Assembly: GCF_018069705.1 (NCBI RefSeq)
Contig: NZ_CP072943.1
Location: forward strand, 682,001 to 746,000
Direction: 5' to 3'
From: Aminithiophilus ramosus
Lineage (GTDB): Bacteria > Synergistota > Synergistia > Synergistales > Aminithiophilaceae
Length of the DNA stretch: 64,000 bases
In this document: positions 1-64,000 of the stretch, one piece after another
How the letters are laid out: each line of letters begins with the position of its first letter
Position numbering within the stretch: the first letter of the stretch is position 1
Made by a program: the position numbers and the translations under genes
The notes under the pieces: generated by a model
Told to the model about the DNA's origin: nothing
What the model saw: only the letters and a program-made list of their open reading frames with translations
Databases searched by the model: none

Positions 1-237
1 ATCTTCGGGCTGCGGACCTCGAGGCCGAACGAAATCGGCCCGCCCCGTCCTTTCAAGGGAGACGGCAGGCAGGGCCTCGAGAAAAGCCACCTCTCCATAT
101 CCCTCCCAACCTTTGAGAAACTGTACGATGGCAACACGTCCTCCATGGCCGAGAAGACGTATGGCCAACCCGATGGCACAGGTCGTCTTGCCCTTGCCGT
201 CACCGGTATAAACCTGAACGAGCCCTTTTGCCGCCAC
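1..237 (-). CDS. cobO: Corrinoid adenosyltransferase (CobO/BtuR type), N-terminal part
   Basis: This is the first 79 codons of a gene that runs off the window edge. The protein transfers the adenosyl group of ATP to the cobalt of cobalamin or cobyrinic acid diamide, in the cytoplasm. The start of the protein shows the family's modified P-loop GDGKGKTT at about residues 12-19, then a hydrophobic strand ending QFLKG. The start is taken as GTG at 237 because an in-frame stop (TGA) lies just upstream and an AGGGG motif precedes it. It follows the unrecognised gene at 329-1393, with a strong hairpin in between, so it may be transcribed partly on its own. Family assignment is secure; CobO versus BtuR naming is not. 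Confidence 0.85.
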   Translation of the reverse strand, partial: MAAKGLVQVYTGDGKGKTTCAIGLAIRLLGHGGRVAIVQFLKGWEGYGEVAFLEALPAVSLERTGRADFVRPRGPQPED

Positions 238-260
238 GCTGCATCATCCCCTTAGCTAAA

Positions 261-290
261 GGCTGCGCCCCTGGAAGCAGGGGCGCAGCC
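261..290 (-). terminator. GC-rich hairpin between two minus-strand genes
   Basis: A perfect 13-bp stem with a 4-base loop lies between the stop of the upstream gene and the cobO ribosome-binding site. Only a short T tract (TTT) follows on the minus strand. It could be a weak intrinsic terminator or a stabilising stem for the upstream mRNA. Confidence 0.5.
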
Positions 291-328
291 TTATCGATCC
301 TCTCATGCCCAGGACCGGACCACGCCGA

Positions 329-1393
329 TCATTCCTCGGAGCGAATCTTGTCCATTGCCGCCTTGATGCCCAGAGCGTCAAGGTCCTTCTCTTTGAGAGT
401 ATCCCAATGGACATCGAGGAAGACAAGGAAGACGAGACCGTAAGGGTCGATCTTCCACGCGTCCAGCTTCTCTCCGAAGGTCCGCCGGAGGGAGTCGAGG
501 CGGGCCCCGAGAGCCGCCTCGTCGAGGGCCAGGAACTGCTCCTCAAGCGACCGGAAATCGTCGATCTCGGCCGCCTCGAGGAGACGGGCGAGGCCGCGGA
601 GCGTCTCCTCCTGTTGGGCCAGGGGAGGACGCGAGAGGGAGATTCCTCTCTGGCTCGCCAGTCTTTCCCACGTCTCCAGCCACGAGGCATGGGCGCTGAA
701 AAAGAGGCGGAGCGAGGCCAGGTCAGGCCGATCCGAGGCGGAAAGGGGGCGCTCAGGCTGGGACTCGTCACCACCGTTTCGGGAAAGCCCCAGAGTCTGC
801 TCCTCCTCCGAGGAAATTCTTCTGTCGTCGGCGTCGTTGGAGACGCTGGGGAAAGCCCGTTCCCGCCGCTCCTCCCGAGACCGCACGCCCGCCTGAGAGA
901 GGAGGATGCGATAGCCCTCTTCGGCCTCCTCGAGAAGGGCATTCATGCGGGCCAGCTTGCGAACCAGCTTGGGGCTGGCCGCCCCCCCTTCAGAGAGACC
1001 GAGAGAGGCGTTCAGAACATCGCAGGCCCCCTGAAGAACGGTACCGACCTGAAGACGACAGCGCCTGCCGGCAAAGGGCAACCATTCACGGAGATCGGCG
1101 CGGGGAGCCGCCAACGAAAAGACATAGTCGGCCAGAGCCAGTTCTCCCTTTTCTTCAACGTCCCCCACGGCCTGAGAGAGACCGTCGTCGACGTCGAACT
1201 CGGCACGGAGAAGGTCGTCAAGGCGCTGGAGGTCGGAGGGGAAGAGAAGATCGACCTCACCGCGACAGCCTCCGTTTTCATCAGGATGCAAAAAAAGCCG
1301 AAATGTAAGGATTGAGGCGTCGGCGATCAAAGCTTTAAGAAGCTCTTCCATTCTCTCGGCAAAGAAAAATTGAGTTGAAGACATTTCCGTCAT
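329..1393 (-). CDS. Uncharacterised cytoplasmic protein, 354 aa
   Basis: I do not recognise this protein. It has no signal peptide or membrane segment. It is rich in Leu, Glu, Ala and Arg and looks mostly helical; a charged, low-complexity linker at about residues 165-215 separates two helical halves. The start ATG at 1393 lies three bases after the stop of the large TPR gene, so the two are almost certainly co-transcribed. Linkage to a membrane-anchored TPR protein hints at a shared role, but no function can be named. The opposite strand also has long open frames here (for example 305-1315), which I judge to be codon-bias shadows. Confidence 0.7.
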   Translation of the reverse strand: MTEMSSTQFFFAERMEELLKALIADASILTFRLFLHPDENGGCRGEVDLLFPSDLQRLDDLLRAEFDVDDGLSQAVGDVEEKGELALADYVFSLAAPRADLREWLPFAGRRCRLQVGTVLQGACDVLNASLGLSEGGAASPKLVRKLARMNALLEEAEEGYRILLSQAGVRSREERRERAFPSVSNDADDRRISSEEEQTLGLSRNGGDESQPERPLSASDRPDLASLRLFFSAHASWLETWERLASQRGISLSRPPLAQQEETLRGLARLLEAAEIDDFRSLEEQFLALDEAALGARLDSLRRTFGEKLDAWKIDPYGLVFLVFLDVHWDTLKEKDLDALGIKAAMDKIRSEE

Positions 1394-1396
1394 GAA

Positions 1397-4300
1397 TCAG
1401 TCACCACCCTTATCGATTGTTTTGCGGTTCGCATAGGCCTCCAGAAGGCGCCGCAGGCTCTCTCGAACGACGGGATCGCCGGGCGTCTGGAGAAAGGCGT
1501 AACGATACGACTCCCTGGCCTCACTGTACCGCTGGAGGTGACGCAGGGCATGGCCGAGGAGCATGGAAACCGCCGGATCCCTCTCTCGCTCCGACGGGGG
1601 GATGGCCTCGAGAAGGCGGGAAGCGTCGGAGAAACGCCCCCGAGCCAGGTGAGAATGAGCCCCTACGAGGGAAAGGCCGATTTGCCAGGGAGCGGGGTTT
1701 TCCGCTAAAGGATAACCGACTCCCAAAGACAGAAGGTAGCCGAAATAGGCGTCGGCCTCAACGGGGTTTTCCTCGACGGCAGCGGCAAAAGGTTCCAAGA
1801 AGGCCAGGCGCTCCTCCAGAGGAAGGCCGAGAGCCAGAGGTGTTCCGTCAAAGGCCGTCATATAGCCATCAAGGTAACGCTGCGACGCTCCCCGATCCAT
1901 CGGTTCCAGAGCGAGGCGTTCCTCTTCCCTTTCGTCACCACCGTCCTCAAAAGGATCCAGCTTAAAGTAGTGCCGGAAGGGATCGAGAGCCTCCTCTTCC
2001 CTTCCCTCGACGAGACGAAGAAGGGCGAGGTTGCGAGCCAAGGTCCGGTTCATGGGCGCCGAATCGAGTCCTCTCGAAAGAAGCTCCTCGGCCTCGTTTC
2101 CCTCCCCCTGACGATAACGGATCAGGGCGAGATTGTTCCAGGCGCGTCCCTGAGAGGGCGCCCGCAGAAGAAGTTCCCGATAATAGCGCTCGGCTCCGCG
2201 GAGATCGCCCTGTCTTTCCAGAACTCTCGCAAGAGGGAAGAGGACCTCTTCGAGGTTGGGATCGAGGGAGAACGCCTCTTTGAGCAAAGAGAGAGCCCGG
2301 CCCGGCTCGCCCCCCGACTCGCTCAGGGCGACACCCTGCAACCCCAGACTCCGAGCCCGCGCAAGACGCAGGGCCCTGCGCTGTTCGCTCACCCGGCTCA
2401 ATCCGGCCCGAGCCTCACCGTTGTGTTCGTCCTGATCGAGAGCCCCTCTGAAAAGACGTTCCGCTTCGTCAAGACGCCCTCGAGCCAGAGAGATCCTGCC
2501 AAGTTCCATAGGAGCCATACTATCGGCAGGATCGAGAACCATCAGCTCTTTCGCCGCAGCGAGGAGAGATTTCTCGTCGCCGCCTCGGCGCGCCGCCGCC
2601 ATCTGGCGCCGAAGGTCTTCCTTGCGGAGCCGAAAGACCTCCTCGGCCTCTTTCTTCCGGAGTTCCTCCATTCCCCGCAGCAGGTCTTGATCGTCGGGAG
2701 CTCCCTCGAGAAGTCTCTCGAAAAGAGGACGGGCCTCGGCGAAACGGTTCAGCCCCAAAAGGGCAAAGGCTTCCCCCCTGAGACAGACCTCGTCCCGCCC
2801 CTCCCAAAAAACTCCGGCACGGCGAAACAAAGCCAGAGCCTCTTCGAAACGCTCCGCGGCCAACGCATCCCTTCCGGCCTTTCGGAAATGGTCGGCTTCC
2901 TCTTCGTCTCGGCGAAGCTCCTCGAGGCGAAGAGTCTCCAAACGCTCTTTCTCCGCTCCGGTCTGAGCCGCGGAAAGAGCCGTTCTCAGGCGAGCGTTAT
3001 CGGGGTCACCCTCGAGAGCCTCCCGAAGCAGGGGAAGGGCTTCGTCCCATCGCTCCCCTTCGACGAGAGCGATGCCGAGGAGTCCTTTCAACTCAGGACG
3101 CTCCGGTGCCCTTTTCAGGGCCTCTCGGCAGAGGTCGATCGCCTCCGACCCCCTCCCCGAGGCGGCACAGAGGGAACCGAGCTCGGCATAGGCTTGCCAT
3201 GAAGAGGGCTCAACCGTCAGGGCCTCCCGAAAAAGGGGTTCGGCCTCCTCCACTCTACCGCCACGAGACGCCGCCTGTCCCATCAGCAGGAGGATCTTCC
3301 CGTCCGGCCCGGCCACGTCGTGAAGTTCTCGGAAGACATCAAAAGCCTCCTCCGCATTCCCTTTCTCCAGGAGAAGGCGACCATAGGCTTCTTTCAAGGC
3401 AGGAGAGAGAGGTCCCTTCTCCTCGAGATGGGGCAAAAGCTGTCGAAGCGACGGAAGATCCTCTTTTTCGAGGGCCTCGCGGACGTTCTTCTCCCAGAGC
3501 CGAGGGAGAATCACTTTCTGGGAAAAGGCGTAACCTCCGGCCACAAGAGAGGCGGCCACGAGGACCGTTCCGCCCCGCACCGCCCAGGAACGTCTCCTGC
3601 CCGCCTCGGCCTTGGCCGAAGGGGGCAGGAGGAACTCGGCATGTTCCTCTCCGACCGAAACGTCACCGACGGGAGAGGAAAAGGGCTGAGGCTCCATTCT
3701 CGGAGAGAGAGGCGTCTCGGTTCCTTCGGGGGAAATCTCGGCAAAGGACACATCCGTTCCTCCCGCAGGAAGAGGAATTCCTTCTTCGCGCTGGCCCTGG
3801 GGCTGGCCCTGATCCGCTTCGACAAAGGCGCCGGGGAAGGCCGCAAGCGGCCGAACAGAAGCGTCAGGGCTTTCTGAAAAAGCCGCAACGCGCCTCTCGG
3901 CCACGGAACCATCCCCTGCTTCCTCCGCGAGAAGGCTGAGGGCCTCGTCCCGCTCCGGCCCCCCGAGGAGAGATCCTCTGCTAAAACCGGAGACAGGCCG
4001 ACTTCCTCCGCCTCGTCCCAAGAGACGTCCCTCTCGCCCGTGGAGACCGCTGCGCCCTCCTCTGGAGGGCGCTCTTCATCGAATTCTTCCTGAAAAAGGG
4101 GCAGGGGGGCGCTCTCTTCTCGGTCGAAGGGCAAGGATTCCTCCGCGGGAATTCCCTCGGAGGGAAGGCTTTTTCCCTTTTCTTCTTCCGACAGCGCAGC
4201 CGCCTCAAGAGCGAGCTCCTCCTCGAGGTCGGAGGGCACGGACAGAGCTTCGAGAGCCCCTGTCTCTCGCTCGGCCGCAGGTTCTCCCGCCGAAAGCTTT

Positions 4301-4815
4301 TCGAAAGGCCTGACCGCTGCCGCCTTTTCCTCCGAAAAGGTTCGCACGTCAGGCATCTCCGGGAGATCAACCTCATCGTGGGGAGACAGGGTTTCGTCTT
4401 CGTCTTCGAGAGAGAGCGCCATCGCTCCGGATGCGATCTCCCGTTCCTCAGGGATTTCGAAAGGAGACTCTTCCGGAAAAGCCTCCTCCGAGGGGGAAGC
4501 CGGAGCGATCGGACCCGCATCCGATCCGGCCTCCGCTGCAGAATCCGCAGGAGAGTCGCCGCCAGAGGCCCCCTCTCCGCCGGGATGGTCGAGAAGGAGC
4601 GACCGGACCCAGGGCAGGAGGTGCCCGTCATCGGAGAGCATCCGTTCTTTTCGAGGCGGCTCTCCTTTATCTACGGAGAAGACATCACCGCGAGCACTCC
4701 CGTCGGGACGCCCCCAGATGGAAAAGGCGTTTTTCGTGGCCTGATCGGTGGCGGAAAAGGGACGGGATCGGTCTCCGAAAAAACCGGTCCAAGCCACCAG
4801 AGGGGGCTCGGTCAT
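1397..4815 (-). CDS. Large membrane-anchored TPR protein, apparent frameshift at a G-run
   Basis: Two reading frames together encode one protein of about 1139 aa. The first frame, from ATG 4815, gives about 284 very acidic, low-complexity residues. Coding quality then moves to the -1 frame at the run of six G (3959-3964 on the plus strand), continuing the acidic region. Next come an Arg-rich stretch, one membrane segment near residues 415-435 and then many TPR repeats to the C-terminus. The positive charge before the membrane segment suggests a cytoplasmic acidic N-terminus and TPRs outside the inner membrane. The start is supported by a promoter at 4837-4866. The junction could be a sequencing error, a mutation, or programmed -1 slippage, since the site reads G-GGG-GGC in frame. 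The TPRs imply protein binding; no partner is evident. Confidence 0.75.
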
Positions 4816-4836
4816 GGCCTGCCGTTCTAAGCGAAA

Positions 4837-4866
4837 ATTATGGGTGCCGCTTCCTGCATGAGGCAA
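4837..4866 (-). promoter_or_regulatory. Promoter of the TPR gene
   Basis: The minus strand reads TTGCCT (4861-4866), an 18-base spacer and CATAAT (4837-4842). The predicted transcript starts shortly before ATG 4815, which supports that start over an in-frame ATG at 4866. Confidence 0.55.
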
Positions 4867-5081
4867 AGAGAAACACCCCCGGTGGCTGACAATGAAGTTC
4901 GCAACGGCAGGTCACACCGACGAACGGACGAAGCCTTCGATTCGGAGAGGGCATGAGGGGACAGAAACCCCGGAGGCCCGCTGGCAGATCAAGGGAGCCT
5001 CCGGCACAAGTCTCATGAAGATCCAACAAAGCCCAAACACTATATCACCGACGTACGGAACAAGTCAAAGACGGAAGGGAA

Positions 5082-5098
5082 GAGGGCCGTCAGCCCTC
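5082..5098 (-). terminator. Possible terminator at the glpX stop
   Basis: A 6-bp GC stem with a 5-base loop overlaps the glpX stop codon and is followed by TTCCCTTCC on the minus strand. It is short, so confidence is low. The remaining DNA up to the TPR promoter (about 5099 is inside glpX; 4867-5081 is intergenic) shows no other feature. Confidence 0.35.
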
Positions 5099-6076
5099 GT
5101 AGTTCACGCCGCTGATCTCGCGGAGCTTTTCGGCGCTGTGTATCGCCTCGATATAGCGGATGGTGCCACTTTTGGCGCGCATCACCAGCGACGTCGTCTT
5201 GATTTTCCGCCCTTCATAACGGACGCCCTTGAGGAGCTCTCCGTCGGTCACGCCCGTGGCGGCGAAGAAGACGTTCTTCCCCTTGACCAGGTCCTCCAGC
5301 TGGAGAACGGCGTCGAGGTCCTGCCCCACCTGGCCGCAACGCTCGGCCTCCTCCTCGTTGCGGGGCCAGAGCATACACTGGAGATTCCCGCCGACGCACT
5401 TGAGGGCCGCAGCGGAAATGACCGCCTCCGGCGAGCCTCCGACACCGGCGAGAAGATCGATGCCGCTTTCCTCCTTGCACGTCATGAGGGCTCCCGCCAC
5501 ATCACCGTCAGGGATGAGCCGAATCAGGGCCCCGGTGGAACGGATGGCCGCGATGAGTTTTTCGTGTCTGGGACGATCGAGAACGACGACGGTGACATCG
5601 CGGGGTTTTTTGTTTTTGGCCTTGGCGACACGGGCGATGTTCTCCTCTATGGGGATGGTGATATCGATCACGTCGGCCGCCGTCGGTCCCGTGGCCAACT
5701 TGTTCATGTAGAAAATATGCTTGGGGTCGTAAAAGGCCCCCCTCTCGCCGACAGCGACGACGCTGACCGAGTTGGGACGGCCAAGGGCACAGAGGCGGGT
5801 TCCATCAATGGGATCGACGGCGATATCGACCTGCGGTTCGGAGCCGGTTCCAAGGCGTTCGCCGTTGAAAAGCATGGGAGCCTCGTCCTTTTCTCCCTCG
5901 CCGATGACGACAACGCCATCCATCTCGACCGTGTTGAGCATGAAACGCATGGCATCGACGGCGGCCTTGTCGGCTCCATTCTTGTCGCCGCGCCCCATCC
6001 AACGTCCGGCCGCCATGGCCGCCGATTCCGTAGCCCTCACCAATTCGAGGGCCATGTTTCTCTCGGGAACAGACAT
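5090..6076 (-). CDS. glpX: Class II fructose-1,6-bisphosphatase
   Basis: The enzyme removes the 1-phosphate of fructose 1,6-bisphosphate in gluconeogenesis, in the cytoplasm. The 328-aa protein has the usual length for GlpX. It shows [10 protein letters not shown] at about residues 59-67 and the metal-binding motif DPIDGT at about 88-93, both typical of the lithium-sensitive phosphatase fold. ATG 6076 has AGGAGG upstream. It lies 41 bases after purB and is probably the last gene of that transcript. Presence of GlpX fits an organism growing on amino acids that must make sugars, but that is inference. Confidence 0.95.
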
Positions 6077-6117
6077 GAGAACCTACACCTCCTGGAAGCT
6101 GCACGAGCCGCTGAGAC

Positions 6118-7416
6118 TCATGGCTTGGGAAAACGGGCAAAAATCCTGTCCACGTACTGAGTATAATGCCCCACGTCGAAGAGGGCCTCCATCTGAAGAC
6201 TGGAAAGGCGCCCTTTCAGGCGGGGATCGGCCAGCAGAAGGTCGCGAAACTGCCCCTCGCCGGCCCAGCAGCGCATGGCATTGTCCTGGACGACGGAGTA
6301 AGCCTCTTCCCGGGCCAGGCCGAAACGCTCGACCAGGTCGAGAAGGATCCTTTGGCTGAAGACAAGGCCTCGAGTCAGCTCGAGGTTTTTCTTCATTTTT
6401 TCTTCATCCACCTCGAGGCCTGTGACGATTTTACGCGTCACCCGGAGAGCGTAGTGAATCAGGTGAAAGGCATCGGGCCATATGATCCGCTCTACGGAAG
6501 AGTGGCTGATGTCGCGCTCGTGCCAGAGGGCCACATTTTCGAGGGCGACTTGGCCGTAGCTCCGAAGGAGTCGGGCCATCCCGCAAACGCGCTCGCACAG
6601 GATGGGGTTGCGCTTGTGAGGCATGGCAGACGAGCCCTTCTGCCCTTTTCCGAACGGTTCAAAAGCCTCGCGGACTTCTGTGCGCTGAAGATGGCGAATT
6701 TCGAGGCTGAAGCGCTCCAGGGCCGTCCCCAAAAGGGCCAGGACGGACATGACCTGGGCGTGACGGTCTCGCTGAATGACTTGGGTCGAGATGGGCGCCG
6801 CCTTGAGGCCCAGCAGGGCACAGACACGCTCCTCGACTTCTGGGGCACAGTGAGCGTAGGTCCCAACGGCCCCGGACACTTTTCCGAAACGGATCGCCTC
6901 TCTGGCGCTTTTCAGCCGCTCCACATCATGGGTCAGTTGGTCGTAGTGGTTGAGCAATTTGAGGCCGAAGGTCGTCGGTTCGCCGTGGATGCCGTGCGTC
7001 CGGCCGACGCAGAGAGTTCTCCTGTAGCGGTGGGCCTGCCGCAGGAGGTCGAGGGCCAAACCCTCCGTTTCAGCGATGACCACATCGAGACTCTGCCCCA
7101 ACAGAAGGGCCGATGCCGTATCAAGGACGTCACTGCTCGTCAGACCGAGATGAACGAAACGGCCTGCCGCCCCGACCTTTTCGGAAACACTGCTCACGAA
7201 AGCGATGACGTCGTGATGGACCTGGGCCTCTATCTCGGCGATCCTGTCGAGATCGAAATCGGCTCGCTCGATGATATCGGCCAAAGCCTCATCGGGAATC
7301 ACTCCGTCCTCGTTCCAGATGCGACACACGGCAAGCTCGACATCAAGCCACACTTTAAACTTGTTTCGCTCCGACCAGATATGGTGCATAGCCTCCGTCT
7401 GATATCTCTCGATCAT
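6118..7416 (-). CDS. purB: Adenylosuccinate lyase
   Basis: This enzyme splits SAICAR and adenylosuccinate, releasing fumarate, in purine synthesis. The 432-aa protein carries the fumarase/aspartase superfamily signature SSAMPHKRNP at about residues 262-271, and GRTHGIHGEPTTFG at about 138-151 with the catalytic histidine. The chosen ATG 7416 follows AAGGAGG and overlaps the stop of the DUF4416 gene by four bases (ATGA). An upstream in-frame start at 7443 would lie inside that gene and lacks this signal. Pairing with the DUF4416 gene suggests translational coupling. Confidence 0.96.
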   Translation of the reverse strand: MIERYQTEAMHHIWSERNKFKVWLDVELAVCRIWNEDGVIPDEALADIIERADFDLDRIAEIEAQVHHDVIAFVSSVSEKVGAAGRFVHLGLTSSDVLDTASALLLGQSLDVVIAETEGLALDLLRQAHRYRRTLCVGRTHGIHGEPTTFGLKLLNHYDQLTHDVERLKSAREAIRFGKVSGAVGTYAHCAPEVEERVCALLGLKAAPISTQVIQRDRHAQVMSVLALLGTALERFSLEIRHLQRTEVREAFEPFGKGQKGSSAMPHKRNPILCERVCGMARLLRSYGQVALENVALWHERDISHSSVERIIWPDAFHLIHYALRVTRKIVTGLEVDEEKMKKNLELTRGLVFSQRILLDLVERFGLAREEAYSVVQDNAMRCWAGEGQFRDLLLADPRLKGRLSSLQMEALFDVGHYTQYVDRIFARFPKP

Positions 7417-7922
7417 TGACGAACCTCCTTGACCTGGCGACACCAGTCCCGACGCACATCGCTGAGAAAAGCATCATAAACGCCGCTGCGAAAATCGGAA
7501 TAGGTATAGTCTAAAGGACACCAACGTCCTTTTCGAAACAAGAGCGTCACTTCGGCGAAAACGGAACCGCCCAGATAGACCCTGTGTCCGTGGTCTTTCG
7601 TCGAGGCGAGGACGAGGCGGGCACCGTCGACGTAGCCGGGGTCGATGTTGACCCGTCGCCGGACGGCACTTCGTCTTTCCAGGGCGATGGCCGTCTTTTT
7701 CCAAAGGACAAGCCCTTCGGCCGGTTGTAGTGACGGAAAGGAACAGAACCCTCTGTACAGGACCGGGGCAATCTCCCGATAATAATCGGTGGACGCAAAA
7801 AGGACCCCCTCCAGAAGGCGCTCCGGCCGCCCCCACAGAGGCTCTACCTGATCGAGAACCCATTGAAGCCACTCTCTATCGGGGTAAAGAAGGGCCACAA
7901 CGCGTTTGACCAGGCCCGTCAC
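7413..7922 (-). CDS. DUF4416 family protein
   Basis: A 169-aa cytoplasmic protein that I place in the DUF4416 family. The family signatures visible are the Asp-Tyr-Tyr of the STDYY segment, the IDPGYV segment and the closing TYSDFRSG/YDAFLSDVR region. Its function is unknown. It overlaps both neighbours by four bases (ATGA at each end), so it is tightly coupled to purB and to the unrecognised gene upstream. Conserved linkage to a purine gene could mean a nucleotide-related role, which is only a guess. Confidence 0.75.
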   Translation of the reverse strand: MTGLVKRVVALLYPDREWLQWVLDQVEPLWGRPERLLEGVLFASTDYYREIAPVLYRGFCSFPSLQPAEGLVLWKKTAIALERRSAVRRRVNIDPGYVDGARLVLASTKDHGHRVYLGGSVFAEVTLLFRKGRWCPLDYTYSDFRSGVYDAFLSDVRRDWCRQVKEVRQ

Positions 7923-8659
7923 TTTCCTTCTCCCTCCCCTCGAGACTGCCTGACGGCGATATAGCCGAGAAGATTTCCCTCCCAGACGCAGGGGAGAAGA
8001 GACTTGTCTTCCCGCGTTCTCCTGCTATCGGCGGCAAAGCGTTCGATGGAGGCACCGTTCTCCTTCATGCGCGACACCAGAGCTTTGCCGACGGCAGCCC
8101 ACCAGACGATTTCCTGCGCCGTCAGAAAATCCAGGGAGACATCTTCCAGGAAATAACGCCCCTCCCCGAGGTGACGGATCATGAAATGGCGCCCCTCCGA
8201 TTCGAAGGCCTCCTCCTCGCCCGTCGCCATGTTCCGCAGAGTCTCAAGGGGCAATTGCAGCTCCCCCCATCGGGAACGGGCCTCTTCGTTGAAAAGCAGA
8301 GCCCCTTCGTGGAGGCAGACGACAGGAAGAGGGACATCAAACCAGGGATCGGAAAGGGGAAGGCTGTCGCTCTCGCCGACGGTGCTGAGGCAGCTTCGCC
8401 CTTCCAGGAGATCAAGGACCACCGTCTGAGGAGCCAATCGTTCCACGGCGGCCCGGCCAAGTCCAGGCTCGGAGGAGAGCGAAATCAAGGTCTTGCCCCC
8501 CCAGCCTCTCTCGACAAGGGCGAAAAGCTGCTCCTTGTGGAAGAAGCGCACTTTATGGCCCGACCGAACACGAACCAGCTCCCCATTCAGTCGGAAAAGG
8601 GCTCTGAGGAGATCATGAATCGAGGACTTCTCCGACAGGCCTTCGCCAAGATCTTTCAT
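7919..8659 (-). CDS. Uncharacterised protein, 246 aa
   Basis: I do not recognise this protein. It is soluble, with no signal peptide or membrane helix. The N-terminal part (LRVRSGHKVRFFHKEQ region, about residues 20-45) and a second alpha/beta part could be small sensory-type folds, but no motif is decisive. ATG 8659 is chosen because GAGGAG precedes it and it starts one base after the ftsY stop. A longer frame from 8749 would overlap ftsY by about 90 bases. It sits in a chain ftsY - this gene - DUF4416 - purB with overlaps or one-base gaps, indicating one operon. Confidence 0.65.
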   Translation of the reverse strand: MKDLGEGLSEKSSIHDLLRALFRLNGELVRVRSGHKVRFFHKEQLFALVERGWGGKTLISLSSEPGLGRAAVERLAPQTVVLDLLEGRSCLSTVGESDSLPLSDPWFDVPLPVVCLHEGALLFNEEARSRWGELQLPLETLRNMATGEEEAFESEGRHFMIRHLGEGRYFLEDVSLDFLTAQEIVWWAAVGKALVSRMKENGASIERFAADSRRTREDKSLLPCVWEGNLLGYIAVRQSRGEGEGK

Positions 8660-8660
8660 C

Positions 8661-9593
8661 TCAGTCTCCTCGGTTGGAGAGAAGCTCCTCGACAAAATCG
8701 TGAGGGCTGAAAAGGCGAAGGTCCTCAACACCTTCGCCGAGGCCGACATAACGGATCGGCAGCTTTAGCCGGTCGACGACGGACAGGAGGACTCCTCCCT
8801 TGGCCGTATTGTCGTATTTTGCGAGAATGACTCCTGTCAGGCCCAGGGCCTCGTGAAAAGCCTCGACCTGACGAAACCCGTTCTGTCCCATGACGGCATC
8901 GAGAACGAGGAGAACTTCAACGGCCTCGGAGGGCAATTCCCTGTCGATGACGCGCCTCAGTTTGCGCAGTTCTTCCATCAGATTGTGTTTTGTGTGCAAT
9001 CTTCCCGCCGAGTCGGCCAGGATGAGATCGGCATCTGTAGATCGAGCGGCCTGTATGGCATCGAAAACGACGGCGGCGGCATCGCTGCCAGGCCCCTGAG
9101 AGACGACCCGACAGCCGGTCCGTTCCCCCCAGGATTTAAGCTGATCGATGGCAGCGGCGCGGTAGGTGTCAGCCGCTGCCAAGAGGACGCGATGTCCCTG
9201 TCGTCTGTACTGAGCCGCGAGCTTCCCCGCCGTCGTCGTCTTTCCACTGCCATTGACGCCGACGAGGAGCGTCAGCGACGGTCGGGGAGAAAGGGCCAAC
9301 GGCTCTCCCATCCCCTTGACGGAAAGGAGGCGATCTTCCAGAAGAGAAAGGAAATAGTCCCTCAACTGCGACGTTTCGGAGAGGTGCCCTTTTTTTGCAT
9401 ACTCCCTGAGCTCGGCGATGAGACGCTCGGCCAGTTCGACGCCGACATCGCCGGAGACGAGAAGATCTTCAAGGTTCTCCCAGAAAGCCTCCGAAACGGT
9501 TCCACCCAGAAAAAGGGCGGCTATGCCTTGGCTCCAGCGATTACGAACGCCTTTGAGGCCATCTCTGAGTTTATCCCAAAAAGCCACAGCCAA
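8661..9593 (-). CDS. ftsY: Signal recognition particle receptor FtsY
   Basis: FtsY is the membrane-associated GTPase that docks SRP-ribosome complexes at the translocon. The 310-aa protein has an NG-domain layout: an N-terminal helical bundle, P-loop GVNGSGKTT at about 112-120, ADTYRAAA near 141-148, and a G3 motif DSAGR at about 194-198. There is no long acidic A domain, as in many Gram-positives. Two motifs deviate: G3 is DSAGR instead of DTAGR, and G4 is AKYDN (about 258-262) instead of TKLDG. Lys and Asp of G4 remain, so it may still bind GTP. Confidence 0.95.
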   Translation of the reverse strand: MAVAFWDKLRDGLKGVRNRWSQGIAALFLGGTVSEAFWENLEDLLVSGDVGVELAERLIAELREYAKKGHLSETSQLRDYFLSLLEDRLLSVKGMGEPLALSPRPSLTLLVGVNGSGKTTTAGKLAAQYRRQGHRVLLAAADTYRAAAIDQLKSWGERTGCRVVSQGPGSDAAAVVFDAIQAARSTDADLILADSAGRLHTKHNLMEELRKLRRVIDRELPSEAVEVLLVLDAVMGQNGFRQVEAFHEALGLTGVILAKYDNTAKGGVLLSVVDRLKLPIRYVGLGEGVEDLRLFSPHDFVEELLSNRGD

Positions 9594-9617
9594 GCCTCCT
9601 CACGGCATAAAGTCCCA

Positions 9618-10904
9618 TCAAGACGGTTCGGTCCCTTCCGGCACGCTTTTGGGTTTGCGTCCCCTAGGTCGGCGTCGTCTCTTTTTGGGGCGTTCGCCCT
9701 CGGACGGCGCCGGCTCGACCAAGACCGAATCGGCAGGCGCGCGTTCTTCCTGTTCCTTCGGCTCCTCCTGCCTGGGCTTGTTTTTGCTCTTGCGGCGACG
9801 GCGGCGCTTCTTCGGCGTCTTGTTCTCCTCTTCCCCTTCTGCTTCCGGTACCACGGGAGGTTCCTCTCCCGACGGTTTTTCCGCCTTTACCACAGGCTCC
9901 TCCGGAAGGGAGGCTTCCCGATGGGGTTTCCTGGGACGCTTCCGATCCGGGAGGCGTCCTCCGTCAGAGATCTCGGGACGAACCGTCTCCGCTCCCTCGA
10001 GGGCGGCTGAAGTTGCCTCTTCGGCCTGCCACGTGCCTCCATCGGTGACGACGCGCCTAAACTCGGGGAAGCGATCGACGGGGACGAGGAGATCTCCGCC
10101 TCCCGGCGGCAGAACCCGGACAGATTGGGTCGCCAGATCGACGCCACAGAGAATGTACGTTCCCGTTTGGGTCCTGATTTTGCTGCCCGGATTGGGAAGT
10201 CCTTTCCAGAGATCGTGGTAAACATCGTGCTCGTAGCTCATGCAACACATCAGACGACCACAAAGCCCCGATATTTTGGTGGGATTGAGGGCCAAGTTCT
10301 GCTCTTTCACCATTTTGATGCAGATCGGCATGAATCGGTGAAGCCAGTAGCTGCAGCAGCAAGGTTGGCCACAGGGAGCGATGCCCTTGACGACTTTGGC
10401 CTCGTCGCGAATGCCTATTTGGCGAAGTTCGATGCGCGTCCGGAATTCCCGAGCCAAGTCACGGACGAAGGCCCGAAAGTCGACTCTCTGCTCGGCCGTG
10501 AAGTAGAAAAAAAGCTTCTTCCTGTCGAGAAGGTATTCGACATCGACGAGTTTCATGGCCAGAGTATGTCCCTGAAGGATAGTCCGGGCCTGGCGGAGGA
10601 TGCCCTCTTCCTCTGTCCGCTGCAGAAGCCGTTCGGCCTCGTCCTCTGCCGTGAGAGGGCGCAGGTAGGTCACGTCCTGCAGAAGGGGTTCTCCGCCGCG
10701 AGCCGGCCCGTCCGATTCGCCCGATCGAGAATCACGATAGACCTGTTCCTGCTCCGAGGAGATCGGCCCTGCGACGACAGCGTGTTCCATCCCCCGGGCC
10801 GATTCGACGACGAGAGTCTCTCCTTTGAAGAGAGGTTGCTCCTCCGACGCTTCGAGCAGTCCCAGGTAGCGAGGTTTACCAAAGATCACCAAAAATCTGT
10901 TCAA
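9618..10904 (-). CDS. ricT: PSP1/RicT (YaaT)-like protein with a basic C-terminal tail
   Basis: The first 280 residues match the PSP1 family. The signature is a cysteine-rich core, with APCGQPCCCSYW at about 196-207 and SGLCGRLMCCMSYE at about 233-246. In Bacillus subtilis, RicT is part of the RicAFT complex that binds Fe-S clusters and affects RNase Y, sporulation and competence. The last 120 or so residues form an acidic-then-basic, low-complexity tail with runs of Lys and Arg, which may bind RNA. It overlaps holB by 29 bases; the tmk-yaaR-holB-yaaT order is the one known from Firmicutes. The tail is unlike the Bacillus protein. Confidence 0.85.
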   Translation of the reverse strand: MNRFLVIFGKPRYLGLLEASEEQPLFKGETLVVESARGMEHAVVAGPISSEQEQVYRDSRSGESDGPARGGEPLLQDVTYLRPLTAEDEAERLLQRTEEEGILRQARTILQGHTLAMKLVDVEYLLDRKKLFFYFTAEQRVDFRAFVRDLAREFRTRIELRQIGIRDEAKVVKGIAPCGQPCCCSYWLHRFMPICIKMVKEQNLALNPTKISGLCGRLMCCMSYEHDVYHDLWKGLPNPGSKIRTQTGTYILCGVDLATQSVRVLPPGGGDLLVPVDRFPEFRRVVTDGGTWQAEEATSAALEGAETVRPEISDGGRLPDRKRPRKPHREASLPEEPVVKAEKPSGEEPPVVPEAEGEEENKTPKKRRRRRKSKNKPRQEEPKEQEERAPADSVLVEPAPSEGERPKKRRRRPRGRKPKSVPEGTEPS

Positions 10905-11625
10905 GCGGCAGATCCTCCTTAACGACCAGGTAGGTCAGATCCTGAAGCATGGGCTCACTCAGCCGTGCCCGTTCCGCGACGAGTCTGACCGATTCCAAAG
11001 AGCAGGCCAAAGGAGCGGCTCCTCTGTCGAGAAGCTCTGTCGTCCAGCCTCTCAGCTGGAGGAGAGGGTCCTCCTCGCCCTTGGGAACCGCAAACCACTG
11101 TGCCCACTGATCCGTCGTCTGCGGAGGCAGCAGGGAAGCCGCCTCGGAGGAAGGCGCGACGCTCAGGTTCCAGCAGCGACTTCTCAGCGTGGGGATCAGA
11201 GTACCGTCGTCGAGAAGGAAAAGCAGTCGAGCCCGGGGAGAAGGTTCTTCCGTCATCTTCAAAAGGCTGTTGGCGGCGCCGAGAGAAAGCCTGTCGGCCG
11301 AAAAAAGGACGCCCACTCTCCAGGCGGCACTGACGGGACAGAGGGAAAGATCACGGCAGAGATTTCGGCAATCGTCAACACCCGGAGGCTGGCCTTCGCT
11401 GCCGCAACGAAGGTAATCGGGGTGTCCCCCGTCGGAAAGGGAGCGCGAAGCGGAACTCCCTTCACTGAAGCCGAGCAGCGCCTCGGCATAGGCGGAGGCC
11501 AAGGCCCCATGGTAGGTCGTCGGGGCCGAAATGGCAACGGCCTGAGGCGCCTTGCCCTCGGCCAGAAGGTGCATCAGATGCCTCCACGAAGGGGCATTTC
11601 TCACAAAAGAAGGGAGATCAGACAT
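10876..11625 (-). CDS. holB: DNA polymerase III delta-prime subunit
   Basis: The clamp-loader delta-prime subunit; it helps to load the beta clamp onto DNA. The 249-aa protein is shorter than the Escherichia coli form (334 aa). It shows the AAA+ remnants VLFSADRLSLGAANSLLKMTEEP and an SRC-type motif LRSRCW. The P-loop region is degenerate (SAPTTYHG), as expected for delta-prime, which does not hydrolyse ATP. The zinc-binding Cys set seen in many homologs is not evident. Its place between a yaaR-like gene and the PSP1 gene fits the Firmicutes order. Confidence 0.85.
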   Translation of the reverse strand: MSDLPSFVRNAPSWRHLMHLLAEGKAPQAVAISAPTTYHGALASAYAEALLGFSEGSSASRSLSDGGHPDYLRCGSEGQPPGVDDCRNLCRDLSLCPVSAAWRVGVLFSADRLSLGAANSLLKMTEEPSPRARLLFLLDDGTLIPTLRSRCWNLSVAPSSEAASLLPPQTTDQWAQWFAVPKGEEDPLLQLRGWTTELLDRGAAPLACSLESVRLVAERARLSEPMLQDLTYLVVKEDLPLEQIFGDLW

Positions 11626-12032
11626 CCTTTAACCTCCTCCATCAACTTAAGCAGAGAAATGCGCTCTCCCTCTCGATCGAGAACGGCTTCAATTTCCTTG
11701 AGGGCCTCCTGGGCCCGCTCCACGAGGACGAAGCGCGTCCGCGACGCCCGACGCCAACGGTAGTCCTCGCGCAGCCGATTGGCCCGGCCCTCACGCCGCA
11801 GGAGCTCGCCGACGAGACCACGATACTCCAGGAGAAGGCTGCGGGAGGGGTGTTTCCCGAGCCGTTCGGCAACCTCGTCAAGCCTGCTGAAAAGACCGTC
11901 CAACTCCAAGGAATCAAGGGCCTCATCAAAGGTCGGGAGAGGTTCGAGAAGCCTCGCCGACCCTCCTCGGCCGCGGCTGCGCCGAATTCCCTCTTTGCGA
12001 GGTTCCCTCGATCCCGGCCCTTCGACTTTCAT
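11601..12032 (-). CDS. YaaR-like (DUF327) protein
   Basis: A 143-aa, charged, helical protein. The part from about residue 33 (DEALDSLELDGLFSRLDEV) to the end (LLKLMEEVKGCLISLLL) resembles the DUF327/YaaR family, which sits between tmk and holB in many Firmicutes. No biochemical role is established here. It overlaps tmk by four bases and holB by 25 bases, indicating tight coupling. The basic first 25 residues may be flexible or may mean a later start. Confidence 0.65.
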   Translation of the reverse strand: MKVEGPGSREPRKEGIRRSRGRGGSARLLEPLPTFDEALDSLELDGLFSRLDEVAERLGKHPSRSLLLEYRGLVGELLRREGRANRLREDYRWRRASRTRFVLVERAQEALKEIEAVLDREGERISLLKLMEEVKGCLISLLL

Positions 12033-12640
12033 CTCCCGATGGCCTTCTGCAGAAGGGGGAGAAGACGAGCGAAAAGTTCCGTCTCCGAAAGGGAGGCGTC
12101 AAGGCGGCAAATCCTGCCGGGATCTTCCAGCCAGAGGCTCTCGTAGCCAAGGGCGACGCGATGGAGAAAGGAGGGCTCGGCGGATTCGATGCGATCAACG
12201 GATCCCCGGCGCTTCATGCGGTCGAGGGCATGAAGGGGAGGAAGATCGAACCATATCGTCAGGTCGGGGCGAGGGAAGGCGCACCATCGGAAAAGGGCCT
12301 CGACCTCCTGTCGTGGAAGGCCTCTCCCCCAGACCTGATAGGCCAACGTCGAGTCGACATAACGATCGCAGAGGACGACTCGGCCCTCTTTCAGGGCGGG
12401 CATGACGACCTCGTCGAGGTGTTCGCAGCGGTCGACGAGGAAGAGGAAGAGCTCGCTCAAGGGATGAGCCAATTCGCCCTCCAGAAGAATCTGTCGCAGC
12501 ATCTTTCCCTTCGACCAGTCTCCCGGCTCCTTCGTCGCCAGCCATCGGTGAGGGGGCAGATGATTTCCGAGATAATCGGCAACCAGGCGAGCCTGTGTCG
12601 TCTTTCCGCAACCATCGATTCCCTCGAAAGTGATAAACAG
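12029..12640 (-). CDS. tmk: Thymidylate kinase, probable CTG start
   Basis: Tmk phosphorylates dTMP to dTDP. The full protein of about 203 aa has the usual length and begins FITFEGIDGCGKTTQ, with the P-loop at residues 7-15. It has the DRY motif near residues 92-94 and an Arg-rich lid (RRGSVDRIES). No ATG, GTG or TTG is available for this N-terminus: an in-frame TGA lies nine bases upstream of CTG 12640. A GAGGTGAT motif (12645-12652) sits five bases before that CTG, so CTG is the best start. Starting at the internal ATG 12502 would delete the P-loop. It overlaps the yaaR-like gene by four bases. Confidence 0.9.
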   Translation of the reverse strand: MFITFEGIDGCGKTTQARLVADYLGNHLPPHRWLATKEPGDWSKGKMLRQILLEGELAHPLSELFLFLVDRCEHLDEVVMPALKEGRVVLCDRYVDSTLAYQVWGRGLPRQEVEALFRWCAFPRPDLTIWFDLPPLHALDRMKRRGSVDRIESAEPSFLHRVALGYESLWLEDPGRICRLDASLSETELFARLLPLLQKAIGR

Positions 12641-12682
12641 GGCCGATCACCTCGTTATTGAGAAAATTGAGCGCCGGGAACA

Positions 12683-14086
12683 TCAAAAGCGATAGAAAAT
12701 GCCGAGAGAGTCTCGGTTCTCCCCGCGTTCCTCCATCCGTCGATGAAAGAGCCCCCAACTCTCATTCAAATGAAGCCGCTCCTCGACGCTCCAGGCGCCT
12801 CCGCCCTCATCCCACCAGCGCCAGCGGAAGGAAAAAGGCACTCCCCAGGGCGAGAGGCGGAGGAGCACGCCCCCACCCGGCTCACCGCGCACGAGCCCCC
12901 CGAAGAGGTCGACGCCACGCCACAGGGGATAACCGACGGTGGCCGAAAAGCGGTCCTCCGCGCCTACGTCCTCCGTGGAAAGGGAGAGACGCCAGGGACT
13001 CGTCGTCCGGTAAAGATCCATGTCGATATCGACGAGACGGGAGCCGTCGTCGAGACCGGATGTGGCCTGATGGAGGGCCAATTCTCCCTCCAAACGGAAC
13101 GATTCCATGCCCGAAAGAAGACGATCGGCCTTGGCAGCCGACGACTTGAGATTCGAGAGGGTCGACGGCTTTCCCCCTTCACCTTCAGGGACGAGCAGAT
13201 CCTCTCTGAGTCCTTTGGCCAGCTTCTCGACCTCGCCGGCAGCTCCGCTCAGGTTGTCGATGGCTCGGCGCAGCTCCTTCCCCGAGAGGCCATCGGCATC
13301 GAAATCGGCCAGAACGGAATCGAGGCGGACCAGCAGTGACGCCAGACTGGAAAGAGCGGTGTGAATCGATTTTTCGTTGTCAGCGACGACGCCGTGAAGG
13401 GATTGAGACAGCTCTCTCAGCTCCGCCCCCAAAGCGGCCAACTCCCGTCGCGCCTCGTCGGCGAGGAGACCGTAAGAGGCAGCCGTTCCGCGAAGATCAC
13501 CGGCAAGCTGCCCGTACGCGTCGGCAGCTTGGCCGATGGTATCCACCATCGCTCTCCCTTCGTCGAGCAGAAGGGGAAGACTTTCGACCGATCGTTTCAG
13601 GCCGGCCTGAACCGTCGCATCGCCGAGAAAGGCGTTTACGTGGGAAAAGGTCTCTCGGACCTCGGCAAGATCCTCCCCGACGCGTGAAAGGACCTCGTCG
13701 AAAGAGAGCGGGATTTCGCCGTCGACCTCCTCTCCGGCTTTCAGAACCTCCGCGAGGGAACCTCTTTTGACATCGATCCTCGACTCGCCCAGGAGGCTCC
13801 CCGAGTCGATGACAAAACGACTGTCGCGGGGGATGGCCACGTCGGGAGCGATGTCAAGACGAACCCGAACGCCTCCCGGAACCAATTCGATGGAGCTGAC
13901 TCGACCTCTTTCGACGCCAGAGACAAGGACAGCTCCTCCCTCCTCGAGACCACGCACGTCAGGGAAAGTGACAAAGAGATCGAATCCTTTCTGCCGCCAC
14001 CGGAGACCTCCGGTCACGGAGACCAGAAGGGCCAAAAAAAGGAGGCCCAAAAAGACGACAAAGCCGACTTTCACCTCTTTACTCAG
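12683..14086 (-). CDS. mlaD: MlaD-type MCE protein with C-terminal beta-barrel-like domain
   Basis: About 467 aa. It has a single N-terminal membrane helix (residues 8-25), then an MCE domain with the strands and RGLEEGGAVLVSGV-type turns that carry lipid. A long helical region with few breaks (about 120-330) follows. The C-terminal 110 or so residues alternate polar and aromatic residues and end in Phe (IFYRF), like an outer-membrane strand signal. This layout matches MlaD fused to an outer-membrane barrel, as described for Veillonella parvula, where it bridges both membranes. CTG 14086 is the likely start: it follows GAGAGGGGG and gives MSKEVKVGF, while GTG 14074 lacks spacing for a ribosome site. 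It overlaps the mlaF stop. Confidence 0.85.
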   Translation of the reverse strand: MSKEVKVGFVVFLGLLFLALLVSVTGGLRWRQKGFDLFVTFPDVRGLEEGGAVLVSGVERGRVSSIELVPGGVRVRLDIAPDVAIPRDSRFVIDSGSLLGESRIDVKRGSLAEVLKAGEEVDGEIPLSFDEVLSRVGEDLAEVRETFSHVNAFLGDATVQAGLKRSVESLPLLLDEGRAMVDTIGQAADAYGQLAGDLRGTAASYGLLADEARRELAALGAELRELSQSLHGVVADNEKSIHTALSSLASLLVRLDSVLADFDADGLSGKELRRAIDNLSGAAGEVEKLAKGLREDLLVPEGEGGKPSTLSNLKSSAAKADRLLSGMESFRLEGELALHQATSGLDDGSRLVDIDMDLYRTTSPWRLSLSTEDVGAEDRFSATVGYPLWRGVDLFGGLVRGEPGGGVLLRLSPWGVPFSFRWRWWDEGGGAWSVEERLHLNESWGLFHRRMEERGENRDSLGIFYRF

Positions 14087-14849
14087 GGTGACGAACCCCC
14101 TCTCTGATCGGCAGCTGACCACGGGCAAAACGACGAACCGTCGGATGGTCGGCCCTCTCCCACTGGGAGGGAAGACCGCACCAGGCGACGCGTCCCTCGT
14201 CAAGGAGGGCGATACGGTCGCTGATTCCGAAAGCCGACGTCAGATCGTGCGTCACGAGAAGGACACTGAGTCCCATCTGTCGCGCCAGCGAAAAAATCAG
14301 GCGATCGATGTGGCGAGCCGTCTCCGGATCCAGTCCCGTCGTCGGTTCGTCGAGCAGAACCAGTCGGGGCCGATAGACCAGGGCCCGGGCGATGGCGGCC
14401 CGTTTGCGCATCCCTCCCGACAGTTCCGAGGGATAGCGATCCTCGACGCCGGCCAAGTCCACCTCCTCCAAGGCGAGACGGACCTGAGCGGCAATGGCCC
14501 CGGCTTCGGTCATGCCGAGGCAGTAGCGAAGAGGAAAGGCGATGTTCTCGGCGACGGTCAGAGAATCAAAAAGAGCTCCTCCCTGGAAGACGACGCCCAT
14601 CTGGCGCCGAAGTGCCCCCTGAGATCGGGAAGCCTCCTCGTCGAGAAGGTTCTGCCCGAACACGGAGACGCTGCCGCCGTCGGGAACGGTCAGTCCGGCA
14701 ATGATGCGGAGGACCGTCGTCTTGCCGCAGCCCGAGGGCCCCATCAGGCCGAGGATGGTGCCCTCTTCGAGGGCCAGATCGACACCGTCCAAAACCGTCT
14801 GAGAGCCGAAGGCTTTGCGGAGGCCCCTGATCTCCACCAGCTGAGCCAT
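14079..14849 (-). CDS. mlaF: Mla lipid-transport ATPase
   Basis: The ABC ATPase that powers lipid exchange by the MCE complex, on the cytoplasmic side. The 256-aa protein has Walker A GPSGCGKTT near residues 37-45, a Q-loop, the signature LSGGMRKR, Walker B LVLLDEPTTGLD and the H-loop in LVTHD. LSGGMRKRAA is characteristic of the MlaF subfamily. It follows mlaE with a one-base TGATG overlap and precedes mlaD. The order mlaE-mlaF-mlaD is standard; no mlaB or mlaC is present here, as in other systems with transenvelope MlaD. Confidence 0.95.
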   Translation of the reverse strand: MAQLVEIRGLRKAFGSQTVLDGVDLALEEGTILGLMGPSGCGKTTVLRIIAGLTVPDGGSVSVFGQNLLDEEASRSQGALRRQMGVVFQGGALFDSLTVAENIAFPLRYCLGMTEAGAIAAQVRLALEEVDLAGVEDRYPSELSGGMRKRAAIARALVYRPRLVLLDEPTTGLDPETARHIDRLIFSLARQMGLSVLLVTHDLTSAFGISDRIALLDEGRVAWCGLPSQWERADHPTVRRFARGQLPIREGVRHPE

Positions 14850-15625
14850 CAGGAACCCCCGAAAAGAAAGGCCGAAAGGATGTAGTTGAAGATCAGGATC
14901 AACATATTCCCCCAGATGACGGCCTGAGTCGTCGCAGCGCCGACGCCGCGGGCTCCCGTCTCGGCGTGAAAGCCCTCGGAGCAGGCCGTGACGGCGATGA
15001 TGGCCCCGAAGAGGGCTCCTTTGAGAACGCCGCCGAAAAGATCGGCCGGTTCGAGCAGGACCTCGATGGAGCGCCTGAACATCTGAGGGCTGATCCCATG
15101 GGCGTAGACGTAGAGGAAGCCGCCGGAGATCCCGATGACGAAAGAATAGACGGTCAGAAGAGGCAACATGAGAAGGGACGCGAGGAATCGGGGAACGCCG
15201 ACGAAAGTGACGTCATCGAGGCCGAAGGCCCTGAGGGCATCGAGCTGCTCCGTGACTTTCATGGAGCTGATCTCCGCTGCCATGGCGGCACCCACCCTTC
15301 CCGTCACGACGAGGCCCGTCAGCACGGGCGACATCTCGCGGACGAGGCTGAGTGCAAGGACGCCGCCGATAAACGACGTAGCCCCGAAGCGTACAAACTG
15401 ATCGAGCGTCTGCACGGCCATGACCATGCCCACGAAGGCGCTCGTCACGGAGACCATGAAGACCGATCCGACGCCGATGCGCTCCATCTGTTCCAGCAGC
15501 TCCCGTCGACTCCATACTCCCCGAAAAAAACCGCTGAAAGAGTGGGAGAAAAACAGGACAAAGAGCCCCAGGCGCTGGAAAAGCCCTAAGGCATGAGCAC
15601 CGAGCCAGGCAAAAAAGGACCTCAT
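14849..15625 (-). CDS. mlaE: Mla lipid-transport permease
   Basis: The 258-aa inner-membrane permease of the MCE lipid transporter. It has five or so membrane segments and the family motif region MVSVTSAFVGMVMAVQ near residue 60. The motif MAAEISSMKVTEQLDALRAFG, in which the coupling helix contacts the ATPase, starts near residue 115. ATG 15625 has a GGGGGTGAGAG ribosome site. It starts the mla operon 22 bases after the S55 gene, so the mla genes may share a transcript with that gene and prfB. Confidence 0.95.
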   Translation of the reverse strand: MRSFFAWLGAHALGLFQRLGLFVLFFSHSFSGFFRGVWSRRELLEQMERIGVGSVFMVSVTSAFVGMVMAVQTLDQFVRFGATSFIGGVLALSLVREMSPVLTGLVVTGRVGAAMAAEISSMKVTEQLDALRAFGLDDVTFVGVPRFLASLLMLPLLTVYSFVIGISGGFLYVYAHGISPQMFRRSIEVLLEPADLFGGVLKGALFGAIIAVTACSEGFHAETGARGVGAATTQAVIWGNMLILIFNYILSAFLFGGS

Positions 15626-15647
15626 CTCTCACCCCCGTAGGAAGGCC

Positions 15648-17404
15648 TCAGGGATTGCCACCTTTGATCGTCACGATACGCCTCATGAGCCCTTCAACGT
15701 AATAGTTGGAACGGAAGATGCGGAGTGTCCCCTCCTTGAGTCGCTCCGATTTGACCTCGCTGAGCAGTTTCTGCTCCTCCTCCGCGCCGGACAACGGATC
15801 TTTGGGCGGCACGATCAGCTCCACGATGACTTCGTTGTTGGACTCTTTCGCATCGACTTCGGTGAGAAGCTGCTCCAGATCAGTGATGGAGCGCCAGCCG
15901 GCGAGAAGCGATTCCTGTTCGGGCTCGGCGATGCCTCCGCCTCGGACGACGACCTCACAGGGGCCGGAAGCTTCCGCCGGGACATCGAGGCTGAAGGTAC
16001 GCGTCTCCAGATCCTTGCGGTAGGGACGCAATTTGACGGTGACTTCGACTTTCTTCCCGGCCTCGACCTCTTTGTCCTTGAGCGTCACATCCTCGATGAA
16101 GAGAACGCGAGGCTCTCGGGTTATTTCCACGTCAACATCGATTCCCAGGGGAAAGATCTCCCTGAAGGGGTTCAACGTGACCAGCTCCGTCAGAAAACGG
16201 ATGTCGCCGACGGCGGCGCCGATGACGTCACTCCCCGAGAAGAACATGTTCTTGCGCGTCCACCCCTCGACGAGATTGCGTCCTTCCAAACGGACAGAGG
16301 CTCGAACCGTCCCCTCGCCCAGCCTACCCCAGAGATCGTCGAGGAGGCCCAGGAGGGCCTCGGGAACGACGTTGGAAACGATGAAGGGGTCATTGACCAC
16401 CTGAAAGCCCTTTTTTAATTCGCGCCTCATATCGACGTCGCGAAAGGTCACGGATACGGCGACGGCCGGAGGGAACTGGCCCAACTGCCCGCCGATGGCT
16501 GCGGTCGATCCTGAGTGACCGTTCCCACGATCGCTTTGGCCTCTCCGAGCTTGAAGGGAGCCTCCAGGCTGGGGACAACGGCGTGAACGACGGAACGCGT
16601 CAAAGGGTAGGCGACAGGGCCGCGACTGAGAAAGGGATGAGCGAAGGCGACGAAACGTCCCGCCCCGTCAAGAGCCGTCAAGGTCCCCGTCGCGCCCAGA
16701 GAGACATCGCCCCAGGCCAGAAGGACACCGACGGCGGCTCCCGGAAGAGGCTTCCAGTCGGTCTCGACAGGCAGGGCGGCCTCTCCGCCACTCCCTGACA
16801 GGCCTTCGATGCGGACTCCCAGGCGGCTCGCCAGAGCCGAAGAGGCCCTGGCGCTGATTCCGTCCGAGAGGAGTACCATCTGTTCCTCGACATCGCCAGA
16901 AAGGAGGTCGTCGGAAAGGAGGACCTCCTCGAGGAGCGTGTCGCCCTCCGAACCGGCAAGAGGCACGGGGTCAGGCATCCGAGTGGAGGTGGCCGGCCAG
17001 TTCCAGGCACCGGCCATTTCGTCTATGGGAGTCACCAGGCCCAGGCGGTGATCGCTGAAGTTCCAGCCGTAACCGATGGCGCCCACAAGACGGCCCTCGA
17101 TGAAGACGGGGCTTCCGCTCATTCCTGCGGCGATGCCTCCTGTCTTTTCGATCAGGGGACCTTCGGCGCGAATGAGAATCAAGGTGTTGGGACGGCTTTT
17201 TCGCTGAAGGATGCTGACGACCTCCAGGGGAAAGGCAACGATCTCCTCTCCGGAAAGCACCGTCCTCGCCTCGCCTCTTTGGCCGGGACGGACATCTCCG
17301 AGGGGCATCGTCGGCGTAGAGGAGAGGAAAGGAGATCCCCAGAGCAGCGACGGGTTGAGAAAGAACAGCAGCAGAGCAAGGGCCACGGTTTTTGACGTTT
17401 TCAC
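15648..17404 (-). CDS. SpoIVB-type serine peptidase (family S55), apparent frameshift
   Basis: Two frames make one protein of about 585 aa. The N-terminal frame from GTG 17404 gives a signal peptide (about residues 1-24), then a peptidase S55 domain with the nucleophile motif GMSGSP at about 94-99. A region with AFAHPFLSRGP follows. Near 16510-16520 the coding frame changes by -1: one frame ends its similarity at TVTQDR and the other resumes with AAIGGQLGQFPP, which is the expected continuation. The C-terminal half lies outside the cytoplasm. SpoIVB cuts SpoIVFA during Bacillus sporulation; a non-spore-former would use it otherwise. The start follows GGAGAGG at 17414-17420. The frameshift may be a sequencing error or real inactivation. 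Confidence 0.75.
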
Positions 17405-17429
17405 GATCCCATACCTCTCCATCGGGAAG

Positions 17430-18531
17430 CTACAGACTCTTGCTCCATCGCAGGTAGGCAAAGATGAACGGATCAAGGTCTCCATCGAGAACGGCCTGCA
17501 CGTTGCCCACTTCGTACCCCGTCCGGTGGTCTTTGATCATCAGGTAGGGGTGGAGAACGTAGGAGCGGATCTGACTGCTCCAGCCGATTTCCTTTTTCTC
17601 GCCCTGAAGGCTCTCCAGCTGCTCCTGCCGTTCCCGCTGCTGGCGCTCGAAAAGCTTGGCCCGAAGGACCGTCATGGCCACCTGGCGGTTGGCGTGTTGT
17701 GAACGCTGATCCTGACAGGCCACGATGATACCCGTCGGAATGTGGGTGATCCTGATGGCCGAATCGGTCATGTTGACATACTGCCCCCCGGCGCCACTGG
17801 CCCTGAAGGTATCCAGTTTGAGATCTTCGGGCCTGATGACGATCGCCGCGTCATCGGGTAGCTCTGGCGCCACCTGGACGGATCCGAAGCTGGTGTGACG
17901 TCTTTTGGCGGCATCGAAGGGAGAGATGCGCACCAGGCGATGGACGCCCACTTCGGCACGGAGATAGCCGAAAGCGTAGGGCCCTTTCACCATGACGGTG
18001 GCGCTCTTTATTCCCGCCTCTCCGTCATCTTGGATATCGAGGACCTGAGCCTGGAAACGCCGCCTTTCAGACCAGCGGAGGTACATCCGGAGCATCATCT
18101 CGGCCCAATCCTGAGAATCGAGTCCTCCGGCACCGGCATGGACGCTCAGGATGGCGTTGTTCTCGTCGAACTCTCCATCCAGAAGCAGCCGGGTCTGTCT
18201 CTCTTCGATCTCCTTTTCGAAAGCCGCAGCCGCCTCGTAAAATTCCGACGTCAGCTCGAGATCACTTTCCTCGGCGAGAAGTTCCGCGAGAGCCTCCAGG
18301 TTCGCCAGGTTCTCCGATACGCGCCGCCACTCCTCCTTGAGCTCCTGCAGATGAGCCAGTTCCCGACTTATATGCTGAGCTTCGTCCTGTTCCCAAAAAC
18401 CAGGCTGAGCCGTCTTGTCCAGCAGCTCGCTCTCTCGCCTCTCCTTGGAAGAGAGGTCAAAGACTGTCCTGAAGAGCCCTAGCAAGGCCCCTCAGTTCCT
18501 CCAGTACCGTCGAAATAGGAAGCTGAGCCAT
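17430..18531 (-). CDS. prfB: Peptide chain release factor 2 with programmed +1 frameshift
   Basis: RF2 ends translation at UAA and UGA. A 24-codon first frame from ATG 18531 ends in CTT-TGA; skipping the T at 18459 gives the +1 frame, which runs to 17430. The joined protein has 366 aa and reads ...LQDSL-DLSSKERR..., aligned with the known RF2 junction. The site CTTTGAC (18456-18462) is the conserved one. The SD-like element before it is weak (AGGA). SPF (about 203-205) recognises UGA, and GGQ (about 248-250) triggers hydrolysis. Low RF2 raises frameshifting, so the gene controls itself. AGGGGG precedes the ATG. Confidence 0.96.
18456..18462 (-). promoter_or_regulatory. prfB +1 frameshift site
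   Basis: CTT-TGA-C on the minus strand. The ribosome pauses at UGA when RF2 is scarce and slips forward by one base. This is the established autoregulation of RF2. Confidence 0.93.
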
Positions 18532-18564
18532 GACGGATCCCCCTTTTTTTGCAAAACCTTGAAG

Positions 18565-18593
18565 TTGATACCGATTGTGTTTCATTATATCAT
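18565..18593 (+). promoter_or_regulatory. birA promoter
   Basis: TTGATA (18565-18570), 17 bases, TATCAT (18588-18593). The -10 overlaps the -10 of the divergent prfB promoter. It places the transcript start just before the birA ribosome site. Confidence 0.7.
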
Positions 18594-18611
18594 CATAGCG
18601 ATTCTCATCAA
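18584..18611 (-). promoter_or_regulatory. prfB promoter
   Basis: The minus strand reads TTGATG (18606-18611), 16 bases, TATAAT (18584-18589). The overlap with the birA promoter means the two may compete. Confidence 0.75.
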
Positions 18612-18626
18612 AAAGAGGTGGCCTCA

Positions 18627-19625
18627 TTGCATCGATCAAATGCCACAAAGCGGGCCGTCCTCTCCGTCCTTCTGGAGCGCAGAGGGAACCTGGTCTCGAG
18701 CGGCCTCCTTCGCACTCTGGCCGGCGTGACGCGACAGGCCATATGGAAATCTGTCGAGTCCCTCCGCGAGGAGGGGTTTCCCATCTTATCGGTCCCTCAG
18801 AAGGGATATATCCTCAAGGAGGCCGCCTTTCCCGATCTGGCCCCCTCTTGGATCGACTTCCTTCTGAAAGATTCTCCCTGGGGACATCCCGTCCTCCTGT
18901 GGGAAAGTCTTCCCTCGACCCAGGAAGTCCTCAAACAGATGGCCAGAAACGGAACACCGGCCGGTGCCCTCTGTCTCGCCGAAGAGCAGACCCTGGGACG
19001 AGGGCGTCGGGGCCGCGTCTGGTCCTCGCCTCCGCGGGGAGGCCTCTATTTTTCCCTGCTCTCCCGCCCTCGCCTGCTACCCTCTAAAATCCAGCTGCTC
19101 AATCTGGCTGCCGGCCTCTCCGTCAGTCGATCGCTCCAGCAGCTCTTCGGCATTCCCTGCCAGCTCAAATGGCCCAACGACATTCTCTGGCAGGGAAAGA
19201 AACTCTGCGGTATCCTCAGCGAAACGGCCTGTGAAGCGGATCGGGTCCACTACGCCGTCACCGGCATCGGCATCAACGCCAATATAGCGCTCTCCGCCTT
19301 TCCCCGCGAGCTTTCCGATCAAGTCACCTCCCTCGCCTCCATTCTGGGCCGGGAGATCGACAGGGGCAGAGTCGTCGCCGGAATCATCTCCGACCTTCAT
19401 CGCCGCCTCGCCCTGCTGGAAACTCCCTCGGGAGAGGAGAATCTCATAGCGGAGTATGGCCGCCACTGCCATACGCTGCGACGGGAAGTCCGTGTTCTGA
19501 CGGGAGAGAGGATCTACGAAGGGCTGGCCGTCGCCCTCAGTGCCGAAGGGGCCCTCTGTGTCGAAACGGAGGAGGGCCTTCTCTCCTTCAGCGCCGCCGA
19601 CGTGGTTCACCTCCGTCCCCGCTAG
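18627..19625 (+). CDS. birA: Biotin operon repressor / biotin-protein ligase
   Basis: The 332-aa protein attaches biotin to carboxyl carriers and may repress biotin genes. The N-terminal 65 residues form a winged helix (GVTRQAIWKSVESLREEGFP). The ligase domain has GRGRRGRVWSSPPRG for biotinyl-AMP binding, KWPNDI and GIGINAN. TTG 18627 is the likely start: it follows AGAGGTGG and lies about 27 bases after the predicted transcript start, whereas the in-frame GTG at 18618 is inside that ribosome site. It is divergent from prfB and 44 bases upstream of selD. Confidence 0.92.
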   Translation: MHRSNATKRAVLSVLLERRGNLVSSGLLRTLAGVTRQAIWKSVESLREEGFPILSVPQKGYILKEAAFPDLAPSWIDFLLKDSPWGHPVLLWESLPSTQEVLKQMARNGTPAGALCLAEEQTLGRGRRGRVWSSPPRGGLYFSLLSRPRLLPSKIQLLNLAAGLSVSRSLQQLFGIPCQLKWPNDILWQGKKLCGILSETACEADRVHYAVTGIGINANIALSAFPRELSDQVTSLASILGREIDRGRVVAGIISDLHRRLALLETPSGEENLIAEYGRHCHTLRREVRVLTGERIYEGLAVALSAEGALCVETEEGLLSFSAADVVHLRPR

Positions 19626-19669
19626 CAGCAGGGGCACCGTTTTCCCTTTCAGGAAAGGAGGGGATCGCC

Positions 19670-20701
19670 ATGAGGCTTACAGAACTCAGTCGCAGCAGTG
19701 GTTGAGCCGCCAAAATAGGTCCGGCGGACCTACAGAAAATCCTTGACGGTTTGGTTCCCGCAAGCGGAGAAAGGCTCCTGACCGGCTGGTCGAACGGGGA
19801 GGACGCCGCCCTCTGGACTCTCGACGAGGAGCGGGCGGGCATCTTCACCCTCGACGTGATCACTCCCGTCGTCGACGACGGAGAGAAGTGGGGCGAGATC
19901 GCCGCCGCCAACGCGCTGAGCGACGTCTTCGCCATGGGTGGGAGGCCTCTCCTGGCCCTGAATTTCGTCGGCTTTCCCGTGGGCTGCCTGCCCTTGGAGG
20001 AGCTTCGCCTTATCCTCCAGGGGGGACAACGAAAGGTCATCGAAGCTGGAGCCATCCTGGCCGGAGGGCACAGCATCGAAGATCAGGAACCCAAGTTCGG
20101 CCTGGCCGTCTACGGAGAGGTCCTTCGACGATCCATTTGGCGCGTGACGGGAGCCCGTCCGGGAGATGGCCTGATCCTCACGAAACCGCTGGGTACAGGC
20201 ATCGCCATCGCAGCCATGATGGCCCAGATGTTCGAGCCCGCTTCAGGAGAGACGGCATTGGAGGTCATGAGTCGTCTTAACGATGCACCACTGAAGCTGC
20301 CTCCGTCCCTCACCGAGAAGATCCATGCCTGTACGGACGTCACCGGCTTCGGACTCGCCGGCCATCTTCTCGACATGTTATCGCAAGACACCCTGGGCTG
20401 CCGCCTTGACGCGGAGGCTCTTCCGGTCCTTCCCGGCGTGGAGGAGGCGGCATCGATGGGACTCGTTCCCGCCGGGGCTTACAAGAATCGCGACCTCTAC
20501 GGCGGACGCGTTCAAGGCCTCGACTCACTCCACCAGGAAAAAGGGGATCTCCTTTTCGACCCTCAGACGTCGGGAGGTCTCCTCCTGGCCGCAGCAGACG
20601 AGCACATTCCCACCCTCGTCGAGACATTGCGACGTTGCGGTTTCAGCGAGGCCGTCAAAATCGGCACTTTTTTCGAGGGATCGAACATCGAAATCGTCTG
20701 A
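19670..20701 (+). CDS. selD: Selenophosphate synthase, selenocysteine-containing
   Basis: SelD makes selenophosphate from selenide and ATP, the selenium donor for selenocysteine and modified tRNA. The 343-aa product starts at ATG 19670 behind AGGAAAGGAGGGG. Codon 12 is TGA (19703-19705), in the place of the catalytic Cys/Sec, followed by AAK-IGP, as in the family pattern (C/U)-G-C-K. Beyond it the frame is open and conserved: GGHSIEDQEPKFGLAVYG, TDVTGFGLAGHL and FDPQTSGGLL. A hairpin at 19716-19732 is placed as a bacterial SECIS would be. Automated calls would start at 19751 and lose the active site. selA, selB and yedF lie in the same window. Confidence 0.95.
19716..19732 (+). promoter_or_regulatory. 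Bacterial SECIS-like hairpin in selD
   Basis: A perfect 7-bp stem with a GGC loop begins 11 bases after the TGA codon; the loop lies 18-20 bases after it. Position and size fit bacterial SECIS elements read by SelB. Confidence 0.75.
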
Positions 20702-20712
20702 ACCGGACAGGA

Positions 20713-20747
20713 GGAGAGCGGAAGGGGGTCACCCCTTTCCGCTCTCC
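20713..20747 (+). terminator. Terminator after selD
   Basis: A 15-bp stem with one bulged T is followed by TTCTGTCTTC. It lies between convergent selD and the gene at 20729-21571, and its right arm enters the end of the latter. Confidence 0.75.
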
Positions 20748-21571
20748 TTCTGTCTTCGTGCATTCCAGATGGCCAAATACTGGTCGTAGAGGAAGAGGAA
20801 AAGATCCTGATTGAGAGAAGGGCTGGGAAGAACGACGATCGGCCCCGTCCCCTCTGCCTCGAGACGGACCGTCTCGGGAGTCCAGACGTCGACGACGACG
20901 AGCCACTCCCGCCTTCTCGCCTCCTGCAGGGAAAGACGCAGCGAGGGAAGCCCCTCTCCCTGGCACCACTTGTTCCAGACCGCATCGGGCGGCCTAATGG
21001 GGGCCTTGACGGCACCTTCGATCAGCAGGGAGCTCCGGCCGGTAAGGTCGAGAAGAGAGACATCGCCGATGATCTGCCGCCCCACGTCGACGGTGCTTTC
21101 CAACCTGGACTGGAACTCGGCGAGCCGTCTCTGATAGTAGCTGTAGCGGTCGGAATCGATGTCGGCCAAGACGACGAGAAGACGTTGCCCCAGAAAGGGC
21201 AGTCCCGCCGGATCAAGGAAAAGCCTCTCCCGATCAAGTTCGCTCAGAGAAAGGCGGCTGTACAGGGTCCTCATGGAGAGGTGCGTCTCCTGAACCTTCA
21301 GCCCGTAAAACAGGATGTCCCGATCATCGAGGGCGATGACCGTCGCCCCCTCGGGAAGCGCTTTTCCCCGGACGCTGTACCTTCCCCCTTCGTCCCAGTC
21401 GACAAGAGAGCGGACATCGACGTAGACGCCGCCGACAAAACGACACATGAGCGCCAGCCAGGGCGACGTCACCCAAAGGGAACGGCGCTCCAACTCCGCT
21501 CCGGGGGAACTTCGGGGAGCGCCGAGAAGGGTGGAAAGGCAAACAAGCAGGAGTAGAAGAACCCTTTTCAC
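20729..21571 (-). CDS. Secreted TroA/ZnuA-like protein without obvious metal ligands
   Basis: The 280-aa product has a signal peptide (VKRVLLLLLVCLSTLLG, about residues 1-20). Later segments resemble the cluster-9 metal-binding proteins of ABC transporters: TSPWLALMCRFVGG, DDRDILFYGLKVQE (like ADLVFYNGLGLE), FLDPAGLPF and the YYQRRLAEFQSRL helix. The usual His-rich loop and metal-binding His residues are missing, so it may bind something else or have a structural role. No permease or ATPase gene lies next to it. GTG 21571 is chosen for its signal peptide and a GAGAGGG site. It follows folD by 20 bases. The assignment is tentative. Confidence 0.6.
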   Translation of the reverse strand: MKRVLLLLLVCLSTLLGAPRSSPGAELERRSLWVTSPWLALMCRFVGGVYVDVRSLVDWDEGGRYSVRGKALPEGATVIALDDRDILFYGLKVQETHLSMRTLYSRLSLSELDRERLFLDPAGLPFLGQRLLVVLADIDSDRYSYYQRRLAEFQSRLESTVDVGRQIIGDVSLLDLTGRSSLLIEGAVKAPIRPPDAVWNKWCQGEGLPSLRLSLQEARRREWLVVVDVWTPETVRLEAEGTGPIVVLPSPSLNQDLFLFLYDQYLAIWNARRQKESGKG

Positions 21572-21590
21572 GACGGAAGCCCGTTCCCTC

Positions 21591-22481
21591 TCAAGAGGAG
21601 AAGCTCCCGTCGGAAAAAGGCGCCCCGCGACGTCGACGGGCACAGTGGAAAACATTCTCCATCAGAGAGGCCACCGTCAGAGGACCGATTCCGCCGGGAA
21701 CGGGCGTCGCGGCACGGGCCACCCCGGCAAGGCTCTCCCAGTCGACATCGCCGACGAGCCTTCCGTCACTGAGGACGTTAATGCCCACGTCGACGACGAC
21801 GACACCCTGTTTCAGCATCTCGCCGGACAGCACATGAGGTTTTCCGATGCCGACGACGACCAGGTCGGCCTGAGCCAGTGCCCGCAACCGTTCGGTCTCT
21901 GCGGATTGACTGTGCAGAAGGGTCACCGAGGCCTTCCTGTGGAGGAAGAGCATGGCCACGGCCTTTCCCACCGTGGGGCTGACACCGAGAACGGAGGCGT
22001 TTCTGCCCTTCAGGTCGGCGAAACCATACTCGCCCAGGAGGGAGAGTATGGCCTTGGCCGTGCAGGGAAGAGGCGTGTTCCTGTCACCGAGATAGAGGCT
22101 GCCTAGATTAAACCGATGGACGCCTTCGACGTCCTTGACGGGATCGACGCAATCGATGAGACCGCTCAACTCCCACCGGGGCGGGAGAGGGCGCTCGACC
22201 ATGACGGCATCGACGTCGTCGTCGGCATTGAGGCGGAGAAGGAGTTCCTGCACCTCCTCTATGGAGACGTCGGCAGGAAAGACGAAACGGCGGGCTTCGA
22301 GGCCGATGCGCTCACATGTCTTTCCCTGGCTTCTCAGATAAGTGGCCGCCGCCGGGTCCTGACCTATCTGGATCGTGGCAAGACAGGGTCGCCATCTCTG
22401 GAGACGTTCCATCTCCTCGATCTCCCTTTTGAGACTGTCGAGCCGCTTTCGGGCCGGCTCGCGCCCGTCCATGACCAGCAC
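21591..22481 (-). CDS. folD: Bifunctional methylene-THF dehydrogenase / cyclohydrolase
   Basis: FolD interconverts methylene-, methenyl- and formyl-tetrahydrofolate. The 296-aa protein has TYLRSQGKTCERIG with the catalytic Lys, a VERPLP motif (usually QLPLP), PVKDVEGVH and the C-terminal PVPGGIGPLTVASLM. The nucleotide-binding loop ASVLGVSPTVGK replaces the more common GRS.IVG. These changes are modest. The GTG start at 22481 lies 12 bases after GGGGAGG, and an ATG three codons in is an alternative. An extended -10 promoter at 22519 separates it from pyrE. Confidence 0.92.
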   Translation of the reverse strand: MLVMDGREPARKRLDSLKREIEEMERLQRWRPCLATIQIGQDPAAATYLRSQGKTCERIGLEARRFVFPADVSIEEVQELLLRLNADDDVDAVMVERPLPPRWELSGLIDCVDPVKDVEGVHRFNLGSLYLGDRNTPLPCTAKAILSLLGEYGFADLKGRNASVLGVSPTVGKAVAMLFLHRKASVTLLHSQSAETERLRALAQADLVVVGIGKPHVLSGEMLKQGVVVVDVGINVLSDGRLVGDVDWESLAGVARAATPVPGGIGPLTVASLMENVFHCARRRRGAPFSDGSFSS

Positions 22482-22518
22482 CGTCGTCTGTCACCTCCCC
22501 CAGGGAATATCGAGGGGT

Positions 22519-22527
22519 ATTGTACCA
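22519..22527 (-). promoter_or_regulatory. Extended -10 promoter of folD
   Basis: The minus strand reads TGGTACAAT, an extended -10 element, with no good -35. It lies about 30 bases before the folD ribosome site and after the pyrE stop. Confidence 0.5.
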
Positions 22528-22558
22528 CGACCTTCCCGTCAGGCCGTCCGTCGGAACG

Positions 22559-23125
22559 TCATGTCCTGCTGCCGGGTTTGACGGCCGGAGTGCCCTGCCT
22601 GCACAGAGGGCAGACCTCGGGATTCCACGTCTCGAAAGAGGCCTCCCAGAGTGAATGAAGAGGACCGGAGAGACGATGGGAACCGCCGCTTCTATCGATG
22701 ACGGACCCCGTGGCGACCCAACGGCCCCCCCCCTCTTCGATCAGGTGCCCCACCTCCGCAGAAGAGCCTCCCGTGGTGATTACGTCCTCGACGACGACGA
22801 AAGGGACCGGTCCCGGGTGAGGAAAACGCCGAAGCCGCATGGCCCCCTCCTCCCGTTCGCAGAAGAGAAAGGGAAGGCCCAGGGCCCGGGCCACCTCGTG
22901 ACCGATGATGAGGCCGCCGATGGCCGGAGAGAAGACGACTTCAGGCCTGTAGGGGGCCAGATGACGGGCCAGAGCCTCACCCGCAAAGGCCGCATAGGCC
23001 GGATAGCGGAGCAAAAGGGCACACTGCAGGTAGTCGGCACTGTGAAGGCCCGATGTCAGACGGAAATGCCCCTTGAGATGGGCACCGCTCCGAAGAAGCA
23101 TCTCCTGAAGACGTTCCCTTTCCAT
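22559..23125 (-). CDS. pyrE: Orotate phosphoribosyltransferase
   Basis: PyrE joins orotate to PRPP, giving OMP. The 188-aa protein has the PRPP-binding motif VVVEDVITTGGSS near residue 115 and the AIGGLIIGHEVA loop. Its C-terminus adds a short Cys pair (CPLCRQG), as in the long-type PyrE of some anaerobes. ATG 23125 overlaps the pyrF stop by one base (TGATG). It is the last gene of the pyr operon. Confidence 0.93.
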   Translation of the reverse strand: MERERLQEMLLRSGAHLKGHFRLTSGLHSADYLQCALLLRYPAYAAFAGEALARHLAPYRPEVVFSPAIGGLIIGHEVARALGLPFLFCEREEGAMRLRRFPHPGPVPFVVVEDVITTGGSSAEVGHLIEEGGGRWVATGSVIDRSGGSHRLSGPLHSLWEASFETWNPEVCPLCRQGTPAVKPGSRT

Positions 23126-23817
23126 CAGCTGAGACAGGACAACCCCTCCTCGATCTCTTCCAGAATCGTTTCCACGGCCTGACGCCGATCCTTCGCCGCC
23201 AAGATGGGCCTTCCGACGACGAGATAATCGGCACCTGCCGCGATGGCCTCCCGCGGAGTCGCCGTGCGGGCCTGATCGTCGCCAAGCAGGGCGGGACGAA
23301 TCCCAGGCACGATGGTCTTCAGCGACGACGCGGCACGAACTGTCTTCAGATCCTGCGGGGAACAGACGAGACCTCCCAGCCGGGCTCTCTGGGCCGCAGA
23401 AGCCCTGGCGATCAGGGCGCTCCGCATGGGAGAGGAGGGATGGACCTCGCTCCACTGTCCCTCGTCAAGGCTGGTCAGAACGGTGACGCCCAGAATCAGC
23501 GTTGTGCCGGCCTCCTGGACGGCGGCCCTCATCATGGGCACGCCGCCTGAGGTATGGACCGTCAGGGCCCAGAGCCCCATGCAGCTCAGGGCACGAACGG
23601 CAAGGGCGACCGTGTTGGGTATGTCGTGAAGCTTGACGTCGAGAAAGACCTTATGCCCCCGCCTCACAAGGAGCTCCAGGAACGCTTCCCCCCCCTGAAA
23701 GAAGAGCCCCGGCCCCACCTTGACGAGGGGAAGCAGATCTCCCGTCTCGTCAAGAAAGGATAGAGCCTCGGGAATAGTCGGAAGATCGAGAGCCACGATC
23801 AGTTTCGAGTCTTTCAT
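23125..23817 (-). CDS. pyrF: Orotidine 5'-phosphate decarboxylase
   Basis: PyrF decarboxylates OMP to UMP. The 230-aa protein has the catalytic DVKLHDIPNT near residues 60-69, LIVALDLPT at the start, and VPGIRP and VVGRPI phosphate-binding motifs. ATG 23817 follows GAAAGGAGAG and overlaps the pyrD stop by four bases. Confidence 0.96.
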   Translation of the reverse strand: MKDSKLIVALDLPTIPEALSFLDETGDLLPLVKVGPGLFFQGGEAFLELLVRRGHKVFLDVKLHDIPNTVALAVRALSCMGLWALTVHTSGGVPMMRAAVQEAGTTLILGVTVLTSLDEGQWSEVHPSSPMRSALIARASAAQRARLGGLVCSPQDLKTVRAASSLKTIVPGIRPALLGDDQARTATPREAIAAGADYLVVGRPILAAKDRRQAVETILEEIEEGLSCLS

Positions 23818-24752
23818 AGTCTCTCCTTTCGATTTTCTCGGGCGCCTCCGACAAGGGCGGAGACACTCTTCTCGCCGGCCTCGGTGACAAGAACCTCCAT
23901 TTCGGAGCAGATCCGTGCCGGGGCCCCGAAGTCGCCGGTCAGAACCGTTCCGATCTCGACGGCCGAGGCGCCGGCGAGAATCATGGACAGGGCATCGGCA
24001 CCGCCGGAAACGCCTCCGCAGCCAACGAGGGGCAACCCCGTCATTCCCGCCGTCTCCCAGAGGAGGCGAAGGGCCAGAGGAAAGACGGCCGGCCCGGAAA
24101 GGCCGGCGAAAGTCCTCTCGAAGACGGGACGGCGGCGGTGGACATCGATGGCCATGCCGAGCCAGGTGTTGGCGACGACGAGGGCATCGGCCCCTCCCCG
24201 CTCTGCGGCCTCGACGACAGAGGCCCATCGAGGAGCCTGAGGCGTCAACTTCAGCCAGAGAGGGCCTTTCCAAACGCCTCGGGCCACCTGAAGGACCTGA
24301 AGGACACCGGAGGGATCCACGCCCCAGGCCATTCCCCCGCAGGAAACGTTGGGGCAGGAGACGTTGAGTTCCACGGCCTCGGGCGGCATCTCCATGGAGA
24401 GCAACAGGTCAAGGGACCGCTCCAGGTCGTCGAGTTTCTCGACGGCCACGTTGGCGACGAGAGGGCGACAACGTGGCAAAGAAGGAACAATCTCCGTCAC
24501 AAAGACTTTAACGCCCGGATTCTGAAGGCCGATGCTATTCAACAGACCTGCCGGAGTCTCCCAGAGACGAATTCCTCCGTTTCCCGGGCGTGCGTGCCAG
24601 GTGAGCCCCTTGGAGCAGATGGCACCCACGCCGCGAAGGGCCTCTTCCGACCAGAAGGCTCCGTCGAAAGGCCAGAGCCCCGAGGCAATAACAAGAGGCG
24701 TGGGCAGCCGAAGCGAGCCCACAGAGAGGGAGCGGTCAACGGGGAAGTTCAT
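23814..24752 (-). CDS. pyrD: Dihydroorotate dehydrogenase, NAD-linked class 1B catalytic subunit
   Basis: PyrD oxidises dihydroorotate with FMN; in class 1B, PyrK passes electrons to NAD. The 312-aa protein shows VIASGLWPFDG, NSIGLQNPGV, the catalytic-Cys motif VELNVSCPNVSCGG and the C-terminal VGCGGVSGGADAL. ATG 24752 follows AAGGAGG and gives the usual length; an in-frame start at 24848 has no such site. It overlaps pyrK by 17 bases. Confidence 0.95.
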   Translation of the reverse strand: MNFPVDRSLSVGSLRLPTPLVIASGLWPFDGAFWSEEALRGVGAICSKGLTWHARPGNGGIRLWETPAGLLNSIGLQNPGVKVFVTEIVPSLPRCRPLVANVAVEKLDDLERSLDLLLSMEMPPEAVELNVSCPNVSCGGMAWGVDPSGVLQVLQVARGVWKGPLWLKLTPQAPRWASVVEAAERGGADALVVANTWLGMAIDVHRRRPVFERTFAGLSGPAVFPLALRLLWETAGMTGLPLVGCGGVSGGADALSMILAGASAVEIGTVLTGDFGAPARICSEMEVLVTEAGEKSVSALVGGARENRKERL

Positions 24753-25512
24753 CCCAGAGGACCTCCTTTCCGTCAAAGACGGGACCGTCGACACAGACGC
24801 GAAGAGTTCCGGAGCGAAGGGGAACGGCGCAACCGAGGCAGCCGCCATAACCGCAGGCCATCCTCGCCTCGAGGCTGACGGAGATACGCCCGGGCACGAT
24901 AGCGGCTACGGCAGCCATCATGGCCCGAGGTCCGCAGGCCCAGACTTCGTCGCCTTCTTTCATCCTCTCCGCCAGGAGGTCAACGACCGTTCCCTTCCGG
25001 CCCAGCGAGCCATCGTCGCAGGCGACGCGATGGGGAAAATCTCGGCCGTCGAGCCACTGAAGCAGTCCTCGCCATGCAGAAGAAGAAACACCCAGGAGAA
25101 GCTCTGTCTCCATCTCCGCCGAATGGCGCTTCCAAGCCACCAGCAGAGGCGCCACGCCCATAGCCCCCGCCACGAGCAGGAGTCTCTTACCCGTCGGCTC
25201 GGGAAACCCTCTGCCCTGAGGACCTCGCACGTCGACGACGTCTCCCTCGCAGAGGCGGGAGAGGGCCTCCGTTCCCCGGCCCTGGACGTGAAAGATAAGC
25301 CCCATTCGCTCTCTCTCCTGCCAGGCCACGGCGAAGGGACGCCCCAGAAGGGGATCGCGGCCCCATCGGCTATCCCTGATGAGGACGAACTGACCGGGCG
25401 TGGCCGCAAAGGGCTCCTTCAGGGCCAGGGTCAGGGCGACGAGATCGCCTCCCAGCCTTTCGAGGGAGACGACGGCACCCCGATGATCCACGGGAAGGGA
25501 AGAGCCGGCCAC
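24736..25512 (-). CDS. pyrK: Dihydroorotate dehydrogenase electron-transfer subunit
   Basis: The 258-aa partner of PyrD contains an FAD domain (PLLGRPFAVA, LLVAGAMGVAPL) and a [2Fe-2S] cluster with MACGYGGCLGCAVP plus a further Cys in VCVDGPVF. It passes electrons from PyrD to NAD in the cytoplasm. The GTG start at 25512 follows AGAGGG and is five bases after the pyrC stop. Confidence 0.94.
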   Translation of the reverse strand: MAGSSLPVDHRGAVVSLERLGGDLVALTLALKEPFAATPGQFVLIRDSRWGRDPLLGRPFAVAWQERERMGLIFHVQGRGTEALSRLCEGDVVDVRGPQGRGFPEPTGKRLLLVAGAMGVAPLLVAWKRHSAEMETELLLGVSSSAWRGLLQWLDGRDFPHRVACDDGSLGRKGTVVDLLAERMKEGDEVWACGPRAMMAAVAAIVPGRISVSLEARMACGYGGCLGCAVPLRSGTLRVCVDGPVFDGKEVLWDELPR

Positions 25513-25516
25513 GGAC

Positions 25517-26812
25517 CTACCCTCTGGGCTCGAAGGGCACGCCGTCGACGAGGGTCAGGATAGGCCACCCCTGAAGAAGCATCCCCTGCCAGGGACAGTT
25601 GCAGCCCTTGCTCTGCCAATCGGCTCTGTCGACGACGCGCATCTCCTCCAGATCAAGAACCGTCAGATCGGCGCGGCTTCCCTCGGCAATCCGCCCTAGC
25701 CCCTGCCAGGCCCGAGGGAGAAGGGAGGCCGGACGCGAGGTCCAGAGGGCCAGAAGCCTCTCCAGCGGGAGGGGCCTGCCTCGCCTCTTCCAGGCATCGA
25801 GCACGACGGCGACGGCACACTCCAGAGAGGCGATGCCGAAAGAGGCCTCCTGGAAGGGGAGGTCCTTCTCGTCCTCATGGTAGGGAGCGTGATCCGTCGC
25901 GATGGCGTCGATCGTTCCGTCGGCCAGGGCTTGCCAGAGCGCCTCCTGATCTCTCACGCTTCGCAGAGGAGGATTGACCTTGAAGACGGAGTCGAAAGAA
26001 CTTTCCAGAACGGCCTCTTCCGTCAGCGTCAGATGATGAGGCGTCACATCGCAGCTGACAGGAAGTCCCTCCGCCTTCGCCTCACGGATGAGATCGAGGG
26101 CACCTGCCGTACTCACGTGAGTGAAATGCAGAGGAGCGGCTGTCTCGCGCACAAGGGCGATGCCGCGGGACACGTCGACGATCTCTCCCGAGGCGGGCCA
26201 CCCTTTAAGGCCCGACAGGGAGGAACAACGCCCCTCGTTGACCTGCCCGCCGGCCGTCAGAGAGGGCTCTTCAGGATGCTCCATGACGCGGACACCGATG
26301 TCACGGGAGTAGAGAAGCACCCGGCGAAGCAATCCGGCGTCGGAAAGAGGCGCTCCGTCGTCGGTGAAGAAGACGGCTCCGGCCTCGGCCATGGTGCCCA
26401 TCTCGGCCATCTCCTTCCCCTTCCGGCCCTTCGTCGCAGCCCCTGCAGGAAGAATGCGGGCACCTCCGGCGCGGGAGGCCTTGTCGAGAACGTAGGCCAC
26501 CAGAGGAGCCACGTCGAGGGCGGGATCGGTGTTGGCCATGGCCACGGCCGTCGTGTAGCCTCCGGCCGCCGCCGCTCTGGAGCCGCTGACCAGGTCTTCC
26601 CGCCACTCCTGGCCGGGATCGCGAAAGTGTGCGTGCAGGTCGATCAGGCCGGGAGAGAGGATCCTGCCCTCGATGTCGATCGTTCGGACGCCTTCCATGT
26701 CGGCCATACCGGAAGCGATGGAAACGACACGTCCGTCATCGATGAGGAGATCGACCTCCCCTTCCCTGAAAGTCAGGCCGTCGAAAAGACAGGCATTTTT
26801 GAGCAGCAACAT
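25517..26812 (-). CDS. pyrC: Dihydroorotase
   Basis: PyrC closes N-carbamoyl-aspartate to dihydroorotate. The 431-aa protein is of the longer class I type, with DLHAHFRDPGQE (metal-binding His pair), MANTDPALD, a later CDVTPHH and ATDHAPYHEDEK. ATG 26812 overlaps the pyrB stop (TGATG) and follows GGGAGG. Confidence 0.96.
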   Translation of the reverse strand: MLLLKNACLFDGLTFREGEVDLLIDDGRVVSIASGMADMEGVRTIDIEGRILSPGLIDLHAHFRDPGQEWREDLVSGSRAAAAGGYTTAVAMANTDPALDVAPLVAYVLDKASRAGGARILPAGAATKGRKGKEMAEMGTMAEAGAVFFTDDGAPLSDAGLLRRVLLYSRDIGVRVMEHPEEPSLTAGGQVNEGRCSSLSGLKGWPASGEIVDVSRGIALVRETAAPLHFTHVSTAGALDLIREAKAEGLPVSCDVTPHHLTLTEEAVLESSFDSVFKVNPPLRSVRDQEALWQALADGTIDAIATDHAPYHEDEKDLPFQEASFGIASLECAVAVVLDAWKRRGRPLPLERLLALWTSRPASLLPRAWQGLGRIAEGSRADLTVLDLEEMRVVDRADWQSKGCNCPWQGMLLQGWPILTLVDGVPFEPRG

Positions 26813-27741
26813 CAGCGGGCACCTCCCAGACAGAGAAAGAGCAGCGCCATCCGGACGGCGACACCGCTGCGGACTTGAGGAAGAATGACGCTCTGGGGAC
26901 CGTCGGCGACGGCCGATGCGATCTCGACGCCGCGATTCATCGGTCCCGGGTGCATCACGAGGGCCTCCGGTTTGGCCTCGGCGAGGAGAGCCTCCGTGGC
27001 ACCGAAACGACGATGGTACTCGTCGACGGAGGGGAAAAGCCCCTCCTGCTGCCGTTCCCGCTGGATGCGGAGAAGGTAGACGATATCCGATCCCCTGACG
27101 GCCGCCATGGGATCGGGCTCGTAGCGGACTCCGAGGGCCTCCGTCTCGACGGGCATGAGCGTCGCGGGGCCGGAAAGGACAACTTCGGCCCCCAATTTAG
27201 TGAAACCGATAATGTCGCTGCGCACGACGCGGCTGTGAAGGACATCGCCGACGATAGCCACTTTGGCCCCGTCCAGCTCGCCCAGTCGCCGTCGGGCCGT
27301 GTAAAGATCGAGGAGCGCCTGGGTGGGATGGGCATGAGCGCCGTCACCGGCGTTGAAAACCGAGGCCCGTTTCAGGCGTTTCGCCAGATAGGCCGGGACG
27401 CCGACGGCCCCGTGGCGGACGACGACGGCATCGGCTCCCATGGCCTCGAGCGTCCATGCCGTGTCGCGGAGCGTCTCTCCCTTGCTGACGCTCGAACCGG
27501 AGGCAGACCAGTTGACGACATCGGCGCTGAGCATTTTTTCGGCCAGTTCGAAGGAGACTCGCGTCCGCGTCGAGGCCTCGAAGAAGAGGTTGACGACCAG
27601 TTTCCCCCTAAGGGCGGGAACTTTCTTGATAGGGCGATCCATGAGGGCCTCCATGTTGACGGCCTGATCGAGAAGGTGGGTGATTTCCTCACGAGTCCAG
27701 ATATCGAGATCGATGAGATCGCGGCGTTTCCAGCTAAACAT
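26812..27741 (-). CDS. pyrB: Aspartate carbamoyltransferase catalytic subunit
   Basis: PyrB makes carbamoyl-aspartate. The 309-aa protein has the carbamoyl-phosphate motif [15 protein letters not shown] near residue 54, the VVVRHG loop, HPTQALLDL near 137 and [12 protein letters not shown]. No pyrI is present, as in Gram-positive-type operons. ATG 27741 gives the usual length and overlaps pyrR by eight bases. Confidence 0.96.
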
Positions 27742-28294
27742 CGGCACTCTCCCCCTGTTCGCAGATGACGACCTCGTCGGCACCGTCATACTCCAGAACC
27801 CGGACCTCGACAATCTCCGACTTGGACGTCGGAACCAGGCGCCCCTGATAATCGGGATGGATGGGAAGCTCCCGATGACCTCTGTCGATGAGTACGGCCA
27901 ATTGCACCGCCTGAGGTCTGCCCATATCCATCAGGGCATCCAGGGCCGCCCTGATCGTTCGCCCCGTGTAAATCACGTCGTCGACGAGGACGACTTTCAT
28001 CCCGTTGATGTCGACGGGGATGGAGGTGCTGTGGACGACAGGCTGATCGTGGAGAAGCGTCAGGTCATCGCGGTAGAGCGTGATATCCAGCTCTCCAGAA
28101 GGGAGCTTCGTCTCCTCGATGGTCCGGAGGTACTCCATCAATCGCCGTCCCAGAAAGACCCCGCGCCGCTGAATCCCCACGAGCACCACCCTGTCGAGAC
28201 CTCCATTCCTCTCGACGATCTCATGGGCCATCCTCTTGAGAGCTCTCTCCATCTCCTCCGATGAAAGAACTTTGGCCTTCTCACGAAGCATCAT
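27734..28294 (-). CDS. pyrR: PyrR bifunctional pyr attenuator / uracil phosphoribosyltransferase
   Basis: PyrR binds pyr leader mRNA with UMP or UTP and promotes termination; it also has UPRT activity. The 186-aa protein has the PRPP motif [18 protein letters not shown] and the PyrR-specific DRGHRELPI and LYRDDL segments. ATG 28294 follows GGGGAGG by eight bases (a second ATG is next). It heads the pyr operon right after a terminator hairpin in the leader, the usual place for PyrR control. Confidence 0.95.
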
Positions 28295-28314
28295 TTCGCC
28301 AACCTCCCCATCAT

Positions 28315-28351
28315 AAAAAAAGGACCGCGGCCTTGGTGAAGGCCGTGATCC
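28315..28351 (-). terminator. pyr leader terminator (attenuator)
   Basis: A 13-bp stem with one mismatch and a CACC loop is followed by seven T on the minus strand, ending about 20 bases before pyrR. Its left arm (28341-28350) can pair instead with 28393-28407 upstream, which would form an antiterminator. This fits PyrR-controlled attenuation. Confidence 0.8.
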
Positions 28352-28392
28352 CCGAAAAACGGACAGTTTCATGGACAAAAGCGCCTACAGCA

Positions 28393-28432
28393 GATCTCAC
28401 GCCGGCCACCTCCTCAGAGAGAAAATCTCTCT
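28393..28432 (-). promoter_or_regulatory. pyr leader: candidate antiterminator arm and small hairpin
   Basis: 28393-28407 is largely complementary to the left arm of the terminator. 28416-28432 forms a 7-bp AGAGAGA/TCTCTCT hairpin just after the rnc stop. The classic PyrR-binding loop sequence is not clearly seen. Confidence 0.5.
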
Positions 28433-28447
28433 TCGGGAACCAGCATA

Positions 28448-29164
28448 TCAGGATTCGCGTTTCGATGCAACCGGTTGCACCAAAACTTCCAAGGCCTTTT
28501 CAGCGGCAGCGAACTCGCCTTCCTTGCGGGAGCGGCCGGTGCCGATGCCCAAGAGATCTCTTTCCAGCCAGACTTCGACGACAAAAAACCTCTCGTGAGG
28601 AGGCCCCTCTTCGGCAACGACACGGTAGAGAGGAAGCTCCTTCCCCTCGGCCTGCAACTGTTGCTGTAGGCGTGATTTGGGGTCCAGCGTCGATGGCGAC
28701 GTTCGCTGCCACAGGAGACGGCCGATGACTCGACGCGCCTCGTCGAGACCTCCGTCGAGGTAGACGGCGCCGAAAAGGGCTTCCACGGCATCGGCGACGG
28801 GAGAAAGTTTTTCCCGGCCTCCCTGCAGTTCCAGGCCCTTGCCGAGGAGAAGAGTCGGCGACAGATCGAGCAGACGCCCCCACTCGGCCAGAGAACGACC
28901 ACAGACGACGGAGGCCCTCTCCTGAGTCAGTCGCCCCTCGTCCCAATCGGGATAGGCCTGAAAGAGGGCTTCGGAGACGACAAGCTCCAAAACGGCATCG
29001 CCAAGAAACTCCAGGCGCTCGTTGAAAAAGGGAAGCCCTGACTCATGGGCGTAACTCGAATGAGTCAGGGCTCTGTCGAGAAGCGAGGGATCGCGAAAGA
29101 CGTAACCGAGGCGGGTCTGGAGAAGGCGAAGGGATGTTCCGCGTCCTCCTTGGTAAGGTTCCAT
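28448..29164 (-). CDS. rnc: Ribonuclease III
   Basis: RNase III cuts double-stranded RNA in rRNA processing and decay. The 238-aa protein has the signature NERLEFLGDAVLELVVSE near residues 48-65, a second acidic cluster (DAVEALFGAVYLD) and a C-terminal double-stranded RNA-binding domain from about residue 160. It starts at ATG 29164, directly after the fabF stop. The fabF-rnc order is common in Firmicutes. Confidence 0.96.
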   Translation of the reverse strand: MEPYQGGRGTSLRLLQTRLGYVFRDPSLLDRALTHSSYAHESGLPFFNERLEFLGDAVLELVVSEALFQAYPDWDEGRLTQERASVVCGRSLAEWGRLLDLSPTLLLGKGLELQGGREKLSPVADAVEALFGAVYLDGGLDEARRVIGRLLWQRTSPSTLDPKSRLQQQLQAEGKELPLYRVVAEEGPPHERFFVVEVWLERDLLGIGTGRSRKEGEFAAAEKALEVLVQPVASKRES

Positions 29165-30403
29165 CTAGGATCTGTAGGCCTCCAGGGCAAGCACGGCGTT
29201 GTGGCCGCCGAAACCGAAACTGTTGACGAGAACGCGCCGGACGGGGTGATTCTCGATCGTCTTCGTGACGATATTGAGAGGACATTCGGGATCGAGGTTC
29301 TCGACGTTGATCGTCGGGTGGATGACACCCTCGACGAGAGACTGGATGGCGGCGATGCTTTCGACGGCCCCCGCCGCACCGAGAGCGTGACCGATCATGG
29401 ATTTCGTCGAGTTGACGAGAATCGCGTCGGCGAGGTCGCCGAAAAGCCGGCGAATCGCCATCGATTCCATCTTGTCGTTGAGAGGCGTCGAGGTCCCGTG
29501 GGCGTTGATGAGCTCCACGTCGGAAAGCTGCCAACCGGCCTTTTCCACGGCCTGGGCCATGGCGCGGGAGGCGCCGTCGCCCTCGGGATCGGGAGCAGTG
29601 ATGTGATAGGCGTCACAGGTGGAGCCGTAGCCCTTGACCTCGGCGTAGATCGTCGCCTTGCGCCTCAGGGCGTGATCGAGCTCTTCGAAGACGAGGACTC
29701 CGGCGCCTTCGCCGAGGACGAAGCCGTCTCTGTCGACGTCAAAAGGACGAGAGGCGTGAGCCGGGTCGTCGTTGCGCGTCGAAAGGGCCTTCATGGCGGC
29801 AAAACCGGCCGTGCTGATGGGCGTGATGGCCGCCTCGGCGCCTCCTGCCAGGATGACGTCGGCATCGCCGCGGAGGATGGCATAGTAGGCCTCGCCCATG
29901 GTGTGCGTCGCCGTGGCGCAGGCCGTGACGACGGCAAGGTTGGGCCCTTTCGCTCCGAAGCGAATTCCCACATAGGCCGCAGGCATGTTGCTGATCATCA
30001 TGGGAATGAAAAAGGGGCTGACCCGGGAGGGGCCCTTCTGGATGAGGGCACGCATGTTCTCGAAACTGGTGGTGATGCCGCCCTCTCCGCTTCCCAGGTA
30101 GACACCGAATTTATAGGGATCGAGGCTCTTCACGTCAAGGCCGGCGTCGGCCACGGCCAGATCGGCAGCGGCGACGGCGAACTGAATGACCCTATCGGAA
30201 CGCCTGGCCTCTTTTCTCTCCATCCAGTCTTCTGCCGAGAAATCGCGAATTTCACCGGAAATGCGGACGGAGAAATCGGTGGCGTCGAACATCTCGATGG
30301 GGCCGATGCCGTTACGCCCCTCTTTAAGAGCCTGCCAGTAATTTTCTCTTCCGTAACCGATGGGGCTTACCACGCCCAGACCGGTGATGACGACTCTTTT
30401 CAA
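29165..30403 (-). CDS. fabF: 3-oxoacyl-ACP synthase II
   Basis: FabF elongates acyl chains in fatty-acid synthesis. The 412-aa protein has the thiolase fold with catalytic Cys in VVTACATATH, His in NAHGTSTPLND and a second His in GHALGAAG. TTG 30403 is chosen: AAGGAG is eight bases upstream and it gives the expected MKRVVITGLGVVSP start. GTG 30412 lies within that ribosome site. Confidence 0.96.
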   Translation of the reverse strand: MKRVVITGLGVVSPIGYGRENYWQALKEGRNGIGPIEMFDATDFSVRISGEIRDFSAEDWMERKEARRSDRVIQFAVAAADLAVADAGLDVKSLDPYKFGVYLGSGEGGITTSFENMRALIQKGPSRVSPFFIPMMISNMPAAYVGIRFGAKGPNLAVVTACATATHTMGEAYYAILRGDADVILAGGAEAAITPISTAGFAAMKALSTRNDDPAHASRPFDVDRDGFVLGEGAGVLVFEELDHALRRKATIYAEVKGYGSTCDAYHITAPDPEGDGASRAMAQAVEKAGWQLSDVELINAHGTSTPLNDKMESMAIRRLFGDLADAILVNSTKSMIGHALGAAGAVESIAAIQSLVEGVIHPTINVENLDPECPLNIVTKTIENHPVRRVLVNSFGFGGHNAVLALEAYRS

Positions 30404-30458
30404 GCGAGTCACTCCTTCAGTTCGGGGCTTTCCCCGGGTTTGCGACAGGCGGAAAGGC

Positions 30459-30487
30459 GGGGCGCAGGAGAATCGCTCCCGCGCCCC
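30459..30487 (-). terminator. Hairpin between acpP and fabF
   Basis: A 12-bp GC stem with one mismatch and a 5-base loop is followed by GCCTTTCC. It may partly end transcription after acpP, allowing more ACP than FabF to be made. Confidence 0.5.
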
Positions 30488-30504
30488 GGAAAGGGCGGGG
30501 AAAG

Positions 30505-30756
30505 TTACTCCTCGATCCCCAGCTTGTTCTTGACGTAATTCATGGCTTCCTCGACATTGGTCAGCTTTTCGGCGTCCTCATCGGGAATCTCGATATCGAA
30601 CTCCTCCTCGATGCCCATGATGAGCTCGACGATATCGAGGGAGTCGGCTCCAAGGTCCTCGACAAAGGAGGCATCGGCCTTGATCTGCTCCTCTTCAACG
30701 TCGAGGCGATCGATGACGATATCCTTCAGGCGCTTCTGAATTTCTTCCATCTTCAC
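30505..30756 (-). CDS. acpP: Acyl carrier protein
   Basis: ACP carries growing acyl chains on a phosphopantetheine arm. The 83-aa acidic protein has the attachment site [15 protein letters not shown] 30756 lies eight bases after GGAGG and is favoured over ATG 30750, which is too distant. It sits between fabG and fabF, its usual place. Confidence 0.96.
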
Positions 30757-30784
30757 GTTCTTCACCTCCTTCACGGGAGTCTGT

Positions 30785-31531
30785 CTAGTGCATCGACATG
30801 CCGCCGTCTACGGCGATGGTCTGTCCGGAGACATAGGCCGCTTCCTCGGAGGCCAGAAAAGCGACGAGATGAGCCACCTCATCGGGCGTTCCGGGACGAC
30901 CGAGGGGAACCTGGCTGAGAAGGTTTTCGCGGATCTCCGCTTTAAGTTGCCCCGTCATGTCGGTCTCGATGAAACCGGGAGCCACGACGTTAGCCGTGAT
31001 GCCTCGGGGACCGAACTCACGAGCCACCGTCTTGGTGAAACCGATGATGCCGGCCTTGGACGCCGTGTAGTTGGCCTGGCCCACATTGCCGGAGAGGGCC
31101 ACGACGGAAGCGATATTGATGATGCGCCCCCAGCGGGACTTGGCCATCGAACGCAACGCTTCCCGACTGCAGTAGAAAACGGAGGACAGGTTGACGTCGA
31201 TAACGGCCTGCCAATCCTCGTCTTTCATCCTCAGGAGAAGACCGTCGCGGGTGACGCCGGAGTTGTTGACCAGGACGGAAACGGGGCCGAGGGACTCCGA
31301 AAGGGCAAGGAAGAGCTTCTTCACGTCGGAGGCGGAAGAGACGTCGGCACCGAAGGCAAAGGCCGAGACACCTTTCTCCCTGATGGCAGCGACCACCTCC
31401 TGGGCCTCCTTCTCGGACCGGTTGTAGTTGACGGCGACGGAAAAACCACGTGCTGCCAATTCAAGGGCGACGGCCCTACCGATACCCTTTCCCGCTCCCG
31501 TGACGAGAGCGACGCGACCGTTCTCTCCCAT
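30785..31531 (-). CDS. fabG: 3-oxoacyl-ACP reductase
   Basis: FabG reduces beta-ketoacyl-ACP with NADPH. The 248-aa SDR protein has [12 protein letters not shown] at the start, NNSGVTRD, the catalytic [20 protein letters not shown] segment (Ser, Tyr, Lys) and the C-terminal [13 protein letters not shown] 31531 follows AGAGGG, one base after the fabD stop. Confidence 0.96.
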
Positions 31532-31532
31532 T

Positions 31533-32480
31533 CTATTGACCCTCTTTCAGGAAGGCAAGGGAACCTTCGATGTCGCCCACATCGCCCAAATTCGCCGTCG
31601 ACGCGCCTTTGAGGCACTTCTTCGCCAAGCCGCTCAGGACCCTTCCCGGACCGACCTCGAGGAAACGGTCGACGCCGAGCGTTCCCAGGTGAAGCATCGA
31701 TTCCTCCCAGCGAACGGGACTGAAGGTCTGTTCGTAAAGGGCCCTCTGCAGGGAGTCCACGGTGCCTTGAGGCGTTGCCCAGGCGTTGGTCACGATGGGC
31801 CAGGTGGGCTCACACCAGGTCATGGAGGAAAAGGCCTCTCTGAGCCTGTCGGCGACGGGAGCCATGAGTCGGCAATGGAAGGGAGCGCTCACGTTGAGAA
31901 GAAGAGCCCGTTTCGCTCCCATCTCCTTGGCCAATGACATGGCCCGCTCAAGGGCGTCGACGTGGCCGGAGACAACGATCTGCCCCGGAGAGTTAAAATT
32001 GGCGGCCTCGCAGACTCTCTCTCCATCGACGGCGGCGCAGATCTGACGGACCTGGTCCGCCGTCAGGCCAAGCAGGGCGGCCATAGCCCCTTCGCCGAGA
32101 GGCACCGCCTCCTGCATCAGCCGTCCCCGGAGATGAACGAGACGCACGCCGTCCTCCAAGGCCAGGACGCCGGAGGCCACCAGGGCCGAGTATTCGCCGA
32201 GGCTGTGGCCGGCGAGAAAGGCCGGAGCCAGATCGCTTCCCATTTCCTCGCGAAGGACCTCGAAGGCGGCCAGACTCGCCACCAGGATGGCAGGCTGAGT
32301 GAACTCCGTCTTTCGAAGTTCCTCTTCAGGCCCTTCAAAGACGATCCGACTCAGAGGAAAGCCCAAAGCCTCGTCGGCCCTCTGGAAAAGAGACCGAGCC
32401 GTTCTCGATCGTTCGACGAGGCCGCGGGCCATACCCACCTCCTGTGAGCCTTGGCCGGGGAACAACAGAGCATAGGACAT
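31533..32480 (-). CDS. fabD: Malonyl-CoA-ACP transacylase
   Basis: FabD transfers malonyl from CoA to ACP. The 315-aa protein has FPGQGSQEVGM at the start, the nucleophile GHSLGEYSA near residue 90, and AFHCRLM with the catalytic His. ATG 32480 has GAGGTG upstream. It lies 19 bases after fabK. Confidence 0.95.
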   Translation of the reverse strand: MSYALLFPGQGSQEVGMARGLVERSRTARSLFQRADEALGFPLSRIVFEGPEEELRKTEFTQPAILVASLAAFEVLREEMGSDLAPAFLAGHSLGEYSALVASGVLALEDGVRLVHLRGRLMQEAVPLGEGAMAALLGLTADQVRQICAAVDGERVCEAANFNSPGQIVVSGHVDALERAMSLAKEMGAKRALLLNVSAPFHCRLMAPVADRLREAFSSMTWCEPTWPIVTNAWATPQGTVDSLQRALYEQTFSPVRWEESMLHLGTLGVDRFLEVGPGRVLSGLAKKCLKGASTANLGDVGDIEGSLAFLKEGQ

Positions 32481-32499
32481 CGGCACCAACACCTCTTCC

Positions 32500-33453
32500 T
32501 CAACAGGTCGGGGAAAATCGACAGATTTTCTCCAGCGCAGCCGAGGCCTCTCTGAAAAGGCCTTCGATGATGGCCTCGGCGGGTTCGACGGACCGGACCA
32601 GACCACAAATCTGGCCGGCCATGAGCGACCCCCACTCCGCATCGCCGTCGACGACGGCCGCTCGGAGCCTCCCACTTCCCAGAGCCTCCAGCTCTTCGAC
32701 AGAGGCGCCGGAGGCCTCCAGTTCCTCGAACCTCCGGGCCAGCTTGTTGCGGATAACCCGAACGGGATGGCCCGTCGGTCTGCCGGTGACGACGGTGCTC
32801 CGATCGCCGGCGTCGAGCACCGCCTGTTTGTAGGCCTCGTGAACGCGGCATTCGGCGGAACAGAGAAACCGTGTCCCCACCTGGACCCCCTCGGCACCGA
32901 GGCAGAACGCGGCCGCCACGCCGCGGCCGTCGGCGATGCCGCCGGCCGCGATGACGGGGATGGAGACGGCATCGGCGACCTGGGGCACGAGGGCCATCGT
33001 CGTCGTCTCGCCGATATGACCTCCCGCCTCGCTGCCCTCGGCGACGACGGCATCGGCACCCTGCTTCTCGACACGCCGGGCATGGGCCACGGAGGCGATG
33101 ACGGGGATGACGACCGTTCCGAGAGGTTTGAGCCTCTCCAAAACCTTGCCGGGGCTGCCGGCCCCCGTCGTCACGATGGGAACACGATAATCGGCGGCCA
33201 AGGCCAGGGCCTCGTCGGCCGTCGGCGAAAGAAGCATGATATTGAGGCCGAAAGGGCGATCCGTCAGGGATCGGACCTTGACGAGCTCCCTTTCGAGCTG
33301 CTCGGGCGGCATGTTCGCGGCGGCGACGATTCCCAGACCGCCTCCGTTCGAGACGGCTGCCGCCAGCTCGGCGTCAGCCACCCAGGCCATCCCTCCCTGC
33401 AGGAGGGGGTACTCTGTTTTCAGCAAAGCCGTCAGACGATTGTATAAAGCCAT
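32500..33453 (-). CDS. fabK: Enoyl-ACP reductase II (FMN)
   Basis: The 317-aa flavoprotein performs the last step of elongation in place of FabI. It resembles nitronate monooxygenase, with PLLQGGMAWVAD, SEAGGHIGE and VIAAGGIADGRG for FMN binding. The fab-operon position favours FabK over a nitronate oxidase. ATG 33453 follows GAGAGGAG. No fabI was seen in the window. Confidence 0.92.
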   Translation of the reverse strand: MALYNRLTALLKTEYPLLQGGMAWVADAELAAAVSNGGGLGIVAAANMPPEQLERELVKVRSLTDRPFGLNIMLLSPTADEALALAADYRVPIVTTGAGSPGKVLERLKPLGTVVIPVIASVAHARRVEKQGADAVVAEGSEAGGHIGETTTMALVPQVADAVSIPVIAAGGIADGRGVAAAFCLGAEGVQVGTRFLCSAECRVHEAYKQAVLDAGDRSTVVTGRPTGHPVRVIRNKLARRFEELEASGASVEELEALGSGRLRAAVVDGDAEWGSLMAGQICGLVRSVEPAEAIIEGLFREASAALEKICRFSPTC

Positions 33454-33469
33454 GGGCCAACTCCTCTCG

Positions 33470-34468
33470 CTACAGTTCAAAGGCGATCGCACCGTATGTC
33501 ATGCCGGCACCGAAGCTGGTCATGACGACGAGATCTCCCCGGCCGAGGACCTTTTCCTCCACGGCCTCGTGAAGGGCGATGAAAACGGAGGCCGCCGAAG
33601 TGTTCCCCAGATGATCGAGATCGACGTAGGCCTTCGCCGGATCGACGTCGAGTCGACGAAGGACGCCGTCGATGATGCGAAGGTTGGCCTGATGGAAGAT
33701 CCAGTTCGCAACCTCCGAGGCCTTGAGATCCGATTTTTCGAGGAAGTCCTTGAGAAAGGCGGGCAATTTGCGATTGACGAACTTGAAGACGTCATTGCCC
33801 TTCATCTGAACATAATGTTCTCGCCCCGCGACCGTCTCCAAAGAGGCAGGCCTCTGGGCCATGCCCGCAGGCAACGTGATGAGATCATGGAACTCTCCTT
33901 CGGCACGAAGATCGGCGGAGATAAAACCTCTCGTGCCCTCCGGGGCCGCTCCCAGGATCACCGCTCCTGCTCCGTCGCCGAAAAGGACACAGGTGTTCCG
34001 ATCCTCCCAGTCCAGAAGGGGAGAGAGGACTTCGGCGCCGATGACGAGAACGTGGTTCCAGATGCCCGATGCGATTCCCGTGACCGCCATGGAGAGAGCG
34101 TAGATGGAACCGGTGCAGCCAGCCTGGACGTCACAGGCACCGGCTTTAGGCGCCCCGATCTTTCCCTGGACCTTGGGCCCTACTCCGGGGAAAAGGGTAT
34201 CAGGCGAGTTGGTCCCGACGAGGATCATATCGACCGATTCGGCCGGGATACCCGCCGCCGAAAGAGCCCTCTCGGCGGCCTCGGCCGCTAAGTCACTCGT
34301 GAGCTGTCCGGGCTCTGCGATATGTCTCACCCGGATTCCCGTCCGCTCCTGGATCCAGGCGTCGCTGGTGTCGACCATCCGCGAAAGCTCATCATTTGTG
34401 AGGATACGGTCGGGAAGGGCAATGCCTGTTCCCAGAAGAGCGACTCTTCGGCCGCCGAAAAGGGGCAT
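33470..34468 (-). CDS. fabH: 3-oxoacyl-ACP synthase III
   Basis: FabH starts fatty-acid synthesis by joining acetyl-CoA (or branched starters) to malonyl-ACP. The 332-aa protein has the catalytic Cys in VQAGCTGSIYAL, His in IFHQANLRI and Asn in HLGNTSAAS. ATG 34468 starts one base after the plsX stop. Confidence 0.96.
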   Translation of the reverse strand: MPLFGGRRVALLGTGIALPDRILTNDELSRMVDTSDAWIQERTGIRVRHIAEPGQLTSDLAAEAAERALSAAGIPAESVDMILVGTNSPDTLFPGVGPKVQGKIGAPKAGACDVQAGCTGSIYALSMAVTGIASGIWNHVLVIGAEVLSPLLDWEDRNTCVLFGDGAGAVILGAAPEGTRGFISADLRAEGEFHDLITLPAGMAQRPASLETVAGREHYVQMKGNDVFKFVNRKLPAFLKDFLEKSDLKASEVANWIFHQANLRIIDGVLRRLDVDPAKAYVDLDHLGNTSAASVFIALHEAVEEKVLGRGDLVVMTSFGAGMTYGAIAFEL

Positions 34469-34469
34469 C

Positions 34470-35471
34470 CTACATCCCTCCTTGAGTGATCTCCCTGCTG
34501 ATCAGCTCGACGCCCCGCTTGAGGACGAAATCGCGGGCGACGCCGAGCGCGCTGGCTATGGCCGGTGCCTTCGAGCGGCCGTGGGCCTTGATGACAGCGC
34601 CTCGGACTCCCAGAAGAGGCGTGCCCCCGTACTGCTCATAGTCAAAACGCGTCCAAAGTTCCTTCAACATGGGAAGCATAAAGACCATCCCCACCTTGGG
34701 CAGAATCCTCTGGCCCATCTCCTCGCGGAGAAGGGCATAAACCGCCTCGCCCAGCCCCTCCATAACCTTGAGGAGGATATTGCCCGTGAATCCGTCACAG
34801 ACGACGACATCGGCGGGGCCGACGGGGATATCCTTGCCCTCGACGTAGCCGATGAAGGTGAAGGGGCCTTTGCGCAGGACATCGCGGGCCTGGGCGATGA
34901 CGTCATCGCCTTTGATTTCCTCTTCCCCGTTGGCGAGAAGAGCTACTTTGGGATCGGCGACGTTCAGGACATGTCGCATATAAAGACCGCCCATGAGGGC
35001 GAACTGGACGAGATTCAAGGGCTTGCTCCGCACCGTGGCGCCGACGTCGATGAGCATGCGGAGACGATCGATGGCCGGAAGGGGAACGCCGAGTCCGGGC
35101 CTGTCTATGCCCGGAATGCGACCGACGACAAGAACACCTCCAGCGACGATGGCCCCCGTGTTGCCTGCCGATATGCAACCCTGGGCCTCACCGGAGCGGA
35201 CCATCTCCATGGCGATTCTCAGGCTCGACTTCCTTTTGTTCCTGATAGCCACCGACGGCAACTCATCCATGGTTATGACCTCTTCGGCGTTGACGACATG
35301 AAGTCGTTTCGCCACCGACGACGAGGCCTCCGCGATAAGAGGTGCAACGCGAGATCCCGTCCCGACGAGGGCCACTTCCAGATCGGGAAAACGGTCACAG
35401 GCCATCAGGGCTCCACGACAGGTTTCCGCCGGGGCGTTATCGCCGCCCATGACATCTAGGGCCAGAAGCAA
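34470..35471 (-). CDS. plsX: Phosphate acyltransferase
   Basis: PlsX makes acyl-phosphate from acyl-ACP for phospholipid synthesis. The 333-aa protein starts with ALDVMGGDNAP and contains GCISAGNTGA and VCDGFTGNILLK. TTG 35471 is the start, with GGAGGGGG seven bases upstream. It follows fapR by 21 bases, as in Bacillus (fapR-plsX-fabD-fabG). Confidence 0.95.
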   Translation of the reverse strand: MLLALDVMGGDNAPAETCRGALMACDRFPDLEVALVGTGSRVAPLIAEASSSVAKRLHVVNAEEVITMDELPSVAIRNKRKSSLRIAMEMVRSGEAQGCISAGNTGAIVAGGVLVVGRIPGIDRPGLGVPLPAIDRLRMLIDVGATVRSKPLNLVQFALMGGLYMRHVLNVADPKVALLANGEEEIKGDDVIAQARDVLRKGPFTFIGYVEGKDIPVGPADVVVCDGFTGNILLKVMEGLGEAVYALLREEMGQRILPKVGMVFMLPMLKELWTRFDYEQYGGTPLLGVRGAVIKAHGRSKAPAIASALGVARDFVLKRGVELISREITQGGM

Positions 35472-35492
35472 GGAGGCACCCCCTCTCCACGT

Positions 35493-36077
35493 TCAGAGTT
35501 TTTCCGCTTCCGCGGTTTCTGACAGACAGGCGACGACAATGAAACGGCCGACGAAAATTTCCCTGTCGGCGACTCGAGTCCGGACACTGACGACGTTTTT
35601 GTTCCCTTTGCGAACGCCGACTTTAGCTCTGGCTATCAGCTTATCGCCCACGTGGGCAGGAGACTTGTAACGCACACGGGCCGCGCCGGTGACGACCATG
35701 TCGGCCTCGACGACGGCCATGGCCAGAGTGCTGGCCTGACTGTAGATGTAATGATCCCACACGATGCCCGTATGACGGAAGGCCATCTCCTTGCTCGTCG
35801 TCAGATAGGAAAGGGCAAGGTGGTCGGGCTCCAGCTCCAGAAGATCGCCTATAACCTCCTCCTGCCTCAGCGAACGAAGGCGGCGATTGGCCTTTTCGGC
35901 CATTCGCCTCATCCGTTCCCGCAGCTCTGGAAGGCCCAGAAGGGCTCGATCCAGGCGGACCGTGCCGACGCTGACGCAAAGGGTCAGAGCCAGATCTTCG
36001 TCCGTCAGAAGAGGATTGGCCTCGAGGAGTTCCATGAGGTTTTTATGTCGCATCTGTTTGACTATCGACCGAGCCAA
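35493..36077 (-). CDS. fapR: FapR-type repressor of fatty-acid synthesis
   Basis: FapR represses fatty-acid genes and is released by malonyl-CoA. The 194-aa protein has a DeoR-like helix-turn-helix (about residues 15-50, NPLLTDEDLALTLCVSVGTV) and a hot-dog-fold effector domain (AFRHTGIVWDHYIYSQAST, RVRYKSPAHVGD). Length matches Bacillus FapR (188 aa). TTG 36077 follows GAGGGGG; a TTG further upstream (36161) is part of the promoter -35. A FapR-like operator lies in its leader, so it likely represses itself and the whole operon. Confidence 0.92.
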   Translation of the reverse strand: MARSIVKQMRHKNLMELLEANPLLTDEDLALTLCVSVGTVRLDRALLGLPELRERMRRMAEKANRRLRSLRQEEVIGDLLELEPDHLALSYLTTSKEMAFRHTGIVWDHYIYSQASTLAMAVVEADMVVTGAARVRYKSPAHVGDKLIARAKVGVRKGNKNVVSVRTRVADREIFVGRFIVVACLSETAEAEKL

Positions 36078-36093
36078 AGGGAAGTCCCCCTCG

Positions 36094-36110
36094 TTGGTAT
36101 CTGGTGCTAA
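36094..36110 (-). promoter_or_regulatory. Candidate FapR operator
   Basis: The minus strand reads TTAGCACCAGATACCAA. It matches 14 of 17 positions of the Bacillus FapR palindrome as I recall it (TTAGTACCTGATACTAA). It lies just after the predicted transcript start of fapR. Confidence 0.7.
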
Positions 36111-36132
36111 GAACAGTTCTGATGATGGAGTC

Positions 36133-36161
36133 AGTATAGAGGGGTCCCTCTTTTTGGTCAA
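36133..36161 (-). promoter_or_regulatory. fapR operon promoter
   Basis: TTGACC (36156-36161), 17 bases, TATACT (36133-36138) on the minus strand. It drives fapR and the fab genes. Confidence 0.8.
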
Positions 36162-36198
36162 GAGGTCCTCAGCCGAAGGTAACGAAAGGAAAAGGGAA

Positions 36199-36258
36199 CA
36201 ACGCGTAAGCGCCGCCGCCGGCCGGAGGAACCCGGTCGACGGCGGCGCTTACGCGTTG
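36199..36258 (-). terminator. Long perfect hairpin after rpmF
   Basis: Two 19-base perfect inverted arms (36199-36217 and 36240-36258) surround a 22-base GC-rich loop that can fold on itself. TTCCCTTTTCC follows on the minus strand. It insulates rpmF from the fapR promoter. Confidence 0.85.
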
Positions 36259-36272
36259 CCGCAGAAAAGGGA

Positions 36273-36467
36273 TCAGGCCTCTTCCGTGCCCATCTCTACG
36301 GCCTTGCGGCCCCGGTAGTACCCACATTCGGAGCAGGCACGATAAGTCATGATGACCTCGCCGCAGTGGGGGCAGGTGGTCACAGCAGGGGCGCTCAAAG
36401 CCCCCAGCCACTGGGCCTTTCTGCTGGCCGTGGCGGCATGCGAGACGCGTCGTTTCGGAGTTGCCAT
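36273..36467 (-). CDS. rpmF: Ribosomal protein bL32
   Basis: The 64-aa large-subunit protein has the basic N-terminus MATPKRRVSHAATASRKAQ and a zinc-finger pair (CPHCG ... CSECG). GGAGGG precedes ATG 36467. It follows yceD by one base, a widely conserved pair. Confidence 0.96.
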   Translation of the reverse strand: MATPKRRVSHAATASRKAQWLGALSAPAVTTCPHCGEVIMTYRACSECGYYRGRKAVEMGTEEA

Positions 36468-36468
36468 G

Positions 36469-37044
36469 TCAGTTCCCTCCCTCTGGTACCTCTTTATCGT
36501 CCCGAAGGCCTTCGAGCTCGCGAAGAGCCTCAAGGCGGGGATCGGCTGCATCGACGGGGCAATGGCACGGCTCTCTGTTGAGATCGGCACCACAGCAGGG
36601 ACAGAGGCCCCGGCAATCTTCCCGACAAAGAACGACGGCCGGAAGCGAAAGGACGAGGCTCTCCCAGAGGGGCGTCGCCAAATCGATTTCCCTGGCCGAA
36701 CGGTCGAGAAAGAGGATCTGATCGTCGGTGAACTCCGTCTCTCCGTGATCGCTGCCCCGCAAAGAATAAAAATAGCGGACTTTGCCCTCGATTGCAAGAG
36801 GGGCGGGAGAAAGACAACGGGCGCAACGGGCCACAGCTCCTCCGGAAAAAAGAAGGGTCAGGACGATCCCCTCTCCGCGCCGGGCCACCTCGGCTTCGAC
36901 GTGCAGGAGCGGCGCCCAGGCGTACGTCTGTCCCCAATGTTCCAGCTCCCCTTCAAGGGGGAGATCCCAGGAGTAGGAGCGAACTCCTTCGACCAGATCG
37001 GCGAGGGGAATCGTCGGAGCGATCTTCCAGTCGGGAAAGGTCAC
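36469..37044 (-). CDS. yceD: YceD/DUF177 family protein
   Basis: The 191-aa protein belongs to DUF177, linked with rpmF in most bacteria and tied to 23S rRNA accumulation in plants and some bacteria. Visible signs are ARCARCLSPAPL and a C-terminal Cys cluster (CREDCRGLCPCCGADLN), which is typical. The GTG start at 37044 has GGAGG ten bases upstream. It comes 16 bases after the ackA stop. Confidence 0.9.
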   Translation of the reverse strand: MTFPDWKIAPTIPLADLVEGVRSYSWDLPLEGELEHWGQTYAWAPLLHVEAEVARRGEGIVLTLLFSGGAVARCARCLSPAPLAIEGKVRYFYSLRGSDHGETEFTDDQILFLDRSAREIDLATPLWESLVLSLPAVVLCREDCRGLCPCCGADLNREPCHCPVDAADPRLEALRELEGLRDDKEVPEGGN

Positions 37045-37060
37045 GGCCGGAACGCCTCCG

Positions 37061-38260
37061 TCACCGCGTCAAGACGAGCTTGACCGTGTCGCGGGCGATG
37101 ACGAGTTCTTCGTTGGTGGGGATCACCATGATGGCGACGCGGGAATCGTCGGCACTGATGATCTGCTCTTTGCCGCGGACCTTGTTTTTTTCCGGAGCGA
37201 AGCGGGCTCCGAGGAATTCGAGGTCGCGGCAGACGGCGTCGCGGATGTCGACGCCGTTCTCTCCGATGCCGGCAGTGAAGACGATGGCGTCCAGACCGCC
37301 CATGGCGGCCGCGTAGGCACCGATATACTTTCTGATGTGATAGACGAGCATGTCCAGGGCAAGCTGAGCCCTCTCATTGCCCTTGGCAGCGGCCTCTTCG
37401 ACGTCGCGAAGGTCGCTGCTGACGCCGGAGATGCCGAAGACGCCGCTCTCCTTGTGGAGGACGTGGCTCATGGCCTTCGTGTCCATTCCCTCGGCCTCCA
37501 TGACGGAGAGGACGACGAGGGGATCGACATCGCCGCAGCGGGTCCCCATGAGGACGCCCGGCACGGTCCCGAAACCGAGGGTCGTATCGACGGAGCGCCC
37601 CCCGTCGACAGCCGTGATGGAGCTGCCGTTACCGAGGTGGCAGGTGACGATTTTCAGCGATTCCACGGGGCGGCCGAGCATCTCTGCGGCCCTGTAGGCG
37701 ACGAAATAATGGCTCGTGCCGTGGAAACCGTAACGCCTGATCCTGTTCTCGCTGTAGTAGTGGTAGGGAATGCCATAGACGAAAGCCCTGGGCGGCATCG
37801 TCTGGTGAAAGGCCGTGTCGAAAACGGCGACCTGAGGGAGCTGGGGGAGGACTTCGACCATGGCCTTGATGCCCGTAAGGTTCGCTGGATTGTGGAGGGG
37901 AGCAAGGGGAACGACCTCTTCGATGCCCTTGAGAACCTGACTGTCGATCCTGACGGACGTCGCGAAGCGGTCACCGCCGTGGACGACGCGATGACCGGCG
38001 GCAGCAAGCTCATCGAGGCTGGAGATAACGCCGCAGCTCGGATCGAGAAGACGGTCGAGAACGAGCTGGATGGCCTTTTTGTGATTGGGAATGGGCACAT
38101 CGGTGACAACGGGATCCCTATCCGTCTTGACGTGCTTGATGCGGGCGCCGTCGATGCCGATGCGCTCCACAAGCCCCTTGGCCAGAACCGATTCATCGGT
38201 CATGTCGAAAAGCTGATACTTGAGGGACGAGCTGCCGCAGTTGAGGACGAGAACCTTCAT
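37061..38260 (-). CDS. ackA: Acetate kinase
   Basis: AckA makes ATP from acetyl-phosphate, the final ATP step of acetate fermentation. The 399-aa protein starts VLVLNCGSSSLKYQLF and contains GHRVVHGGDRFA, VAVFDTAFHQTMP and RYGFHGTSH. ATG 38260 follows AAGGGAGG. No pta lies next to it. It is divergent from tmcAL, which uses acetate. Confidence 0.96.
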   Translation of the reverse strand: MKVLVLNCGSSSLKYQLFDMTDESVLAKGLVERIGIDGARIKHVKTDRDPVVTDVPIPNHKKAIQLVLDRLLDPSCGVISSLDELAAAGHRVVHGGDRFATSVRIDSQVLKGIEEVVPLAPLHNPANLTGIKAMVEVLPQLPQVAVFDTAFHQTMPPRAFVYGIPYHYYSENRIRRYGFHGTSHYFVAYRAAEMLGRPVESLKIVTCHLGNGSSITAVDGGRSVDTTLGFGTVPGVLMGTRCGDVDPLVVLSVMEAEGMDTKAMSHVLHKESGVFGISGVSSDLRDVEEAAAKGNERAQLALDMLVYHIRKYIGAYAAAMGGLDAIVFTAGIGENGVDIRDAVCRDLEFLGARFAPEKNKVRGKEQIISADDSRVAIMVIPTNEELVIARDTVKLVLTR

Positions 38261-38277
38261 GTTCTTTTGGACCTCCC

Positions 38278-38307
38278 TTGACCTGTCTGTTCTCCTAACC
38301 GTATCGT
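38278..38307 (+). promoter_or_regulatory. tmcAL promoter
   Basis: TTGACC (38278-38283), 18 bases, TATCGT (38302-38307), 24 bases before the ATG. A ribosome site GGAGG lies between. Confidence 0.5.
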
Positions 38308-38330
38308 AGGGCAAACACGGAGGTGCAACG

Positions 38331-39533
38331 ATGACGAGACGTGTGGCGGGAATCGTCGCCGAATACAACCCTTTTCACAGCGGACATGCCTACCACCTCG
38401 CGGAAGCCCGCAGGGTCACGGACGCCGCAGCCGTCGTGGTGGTCCTCTCCTCCCATTTCGTCCAGAGGGGCGAGCCAGCCTGTCTCGACCCCCAGACAAG
38501 AACGGCCATGGCCCTCGAAGGCGGCGCAGATCTCGTCGTCGAACTGCCCGTACCCTTCTGCTGCCACAATGCCGGCGTTTTCGCCGGAGCCGCCATCGAC
38601 ATCCTGGCCGCCACGGGCGTCGTGACGGACGTCGTCTTCGGCATGGAGGATCGTGAGGCGCCGATCGAGACAATCGCGTCCATACTACTGGACGAACCGG
38701 CTCCTTTCAAGGAGGCATTGGCCCGAAACCTCCGAACAGGCCTCTCCTTCGTCGAATCGCGGAGCCGCGCCATCGATGCCCTGCTGCCCGGAGCGGGAGG
38801 CGTCCTGTCCCGTCCCAACAACAGCCTGGCCGTCGCCTACGTGCGGCAGATCTTCAAGGCCCGATACCCCCTCGAAGCCAGGCCCATCTGCCGACTGGGC
38901 CCCGGCTATCACGACCGGACCCGGGGGAGGATCATGTCGGCCACGGCCCTTCGAGAGGCCCTGAAAGAGGGAGACAGATCCGCCCTGAACGAGGCGATGC
39001 CCGAATACGCCTTCGGGCGGATTTCGGCCTCTCTGGCCTCGGACCGATGTCTTGCCGACGACGAAACGCTCTGGCGCACGATGCGGATTCTCTTTCTGCG
39101 GGAGGGATCGACCCGGCTTGCCTCGATGGCCGAAATGAGCGAGGGGATCGAGAGAGCCTTCGTCCGAGAGGCACGATCGGGCCGCACCTGGAGGCAATTC
39201 GTCGACAGCCTCACGTCGAAGCGCTACCCCAGGGGACGCATTCAGCGGCAGGCGATCCACTGTCTCCTCGGCCTGGACCAGGAGACGAACAGAGCCCTTC
39301 AGCGCTCGGGCCCCCTTTTCTCGCGAGTGCTCGGCGCCAACGGGACGGGACGGGACCTCCTGCGCGAGATGGGAGACAGGGCAACAATCCCCTTCGTCTC
39401 ACGCGGCTCGGAGATTCCCGAGGGAGCGGCCCAGACTATCGAGCGGCTCCGCCACGTCGCCGGAGAGATTTGGGAAGGCCTACTCCCCGTCGCCGCTCAA
39501 CGCGATCCCTTCGAGCCCCCCCTCATGATCTGA
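38331..39533 (+). CDS. tmcAL: tRNA(Met) cytidine acetate ligase (YlbM/TmcAL)
   Basis: TmcAL activates acetate with ATP and acetylates C34 of elongator tRNA-Met. The 400-aa protein has the nucleotidyltransferase start GIVAEYNPFHSGHAYHL (HIGH-like GHAYH), LSSHFVQRGEPA and a later RPNNSLAVAYV. The reaction needs free acetate, and the gene is divergent from ackA. Its end overlaps convergent coaD by 11 bases. ATG 38331 has GGAGG upstream. Confidence 0.9.
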   Translation: MTRRVAGIVAEYNPFHSGHAYHLAEARRVTDAAAVVVVLSSHFVQRGEPACLDPQTRTAMALEGGADLVVELPVPFCCHNAGVFAGAAIDILAATGVVTDVVFGMEDREAPIETIASILLDEPAPFKEALARNLRTGLSFVESRSRAIDALLPGAGGVLSRPNNSLAVAYVRQIFKARYPLEARPICRLGPGYHDRTRGRIMSATALREALKEGDRSALNEAMPEYAFGRISASLASDRCLADDETLWRTMRILFLREGSTRLASMAEMSEGIERAFVREARSGRTWRQFVDSLTSKRYPRGRIQRQAIHCLLGLDQETNRALQRSGPLFSRVLGANGTGRDLLREMGDRATIPFVSRGSEIPEGAAQTIERLRHVAGEIWEGLLPVAAQRDPFEPPLMI

Positions 39534-40017
39534 GGCTCTTATCCGGAAAATGTTCCCTCAAGCGACGAAAAACACCGGGCGGAACCATATCGGCGATGGC
39601 CCCGCCGAAATGAAAGACCTCTTTGACAGCCCGGCTCGAAAGATAGGAGTAGCGCGCGTCGGTGACGATGAACAGCGTCTCGATTTCGGGAGCCAGCTGC
39701 CGGTTCATCAGAGATAGCTGAAATTCATACTCGAAATCGGAGAGAGCCCGCAACCCTCTGATGACGATGCGGCTCTGCTCGCGGCGCATAAAATCGACGA
39801 GCAGCCCCTCGAAGAAGGTGACTTCGACGTTGGGGAGATGGCTAAGGGCCTCTCGTGCCATGGACTGGCGCTCATCGACGCTGAAGGTGGACTGCTTCTG
39901 CGGGTTGACGAGGATGGCGAAGATCAACTCGTCGAAAAGAGAGGCCGCCCTTTCGGCGATGTAGATATGACCGTTGGTGATGGGATCGAACGACCCGGGA
40001 TAGACAGCGCGAATCAA
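39523..40017 (-). CDS. coaD: Pantetheine-phosphate adenylyltransferase
   Basis: CoaD makes dephospho-CoA from phosphopantetheine and ATP. The 164-aa protein has AVYPGSFDPITNGHIYI and the later RGLRALSDFEYEFQL, plus YSYLSSRAVKEV. TTG 40017 follows GGAGGG by seven bases. It follows rsmD by 23 bases. Confidence 0.96.
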   Translation of the reverse strand: MIRAVYPGSFDPITNGHIYIAERAASLFDELIFAILVNPQKQSTFSVDERQSMAREALSHLPNVEVTFFEGLLVDFMRREQSRIVIRGLRALSDFEYEFQLSLMNRQLAPEIETLFIVTDARYSYLSSRAVKEVFHFGGAIADMVPPGVFRRLREHFPDKSLRS

Positions 40018-40040
40018 GGGAAAGCCCTCCTCGGCAAAGC

Positions 40041-40532
40041 TCAGACGACGGGCCTCAGGAAAGAGAGGACCGTTTCACCGTAGTGCCGCTCTTCGACGAG
40101 CGAGAGACGGGCAGGCAGTACGGGAAGAGGCTCGCGGAGCGAACGTTCGATGACGAGACGCGAGCGGCCGTGCATCAGCGCCACGTGGTCCGCCAGGAGT
40201 TCGAGGAGCGTCGCCACCCATCGGGACTGATAGGGGGGATCGGCAAAGACGACGTCGAAGACTCTCTCTTTCGATTTAAGGCGCCGAAGGGCCTGACGGA
40301 CATCGAGGAACCAGACGCCCAGTTCTCTCTCCCCTGCCAGAGGGAGCAGCGCCTCGCAGCGGCCCCGCACGAGTTCCACGGCACAGACGGGCCGGGCCCC
40401 TCGGCGCCAAGCCTCGAGGGTCACTCGGCCCGTTCCGGCAAAGAGATCGAGAAAGGACTGCCCCTCCAAAGGACCGAGAATGTTGAAAAGGGCCTGGAGG
40501 ACCTTGCCCGATGTGGGACGAACCTCTTTCAA
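40041..40532 (-). CDS. rsmD: 16S rRNA (guanine-N2)-methyltransferase RsmD-like
   Basis: RsmD methylates G966 of 16S rRNA. The 163-aa protein has RPTSGKVLQALFNIL, the SAM motif FLDLFAGTGRVTLEA and the catalytic DPPY (VVFADPPYQSRW). TTG 40532 follows GGGGGAGGG and overlaps the trmO-like stop (TTGA). The rsmD-coaD order is standard. Confidence 0.93.
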   Translation of the reverse strand: MKEVRPTSGKVLQALFNILGPLEGQSFLDLFAGTGRVTLEAWRRGARPVCAVELVRGRCEALLPLAGERELGVWFLDVRQALRRLKSKERVFDVVFADPPYQSRWVATLLELLADHVALMHGRSRLVIERSLREPLPVLPARLSLVEERHYGETVLSFLRPVV

Positions 40533-40930
40533 GCGTTTCCCTCCCCCATGGCGAAGGGCTTGATGTCGAGAAGAGGCGTGCCGTCGAGGGCGTCGAGACC
40601 TCGGACGCGAAGGCTGTCCGGGCCGACTTCGATGAGGCGGCACCGTGTGGCCCCGATGGGGTTGGGACGCTGGGGGGCACAGGTGGCGAAGACTCCCCGG
40701 AGGGGGCGGCGGGGATCCCCTTTGGGATGGACCTTGGGCGAATAACCCTGGCGCCGATGAAACCAGAAAAGGACCAAAATATCCTGCCCCGGCTCCAGCC
40801 CATCGAGGACTCCCGGAGGAAGACCGACGAAATGGAGCGTCGATTCCGTCTCGGCGAAACTCTCCGGAGCGGCCATCTCTTCTCTGCCGTTGGAGACAAA
40901 ACCAATGGGGTAGAGATGGAGACCTTTCAT
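40529..40930 (-). CDS. trmO: TrmO/TsaA-like tRNA methyltransferase
   Basis: The 133-aa protein matches the YaeB/TrmO family, which methylates t6A37 of tRNA-Thr. It begins LHLYPIGFV and has the signature RGVFATCAPQRPNPIGATRC. It lacks the C-terminal extension of the E. coli enzyme. It overlaps both neighbours by four bases, in a cluster of RNA-methylation genes. Exact substrate is not shown by sequence. Confidence 0.85.
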   Translation of the reverse strand: MKGLHLYPIGFVSNGREEMAAPESFAETESTLHFVGLPPGVLDGLEPGQDILVLFWFHRRQGYSPKVHPKGDPRRPLRGVFATCAPQRPNPIGATRCRLIEVGPDSLRVRGLDALDGTPLLDIKPFAMGEGNA

Positions 40931-41868
40931 GACCGCTTCTCCAGGAGGGCCGCGAGGCCTCCGATGGCAGCATGGACGGCCGGCGTATTAAAGGGATAGG
41001 AGGCGTCGTCGACTTTGACGAGACAGTCGTCCTCCCTGGGAACAAGGCGGATATAGAATCTCTGTTCAAAACCCTCATCGCAGGTGACGACCTGGACAAG
41101 GCCCGATCCGTCAACGCCGCTGTAGCTGTTGCAGACGACCCAGCGAGCGTCGTCTGTACCTCCTTCGAGACTCGAGGCCGCCCTCAGCCGCTCCGCATCC
41201 AGCCGCGCCCCGGGGAGAACGATGTGCATCGGCCCACTCCCTCCTCCTGATATTTTGGCAACCCTGGCAGGTGCCGTCTTCACGACGTGAAGCCGGAAGA
41301 TGGGTTTGCCCATCTCCATCCACTTGCGCTCATATTTGGTCCTCACAGGTCTGACCGGATCGACCTCGAAGGATTCGAGCCGGAAAGAGGGATGCCCTCC
41401 CATGGCTTTTTGGGCCGCCAGGGCATAGGCCTCCTCATCGGTCAGAAGTTCGAAAAACCCTCCCTCGGCCAGGGCGGAGGCGAGGGTTTCGATGAAATCG
41501 GGAGTGGTGACCCGCCTTCGGGCATGACGCGTCTTGGGCCACGGACAGGGAAAGTGCATGAAAATCCCCTCGAAATAGGCCTCGGGGAAGGCCTCTCGCA
41601 GAAGGAACCGCCCATCTCCCAAGATGAGTCGGACATTCCGCCGACCGGCCAGGTAGACCCTCCGGGCAGCTTTATCGATACAGCGGAGCGAGACCTCGAT
41701 TCCCAGATGGAGCACCTGTGGTTCAAGTCCCGACCGATGGAAAAGAAATTCGCCGTTCCCGAACCCGATTTCCGCTATGCGTCTTGAAAAAGGAAGTGCG
41801 CCGAACCAGTCCGCCGGAGCATCGAGACGGGCGGGCAGAACCAGTGTCTCCCTCAGAGAGCAGCTCAT
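40927..41868 (-). CDS. trmB: tRNA (guanine-N7)-methyltransferase with C-terminal extension
   Basis: TrmB methylates G46 of tRNA. The 313-aa protein has the SAM motif IAEIGFGNGEFLFH and the catalytic MHFPCPWPKTRHARRRV. The first 200 or so residues form the usual enzyme. About 110 extra residues follow (VVCNSYSGVDGSG to the end), resembling the extension in some thermophile TrmB proteins. ATG 41868 follows AAGGAGGGG. Confidence 0.9.
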   Translation of the reverse strand: MSCSLRETLVLPARLDAPADWFGALPFSRRIAEIGFGNGEFLFHRSGLEPQVLHLGIEVSLRCIDKAARRVYLAGRRNVRLILGDGRFLLREAFPEAYFEGIFMHFPCPWPKTRHARRRVTTPDFIETLASALAEGGFFELLTDEEAYALAAQKAMGGHPSFRLESFEVDPVRPVRTKYERKWMEMGKPIFRLHVVKTAPARVAKISGGGSGPMHIVLPGARLDAERLRAASSLEGGTDDARWVVCNSYSGVDGSGLVQVVTCDEGFEQRFYIRLVPREDDCLVKVDDASYPFNTPAVHAAIGGLAALLEKRS

Positions 41869-41895
41869 CCATTCCCCTCCTTACCGTGCCGGTCC

Positions 41896-41901
41896 ATTAT
41901 A
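41896..41901 (-). promoter_or_regulatory. -10 element before trmB
   Basis: A perfect TATAAT on the minus strand 28 bases before the trmB ATG, with no clear -35. Confidence 0.4.
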
Positions 41902-41975
41902 CTCAAAAGACCCTCCCACCGCTTCCTTCGGGTTTTCTCCGGTTCCTCTTTCCTGAATAAAACGCTATCCTCCCC

Positions 41976-42004
41976 TTGACCGAACCCTTCAGGGAAGGTA
42001 CAAT
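41976..42004 (+). promoter_or_regulatory. tRNA-Pro promoter
   Basis: TTGACC (41976-41981), 17 bases, TACAAT (41999-42004). The tRNA begins 12 bases after it. Confidence 0.85.
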
Positions 42005-42016
42005 ACGCTCTGTCTT

Positions 42017-42094
42017 CGGGACGTAGCGCAGCCTGGCTAGCGCACCTGCATGGGGTGCAGGTGGTCGGAGGTTCGAATCCTCTCGTCCCGACCA
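42017..42094 (+). tRNA. tRNA-Pro (GGG)
   Basis: A 78-base cloverleaf with a 7-bp acceptor stem, T-arm GTTCGAATC, encoded CCA end and anticodon loop ATGGGGT giving anticodon GGG (proline codon CCC/CCU). It has its own promoter and terminator. Confidence 0.95.
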
Positions 42095-42101
42095 GAATTC
42101 C

Positions 42102-42131
42102 AGCGGGGAACCTTCGGGTTTCCCGCTTTTT
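42102..42131 (+). terminator. tRNA-Pro terminator
   Basis: An 11-bp stem (one G-T pair) with a TTCG loop and five T. It lies just before rsmA and may reduce read-through into it. Confidence 0.9.
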
Positions 42132-42159
42132 CGTTCTCCCTTTTCTGGAGGTCTGCAAC

Positions 42160-42993
42160 GTGAACGGACAAAAGAGCAGGCCCTTTCGGCACAACACCGA
42201 TCTGGGACAAAACTTTCTCGTCGATCCCTCTGTTTTGCAATTTATCCTCGAGGCATCGGCACCGGGACCGGAGGAGACGATCCTCGAAATCGGTGCCGGC
42301 CAGGGCGTTCTGACGCGCCAGCTGGCTCTCTCCGGCTGCCGTCGGCTCTACTCGCTCGAAATTGACAGGAGGCTCGAAGGTGATCTGGCAACCCTCGAAA
42401 AAGCCTTTTCCAACCTCAAGGTCTTCTGGGGCGACGCCGTCACCTTCGACTACGAAAGCAACTTCCCCGATCCCCCGCAAAAGGTGATCGCCAATATCCC
42501 CTATCACATCACGACGCCTTTGATCTGGAAACTTCTCGAGGATCTGGCCCCGAGAGGGCTCCGCTATCTTCTGCTCATGGTTCAGAAAGAGGCTGCCGAT
42601 CGACTCACCTCGCCGGCGGGGACGAAAATGCGTTATCCGCTGGGGGTAACGCTGGAGCTGATGGGACATGCCCGACGGCTGCGCCGCGTGCCGCCCGGAG
42701 CCTTTCGCCCTGCACCCCGCGTCGATTCGGCTCTCATCGAGATCGGAATCGACAGACGCCAGGACCTCGCCGGCGATCGCTCATGGCGCCGCCTTCTGAA
42801 GGCGGCCTTTGGACAGAGGCGAAAGACTCTGGCCAACAACCTCGGCGCCTCTTTCAGCCTGTCTCGCGAGCCCCTCCTCTCCCTTTTCTCCGACCTCGGC
42901 ATGGACGGGAAAATCCGCGCAGAAGAACTGGACGGCGATCAGTGGCTGCGGCTCGCTCAGAGGCTGACTCCCTGGCTTCCTCCTTCGAGGTGA
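42160..42993 (+). CDS. rsmA: 16S rRNA dimethyladenosine transferase
   Basis: RsmA (KsgA) dimethylates two adjacent adenosines near the 3' end of 16S rRNA. The 277-aa protein has HNTDLGQNFLVD, the SAM motif ILEIGAGQGVLTRQL and the catalytic NIPYHIT. GTG 42160 is eight bases after GGAGG; the longer frame from 42055 would run through the tRNA. Confidence 0.95.
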   Translation: MNGQKSRPFRHNTDLGQNFLVDPSVLQFILEASAPGPEETILEIGAGQGVLTRQLALSGCRRLYSLEIDRRLEGDLATLEKAFSNLKVFWGDAVTFDYESNFPDPPQKVIANIPYHITTPLIWKLLEDLAPRGLRYLLLMVQKEAADRLTSPAGTKMRYPLGVTLELMGHARRLRRVPPGAFRPAPRVDSALIEIGIDRRQDLAGDRSWRRLLKAAFGQRRKTLANNLGASFSLSREPLLSLFSDLGMDGKIRAEELDGDQWLRLAQRLTPWLPPSR

Positions 42994-43032
42994 CCCGTTG
43001 AGTCCTCGCTCGAACCGAGGCGACCGGGCATG

Positions 43033-43079
43033 ACGACACAAAGGGGAGAAGGACGATGTCCTTCTCCCCTTTGTGTCGT
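43033..43079. terminator. Bidirectional terminator between rsmA and HU
   Basis: A perfect 22-bp stem with a 3-base GAT loop lies between the two convergent genes. AAA and TTT flank the GC core on either side, suiting termination in both directions, but there is no long U tract. Confidence 0.75.
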
Positions 43080-43115
43080 GAGGATTGAGGCTTAAAGATG
43101 GAATCGACCGAGCGG

Positions 43116-43394
43116 TCAGCCCTCGACGCTCTCCTTGAGGGCCTTCCCTGCCTTGAAAACGGGAACTTTCTTGGCCGGTATCTCGATGATCTTATCGGAA
43201 TCCTGAGGATTCCGACCTTGCCGCGCGGCACGCTCGCGAACCTCAAAGGTTCCGAAACCGACGAGCTGCACCTTTCCGCCCTCGGCCAGCTCCTGCTGAA
43301 TCGCCTCAAAGACGGCCTCGACGGCCTCAGCGGCGGCTTTCTTGCTCATTTCGGTCTTCTTTGCCACGGCATTGACGAGTTCTGTCTTGGTCAC
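43116..43394 (-). CDS. hup: DNA-binding protein HU
   Basis: The 92-aa nucleoid protein has [37 protein letters not shown] (DNA-binding arm) and the C-terminal [14 protein letters not shown]. It compacts DNA. AGGAGG precedes ATG 43394. It has a separate promoter. Confidence 0.95.
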
Positions 43395-43463
43395 TCCTGT
43401 CCACCTCCTGTTCAGAATGTCCGAAGCCGATGACGAGCGGCTTTGACATCGTCTCCGTCACAT

Positions 43464-43493
43464 TATTACCCGCTCAAACTGACCCGGTCAAGC
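43464..43493 (-). promoter_or_regulatory. HU promoter
   Basis: TTGACC (43488-43493) and TAATAA (43465-43470) with 17 bases between, or AATAAT one base on. The -35 overlaps the der stop codon. Confidence 0.65.
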
Positions 43494-44819
43494 CGTAGAG
43501 GCCGCCGAAGGTCTTTTTTTCCTCCAGAAGAGCCGAAGGGGCGTCCCCTCGAAGGTCTCCATCTTCCGGAGTTGCCTGATGACGTACCTTTCAAAGGCCA
43601 CCGTCACAAGAGAGGGGTCGTTGACGAAGAAGACGAAGGTGGGCGGCGTCACCGATACCTGGGCCAGATAGGAGATGCGGAGATAACGTCCTTTGCCGTC
43701 GCCGGGCATCCGCTCAAAGGCGAGAATATCCCGAAGCATCTCGTTGAGCCGTGAGGTGACGATTCTCCGGCACCGATTTTCCTGGACACGGCAGATGGCC
43801 TCGGGAAGACGACCTACGGACCGCCCACTCAGAGCAGAAACGAAGACGACGGGCGCATGATCGACGAAGGAAAGCTCCTCCCGGATTTTTTTGAGCAGCT
43901 TGGGGCCGAAAGAGGGATCTTTCGAGACGAGGTCCCATTTGTTGACGACGAGGACCAACCCTCTTCCCTGTTCGACGATGTGTCCGGCCAGACGTTTGTC
44001 CTGATCGGTGGCGACTTCCGTCCCCTCCATGACGAGAAGGACGACGTCGGAGCGATCGATGGCCTGAAAGGTCCGCACCGTCGAATAGTATTCCAGGCGG
44101 GAATCGATGCGACTTTTACGTCTCAGACCAGCCGTATCGACGAAGCGGAAGCGGCGATCGTCTCTGACGACGACGCTGTCGACGACATCTCGAGTCGTCC
44201 CCGGAATGTCGCTCACAAGAGAGCGATCGGAACCGGTCAGTTCATTGAGGATGCTCGACTTGCCCACGTTGGGACGTCCGACGAGGGCGACACGGATCTC
44301 GTCTTCCGCGTCGAGGCTTTCCTGCCGGGGAAGGCGTTCTTCGATCATTTCCAGGAGAGTGCTGATGTTGCGGTTGTGCTCGGCGCTGACGGGAATGGCC
44401 TCTTCGAATCCCAGCTCGAAGACGTCGTAATAGGCCTCGTCGTGTTTGGGATCGTCGATCTTGTTGGCCACGACGAGGACGGGCCTCTCGCTGCGACGGA
44501 GCGTCATGGCCACCTCCCGGTCGAGGGCATTGATTCCGCCGCGGCCGTCGACGACGAAAAGAACCAGATCGCTTTCGGCCAGGGCGAGGTGGACCTGACG
44601 ACGAACGCTTTCGGCGAAGGGACGTTCGCTGTTCTCCTCCTCCAGGCCTCCCGTGTCGACAAGGTAGAACTGGCCTCTGTCCGTCGTGATCGGAGCGTAG
44701 AGGCGATCACGCGTTACGCCGGGCAAGTCGTCGACGATGGCCAGACGTTGGCCGGCGATGCGGTTGAAAAGGGAGGACTTGCCGACGTTAGGGCGTCCGA
44801 TGATCGATACGATAGCCAT
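43488..44819 (-). CDS. der: Ribosome-assembly GTPase Der (EngA)
   Basis: Der matures the 50S subunit. The 443-aa protein has two GTPase domains: GRPNVGKSSLFNRI at the start, and GRPNVGKSSILNEL near residue 180. G3 motifs are DTGG and DTAG, and G4 is NKID and NKWD. A KH-like domain follows. ATG 44819 follows AAAGAGG. It is downstream of priA by 22 bases. Confidence 0.97.
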   Translation of the reverse strand: MAIVSIIGRPNVGKSSLFNRIAGQRLAIVDDLPGVTRDRLYAPITTDRGQFYLVDTGGLEEENSERPFAESVRRQVHLALAESDLVLFVVDGRGGINALDREVAMTLRRSERPVLVVANKIDDPKHDEAYYDVFELGFEEAIPVSAEHNRNISTLLEMIEERLPRQESLDAEDEIRVALVGRPNVGKSSILNELTGSDRSLVSDIPGTTRDVVDSVVVRDDRRFRFVDTAGLRRKSRIDSRLEYYSTVRTFQAIDRSDVVLLVMEGTEVATDQDKRLAGHIVEQGRGLVLVVNKWDLVSKDPSFGPKLLKKIREELSFVDHAPVVFVSALSGRSVGRLPEAICRVQENRCRRIVTSRLNEMLRDILAFERMPGDGKGRYLRISYLAQVSVTPPTFVFFVNDPSLVTVAFERYVIRQLRKMETFEGTPLRLFWRKKRPSAASTA

Positions 44820-44841
44820 GAGAACAACACCTCTTTAACTT

Positions 44842-46632
44842 TCAGTCGGTCCAGACTCGAATTTTGGGGAAACCCCGTCGAGATCGTCCAATGTCAAAAA
44901 AAGGCTCCACCGCCTCTCTGCAGAGGGCGAGCCGCTGACAGCTCAACCATAGCGGGGCCTGAGGTGAGTCTCCCTCGAGAGGGTCCAGTCCCCCGGCCCG
45001 AAGAGCCGCAAGAAGGGCCTCCCTTTGCCCTCCCCCGTCGATCTCGACAAGGACGGCGAAGGGGGGAAGCTCGAGCGAGCGTCGCTCCTCCAGTTCCCCG
45101 GCCCAGAAAAGGCCCCACCCTCCCCTCAAACCCTGCTGCCACCCGACTCCGGGGCATCGCGACTGGAGTACGACGCGACGGGACAGTCCGTCGGGACCTC
45201 TCCAGCAGGACTCCCAGATCATCCTGAAGGCATGGTGCCTCGCGTCGAAAAAGGGCCTTCGGGCCTCTCCATCGACGTCGATCCATCCGACAAGGGCAAC
45301 ACCCCCCTCGTCACAAAGGGAAAGGGCGCCGCGCGAACCCACGACGACACCTCCGCGAACCAGGTCCCGTTTCAGATCGGAGCGACGTTTTTTCGTCTGC
45401 CCCAGATCGGCGTGCCAGAGCCGAACGGGGAACGCTTCGCCCGTGACGGCGGTCGCCAGAGAGGCCAGGGCCTCCAGTCCCGGCCTGTTGCCCTGAAGGA
45501 GACCTCCTCCGCAGCGGGGGCATCGGTCGGGGAGAGGCTGACGTTCGCGGCAGGTCGGACATTGAAGCAACCCTCCGCAGAGACGACAGGGAGTTCCACA
45601 GCGGCGGCAGAGCAGGGCTGAACCGCACTCCTCACAGGCCACCTCCGCGGCATAGCCCTTCCGATCGAGAATCCAGAGGGCTTTTTTCCCCGCATTGACG
45701 ACGGCAAGCGTCTCCTCGATCAGAACCTCGCTCAGCTTCAGGGGATCGCGCAACCCGGGCAGGACAGCCCCCGGGGCGTTTTTGACGTCGACAAAGCGGA
45801 TTTTGCCCTTGGAAGGACGGGGGGAAGGAGGCTTCCTGCTTCGGTAAAGCCGCGCGGAAGGGAGACTGCCTCCCAGGACGAGACGGGCCTCGGCAAGTTG
45901 AGCCCGTCGGGCGGCGACACTTCGAGCGTTGAAAAAAGGCGTCCCGAGACTCTGGTAGCTGCTATGCCCCTCCTCTTCCACGATAACGAGGGAGAGATCC
46001 TGCAACGGGGCGAAGAGGGCCGACGGCGATCCGACGACGATGCGGACCTCGCCCCTGCGAAGACGCTGCCAATCCTCCCAACGTTTCTTTCCCGCCTGAT
46101 GGGACCAGAGGAGGACCTCCGGCCGAAGGGACTCGGGCAAAGTCTCCCAGAAACGGCGGGCCGAGAGCTGCTCCGGAAAGAGGACGAGGCCTTCTCCGGC
46201 GTGAGCCGTGATCTCATCCCGATAGCTCGACCAACGCCGCCCTTCGTCGACGTCGAAAAGAAGCCTCTCGGAGAAGGCCCTTGGCCTTCTCTCCGGGAGG
46301 GAGGGGCAGGCGCAGGGCTCGCCTCGAAGCAAAGGGGCGGGGGAGAGAAGAGCCAGCGTCGCTCCCAAGCCGCAGAGAGAGCGGCCGCAGAGCCAGAGAG
46401 CCAGCTGCCAGAGTTCCTCGCCCAAAGGCGGAACATCATCGACGATCCGCTCGAGAGACCGGAGGTCCACTCCGCAGGGCGGATTGACGGAGGTGCGGGC
46501 AAAGCCGACGCGTTTCCCCCTGCCCATGGGAACGACGACGCGAACGCCCTCCTGCACGTTTCTCGGCGAAAGGTAGGTCAGGGGATTCCACCAGGGACCG
46601 GGGAGAAAGACGTCGACGAAATGGCCCGTCAT
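44842..46632 (-). CDS. priA: PriA-like primosomal protein lacking helicase motifs
   Basis: PriA restarts stalled replication forks. The 596-aa protein has the N-terminal DNA-binding start, a recognisable RIVVGSPSALFAPL, a VIVEEEGHSSYQS motif (normally VDEEH.SSYK) and the full zinc-binding Cys set (CEECGSALLCRRCGTPC, CPTC, CPRCGG). But the Walker A (GxTGSGKTE) is absent: the segment reads RRWSSYRDEITAHAGEGLVLFPE. The Arg-finger motif (GRAGR) is replaced by WRGPDG. It is about 140 residues shorter than E. coli PriA. It may load DnaB without unwinding DNA. ATG 46632 overlaps the coaBC stop. Confidence 0.88.
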   Translation of the reverse strand: MTGHFVDVFLPGPWWNPLTYLSPRNVQEGVRVVVPMGRGKRVGFARTSVNPPCGVDLRSLERIVDDVPPLGEELWQLALWLCGRSLCGLGATLALLSPAPLLRGEPCACPSLPERRPRAFSERLLFDVDEGRRWSSYRDEITAHAGEGLVLFPEQLSARRFWETLPESLRPEVLLWSHQAGKKRWEDWQRLRRGEVRIVVGSPSALFAPLQDLSLVIVEEEGHSSYQSLGTPFFNARSVAARRAQLAEARLVLGGSLPSARLYRSRKPPSPRPSKGKIRFVDVKNAPGAVLPGLRDPLKLSEVLIEETLAVVNAGKKALWILDRKGYAAEVACEECGSALLCRRCGTPCRLCGGLLQCPTCRERQPLPDRCPRCGGGLLQGNRPGLEALASLATAVTGEAFPVRLWHADLGQTKKRRSDLKRDLVRGGVVVGSRGALSLCDEGGVALVGWIDVDGEARRPFFDARHHAFRMIWESCWRGPDGLSRRVVLQSRCPGVGWQQGLRGGWGLFWAGELEERRSLELPPFAVLVEIDGGGQREALLAALRAGGLDPLEGDSPQAPLWLSCQRLALCREAVEPFFDIGRSRRGFPKIRVWTD

Positions 46633-47843
46633 CTCCCCTGGAGAGTCTCCAGATGGTCCCAGAGAGCCCAGGCGACCTCCTCTTTGGAGCCGGACCGCTC
46701 CAACCGTCCTCCACAACGGTCGTAGATGACGACGCGGTTGTCGACGGAGGCAAAGCCTGTCCCGGGCACCGTGATATCGTTGGCGACGATGACATCGAGT
46801 TTTTTGCGCTCCATCTTGGCACGGGCGTGAAGGTCGAGAGCTTCCGTTTCGGCGGCGAAGCCGACGAGGAGCTGACCGGGCCTCTTCCTGTCTCCCAATT
46901 CCGCGGCGATGTCGGGGTTCTGAACGAGGCGAAGCTCGAGCCACTCCCTGTCGCCACGTTTGATTTTGTTCGGCGCCCGTTCGTCGACGCGGAAATCGCC
47001 GACGGCGGCGGCTTTGACGATGATGTCAGCCGCCTCGAACCGTTCCAGGACGGCCTGACGCATCTCCAAAGCCGAGGTGACGGGACAAAGACGGATGCCC
47101 GGAGGGATCTCAGCCGTCGTCGGCCCCGCCACGACGGTAACCTCCGCCCCTCTGTACCAGGCCGCCTTGGCTATGGCAAAGCCCATCCGTCCCGTGCTCG
47201 GGTTGCCGATGTAGCGCACGGGGTCGATGAACTCCCATGTCGGTCCCGCCGTGACGAGGACCTTTTTGCCGGCCAGGTCCTTCCTCGGAGCCAGAGCCTT
47301 CCAGAGCGTCTCGACGATAATCTCCGTCTCGGGAAGACGCCCCTTCCCCTCGTAGCCGCAGGCGAGAAAACCCGACTGAGGATCGATGATTCCGTAGCCG
47401 AGGCCACAACATTTTTCGACGTTGGCCGCCGTGGCGGGGTGATCCCACATCTTGACGTTCATGGCCGGGAAGAGGAGCACGGGAGCCCGCGTCGCCAGGA
47501 GAGAGGCGGCGATGAGGCCATCAGCCGCTCCAGATGCGGCCTTCTGCAACATCGACGCCGTGCAGGGGGCGACGAGGACGGCTTCAGCCCAATCGGCAAG
47601 GCTGATGTGGGGAATCTTCCACCCCTCCTCACGGGAGAGCAGGTCCGCCTCGACCCAGCAGCGCCTGCCTGCCAGAGTGGAAAGGACGAGGGGACTCACC
47701 ATCGTCGCAGCAGCGGACGTGAGGACCACCTCGACATCACAGTCGGCCTTGCGGAGAGCCCGGACCAGATCGGGAGTCTTGTAGGCGGCGATGCCTCCCG
47801 TAACGGCCAGGAGAAGGCGTCGTCTACTCTTCCAGGGAAGCAT
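46629..47843 (-). CDS. coaBC: Phosphopantothenoylcysteine decarboxylase/synthase
   Basis: CoaBC performs two steps of CoA synthesis. The CoaC half has LLAVTGGIAAYK, PHISLADWAEAVLVAPCTA and FPAMNVKMW with flavin-binding features. The CoaB half starts near residue 185 with VLVTAGPTWEFIDPVRYI and has KAAAVGDFRV. Total length is 404 aa. ATG 47843 has AGGGAAG upstream and overlaps rpoZ by 20 bases. Confidence 0.96.
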   Translation of the reverse strand: MLPWKSRRRLLLAVTGGIAAYKTPDLVRALRKADCDVEVVLTSAAATMVSPLVLSTLAGRRCWVEADLLSREEGWKIPHISLADWAEAVLVAPCTASMLQKAASGAADGLIAASLLATRAPVLLFPAMNVKMWDHPATAANVEKCCGLGYGIIDPQSGFLACGYEGKGRLPETEIIVETLWKALAPRKDLAGKKVLVTAGPTWEFIDPVRYIGNPSTGRMGFAIAKAAWYRGAEVTVVAGPTTAEIPPGIRLCPVTSALEMRQAVLERFEAADIIVKAAAVGDFRVDERAPNKIKRGDREWLELRLVQNPDIAAELGDRKRPGQLLVGFAAETEALDLHARAKMERKKLDVIVANDITVPGTGFASVDNRVVIYDRCGGRLERSGSKEEVAWALWDHLETLQGR

Positions 47844-48084
47844 CGGGAACTTCCCTGGCCCCGAGGGCCTCGGCATCGATCTCAAGGGTGACATCAACCT
47901 GGAACTGCCCGTCGGCGACGTCGCCCACGGCGGCATTGATGCACCGCCCGCTCGTCTCGTCGATGAGAGCGCGATTGTGAAGCTCGCTGAGCTGACGTGC
48001 CCGCATGGAGATGACCTGAGCCAGGACGTATTTATCGGGTATCTGTGTCGTTTTCAGAATCGCTTCAAGGTCGTGGAAAATCAT
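47824..48084 (-). CDS. rpoZ: RNA polymerase omega subunit
   Basis: The 86-aa protein has the omega core YVLAQVISMRARQLSELH. It aids RNA polymerase assembly. GAGGAGG precedes ATG 48084. The gmk-rpoZ-coaBC-priA order is widely conserved. Confidence 0.9.
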   Translation of the reverse strand: MIFHDLEAILKTTQIPDKYVLAQVISMRARQLSELHNRALIDETSGRCINAAVGDVADGQFQVDVTLEIDAEALGAREVPDASLEE

Positions 48085-48112
48085 GGGAATACCTCCTCAA
48101 AAAACTCGTCTT

Positions 48113-48676
48113 TCAGGCGCTGCGATAACTCAGGATCAGAGCTTTCAATTCCTGAAGGGCTTTCTCCAGATCGTCATTGACGACGACGTGATCGTAGATC
48201 TCGGCAACGGCCATCTCCTTTTCCGCGTTTTTCAGCCTCAAGGAGAGGCTTGCCTCATCTTCCGTGCCCCTGGAACGAAGGCGACGTTCCAGCTCTTCCC
48301 CCGAAGGAGGGCGGACGAAAAGGAGAACCGCCTCGGCAAGACGCCTTTTGACCTGCCGGGCTCCCTGCACATCGATTTCGAGGACGACATCGCGGCCTGA
48401 CTGGAGTTCCCTCAGGACATCCTCTCTCAACGTGCCGTAGCGATGGCCGTGGACACAGGCTTCCTCGAGAAAAGCGTCGGCTTCGACGAGGTCATGAAAG
48501 GCCTCGGGGGAGAGAAAACGGTAGTCGAGGCCATCGATCTCCCCGGGACGCGGTAGACGGGTCGTGCAGGAAATGGAGTAGACCAGATCGGGCAGAGCCT
48601 GAAAGAGGGCCTTGCGCAACGTGCCCTTTCCCGCCCCGCTGGGGCCGGAAAGGATGAAAAGACGCCCGCGGCTCAC
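48113..48676 (-). CDS. gmk: Guanylate kinase
   Basis: Gmk makes GDP from GMP. The 187-aa protein has P-loop LSGPSGAGKGTL (residues 9-20) and SCTTRLPRPGEIDGLDY. The GTG start at 48676 follows GAGGAA at the remA stop. Confidence 0.96.
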   Translation of the reverse strand: MSRGRLFILSGPSGAGKGTLRKALFQALPDLVYSISCTTRLPRPGEIDGLDYRFLSPEAFHDLVEADAFLEEACVHGHRYGTLREDVLRELQSGRDVVLEIDVQGARQVKRRLAEAVLLFVRPPSGEELERRLRSRGTEDEASLSLRLKNAEKEMAVAEIYDHVVVNDDLEKALQELKALILSYRSA

Positions 48677-48679
48677 GGC

Positions 48680-48934
48680 CTATTCCTCATCGTCCGATCC
48701 CTCGTAGCGGTGGGCTACCGTCTCAGGCTGAACGGCAGAAAGGATGAGATGATCGCTGTCGGTGATGAGGATGGCCCGCGTCTTGCGGCCCTGCGTGGCG
48801 TCGACGAGCTTTCCCGAGTCTCGGGCCTCCTCCTTCAATCGTTTGATGGGCGCAGAAGCGGGGCTGATGATGGCGACGATCCGATCGGCGACGACCATGT
48901 TGCCAAAACCGATATGGACCAATCTTCCCGTCAT
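48680..48934 (-). CDS. remA: RemA-family (DUF370) regulator
   Basis: The 84-aa protein matches RemA, which binds DNA and activates biofilm and osmoprotection genes in Bacillus. It has [43 protein letters not shown] and [13 protein letters not shown], all conserved. ATG 48934 matches the known N-terminus; GTG 48943 overlaps the yicC stop and is an alternative. The yicC-remA-gmk-rpoZ order is as in Bacillus. Confidence 0.93.
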
Positions 48935-48939
48935 GGCCG

Positions 48940-49833
48940 TCACTCGACGTTCTGGATCTGCTCTCGGATCCGTTCGAGAAGGGCTTTCATCTCGACTACG
49001 GTCCATCGGATGGCGGTGTCGGATATTTTTGAACCCATGGTGTTGACTTCACGGTTCATTTCCTGGACGAGGAAATCGAGTTTCCTTCCGTGAGGTCCCT
49101 CTCCTGCGACGAAGGAACGAAATTTCTGCAGGTGGCTTTTGCTCCTCGAAATCTCTTCGGAGATGTCCCAGCGGTCGCTGAGGAGGACGATTTCCTGTGC
49201 CAGACGCCCCTCGTCGATAGTCGCTCCCGAAAGGACCTCATCAAGGCGTTCGGCGATTCGACTCCGCAGCGCCTTGAGGGCTTCGTCGCGAGCCTGATCC
49301 CAGAGAGTCGCGACCTTATCCAGCTCGATCCCGAAAAGGTCGAGCTGGACCCCGATGTCGTCGAACAGATCCCTGCCCTCCTGGATCCGCATGGTTTGCC
49401 ATTGGGAGACGGCCTCCGCCAAAGCCTCGCCGAGAGCGTCGAGAAGCTCCTGCCGGAGGTCTTCGCCCAATCCCCCCTCCTGCCCCGCCACTCCGGGCAG
49501 AGACAGAAGCCCTTCCAGAGAGAAGGTTCCCTCTCTCCCCAGACGGGAAGCAAGCGCTTCCAATTGGTGGAGGTACCCCTCAAGGGCAGCGACATTGAGA
49601 GGCATCACGCGAAACTCCGAGTTCCAGAGGACATCCAGGCGCAGAAGCGTCTTGCCTCTGCTGTAGGTCTCCCGCAACTTCTGCTGGATCGGAGGCTCGA
49701 GAAAGGCCAGGTCGCGGGGGACGCGGAGCGAGACCTCCTGGTAGCGGTGATTGACGCTGGAAATTTCGGTGACCAACGATCCCCAGTAACGATCAACCTT
49801 AGCCCGGCCGAAACCGGTCATGCTTCTGAACAC
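48940..49833 (-). CDS. yicC: YicC-family endoribonuclease
   Basis: The 297-aa protein starts [10 protein letters not shown] and ends NVE after [24 protein letters not shown], both conserved in YicC. E. coli YicC is an endoribonuclease acting on RyhB. GTG 49833 follows GGGAGGG and overlaps hflX by 16 bases. Confidence 0.92.
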
Positions 49834-50951
49834 GTTCCACCCTCCCCTTCTCTTTCCGGAAACAGCACTCGTTCGAGGAGTCGGAGCAACTCGTCCTGCC
49901 CCCAGCCCTCCTTGGCCGAAAGAGGCACCACCTGATCGCCCCGACCGCGCAGCCGCATCAGATGTCGCTCCACCGACGAGGTTTCGGCCTTGTCGACTTT
50001 GTTCAGGGCAATGACGACGGGAACGGAGGCCGCCTCGATGGCCTCAAGGGTCGATTCCACCGTCTCCAAAGTATCGTTGAGCCTCTCGTCTGAAACATCG
50101 AGCACGACAAGGAGAAGATCGGCCCCCGCGACTTCCTCCAGAGTAGCTCGGAAGGCGGCGACCAATCCGGGTGGCAGGCGACGGATGAATCCTACCGTAT
50201 CGGAGACGAGAACGGTCTCCCCCAGGGGGAGACGGACGCGCCTTACGGAGGGATCGAGCGTCGCGAAAAGACGGTCCTGCCCGACAAGACCCGCATCATG
50301 GCTCAGTCGCTGCAGAAGGGTCGTTTTGCCGCTGTTGGTGTAGCCCACGAGGGCCACAGTGAAAAGGCCGACTCGACGGCGCCTTTTGCGCTGGCTTTCC
50401 CGCCTTTTGCGCACCTCGTCCAGTTTTCGCTGGATTTCCTTGACTCTGCGCTCCAGCTTGCGGCGGTGCTTTTCAAACTCCGTCTCGCCGGGACCGCGGG
50501 TGCCGATTCCACCTCCGGTACGGGACATCTGGGCTCCGAACCCTCGAAGCTGGGGAAGTTCGTAGCGGGCCCGAGCCAGCTCCACCTGAAGTTTGGCCTC
50601 CGCCGTGTGGGCCCGGGAATCGAATATCTTCATGATGACCAGAGGCCAGTCCCAGACCTCAAGCTTCATCAACTTCTGCAGCTCCACTCTCTGCCCCGGC
50701 CCCAGATCATCGACACAGACAAGAAGGGTCGCTCCCATTTCCAGGGCGGCCAGACCGATTTCCTCGGCCTTTCCCGACCCGATGAAGGTCGTCGCATCGG
50801 GTCGGACCCTTCTTTGAGAGAAGACGTCGAGAACGTCGATGTCCAGGTTATCCAGAAGAAGGCGGAGCTCCTCTACGGCCAAATGCCAGGAATCGTCGTC
50901 TCCAGGCTTTTGAAGCCCGAAGACGGCGGCCTGTCGCCTATGGATGATCAT
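49818..50951 (-). CDS. hflX: Ribosome-associated GTPase HflX
   Basis: HflX splits stalled or stressed ribosomes. The 377-aa protein has the N-terminal domain, SRTGGGIGTRGPGETEFE, a charged coiled coil, and G domain motifs GYTNSGKTTLLQRL, SDTVGFIRRLP and NKVD. ATG 50951 is preferred, with GGGAGG close upstream; GTG 50957 overlaps it. Confidence 0.96.
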   Translation of the reverse strand: MIIHRRQAAVFGLQKPGDDDSWHLAVEELRLLLDNLDIDVLDVFSQRRVRPDATTFIGSGKAEEIGLAALEMGATLLVCVDDLGPGQRVELQKLMKLEVWDWPLVIMKIFDSRAHTAEAKLQVELARARYELPQLRGFGAQMSRTGGGIGTRGPGETEFEKHRRKLERRVKEIQRKLDEVRKRRESQRKRRRRVGLFTVALVGYTNSGKTTLLQRLSHDAGLVGQDRLFATLDPSVRRVRLPLGETVLVSDTVGFIRRLPPGLVAAFRATLEEVAGADLLLVVLDVSDERLNDTLETVESTLEAIEAASVPVVIALNKVDKAETSSVERHLMRLRGRGDQVVPLSAKEGWGQDELLRLLERVLFPEREGEGGTCSEA

Positions 50952-51591
50952 CGGCACCTCCCGCCATGGAACTCTGCAACGATAGAAGCTCCCTTTCGAG
51001 GCGACGGAGCAGGGCCTGACGCCGCTCCTTCTCGCTTCCCTCGGGCAGGAGCTCGGCAGCCCGCAGCGGAGAGCCGAAACGGAGGCGGATCTTGACGGGA
51101 CGAGGGAAAGGGGCTCCGCCGGGCAGGGCCTCGTAGCTGCCGGATATGAAGGCCGGGATGACGGGCAGACCGGTCTTGACGGCCAGAAGAGCCACCCCCC
51201 CTTCGAGCCCCTTCAGGCGCCCGTCCCGGGAACGGGTCCCCTCGGGGAACAGGATCACGCTCTCGGAGGCCTCCAGTCTCGCCAAGGTCAGTCGAAGGAC
51301 GGCTGCCGCGCCCTGACGGTCGGAGCGCGGAACGGGAACGGCTCCCAGAGCTCGAATGAGCGGGCCGAGAAGAGGGATGCGGAAAAGCTCCTCCTTGGCC
51401 ATGAAACGAAGCCTTCTGGGACAGGCTGCACCGATGACAACGGGATCGAGATTGCTGCAATGATTGGCGGCGACGATAAAGGCACCCCGGCGGGGCACCT
51501 CGTCGACGGCCTCGATGGAAAGCCGGTTGTAAAGACGAAGCCAGAGAAGGCAGGAGTATTTGACGCAACCGTAAAGGAGCGCTCTAAACAT
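50938..51591 (-). CDS. plsC: 1-acylglycerol-3-phosphate acyltransferase
   Basis: PlsC makes phosphatidic acid. The 217-aa protein has an N-terminal membrane helix, NHCSNLDPVV (NHX4D catalytic motif) near residue 50 and FPEGTRSRDG near 120. ATG 51591 follows GGGAGG and overlaps the cmk end by eight bases. Confidence 0.94.
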   Translation of the reverse strand: MFRALLYGCVKYSCLLWLRLYNRLSIEAVDEVPRRGAFIVAANHCSNLDPVVIGAACPRRLRFMAKEELFRIPLLGPLIRALGAVPVPRSDRQGAAAVLRLTLARLEASESVILFPEGTRSRDGRLKGLEGGVALLAVKTGLPVIPAFISGSYEALPGGAPFPRPVKIRLRFGSPLRAAELLPEGSEKERRQALLRRLERELLSLQSSMAGGADDHP

Positions 51592-52267
51592 CGCCGAGCC
51601 TCCCGGAAAGGTCAAGTTTCATCAGGCCACAGAGATGAGAGAGGACCTCCTCGACGGAAAGATCCGTCGTGTCGACGAGAAAAGCCCCCTCGGCCTCTCT
51701 CAGGGGAGCCAGAGTCCGATCGGAGTCGATCCGATCCCGCCGAATCACCTGAAAAAGGACTTCCTCGCAGGTTAGAGTTTCTCCCCTGTCGACAAGCTCT
51801 CTCCAGCGACGACGAGCCCGCTCCTCGGGCGAGGCGGAGAGGAAGATCTTGACGTCGGCCTCGGGGAAGACGACGGTTCCCATGTCCCGTCCGTCGGCGA
51901 CAAGGGGCCCTAGGCGGGACTGGGAGCGCTGGAGGTCGAGGAGGCTTTCTCTGACGGGGCCCAGAGCGGCGTAACGGCTCACGATGGAATCGACGCGAGG
52001 CGTACGTATTCTGTCCGTGACATCTTCGTCGCCGAGGAAGACGCGCTCGCCGCGAAGGGATACGGTCAGCTCCGCCAAGGCACATCGCAGAGGCTCTCCT
52101 TCTTCAGGAGGAACAGACCGGCCATCGAGGTAAAAGGCGATGGCCCGATAGAGGGCCCCCGTATCCAGGTAGGATGCCCCGATTTTCCTGGCAAGAAGGC
52201 GGGCTATGGTGCTTTTGCCCGATCCGGCGGGACCGTCGATGGCGACGACAAAGGGTGACGGCGCCAT
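51584..52267 (-). CDS. cmk: Cytidylate kinase
   Basis: Cmk phosphorylates CMP and dCMP. The 227-aa protein has AIDGPAGSGKSTIARLLA at residues 10-27, YLDTGALYRA, and DGRDMGTVVFPEADVK. It overlaps the HDOD gene by one base (TGATG). cmk-plsC linkage is common. Confidence 0.96.
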   Translation of the reverse strand: MAPSPFVVAIDGPAGSGKSTIARLLARKIGASYLDTGALYRAIAFYLDGRSVPPEEGEPLRCALAELTVSLRGERVFLGDEDVTDRIRTPRVDSIVSRYAALGPVRESLLDLQRSQSRLGPLVADGRDMGTVVFPEADVKIFLSASPEERARRRWRELVDRGETLTCEEVLFQVIRRDRIDSDRTLAPLREAEGAFLVDTTDLSVEEVLSHLCGLMKLDLSGRLGDV

Positions 52268-53166
52268 CAGGCGTCCTCGGCGGGAAGCTCTTCATCGAGA
52301 GAGGTGATGCAGTCCACCAGCTCTCCCAAGAGGCTCTCGGGGTCGGGAATGGCCAGTCGCTCCAGAGCCGCCTCGGATAGCGGGTACTGAAGACCGTCGG
52401 CCCCCAGGCCGGCGCCGAGCATGAGCGTCATGACATTGGCGACATGAACGACATCAAGGAGAAGACGCTCTTCAGACGAGGCTTCCTCCGGCAGGGATTC
52501 GGGATCATGGTGGTAGCGGGCCACGGCGACGAAACTGTCCGGAAGCTGCCACTGTTCGATGAGTTGGGCGCCGACTTCGGCATGGTCGAAGCCGAGAACT
52601 TCCCTCTCGGCTTCCATGAAAGGAACCTGCTCCTCTTCGACCATCCGCACGATGAGACCGTAGCCGAAGCGGATGTAATCGTTGAGGACGATTTTCCCGA
52701 TGTCGTGAAGCATTCCGGCGATGTAGGCTTCTTCGGGATCGATGATCTTCTTTCCCGTGATTTTCTCCACGATATGACGAGAGGAGACGGCCACGGCCAG
52801 CGAATGATGCCAAAGATCGCCCCTGTCGAGAGCATAGCCCGCCAGAGGCTTGTCCATGTGCTGAAAGACGGAGGCAGCCAGGACAAGGCTCTTGACCGTC
52901 CGGTACCCCAGATAGGGAATCGCCTCGGTGACGCTCGAGACGCGCCTCGGCATGCCGTAATAAGCCGAGTTGGCCAGCTTCAGCACCCTCAGGACCAGGC
53001 CTTCGTCCCGGGAGAGCCGATCGGCCACATCAGCGGCGCTGCTTTTGGGATCATCCAGTTTCTTCAGAGTCTGGAGGACCATCTGAGGCAGAGAGGGAAT
53101 ATCCTTGACACGGCTGACGATTCTTTGGCGAATCAATCCACGGGTTCTGTCATCCAAGGATGCCAC
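52267..53166 (-). CDS. HDOD domain protein
   Basis: The 299-aa cytoplasmic protein has an HDOD domain (IPSLPQMVLQTLKKLDDP, LRVLKLANSAYYGMP) and the HD-like motif AGMLHDIGKIVLNDY, with a later FDHAEVGAQLIEQW. Proteins of this kind join signalling pathways, often with cyclic-di-GMP, but this one has no other domain. GTG 53166 is eight bases after GGGAGG. The precise role is unknown. Confidence 0.85.
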   Translation of the reverse strand: MASLDDRTRGLIRQRIVSRVKDIPSLPQMVLQTLKKLDDPKSSAADVADRLSRDEGLVLRVLKLANSAYYGMPRRVSSVTEAIPYLGYRTVKSLVLAASVFQHMDKPLAGYALDRGDLWHHSLAVAVSSRHIVEKITGKKIIDPEEAYIAGMLHDIGKIVLNDYIRFGYGLIVRMVEEEQVPFMEAEREVLGFDHAEVGAQLIEQWQLPDSFVAVARYHHDPESLPEEASSEERLLLDVVHVANVMTLMLGAGLGADGLQYPLSEAALERLAIPDPESLLGELVDCITSLDEELPAEDA

Positions 53167-53196
53167 GGTGCCCACCTCCCGAATTCGGGGTCATCT

Positions 53197-53928
53197 TCAC
53201 ACGATACCACCAGACTTAATCATCTGCCACAGGTTGGAACCATCGACTTCAAGAAAATCGCCGAGGCGAAGGTGTTCCAGCACCAGCCCTCCGATGGCGC
53301 AACGGCGCAGGGAAAGGACGCGGAAGCCTAGCTGCTCCGCCATGCGCCGGATTTCCCTCTTCAACCCCTCGTTGAGAGAGAGGGAAAGCCCTCTATCCTC
53401 CTCCGGCAGGCGCTCGACGGCATGGGGAACGACGAGTCTCCCGTCGAGACGAAGGCCGCGACGCCACCGAGACAGAAGGAGATCGGGCAGAGCCCTGTCG
53501 AGACGGACCTCGTATCTCTTGACGACGCCGAAGCGGGGATGAAGAATCCGATGGGCGAAGTCGCCGTCGTTGGTCATCAGCAGGAGCCCCTCGCTTTCCC
53601 TGTCCAACCGCCCCACAGGAAAGGGCCTGCGCCCGGCAAAAACCTCCGGGAGAAGATCGACGACGGTCCGGTCGAAAGGATCCGAAACGGCACAGACGAC
53701 GCCTCGCGGCTTATTCAGGGCCAGATAGAGCGAGTCCAGGGGAAAGAGAGAACGTCCGTCGAAGGTGACACGGCTACCCTCGACGACTCGTTCTCCCGGA
53801 GAATGGGCCCTTTGTCCATCGACGCAGACCCTCCCCGAAAAAATCAGGGTTTCAACGTTCCGCCTCGACCCGAGTCCACAGCGGGCGAGATAACGGTTGA
53901 GGCGCTCCCCCTCAATCTCCGTCGTCAT
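53197..53928 (-). CDS. rluB: 23S rRNA pseudouridine synthase RluB-like
   Basis: The 243-aa enzyme has an S4 domain (ERLNRYLARCGLGSRRN), NKPRGVVCAVSDP and the catalytic Asp in PVGRLDRESEGLLLMTND. RluB modifies 23S U2605; RluE or RsuA are alternatives. It overlaps scpB by 17 bases, the conserved scpA-scpB-rluB order. Confidence 0.94.
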   Translation of the reverse strand: MTTEIEGERLNRYLARCGLGSRRNVETLIFSGRVCVDGQRAHSPGERVVEGSRVTFDGRSLFPLDSLYLALNKPRGVVCAVSDPFDRTVVDLLPEVFAGRRPFPVGRLDRESEGLLLMTNDGDFAHRILHPRFGVVKRYEVRLDRALPDLLLSRWRRGLRLDGRLVVPHAVERLPEEDRGLSLSLNEGLKREIRRMAEQLGFRVLSLRRCAIGGLVLEHLRLGDFLEVDGSNLWQMIKSGGIV

Positions 53929-54475
53929 CGCCCAAGACCTCCTCGAGATCGTCCAGACAGGGAAGGGCCGAAACGGATTCGAGACCGAAAACCTCGAGGA
54001 ATCGGGCCGTCGTCCTGTACAACAGGGGGTTTCCCGTTCCCTTTTTGCGCCCGGCGATCCGGATCAGGCCGTAACGCAGAAGCGTGTCGAGAACGCGATC
54101 GCAACGGACGCCTCGAATCTCCTCGATCTCCGATCGCGTCACGGGCTGGCTGTAGGCGACGACGGAAAGGGATTCCAGAGCGGCCTTGCTCAGACGGACC
54201 CGCTGGCTCTGGGCCGTCTCTCGGAAGGCAGCTACAGCCTCCTCGACGGAGGGACTTGTAGCCAGCACCCATCCCCCGCCGATGGAGAGAAGGCAGAGCC
54301 CGTGACCCTGACCGTAATGACGGCGCAGACGTTCCAGAGAGGCTTCTGCGCCAGCCGTCGAGAGGGCGGCCGCAGAAGCCAGCTCCCGCGTCGAGACAGG
54401 CTCGACGGCGACGAATAGAAGAGCCTCGATGACGGCATCGGACGGCTCAAGAGAGGACACGGCAGACCTGCACAT
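53912..54475 (-). CDS. scpB: Chromosome segregation protein ScpB
   Basis: ScpB works with ScpA and SMC in chromosome compaction. The 187-aa protein has two winged helices, with EALLFVAVEPVSTRELA near the start and ESLSVVAYSQPVTRSEIEEI-type recognition later. ATG 54475 has AAGGAGG nine bases upstream; GTG 54460 is an alternative. It overlaps scpA by 29 bases. Confidence 0.94.
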   Translation of the reverse strand: MCRSAVSSLEPSDAVIEALLFVAVEPVSTRELASAAALSTAGAEASLERLRRHYGQGHGLCLLSIGGGWVLATSPSVEEAVAAFRETAQSQRVRLSKAALESLSVVAYSQPVTRSEIEEIRGVRCDRVLDTLLRYGLIRIAGRKKGTGNPLLYRTTARFLEVFGLESVSALPCLDDLEEVLGDDDGD

Positions 54476-55208
54476 CGCCGAGGACCTCCTTCTGGGCCAG
54501 AGAAACCCGACCCAAGCGAGACAGCTCCAGAAGAGCCAAAAGGGTGACGATGAGATTGATGCGACCTCTCTCGTGGCGGAGGATCCGGGCAAGGGGCAAC
54601 CCGGTCTCCTCCGTGGAGAGGGAGAAAAGGATCTCCTCCATGCGCCGTTCGACTTGGACCTCCTCAGGGATCGCCTCGGGAATCCCCTCGTCATGGCTTT
54701 CATCGTGACGGGAGGATTCCGATCCGTCCTGGGCCTGACGGCGCTGAAAGATCTCCAGGGTCCGCCACCAGAGCAGAGAAAGCCCCCAAAGATCGCCCAG
54801 ATCATAGAGAGGGGGACCTTCTTCGGGCGGACGGAGGAAAGACCTCTGCCTTTGGGCCTGAAGGCGGAAAAGGAAGGAGGCCGCCTTGCGGTAAGGGCGA
54901 TAACGCTCCAGAAGGGCTCGCAACGTCTCCTCGTCGGCTCCGTCGTCTCTCTCGTCGAGGATTTCCTCCTTGGGTCTGGGGAAAAGGGCCTGCACTTTAC
55001 CCAGGAGAAGACGGGCCGCCAAAGAGAGGAACTCGGCGGCCCTGGAGAGAGAAACCTCGCGGGAACGGACCAGAAAAGCCGCATAGCGGTGAACAACATC
55101 GCCCAGGGGAACGGAGGAGGCCTCTATTTCCCTCGTCTCGACGAGGAGGCAGAGCAGATCGAGAGGACCTGAAAACCCCTCGAAATCGACGTCAAACGAA
55201 GGGGTCAC
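54447..55208 (-). CDS. scpA: Chromosome segregation protein ScpA
   Basis: ScpA is the kleisin that bridges SMC heads. The 253-aa protein has FEGFSGPLDLLCLLVETREI at the start and a helical C-terminal domain. The middle is acidic. It overlaps trpS by four bases. Confidence 0.94.
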   Translation of the reverse strand: MTPSFDVDFEGFSGPLDLLCLLVETREIEASSVPLGDVVHRYAAFLVRSREVSLSRAAEFLSLAARLLLGKVQALFPRPKEEILDERDDGADEETLRALLERYRPYRKAASFLFRLQAQRQRSFLRPPEEGPPLYDLGDLWGLSLLWWRTLEIFQRRQAQDGSESSRHDESHDEGIPEAIPEEVQVERRMEEILFSLSTEETGLPLARILRHERGRINLIVTLLALLELSRLGRVSLAQKEVLGDVQVCRVLS

Positions 55209-56191
55209 CGGAGAAGCCCCAGAGCCTCCCTGACAGCCGCCATCGTCTCACGGGCGACCTTGCGGGCCTTTTCGGCACCGTGATGGAGCACCTCGTCAAG
55301 CAGCTCCGGCCGGCCCTCGTAGTGACGGCGCCGCTCCTGAATCGGAGCCAGATAACGCTCGACATGGGAGAAGAGTCTCTTTTTGCAGTCGATACAGCCG
55401 ATGGCGGCCGAGCGACAGCCCGAAGCGAGTTCCTCTCTCTCCCCCCCGTCAGGGTTGAAGACGCGATGCAGGTCCCAGACGGGACACTTGTCGGGATCTC
55501 CGGGATCGGAGCGCCTCTCTCTGGCCGGGTCCGTCTTCATCGTCCGCATCTTCTGCCAGATCTCGGGCAGTTCGTCGGAAATGTTGATGCTGTTGCCGTA
55601 GGACTTGCTCATTTTTCTTCCATCCGTGCCGGGAACCTTGGGCGTCGGCGTCAGCAACGTCTCCGGTTCCGGGAAGATGGGACCGTAGAAATAGTTGAAG
55701 CGCCTGGCGATCTCTCTGGTGATCTCCAGGTGAGCCGACTGATCTTCACCGACGGGGACCTTCTCCGACCGGTAGAGAAGGATATCGGCCGCCATGAGGA
55801 CAGGATAGCCGAGAAAGGCGTAGGTCCCCAGATCCTTGTTCTGAAGGTTGAGGATCTGCTCCTTGTAGGTCGGACACCTCTCCAGCCATCCGAGAGGCGT
55901 GATCATGCCCAGGGCGAGGGCCAGTTCGGCGTGCTCGACGACATGGGATTGGATGAAGATGGAACTCCTCTCGGGATCGATTCCCGATCCGAGCCAATCG
56001 AGGAGCACCTCCCGACAATTTTCCCCGAGGCGACTCGTGTCGGCGTAATCCGACATGAGAGCATGCCAGTCGACGATTCCGTAGTAGCAGTCATAGTCGT
56101 CCTGAAGACGGGTCCAGTTCGTCAGGGCACCGGCCAGATGACCGATGTGGAGCTTGCCCGTGGGGCGCATACCGCTGAACACACGATTCAT
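55205..56191 (-). CDS. trpS: Tryptophan-tRNA ligase
   Basis: The 328-aa class I synthetase has SGMRPTGKLHIGHLAGAL with HIGH at about residues 16-19, VPVGEDQSAHLE and the KMSKS loop DGRKMSKSYGN. Overlaps the NIF3 gene by four bases. Confidence 0.97.
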   Translation of the reverse strand: MNRVFSGMRPTGKLHIGHLAGALTNWTRLQDDYDCYYGIVDWHALMSDYADTSRLGENCREVLLDWLGSGIDPERSSIFIQSHVVEHAELALALGMITPLGWLERCPTYKEQILNLQNKDLGTYAFLGYPVLMAADILLYRSEKVPVGEDQSAHLEITREIARRFNYFYGPIFPEPETLLTPTPKVPGTDGRKMSKSYGNSINISDELPEIWQKMRTMKTDPARERRSDPGDPDKCPVWDLHRVFNPDGGEREELASGCRSAAIGCIDCKKRLFSHVERYLAPIQERRRHYEGRPELLDEVLHHGAEKARKVARETMAAVREALGLLR

Positions 56192-57003
56192 AAACCATCA
56201 CCTCTGTCATGAAAGAAAGGGAACACCGTTCCGAAAGGGACGGGAAGGGCGCGATCATCGGAGACGGCGACGTCACAGCCCATACGGGACGCCAACCCCC
56301 GGGCAAGGGCGGGAAGGGAGACGCGCTCCATCTCCCCGTGATCGATGACGGCAAGGGCAAGACCTTCGGCCAGAATGGCCTCCACCTGATGATACTTCAC
56401 GTCGGCCGTCACAAAAAGGTCCGCGCCGCCGATCGACGCTTCGAGATAAAGATCGGCGCCCGAGCCGCCGCAGAGGGCCAGCGATCGGATCGGCTTCAGG
56501 GGCCCGTAGTAGTGGACCCAGGACAGCCGCCAGACGCGACGAAGCCGGTCGAGGATGGCCTGGGGCTCCTCCGGAGAGACGAGATTTCCCAGGACGCCGA
56601 CGCCCCATGAATCGTCCGGCCCCCTCCGGAGGGGGCGAAGATCGGAAAGCCCCAGGGAGCGGGCCAGGATGACGTTGACGCCGTCAGGGGCGTTATCCCA
56701 GTTCGTATGGGCCGCCAAGAGGGCGACTCGGGCCTGAAGGGCCGAGGCGGCGACTCTCAGGGAAGGCGTGGAAAAATCGAGACGCCTGACGGGCGAAAAG
56801 AGAAGCGGGTGATGGGAGAGAAGCAGCGTTCGCCCCTCCGCAACGGCTCGCCGCACGGCCTCTTCCGTCACGTCGAGAACAACCATGGGGCTCTTTACCT
56901 CCCAGGAAGGATGACCGACGAGGAGTCCCACATTGTCCCACGCCTCGGCCCAACGCGCAGGAAGCCACTCTTCAAGGACTCTCTCCACCTCGGAGACCTT
57001 CAA
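56188..57003 (-). CDS. NIF3/DUF34 family metal-binding protein
   Basis: The 271-aa protein has the DUF34 metal-site motifs: VGLLVGHP, LLLSHHPLLF near residue 63, AAHTNWDNAPDG near 95, and ADLFVTADVKYH and VIDHGEME near the end. Family members resemble GTP cyclohydrolase I type 2 (former annotation), but the function is unsettled. TTG 57003 follows GGAGGG and avoids overlapping the upstream terminator. Confidence 0.9.
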   Translation of the reverse strand: MKVSEVERVLEEWLPARWAEAWDNVGLLVGHPSWEVKSPMVVLDVTEEAVRRAVAEGRTLLLSHHPLLFSPVRRLDFSTPSLRVAASALQARVALLAAHTNWDNAPDGVNVILARSLGLSDLRPLRRGPDDSWGVGVLGNLVSPEEPQAILDRLRRVWRLSWVHYYGPLKPIRSLALCGGSGADLYLEASIGGADLFVTADVKYHQVEAILAEGLALAVIDHGEMERVSLPALARGLASRMGCDVAVSDDRALPVPFGTVFPFFHDRGDGL

Positions 57004-57040
57004 GGGAATCCCTCCTCCCAGTTCTGTCCCCAGGATATAT

Positions 57041-57065
57041 AAAAAAGCCACCGCAGCGGTGGCTT
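57041..57065 (-). terminator. tRNA terminator
   Basis: A 9-bp AGCCACCGC stem with a one-base loop as drawn, followed by six T on the minus strand, right after the CAU tRNA. Confidence 0.88.
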
Positions 57066-57076
57066 TTAGTGCGGTC

Positions 57077-57152
57077 TGGTGGGCCCACCTGGATTTGAAC
57101 CAGGAACCTTCCGGTTATGAGCCGGCGGCTCTAACCCTTGAGCTATGGGCCC
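57077..57152 (-). tRNA. tRNA with CAU anticodon, probably Ile2 (lysidine-modified)
   Basis: A 76-base cloverleaf with acceptor GGGCCCA, encoded CCA, and loop CTCATAA (anticodon CAU). The acceptor stem and loop resemble E. coli ileX and Bacillus Ile2 more than elongator Met. TilS would convert C34 to lysidine and make it read AUA. One anticodon-stem pair (27-43) is mismatched. Confidence 0.85.
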
Positions 57153-57161
57153 GATGACATC

Positions 57162-57191
57162 ATTATAGCGGTACGTCGGGGGGGGAGACAA
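57162..57191 (-). promoter_or_regulatory. CAU-tRNA promoter
   Basis: TTGTCT (57186-57191), 18 bases, TATAAT (57162-57167) on the minus strand, ten bases before the tRNA. Confidence 0.75.
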
Positions 57192-57217
57192 GGAGGGCAC
57201 GTTCTCAAACGAAAGAG

Positions 57218-57403
57218 CTAGTTCCCCTCAACGCGAATGCATCCGACGGGACAGCTGTCGGCCGCCTCCAAGGCACCGTCGGCCCCCTCCGGACGGATCA
57301 CTCTGGCCTTGCCCGCCTCTTCGTCGAGCTCGAAAACCTCCGGACAGATCTGAGCGCAGACGCCACATCCGATACACTCGTCCTGGTCCAATTTAACGAC
57401 CAT
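57218..57403 (-). CDS. [4Fe-4S] ferredoxin
   Basis: The 61-aa acidic protein has ECIGCGVCAQICP and a later SCPVGCI, giving four Cys for a single [4Fe-4S] cluster (Thermotoga-type). It carries electrons in the cytoplasm. It has its own promoter and GGAGG site. Confidence 0.93.
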   Translation of the reverse strand: MVVKLDQDECIGCGVCAQICPEVFELDEEAGKARVIRPEGADGALEAADSCPVGCIRVEGN

Positions 57404-57432
57404 AAGTCTCCCTCACCTCCTTCCGAGGAGGC

Positions 57433-57461
57433 ATTGTATCTCAGCCGGGACCGAACGTCAA
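57433..57461 (-). promoter_or_regulatory. Ferredoxin promoter
   Basis: TTGACG (57456-57461), 17 bases, TACAAT (57433-57438) on the minus strand. Confidence 0.8.
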
Positions 57462-57478
57462 CGAAGAATGGACACAAG

Positions 57479-58276
57479 TCAATCGATGACGACAATCCGT
57501 GCTCCTCCCTGAGGCTCGCGGCTGAGCTGAAAAAGGGCTTTGTAACTTTTGACGGCCTTCTGTGCCGGTTCGGCGGCAGCGATGAAGACTCCGGTACCGA
57601 CAACGTCGGCACCGAACTCGCGAGCGACGAGGAGCATGCCGGCGACCGTGCTGCCGCCTCTCATGAAATCATCGATGACGAGGACTTTCGATCCCTTGCG
57701 CAACTGCCTCGTTCCCATGTACATGGTCCGCACGTCGCCCGAAAGGGTCGGGAAGTGAACGCCCACGGCGGCCCCATCGCTTGCTCTGTTGCGGAAACGG
57801 CAGACGGCGAGAGGAACGCCCAAGGCATGGGCGACATAAAGGGCCAGAGGAATGCCTTTAACCTCCGACGTCATGACAACATCGGCACCGACTTCGGCAA
57901 AATCCGAGGCCAGGGCAAATCCCAAAGGCAGAGCGAAGCTGGGGTCGAAGAGGATGTCGCTGTAATAGATCAGCCCTCCAGGCAGCAGGCGTTCTTCCTC
58001 GGAAATCCGCTGGGCCACGGACTCGAGCCACTTGCGACGAAGACCTGCCGTGAGCGCCGGGCGAAAGGCCGCTCCTCCGCTTCGTCCCCGATCGACGACG
58101 ACACGGCCCAACTCCTCCTGAGCGAAGGCACCGTCGATGATGGCGATGTCGTCGCTTATCACCGTCTTCGAAACCTGAAAGGCACCGGCCATCTGCGTCA
58201 GCGAGACCTGCTTCGCCGGAAAAAGCAGGAGCCTCGAGGCCATCCTGACGAGCCTCTCCGTTCTCTGTCCCTTCAT
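57479..58276 (-). CDS. purR: Bacillus-type pur operon repressor PurR
   Basis: The 265-aa protein has an N-terminal winged helix (MASRLLLFPAKQVSLTQMA, FQVSKTVISDDIA) and a phosphoribosyltransferase-like domain with the PRPP motif KVLVIDDFMRGGSTVAGML. In Bacillus it represses purine genes, released by PRPP. The purB in this window is a possible target, though no PurBox was found. ATG 58276 has GAGG six bases upstream. Confidence 0.92.
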   Translation of the reverse strand: MKGQRTERLVRMASRLLLFPAKQVSLTQMAGAFQVSKTVISDDIAIIDGAFAQEELGRVVVDRGRSGGAAFRPALTAGLRRKWLESVAQRISEEERLLPGGLIYYSDILFDPSFALPLGFALASDFAEVGADVVMTSEVKGIPLALYVAHALGVPLAVCRFRNRASDGAAVGVHFPTLSGDVRTMYMGTRQLRKGSKVLVIDDFMRGGSTVAGMLLVAREFGADVVGTGVFIAAAEPAQKAVKSYKALFQLSREPQGGARIVVID

Positions 58277-58284
58277 GAGGAGCC

Positions 58285-59145
58285 TCACTCCAGTACAAGA
58301 AGATGGGTCACCCAGGGCTCCGCAGAGACCGAAGCGACCAGTTTTAAAAGGGCTGTCGGTCCCTGGGCGAGGGCAAAGGCCCCGCTGCCGCTGCCGCTGA
58401 TACCCCAGGCCAAGGCGCCGGCCTTTTCCGCCATGGCGAAAAAAAGGCCATATTCGGGATGGCGCTCCGCCAGAAGATCGGTGAAATCGTTCGGCAAAAG
58501 ACCTACTGTCGCGCCTCGACGGAGGTCGTCGACGAGGGTCTCGGCCTCGATGCGGAAGAAGAGGGGATCGGAGACGGAACTCCCCCGCTCTTCCCTTCGC
58601 CGATCAAGGTCGGCAAAGGCCCGGGCCGTCGGCGAGGACCAGCGAGGCACGAGGAGGAGGGCGGAAAGGTTCAGGGCTTTAAGCCCCTCAAGGCGTTCTC
58701 CGACCCCGCAGGCAAAAGCCAAGGGGAGACCGCTGACGAGAAAGGGAACGTCGGCGCCAAGCTCCCGCGCCAGTTCCAGGGGAAGGGAACGTCCCAACAG
58801 TGCCGACGCCCACCGCAGGAAAGCGGCCCCATTCCCACTCCCCGCCCCGAAGCCCGTTCCGGGGGGAAGTTGCTTCCAAAGGGAGACTCGAAGAAAAGGC
58901 AGAGGCCAGCCGAGAGCCCGAAGACGCTCCGAAGCTCGCGTCACCAAGTTGATCCCCTTGAGCTCGATGGTTTGGACGGAGAGAAGATCCTTCACATTAT
59001 TCTCACTATCCATAGTTATTGTCAACGCTTCAACGGAAGGAAGGCGCAGAAAAACGGAGGAGAGATCGTGGAGACCGTCGGCCCGCCTCGCGCCGATTCG
59101 AAGCGTCAGGTTCAGCTTCGCCGGAGAGTAAAGGACATGGTTCAC
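58285..59145 (-). CDS. ispE: 4-diphosphocytidyl-2-C-methyl-D-erythritol kinase
   Basis: IspE is a GHMP kinase of the MEP isoprenoid route. The 286-aa protein begins SPAKLNLTLRIGARRADGLHD and has an ATP loop PPGTGFGAGSGNGAAF, where the norm is P.GAGLGGGSSDAA, so it is divergent. A C-terminal GISGSGSGAFAL is typical. The order purR-ispE-veg is that of Bacillus (veg-sspF-ispE-purR). Confidence 0.92.
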   Translation of the reverse strand: MNHVLYSPAKLNLTLRIGARRADGLHDLSSVFLRLPSVEALTITMDSENNVKDLLSVQTIELKGINLVTRASERLRALGWPLPFLRVSLWKQLPPGTGFGAGSGNGAAFLRWASALLGRSLPLELARELGADVPFLVSGLPLAFACGVGERLEGLKALNLSALLLVPRWSSPTARAFADLDRRREERGSSVSDPLFFRIEAETLVDDLRRGATVGLLPNDFTDLLAERHPEYGLFFAMAEKAGALAWGISGSGSGAFALAQGPTALLKLVASVSAEPWVTHLLVLE

Positions 59146-59178
59146 CGTTGCTGCCTCCTTGTCAAGCGGACACAGGAA

Positions 59179-59204
59179 AGCCCCAGCGCCATCGGGCTGG
59201 GGCT
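59179..59204 (-). terminator. Hairpin after veg
   Basis: A 9-bp stem with TTTCC after it on the minus strand, between veg and ispE. Confidence 0.5.
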
Positions 59205-59226
59205 GACGAAAAGACGGAAGAGGAGA

Positions 59227-59475
59227 CTAAACCAGCTTCTCCCGCCCCGGAAGGATTTCCAGCTCCACCTCTCGGGTGAGCAGTTCGGCATAGCGGAAGG
59301 AGACGGTGCTCTGCTGCGACTCAATGTACATTGTAAAGAGGTGAGGATAGGTCTCGAGGATGACTCCCTGCCGCTCCTCCACCTTGCGACGTCCCCTGGA
59401 GGCTCGATACCTCACCCGGGAACCCTTGTGCAAGGCGATCCTTTCTCGGATGCCGCAAAGACTGTTACGGCTCAT
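59227..59475 (-). CDS. veg: Veg-family protein
   Basis: The 82-aa protein has the Veg pattern IRERIALHKGSRVRYRASRGRRKVEERQGV and TMYIES..STVSFRYAELLT. In Bacillus Veg affects biofilm formation. ATG 59475 follows AGGAG. It has its own promoter. Confidence 0.9.
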   Translation of the reverse strand: MSRNSLCGIRERIALHKGSRVRYRASRGRRKVEERQGVILETYPHLFTMYIESQQSTVSFRYAELLTREVELEILPGREKLV

Positions 59476-59506
59476 GGGCCTCACTCCTGAAAAACCATTT
59501 TGCACA

Positions 59507-59535
59507 ATTTTACCACACAATTCCGAACTAAACAA
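59507..59535 (-). promoter_or_regulatory. veg promoter
   Basis: TTGTTT (59530-59535), 17 bases, TAAAAT (59507-59512) on the minus strand. Veg promoters are known to be strong in Bacillus. Confidence 0.7.
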
Positions 59536-59590
59536 GGGAAAGTCTTCAGGAGGTAGGGAGAAGTTCCGTTACTTTGCCTAAAGGATATCG

Positions 59591-61507
59591 TTATTTTTTC
59601 AGAAAAACCCGTTTATCGCCAACCCTACGCGTCACTCCCCGCGAATCCCAGAATTCCAAAAGGGGCAAGACGAATCGGCGCGTACTTCCCATCAGATCTC
59701 TCACCGCCGCCAGCGTAACGTCACCCTCGATGGTCCGGGCCCGGGCCTGCAGGCGCAGATCGACCTCATCGCTCAGGAGAAAGGACTCGGCGAGGATAAA
59801 AAGCCTCCCCTTTTGCCGGAGCGCAGCGAGAAGGGATTTGAAGTCCTTCTCGTCGAGGGCCAGACGCTCTCGGGCTTCGGCGATATCGGGGAACTGGATC
59901 TCCCTCTCCCGGCAGAAACGCAGCAGAGCCTCGCTCCGCTCGGCCAGAAGGTCGTTGCGGCCCGGCACGAAAGAGGGCAAGCGGAAGAGGCCATCGCCGG
60001 AAACGACGGTCCCACGATGAAGGAGCCGTTCCGCCAAGGCCTTGGCGGGCCGCAGGTCGCCTCCCGGAAGAAGGAGGCGGAAAAAACGATCCTGGGCCAT
60101 GCCGTCCAGAAGAGGCTCCTCGTCATGAAAGGCTTTGAGGGCCGCACCGACTTTCGCCTCGAGAGCCTTGAGCCATTTTTCGGAGAGGACGTAATCCGAT
60201 CCGGCCCGAAGAAGGTGAACCTCTTCGTTCCCCTCGATCTCTTCGATCAGCGGCGCCGCCGGAACCTGAAGAAGACGGAGAAGCTCGCGAAAGGGCAAAA
60301 AGCCCCCTCTGTCGACGAAAGGCTCGAGGAGGCTCTCGTTCCGCTCCAAGCGCAGGTTCAGCTCCGTCAACCAGATCAGGCGCTCCCGTCGGGCCCTCGC
60401 CCCCCGCGGTTTATGGCCGTAGACGTTGAGGACTCGGCCGCCGCCGACAGTTCTCAGGGGACTGTAGAACCGGACGACGAAGGGCTGACCGGAAAGAGCC
60501 AGGAGAGGGCTTTCCGTGACGATCTGGGCGACGGCCTCCTCTCCGGGGAGGATCTCTCCCCGGTCCAGAAGGGAAAGCCGGGCCAGGAGATCGCAGGTTC
60601 CCAGGTGAAGGCGCACCCTCTGCCAGTGCCGAAGGGGCTCGTTTGCAGAAGGGAGGAGACGGAAACGGACATCGAGACAGGACGTGACCTCGAAAGCACC
60701 CGAAAGGGAGAGGACGTCGCCCTTTTCGAAAGAATCGACGGAGACGCCCGAGACATTGACGGCCACGCGCTGCCCCGCCCCGGCAACGTCGACGGCCTTT
60801 CCGTGGACCTGAAGGCCTCTCACCTTGCCCCTGACGTCGGAGGGGAGAATGGCGACTTCGTCGCCCACGCCGATGGAGCCGCTATAGGCCGTTCCCGTGA
60901 CGACGGTGCCGAAACCGGAGATGGGGAAAGCCCTGTCTATGGGGAGGAAGAAGAGGCCCTCGGACCGTCGTGGCCGAAGCTGGTCGACGAGACGTCCGAT
61001 CTCCTCCTTCAATACGTCGATGCCCCGGCCATCGACGGAAGAAAGGGGGACGAGAGGCGCCGCCTCGAGGAACGTCCCCTTGAGGAGAGCCTCCACATCC
61101 ATGCGTGCCAGCTCCAGCAGATCGTCATCGACGACGTCGATCTTGGTCAGGGCCACGATGCCTCGCCTCAGTCCCAGAAGGGAGAGGATTTCCAGATGTT
61201 CCCGCGTCTGGGGCATGACCCCCTCGTCGGCGGCGACGACGAAAAGGACGGCATCGATCCCCGCCGCCCCGGCCACCATCTGACGGATAAAACGTTCGTG
61301 GCCGGGAACATCGACGAGACTGACGACGCGACCGTCGGCGAGCTCCAGAGAGGCGAATCCCAATTCGATGGTGATGCCCCGTCGCTTCTCCTCCGAGAGA
61401 CGGTCACAGTCGATCCCCGTCAGGGCCTTGACGAGGGAGGTCTTGCCGTGATCGATATGGCCCGCCGTGCCCAGGACGAGCGAAAGCTCGCGCAGGTCAC
61501 CGCTCAA
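59591..61507 (-). CDS. selB: Selenocysteine-specific elongation factor SelB
   Basis: SelB carries Sec-tRNA to UGA codons marked by a SECIS. The 638-aa protein has GTPase motifs [17 protein letters not shown] (residues 13-29), [15 protein letters not shown] and TKID, three beta-barrels, then four C-terminal winged helices that read RNA. TTG 61507 follows GGGAGGG and overlaps selA by 11 bases. Its target in this window is selD. Confidence 0.96.
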
Positions 61508-62909
61508 GGCCGTTCCCTCCCTTTCCCGCGACCTCCTTCAAAGCCCTGACGATAAGCGCTTCGTCACCTTCGAACAAGGTCCTCACGTGGACGACGGCTC
61601 GATCCTTTTCCGCGGAGACGATCACGGGGCAGGAGACCTGTCTCAACCGCCTCTGGACGGCGCCGCTGGAGAGAGTCGGCAACGAAAGGGCGACGCCCCA
61701 ACCGGGAAGGGGGTGCTCCGGGAAAGATCCGCCTCCCGCCGCGTCTTCGACGGCGACGACGTCAAAAAGCCCCTGCGGCAAGGCCTCGGCCAGGAGCAGA
61801 GCCAGGGCTTCGGCGCGGCGCCGCAGGGTCTCTCCCGAAAGACGCAACATCCGGACCGCGGGAAGCTCTTCCTCTCGCCCCTGGAGGTAGAGGCGGAGAA
61901 CGGCCTCAAGGGCGGCCAGGGTCATCTTGTCGACGCGGAGGGGCCGCAGGAGGGGGAAGTGACGAAGACGATCGATGATCTGGCTCCGCCCTGCGATGAC
62001 GCCGATCTGGGGACCGCCGAGAAGCTTGTCGCCCGAGAAGGTAACGATATCGACACCGTCCATGAGGCAACGGCGAACGGTGGGCTCTCCCTCCAAGCCC
62101 CCGGCGGAGAGGTCGGCCAAGACGCCGCTGCCTAAATCCTCGTAGAGGATCAGTTCTTTCTCTCGGGCCAGGGCAGCCAGCTCCTCCCTGGAGGTCTCGG
62201 CGTGAAAACCGACGAGACGATAGTTGGAGGGATGAACCTTGAGAAGAAGAGCCGTCTCGGCCGTGAGCGCCCTTTCGTAATCGGACAGGCCTGTCCGATT
62301 CGTCGTCCCCACCTCGACCATTTTCGTCCCCGAAAAGGCCATGATATCCGGAATGCGGAACGAACCGCCTATTTCAACAAGCTCCCCGCGAGAGACAAGG
62401 CTCTCTTTCCCTGCGGCCAGTGCCGAAAGGACGAGGAGAACGGCGCCGGCGTTGTTGTTGACGACCAACGCCGCATCGGCGCCCGTGACCTGACAGAGAA
62501 GCCATTCAACATGGTCGCTGCGGTGGCCTCGCTCCCCCTCCTCAAGGCGGTATTCCAGGTTGCAGTAACGCTCTCCCGTCGCGACAACGGCCTCCAGGGC
62601 CTCCCGGGGGAGAACCGAGCGCCCCAGGTTGGTGTGGACGACGACGCCCGTGGCGTTGACGACGGGGCGAAGACTGGAATAGGCCTTCGCACGAAGACGA
62701 CGGCAGGTCTCTTGCTCGATCCCTTCGACGTCGATCCCCTCTTCGTCGCCCATTCTCAGACGTCTGCGGACTTCGCCGATGACATCGGCGAAGACGGACT
62801 TGATAGCCTCTCGCCCGAGAAGGGCTTCCATCTCTCCGACCCAGGAACGGGACAGAAGTTCGTCCATGGAGGGAATCTGCCTCAGGAGGTTGCGGATTTC
62901 GTCACGCAC
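61497..62909 (-). CDS. selA: L-seryl-tRNA(Sec) selenium transferase
   Basis: SelA turns Ser-tRNA(Sec) into Sec-tRNA with selenophosphate. The 470-aa PLP enzyme has NATGVVVHTNLGRSVLP, VVNNNAGAVLL and the Lys-containing TFSGDKLLGGPQIG. GTG 62909 follows GAGAGGG and gives the usual length. Confidence 0.96.
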   Translation of the reverse strand: MRDEIRNLLRQIPSMDELLSRSWVGEMEALLGREAIKSVFADVIGEVRRRLRMGDEEGIDVEGIEQETCRRLRAKAYSSLRPVVNATGVVVHTNLGRSVLPREALEAVVATGERYCNLEYRLEEGERGHRSDHVEWLLCQVTGADAALVVNNNAGAVLLVLSALAAGKESLVSRGELVEIGGSFRIPDIMAFSGTKMVEVGTTNRTGLSDYERALTAETALLLKVHPSNYRLVGFHAETSREELAALAREKELILYEDLGSGVLADLSAGGLEGEPTVRRCLMDGVDIVTFSGDKLLGGPQIGVIAGRSQIIDRLRHFPLLRPLRVDKMTLAALEAVLRLYLQGREEELPAVRMLRLSGETLRRRAEALALLLAEALPQGLFDVVAVEDAAGGGSFPEHPLPGWGVALSLPTLSSGAVQRRLRQVSCPVIVSAEKDRAVVHVRTLFEGDEALIVRALKEVAGKGGNGLER

Positions 62910-62991
62910 AATCTCACCCTCTCGATCATTTTTCGATTCGTTCCGACGGTACCTCTCTACATCCGGGAAAGATTTCGACATGCCCAGCCGC

Positions 62992-62997
62992 TATAAT
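62992..62997 (+). promoter_or_regulatory. -10 element before the nicotinamidase gene
   Basis: A perfect TATAAT 20 bases before the ATG, with only a poor -35 (TTCGAC at short spacing). Confidence 0.4.
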
Positions 62998-63017
62998 TCT
63001 TTATGGAGGTGATAGAC

Positions 63018-63599
63018 ATGAACGCCATCTGCGCCAGAGACGCCCTTCTCGTCGTCGACATCCAGAACGACTTCTGCTCCGGAGGGTCGCTTGCCGTCGG
63101 CGAAGGGGAATCCATCATTCCCGTCGTCAACGGACTCATCGAGCGTTTTCAGGCCGTCGGCGCTCCCGTCGTCTACAGCCGCGACTGGCACCCCGTCGAT
63201 CACGGCAGCTTCGCCGCCCAAGGCGGTCCCTGGCCGCCCCACTGCGTCGCGGGAACGCGGGGAGCCGCCTTCCACAACGCCCTTCGCGTCGATCTCCACC
63301 CTTGGATCATCGACAAGGCGACGGGGCACGACGAGGCACTGTCCAATTTCGACGGCACCGATCTGGCCGATAAGCTCCGAGCCCGAAATATCGGGCGCGT
63401 CTTCGTCGTCGGACTCGCCACGGATTATTGCGTTCGGGCCACGGCCCTCGATGCCCTCGCCCTGGGCTTCGAAACCGTTGTCGTCACCGACGCGGTCCGA
63501 GCCGTCGAGGTCAGAGGGGGAGACGGCAGAAGAGCTCTTGACGAGATCGCCGCCGCAGGAGGAAACCTCATCGACTCGGCGGCCCTTCCTCTTTCCTGA
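63018..63599 (+). CDS. pncA: Nicotinamidase
   Basis: The 193-aa hydrolase turns nicotinamide into nicotinate for NAD salvage. It has VVDIQNDFCSGGSLAV (catalytic Asp), SRDWHPVDHGSF (metal His) and the nucleophile in ATDYCVRATALDAL. ATG 63018 follows GGAGGTG; the in-frame 63003 start overlaps that site. Confidence 0.93.
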   Translation: MNAICARDALLVVDIQNDFCSGGSLAVGEGESIIPVVNGLIERFQAVGAPVVYSRDWHPVDHGSFAAQGGPWPPHCVAGTRGAAFHNALRVDLHPWIIDKATGHDEALSNFDGTDLADKLRARNIGRVFVVGLATDYCVRATALDALALGFETVVVTDAVRAVEVRGGDGRRALDEIAAAGGNLIDSAALPLS

Positions 63600-63627
63600 A
63601 AAGCCGCCTCACGAAAGGAGCCGATCC

Positions 63628-64000
63628 GTGGTGAAAAACATCGATGCCCGGGGGCAGGCCTGCCCCAAGCCAGTCATGATGGCCAAGGCCGCAATCGACG
63701 AAGGGGCCCGGGCCCTGACGATCTCCGTCGACAACTCCGTTTCTGCGGCCAACGTGACCCGTTTCCTGACCAAACAGGGATGGACGACGGAAGAGAGCGG
63801 CCAGGCGCCCGAAATCGTCCTCAAAAGCCGAAAAGGAGAAGGCGCCGAAGAGAGGATTCGGGAAGGGACCCTCGACGACCAATCCCTTCTCATCGCCAAA
63901 GCGACTCTGGGCGGCGACGACCAGGTCCTCGGAGAAGCGCTCATGAAGGCCTTCCTGGGTACGGTGGCCCAAAGGGAGCGGCCACCGAAGACGATCGCCC
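63628..64000 (+). CDS. yedF: YedF-like selenium-metabolism protein, N-terminal part
   Basis: The gene runs off the right edge; 124 codons are present. It begins VKNIDARGQACPKPVMMAKAA, the TusA/SirA fold with the CPxP motif. A later LLIAKATLGGDDQVLGEALM matches YedF, the selenium-linked family with a DsrE-like C-terminal half. It may carry selenium to SelD. GTG 63628 has AAAGGAG seven bases upstream. Confidence 0.9.
   Translation, partial: MVKNIDARGQACPKPVMMAKAAIDEGARALTISVDNSVSAANVTRFLTKQGWTTEESGQAPEIVLKSRKGEGAEERIREGTLDDQSLLIAKATLGGDDQVLGEALMKAFLGTVAQRERPPKTIA

Follow-up and report, generated by a model that had tools for sequence, protein, structure and literature searches.

The mlaEFD operon of Aminithiophilus ramosus encodes a 467-residue MlaD in which an MCE domain is followed by a long helical span and a predicted ten-strand beta-barrel. 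We consider it probable (roughly 80%) that the operon specifies a minimal MlaEFD lipid transporter that crosses the envelope in the manner of Veillonella parvula, an estimate that covers the whole explanation, including the hexamer, the tunnel, the outer-membrane anchor and the retrograde cargo. The domain order, the barrel fold, the operon and the lack of any detectable MlaA, MlaC or second MCE protein were computed directly. The window analysed is a 64,000-nucleotide stretch of the genome (contig NZ_CP072943.1, positions 682,001 to 746,000), and its relevant features are as follows.

15648..17485, minus strand: S55 (SpoIVB-type) peptidase gene, upstream of mlaE and split by a one-base frameshift (PF05580, E 6.9e-11)
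14849..15625, minus strand: mlaE, permease (PF02405, E 3.1e-70; TIGR00056 above cut-off)
14079..14849, minus strand: mlaF, ABC ATPase (PF00005, E 3.9e-35), adjoining mlaE and mlaD, with its 3′ end overlapping the mlaD start
12683..14086, minus strand: mlaD, encoding a long MCE protein of 467 aa with a predicted barrel (begins with CTG at 14086; stop codon 12683-12685)
14003..14080, minus strand: N-terminal transmembrane helix, residues 3-28 (AlphaFold helix and hydrophobic run LLFLALLV)
13763..13981, minus strand: MCE/MlaD domain, residues 36-108 (Pfam and Foldseek)
13106..13702, minus strand: amphipathic helical span of residues 129-327, presumed to line a periplasmic tunnel (AlphaFold at low confidence, hydrophobic moment, Foldseek)
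12686..13099, minus strand: predicted C-terminal ten-strand beta-barrel domain, residues 330-467, a tail of 138 residues (AlphaFold, Foldseek, amphipathic alternation)
12686..12715, minus strand: C-terminus RDSLGIFYRF, resembling the beta-signal of outer-membrane proteins (OMPs) (G462, Y465 and F467 invariant in 29 relatives)

MlaD and its operon

An earlier note, made from the letters of this DNA, had read the frame at 12683-14086 as an MCE domain followed by a long helical span, and both Pfam and AlphaFold agree with it. The MlaD/MCE domain lies at residues 36-108 (PF02470, E 8.9e-15) and matched the E. coli MlaD structures 5uw2, 5uw8 and 8hq9 with a TMt of ~0.8 (Foldseek); the TIGR04430 MlaD match of the product (E 2.8e-19) falls under that model's equivalog cut-off. 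The full-length AlphaFold model, built with 12 relatives aligned, contains the transmembrane helix, the MCE domain, helices at 129-327 and ten strands at 330-466. CTG is the apparent start codon of both mlaD (14086) and tmk (12640) on the minus strand, with good ribosome-binding sites upstream (AGAGGGGG and GAGGTGAT). Of these two starts, the congener L062 shares the CTG of mlaD but has TTG in the tmk position; in L072, mlaD begins with TTG.

The genes are arranged in the order S55 peptidase-mlaE-mlaF-mlaD-tmk. The earlier note had found no mlaA, mlaB or mlaC beside mlaD, which is correct, but mlaD does not stand alone as mlaF and mlaE are directly upstream. The note had also allowed for mlaA and mlaC being encoded elsewhere; a search of the whole single-contig genome (3.1 Mb) for MlaA (PF04333) and MlaC (PF05494) gave no match, and was positive in the E. 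coli and Caulobacter controls. Among the operon genes there is no MlaB, and the genome has no second MCE protein, so that this MlaD, with its one MCE domain, is the sole one. LpxC is present and lipid A is therefore probably made. The LptD Pfam model had no match, but the same model fails on Synechococcus and Bacteroides as controls and its silence is uninformative; the TamB model gave only a weak match in this genome.

The frameshift in the S55 peptidase gene, at ~16498, is a change of GG to G relative to Synergistota bacterium strain L-13 (CP074691.1), where the gene is uninterrupted over 629 codons. Across 13.4 kb the window and CP074691.1 share 99.8% identity, and this deletion is the only indel; it is either a true mutation or a sequencing error. 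The peptidase was considered as a dedicated Mla partner and dropped, since 158 of 188 Synergistota genomes carry the gene, mostly ones without mlaEFD. Wherever that stretch was examined in the phylum, the S55 gene adjoins prfB.

The predicted C-terminal barrel, the helical span and a proposed mechanism

When the tail was folded alone (AlphaFold, about 14 relatives aligned), the model contained ten strands with a mean pLDDT of 92.4 and a pTM of 0.81. The nearest solved folds in Foldseek were almost all OMP barrels, with probabilities near 1, and included OmpX, TMB10_163, Ail, NspA, OmpA and KdgM. OmpX matched with an E of 4.2e-4, and TMB10_163, a designed ten-strand transmembrane barrel, with a TM of 0.58-0.60. 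The TM-scores against eight-strand OMPs were low (0.31-0.37) and only two matches passed an E of 0.001; soluble beta proteins ranked below the OMPs and with lower probability. In a viral protein library, the best named structural matches were likewise outer-membrane barrels. A soluble domain at the C-terminus would have spoken against the earlier note, and what was modelled instead is this ten-strand fold with OMP barrels as its nearest neighbours. No family was assigned to the tail by Pfam or NCBIfam and its profile found no sequence relative among PDB chains; the fold comparison thus carries the assignment.

The composition of the tail is in part that expected from the earlier note, which had described alternating polar and hydrophobic residues, an abundance of Trp and Gly, and a final Phe. 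Trp accounts for 5.3% of the tail versus 0.3% of the remaining MlaD, whereas Gly is only mildly enriched (13.3% versus 11.4% in the remainder). The tail is also Arg-rich, which we counted against the barrel reading. Polar/hydrophobic alternation by strand was greater than in shuffles (p 0.006-0.008 for the single sequence; for 29 relatives, none of 5000 shuffles reached it). As the strands came from the AlphaFold model, the result shows consistency with that model and is no independent test.

The C-terminal end is strongly conserved. A G-x-x-Y-x-F motif was kept in all 29 relatives, and the final residue of this MlaD is F. Of the 29 aligned sequences, 28 end in F and one in ...YQFSK. A G-x-x-Y-x-F ending is of the kind that BAM reads. 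The genome encodes an Omp85 protein and therefore has a barrel-insertion machine. By analogy, the predicted barrel would reside in the outer membrane, and the C-terminal signature is consistent with this.

The helical region was modelled with low confidence (pLDDT mostly 33-51, AlphaFold monomer). In all five of its helical stretches the hydrophobic moment peaked at 100-104 degrees, giving each a hydrophobic face. The best full-length Foldseek match of the MlaD model was to the Mce1 chains of M. smegmatis (8fed-8fef, E 2.3e-13), and the alignment to 8fed/8fef extends along the helical region. A role for the helical middle as a tunnel wall is therefore plausible on these models. Among the MlaD proteins of the phylum, the length of the tail hardly changes (132-141 aa) while that of the helical span ranges between 159 and 202 aa, the pattern that a fixed anchor would show on rods of differing length. 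If fully helical, a span of 159-202 residues would measure ~24-30 nm (at 0.15 nm per residue); the V. parvula MlaD model is ~23.5 nm long, against a periplasm of ~24 nm (PMC10665443).

We propose an inner-membrane ABC core composed of MlaE (permease) and MlaF (ATPase). MlaD, probably in six copies, would have its N-terminal helix in the inner membrane and its MCE ring stacked on MlaE, and the ~160-200 residues of amphipathic helix in each chain would form a hydrophobic tunnel from one side of the periplasm to the other. Each chain's ten-strand barrel, inserted by Omp85/BAM, would pin the far end of this tunnel in the outer membrane, making an MlaC shuttle and an MlaA lipoprotein unneeded. The barrel would serve as an anchor or docking element rather than as a lipid pore, because ten strands are too narrow for a phospholipid. 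The most likely cargo would be glycerophospholipid, moved from the outer to the inner membrane and driven by MlaF. In this scheme the hexamer and tunnel, the insertion into the outer membrane, the cargo and the direction are all modelled on V. parvula and E. coli. The suggestion in the earlier note of a one-protein bridge between both membranes is supported if reworded as a homo-oligomer, probably a hexamer, acting with MlaE and MlaF, which on this analogy would reach across the periplasm. The difficulty of placing six barrels in the outer membrane counts against the scheme, a problem also raised by the V. parvula authors (PMC10665443).

The C-terminal domain could be a soluble beta-barrel or beta-sandwich that lies outside the membrane, capping the tunnel or docking on an outer-membrane partner. 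The model for such a cap is PqiB, which docks on PqiC. Weaker Foldseek matches that include TesB thioesterase, 25-phosphosteroid lyase and a lipocalin, together with the Arg-rich composition, point in this direction. We nevertheless judge a soluble cap quite improbable, as nearly all of the top matches are OMPs scored at a probability close to 1, the designed transmembrane barrel among them; the invariant G-x-x-Y-x-F is a feature of BAM substrates with no obvious role in such a cap; and the V. parvula barrel, in a homologous arrangement, is recovered in the outer-membrane fraction (PMC10665443). Strands from several chains might alternatively merge into one larger, lipid-conducting outer-membrane barrel, comparable to TolC or the six-stranded Mce1 barrel, in place of separate anchors. 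Fusion of the barrels was proposed as a possibility by the V. parvula authors (PMC10665443) and would overcome the narrowness of a lone ten-strand barrel. However, the monomer model already has a complete and confident ten-strand domain resembling the closed barrel of the designed TMB10_163, and a shared barrel is very unlikely.

Transport might also run outward (anterograde), or carry a hydrophobic molecule other than phospholipid. Sequence does not reveal the direction, the cargo of barrel-type MlaD is without direct measurement in any phylum, and bidirectional flow was left open by the authors of the V. parvula study (PMC10665443). In the same study, mlaD mutants had outer-membrane defects and outer-membrane vesicles enriched in PE, and were suppressed by loss of tamB, phenotypes that are consistent with retrograde phospholipid transport; we therefore regard outward transport or another cargo as unlikely. 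The preferred reading remains a separately anchored MlaD that would carry phospholipid towards the inner membrane.

Distribution and loss of mlaEFD in Synergistota

The distribution of mlaEFD in Synergistota is new here. Both mlaD and mlaE were found in the same 31 of 188 genomes, and lpxC in 167 of the 188. Considering only good genomes (completeness of 90% or more, contamination of 5% or less), mlaD was present in 21/21 from eight families (f1-f4 and f9-f12) and in 0/95 from the other four (f5-f8). The five f1-f4 genomes without mlaD are 56-87% complete and also lack the S55 neighbour; these absences are therefore most likely assembly gaps.

Carriers have the gene order prfB - S55 peptidase - mlaE - mlaF - mlaD - tmk - holB - ricT - ftsY, and the operon is kept in every relative having these genes on the contig. 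The S55-mlaE-mlaF-mlaD order also occurs in f11, whose genomes are related to this one at no level below the phylum. Where f5 and f7 genomes were examined, tmk directly follows S55, while in three f6 genomes the S55-tmk gap holds a single unrelated gene on the opposite strand. The f8 genomes and one f6 genome still have S55 after prfB, with tmk elsewhere. In the f5-f8 loci (L105-L117), mlaEFD is missing between the S55 gene and tmk and lpxC is retained. The opposite-strand gene at the mlaEFD site in f6 is aminopeptidase-like (M18-like by eye) and lies at 7269-8675 in L107, 7400-8758 in L108 and 7225-8673 in L113.

Assembly gaps were rejected as the cause of mlaEFD absence in the other families, as complete single-contig genomes lack mlaEFD and have the flanking genes adjacent. 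Survival of the barrel as a separate protein was also considered, and no genome without MlaD gave a match to the barrel profile at an E of 0.01. Because the gene order is common to both orders of the phylum, the pattern is one of loss and not gain, and because the flanking genes adjoin in families without mlaEFD, the three genes were lost as a unit. On a six-gene tree two changes were needed (bootstrap range 1-3). We conclude that mlaEFD was lost one to three times in Synergistota; a single loss may be compatible with the tree.

The absence of Mla in some diderm Terrabacteria has been attributed mainly to absent LPS or an atypical envelope (PMC10665443). In contrast to that 2023 account, most Synergistota have lpxC and no mlaEFD. 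Tentatively, and at somewhat less than even odds, barrel-type MlaEFD may have been the ancestral and only MCE route of Synergistota, with most members having deleted the cassette while still making lipid A and returning or balancing their outer-membrane phospholipid by an unrecognised route. If true, this would run against the proposed link between Mla absence and LPS loss or an atypical envelope. The split between presence and absence of mlaEFD is sharp, falls inside a single phylum that makes LPS, and leaves the surrounding genes identical in either case. It offers a natural experiment, as outer-membrane lipid composition and permeability can be compared between closely related diderms that have the proposed bridge and those that lack it. 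This clean loss pattern adds somewhat more interest than the protein itself.

Comparison with known systems

The E. coli MlaFEDB-MlaC-MlaA system has the same MCE fold (TMt ~0.8 to 5uw2/8hq9), MlaE and MlaF. E. coli MlaD differs in being only 183 aa, with no long helices or barrel, and in needing MlaC and MlaA, neither of which was detected in this genome. Mycobacterial Mce1 (8fed-8fef) resembles the present protein in its transmembrane helix, MCE domain and long helices, which form a tunnel in Mce1; it is, however, a heterohexamer of six different subunits that each give one strand to a small shared barrel, whereas here the predicted barrel is of the ten-strand outer-membrane type. PqiB and LetB (YebT) are MCE proteins that bridge the periplasm alone, using several MCE domains per chain and no OMP barrel, unlike the single MCE domain of this MlaD.

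The closest likeness is to V. parvula, where Grasekamp et al. (2023) described an MlaD of 419 aa with a transmembrane domain, an MCE domain, ~150 helical residues and a ten-strand barrel (PMC10665443). The layout noted earlier as that of Veillonella is thus apt: both proteins have an N-terminal transmembrane helix, one MCE domain, long helices and a C-terminal ten-strand barrel. Both are also encoded in mlaEFD operons with an mlaF/mlaD overlap and, as the V. parvula operon is described, without MlaA, MlaB or MlaC. They differ in length (419 versus 467 aa), in the helical span (~150 versus ~200 residues) and in their neighbours, which are tolC and tamB in V. parvula and the S55 peptidase gene and tmk here. 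Barrel-bearing MlaD was reported as widespread in diderm Terrabacteria, from 103 sequences; Synergistota are unmentioned in the main text of that paper, and their MlaD is possibly already among the 103 (PMC10665443). The barrel-type design has therefore been known since 2023 and the Synergistota protein is a further example. It adds another phylum in support of regarding a transenvelope Mla of three proteins as the basic form, to which the six-component system of E. coli would be an exception.
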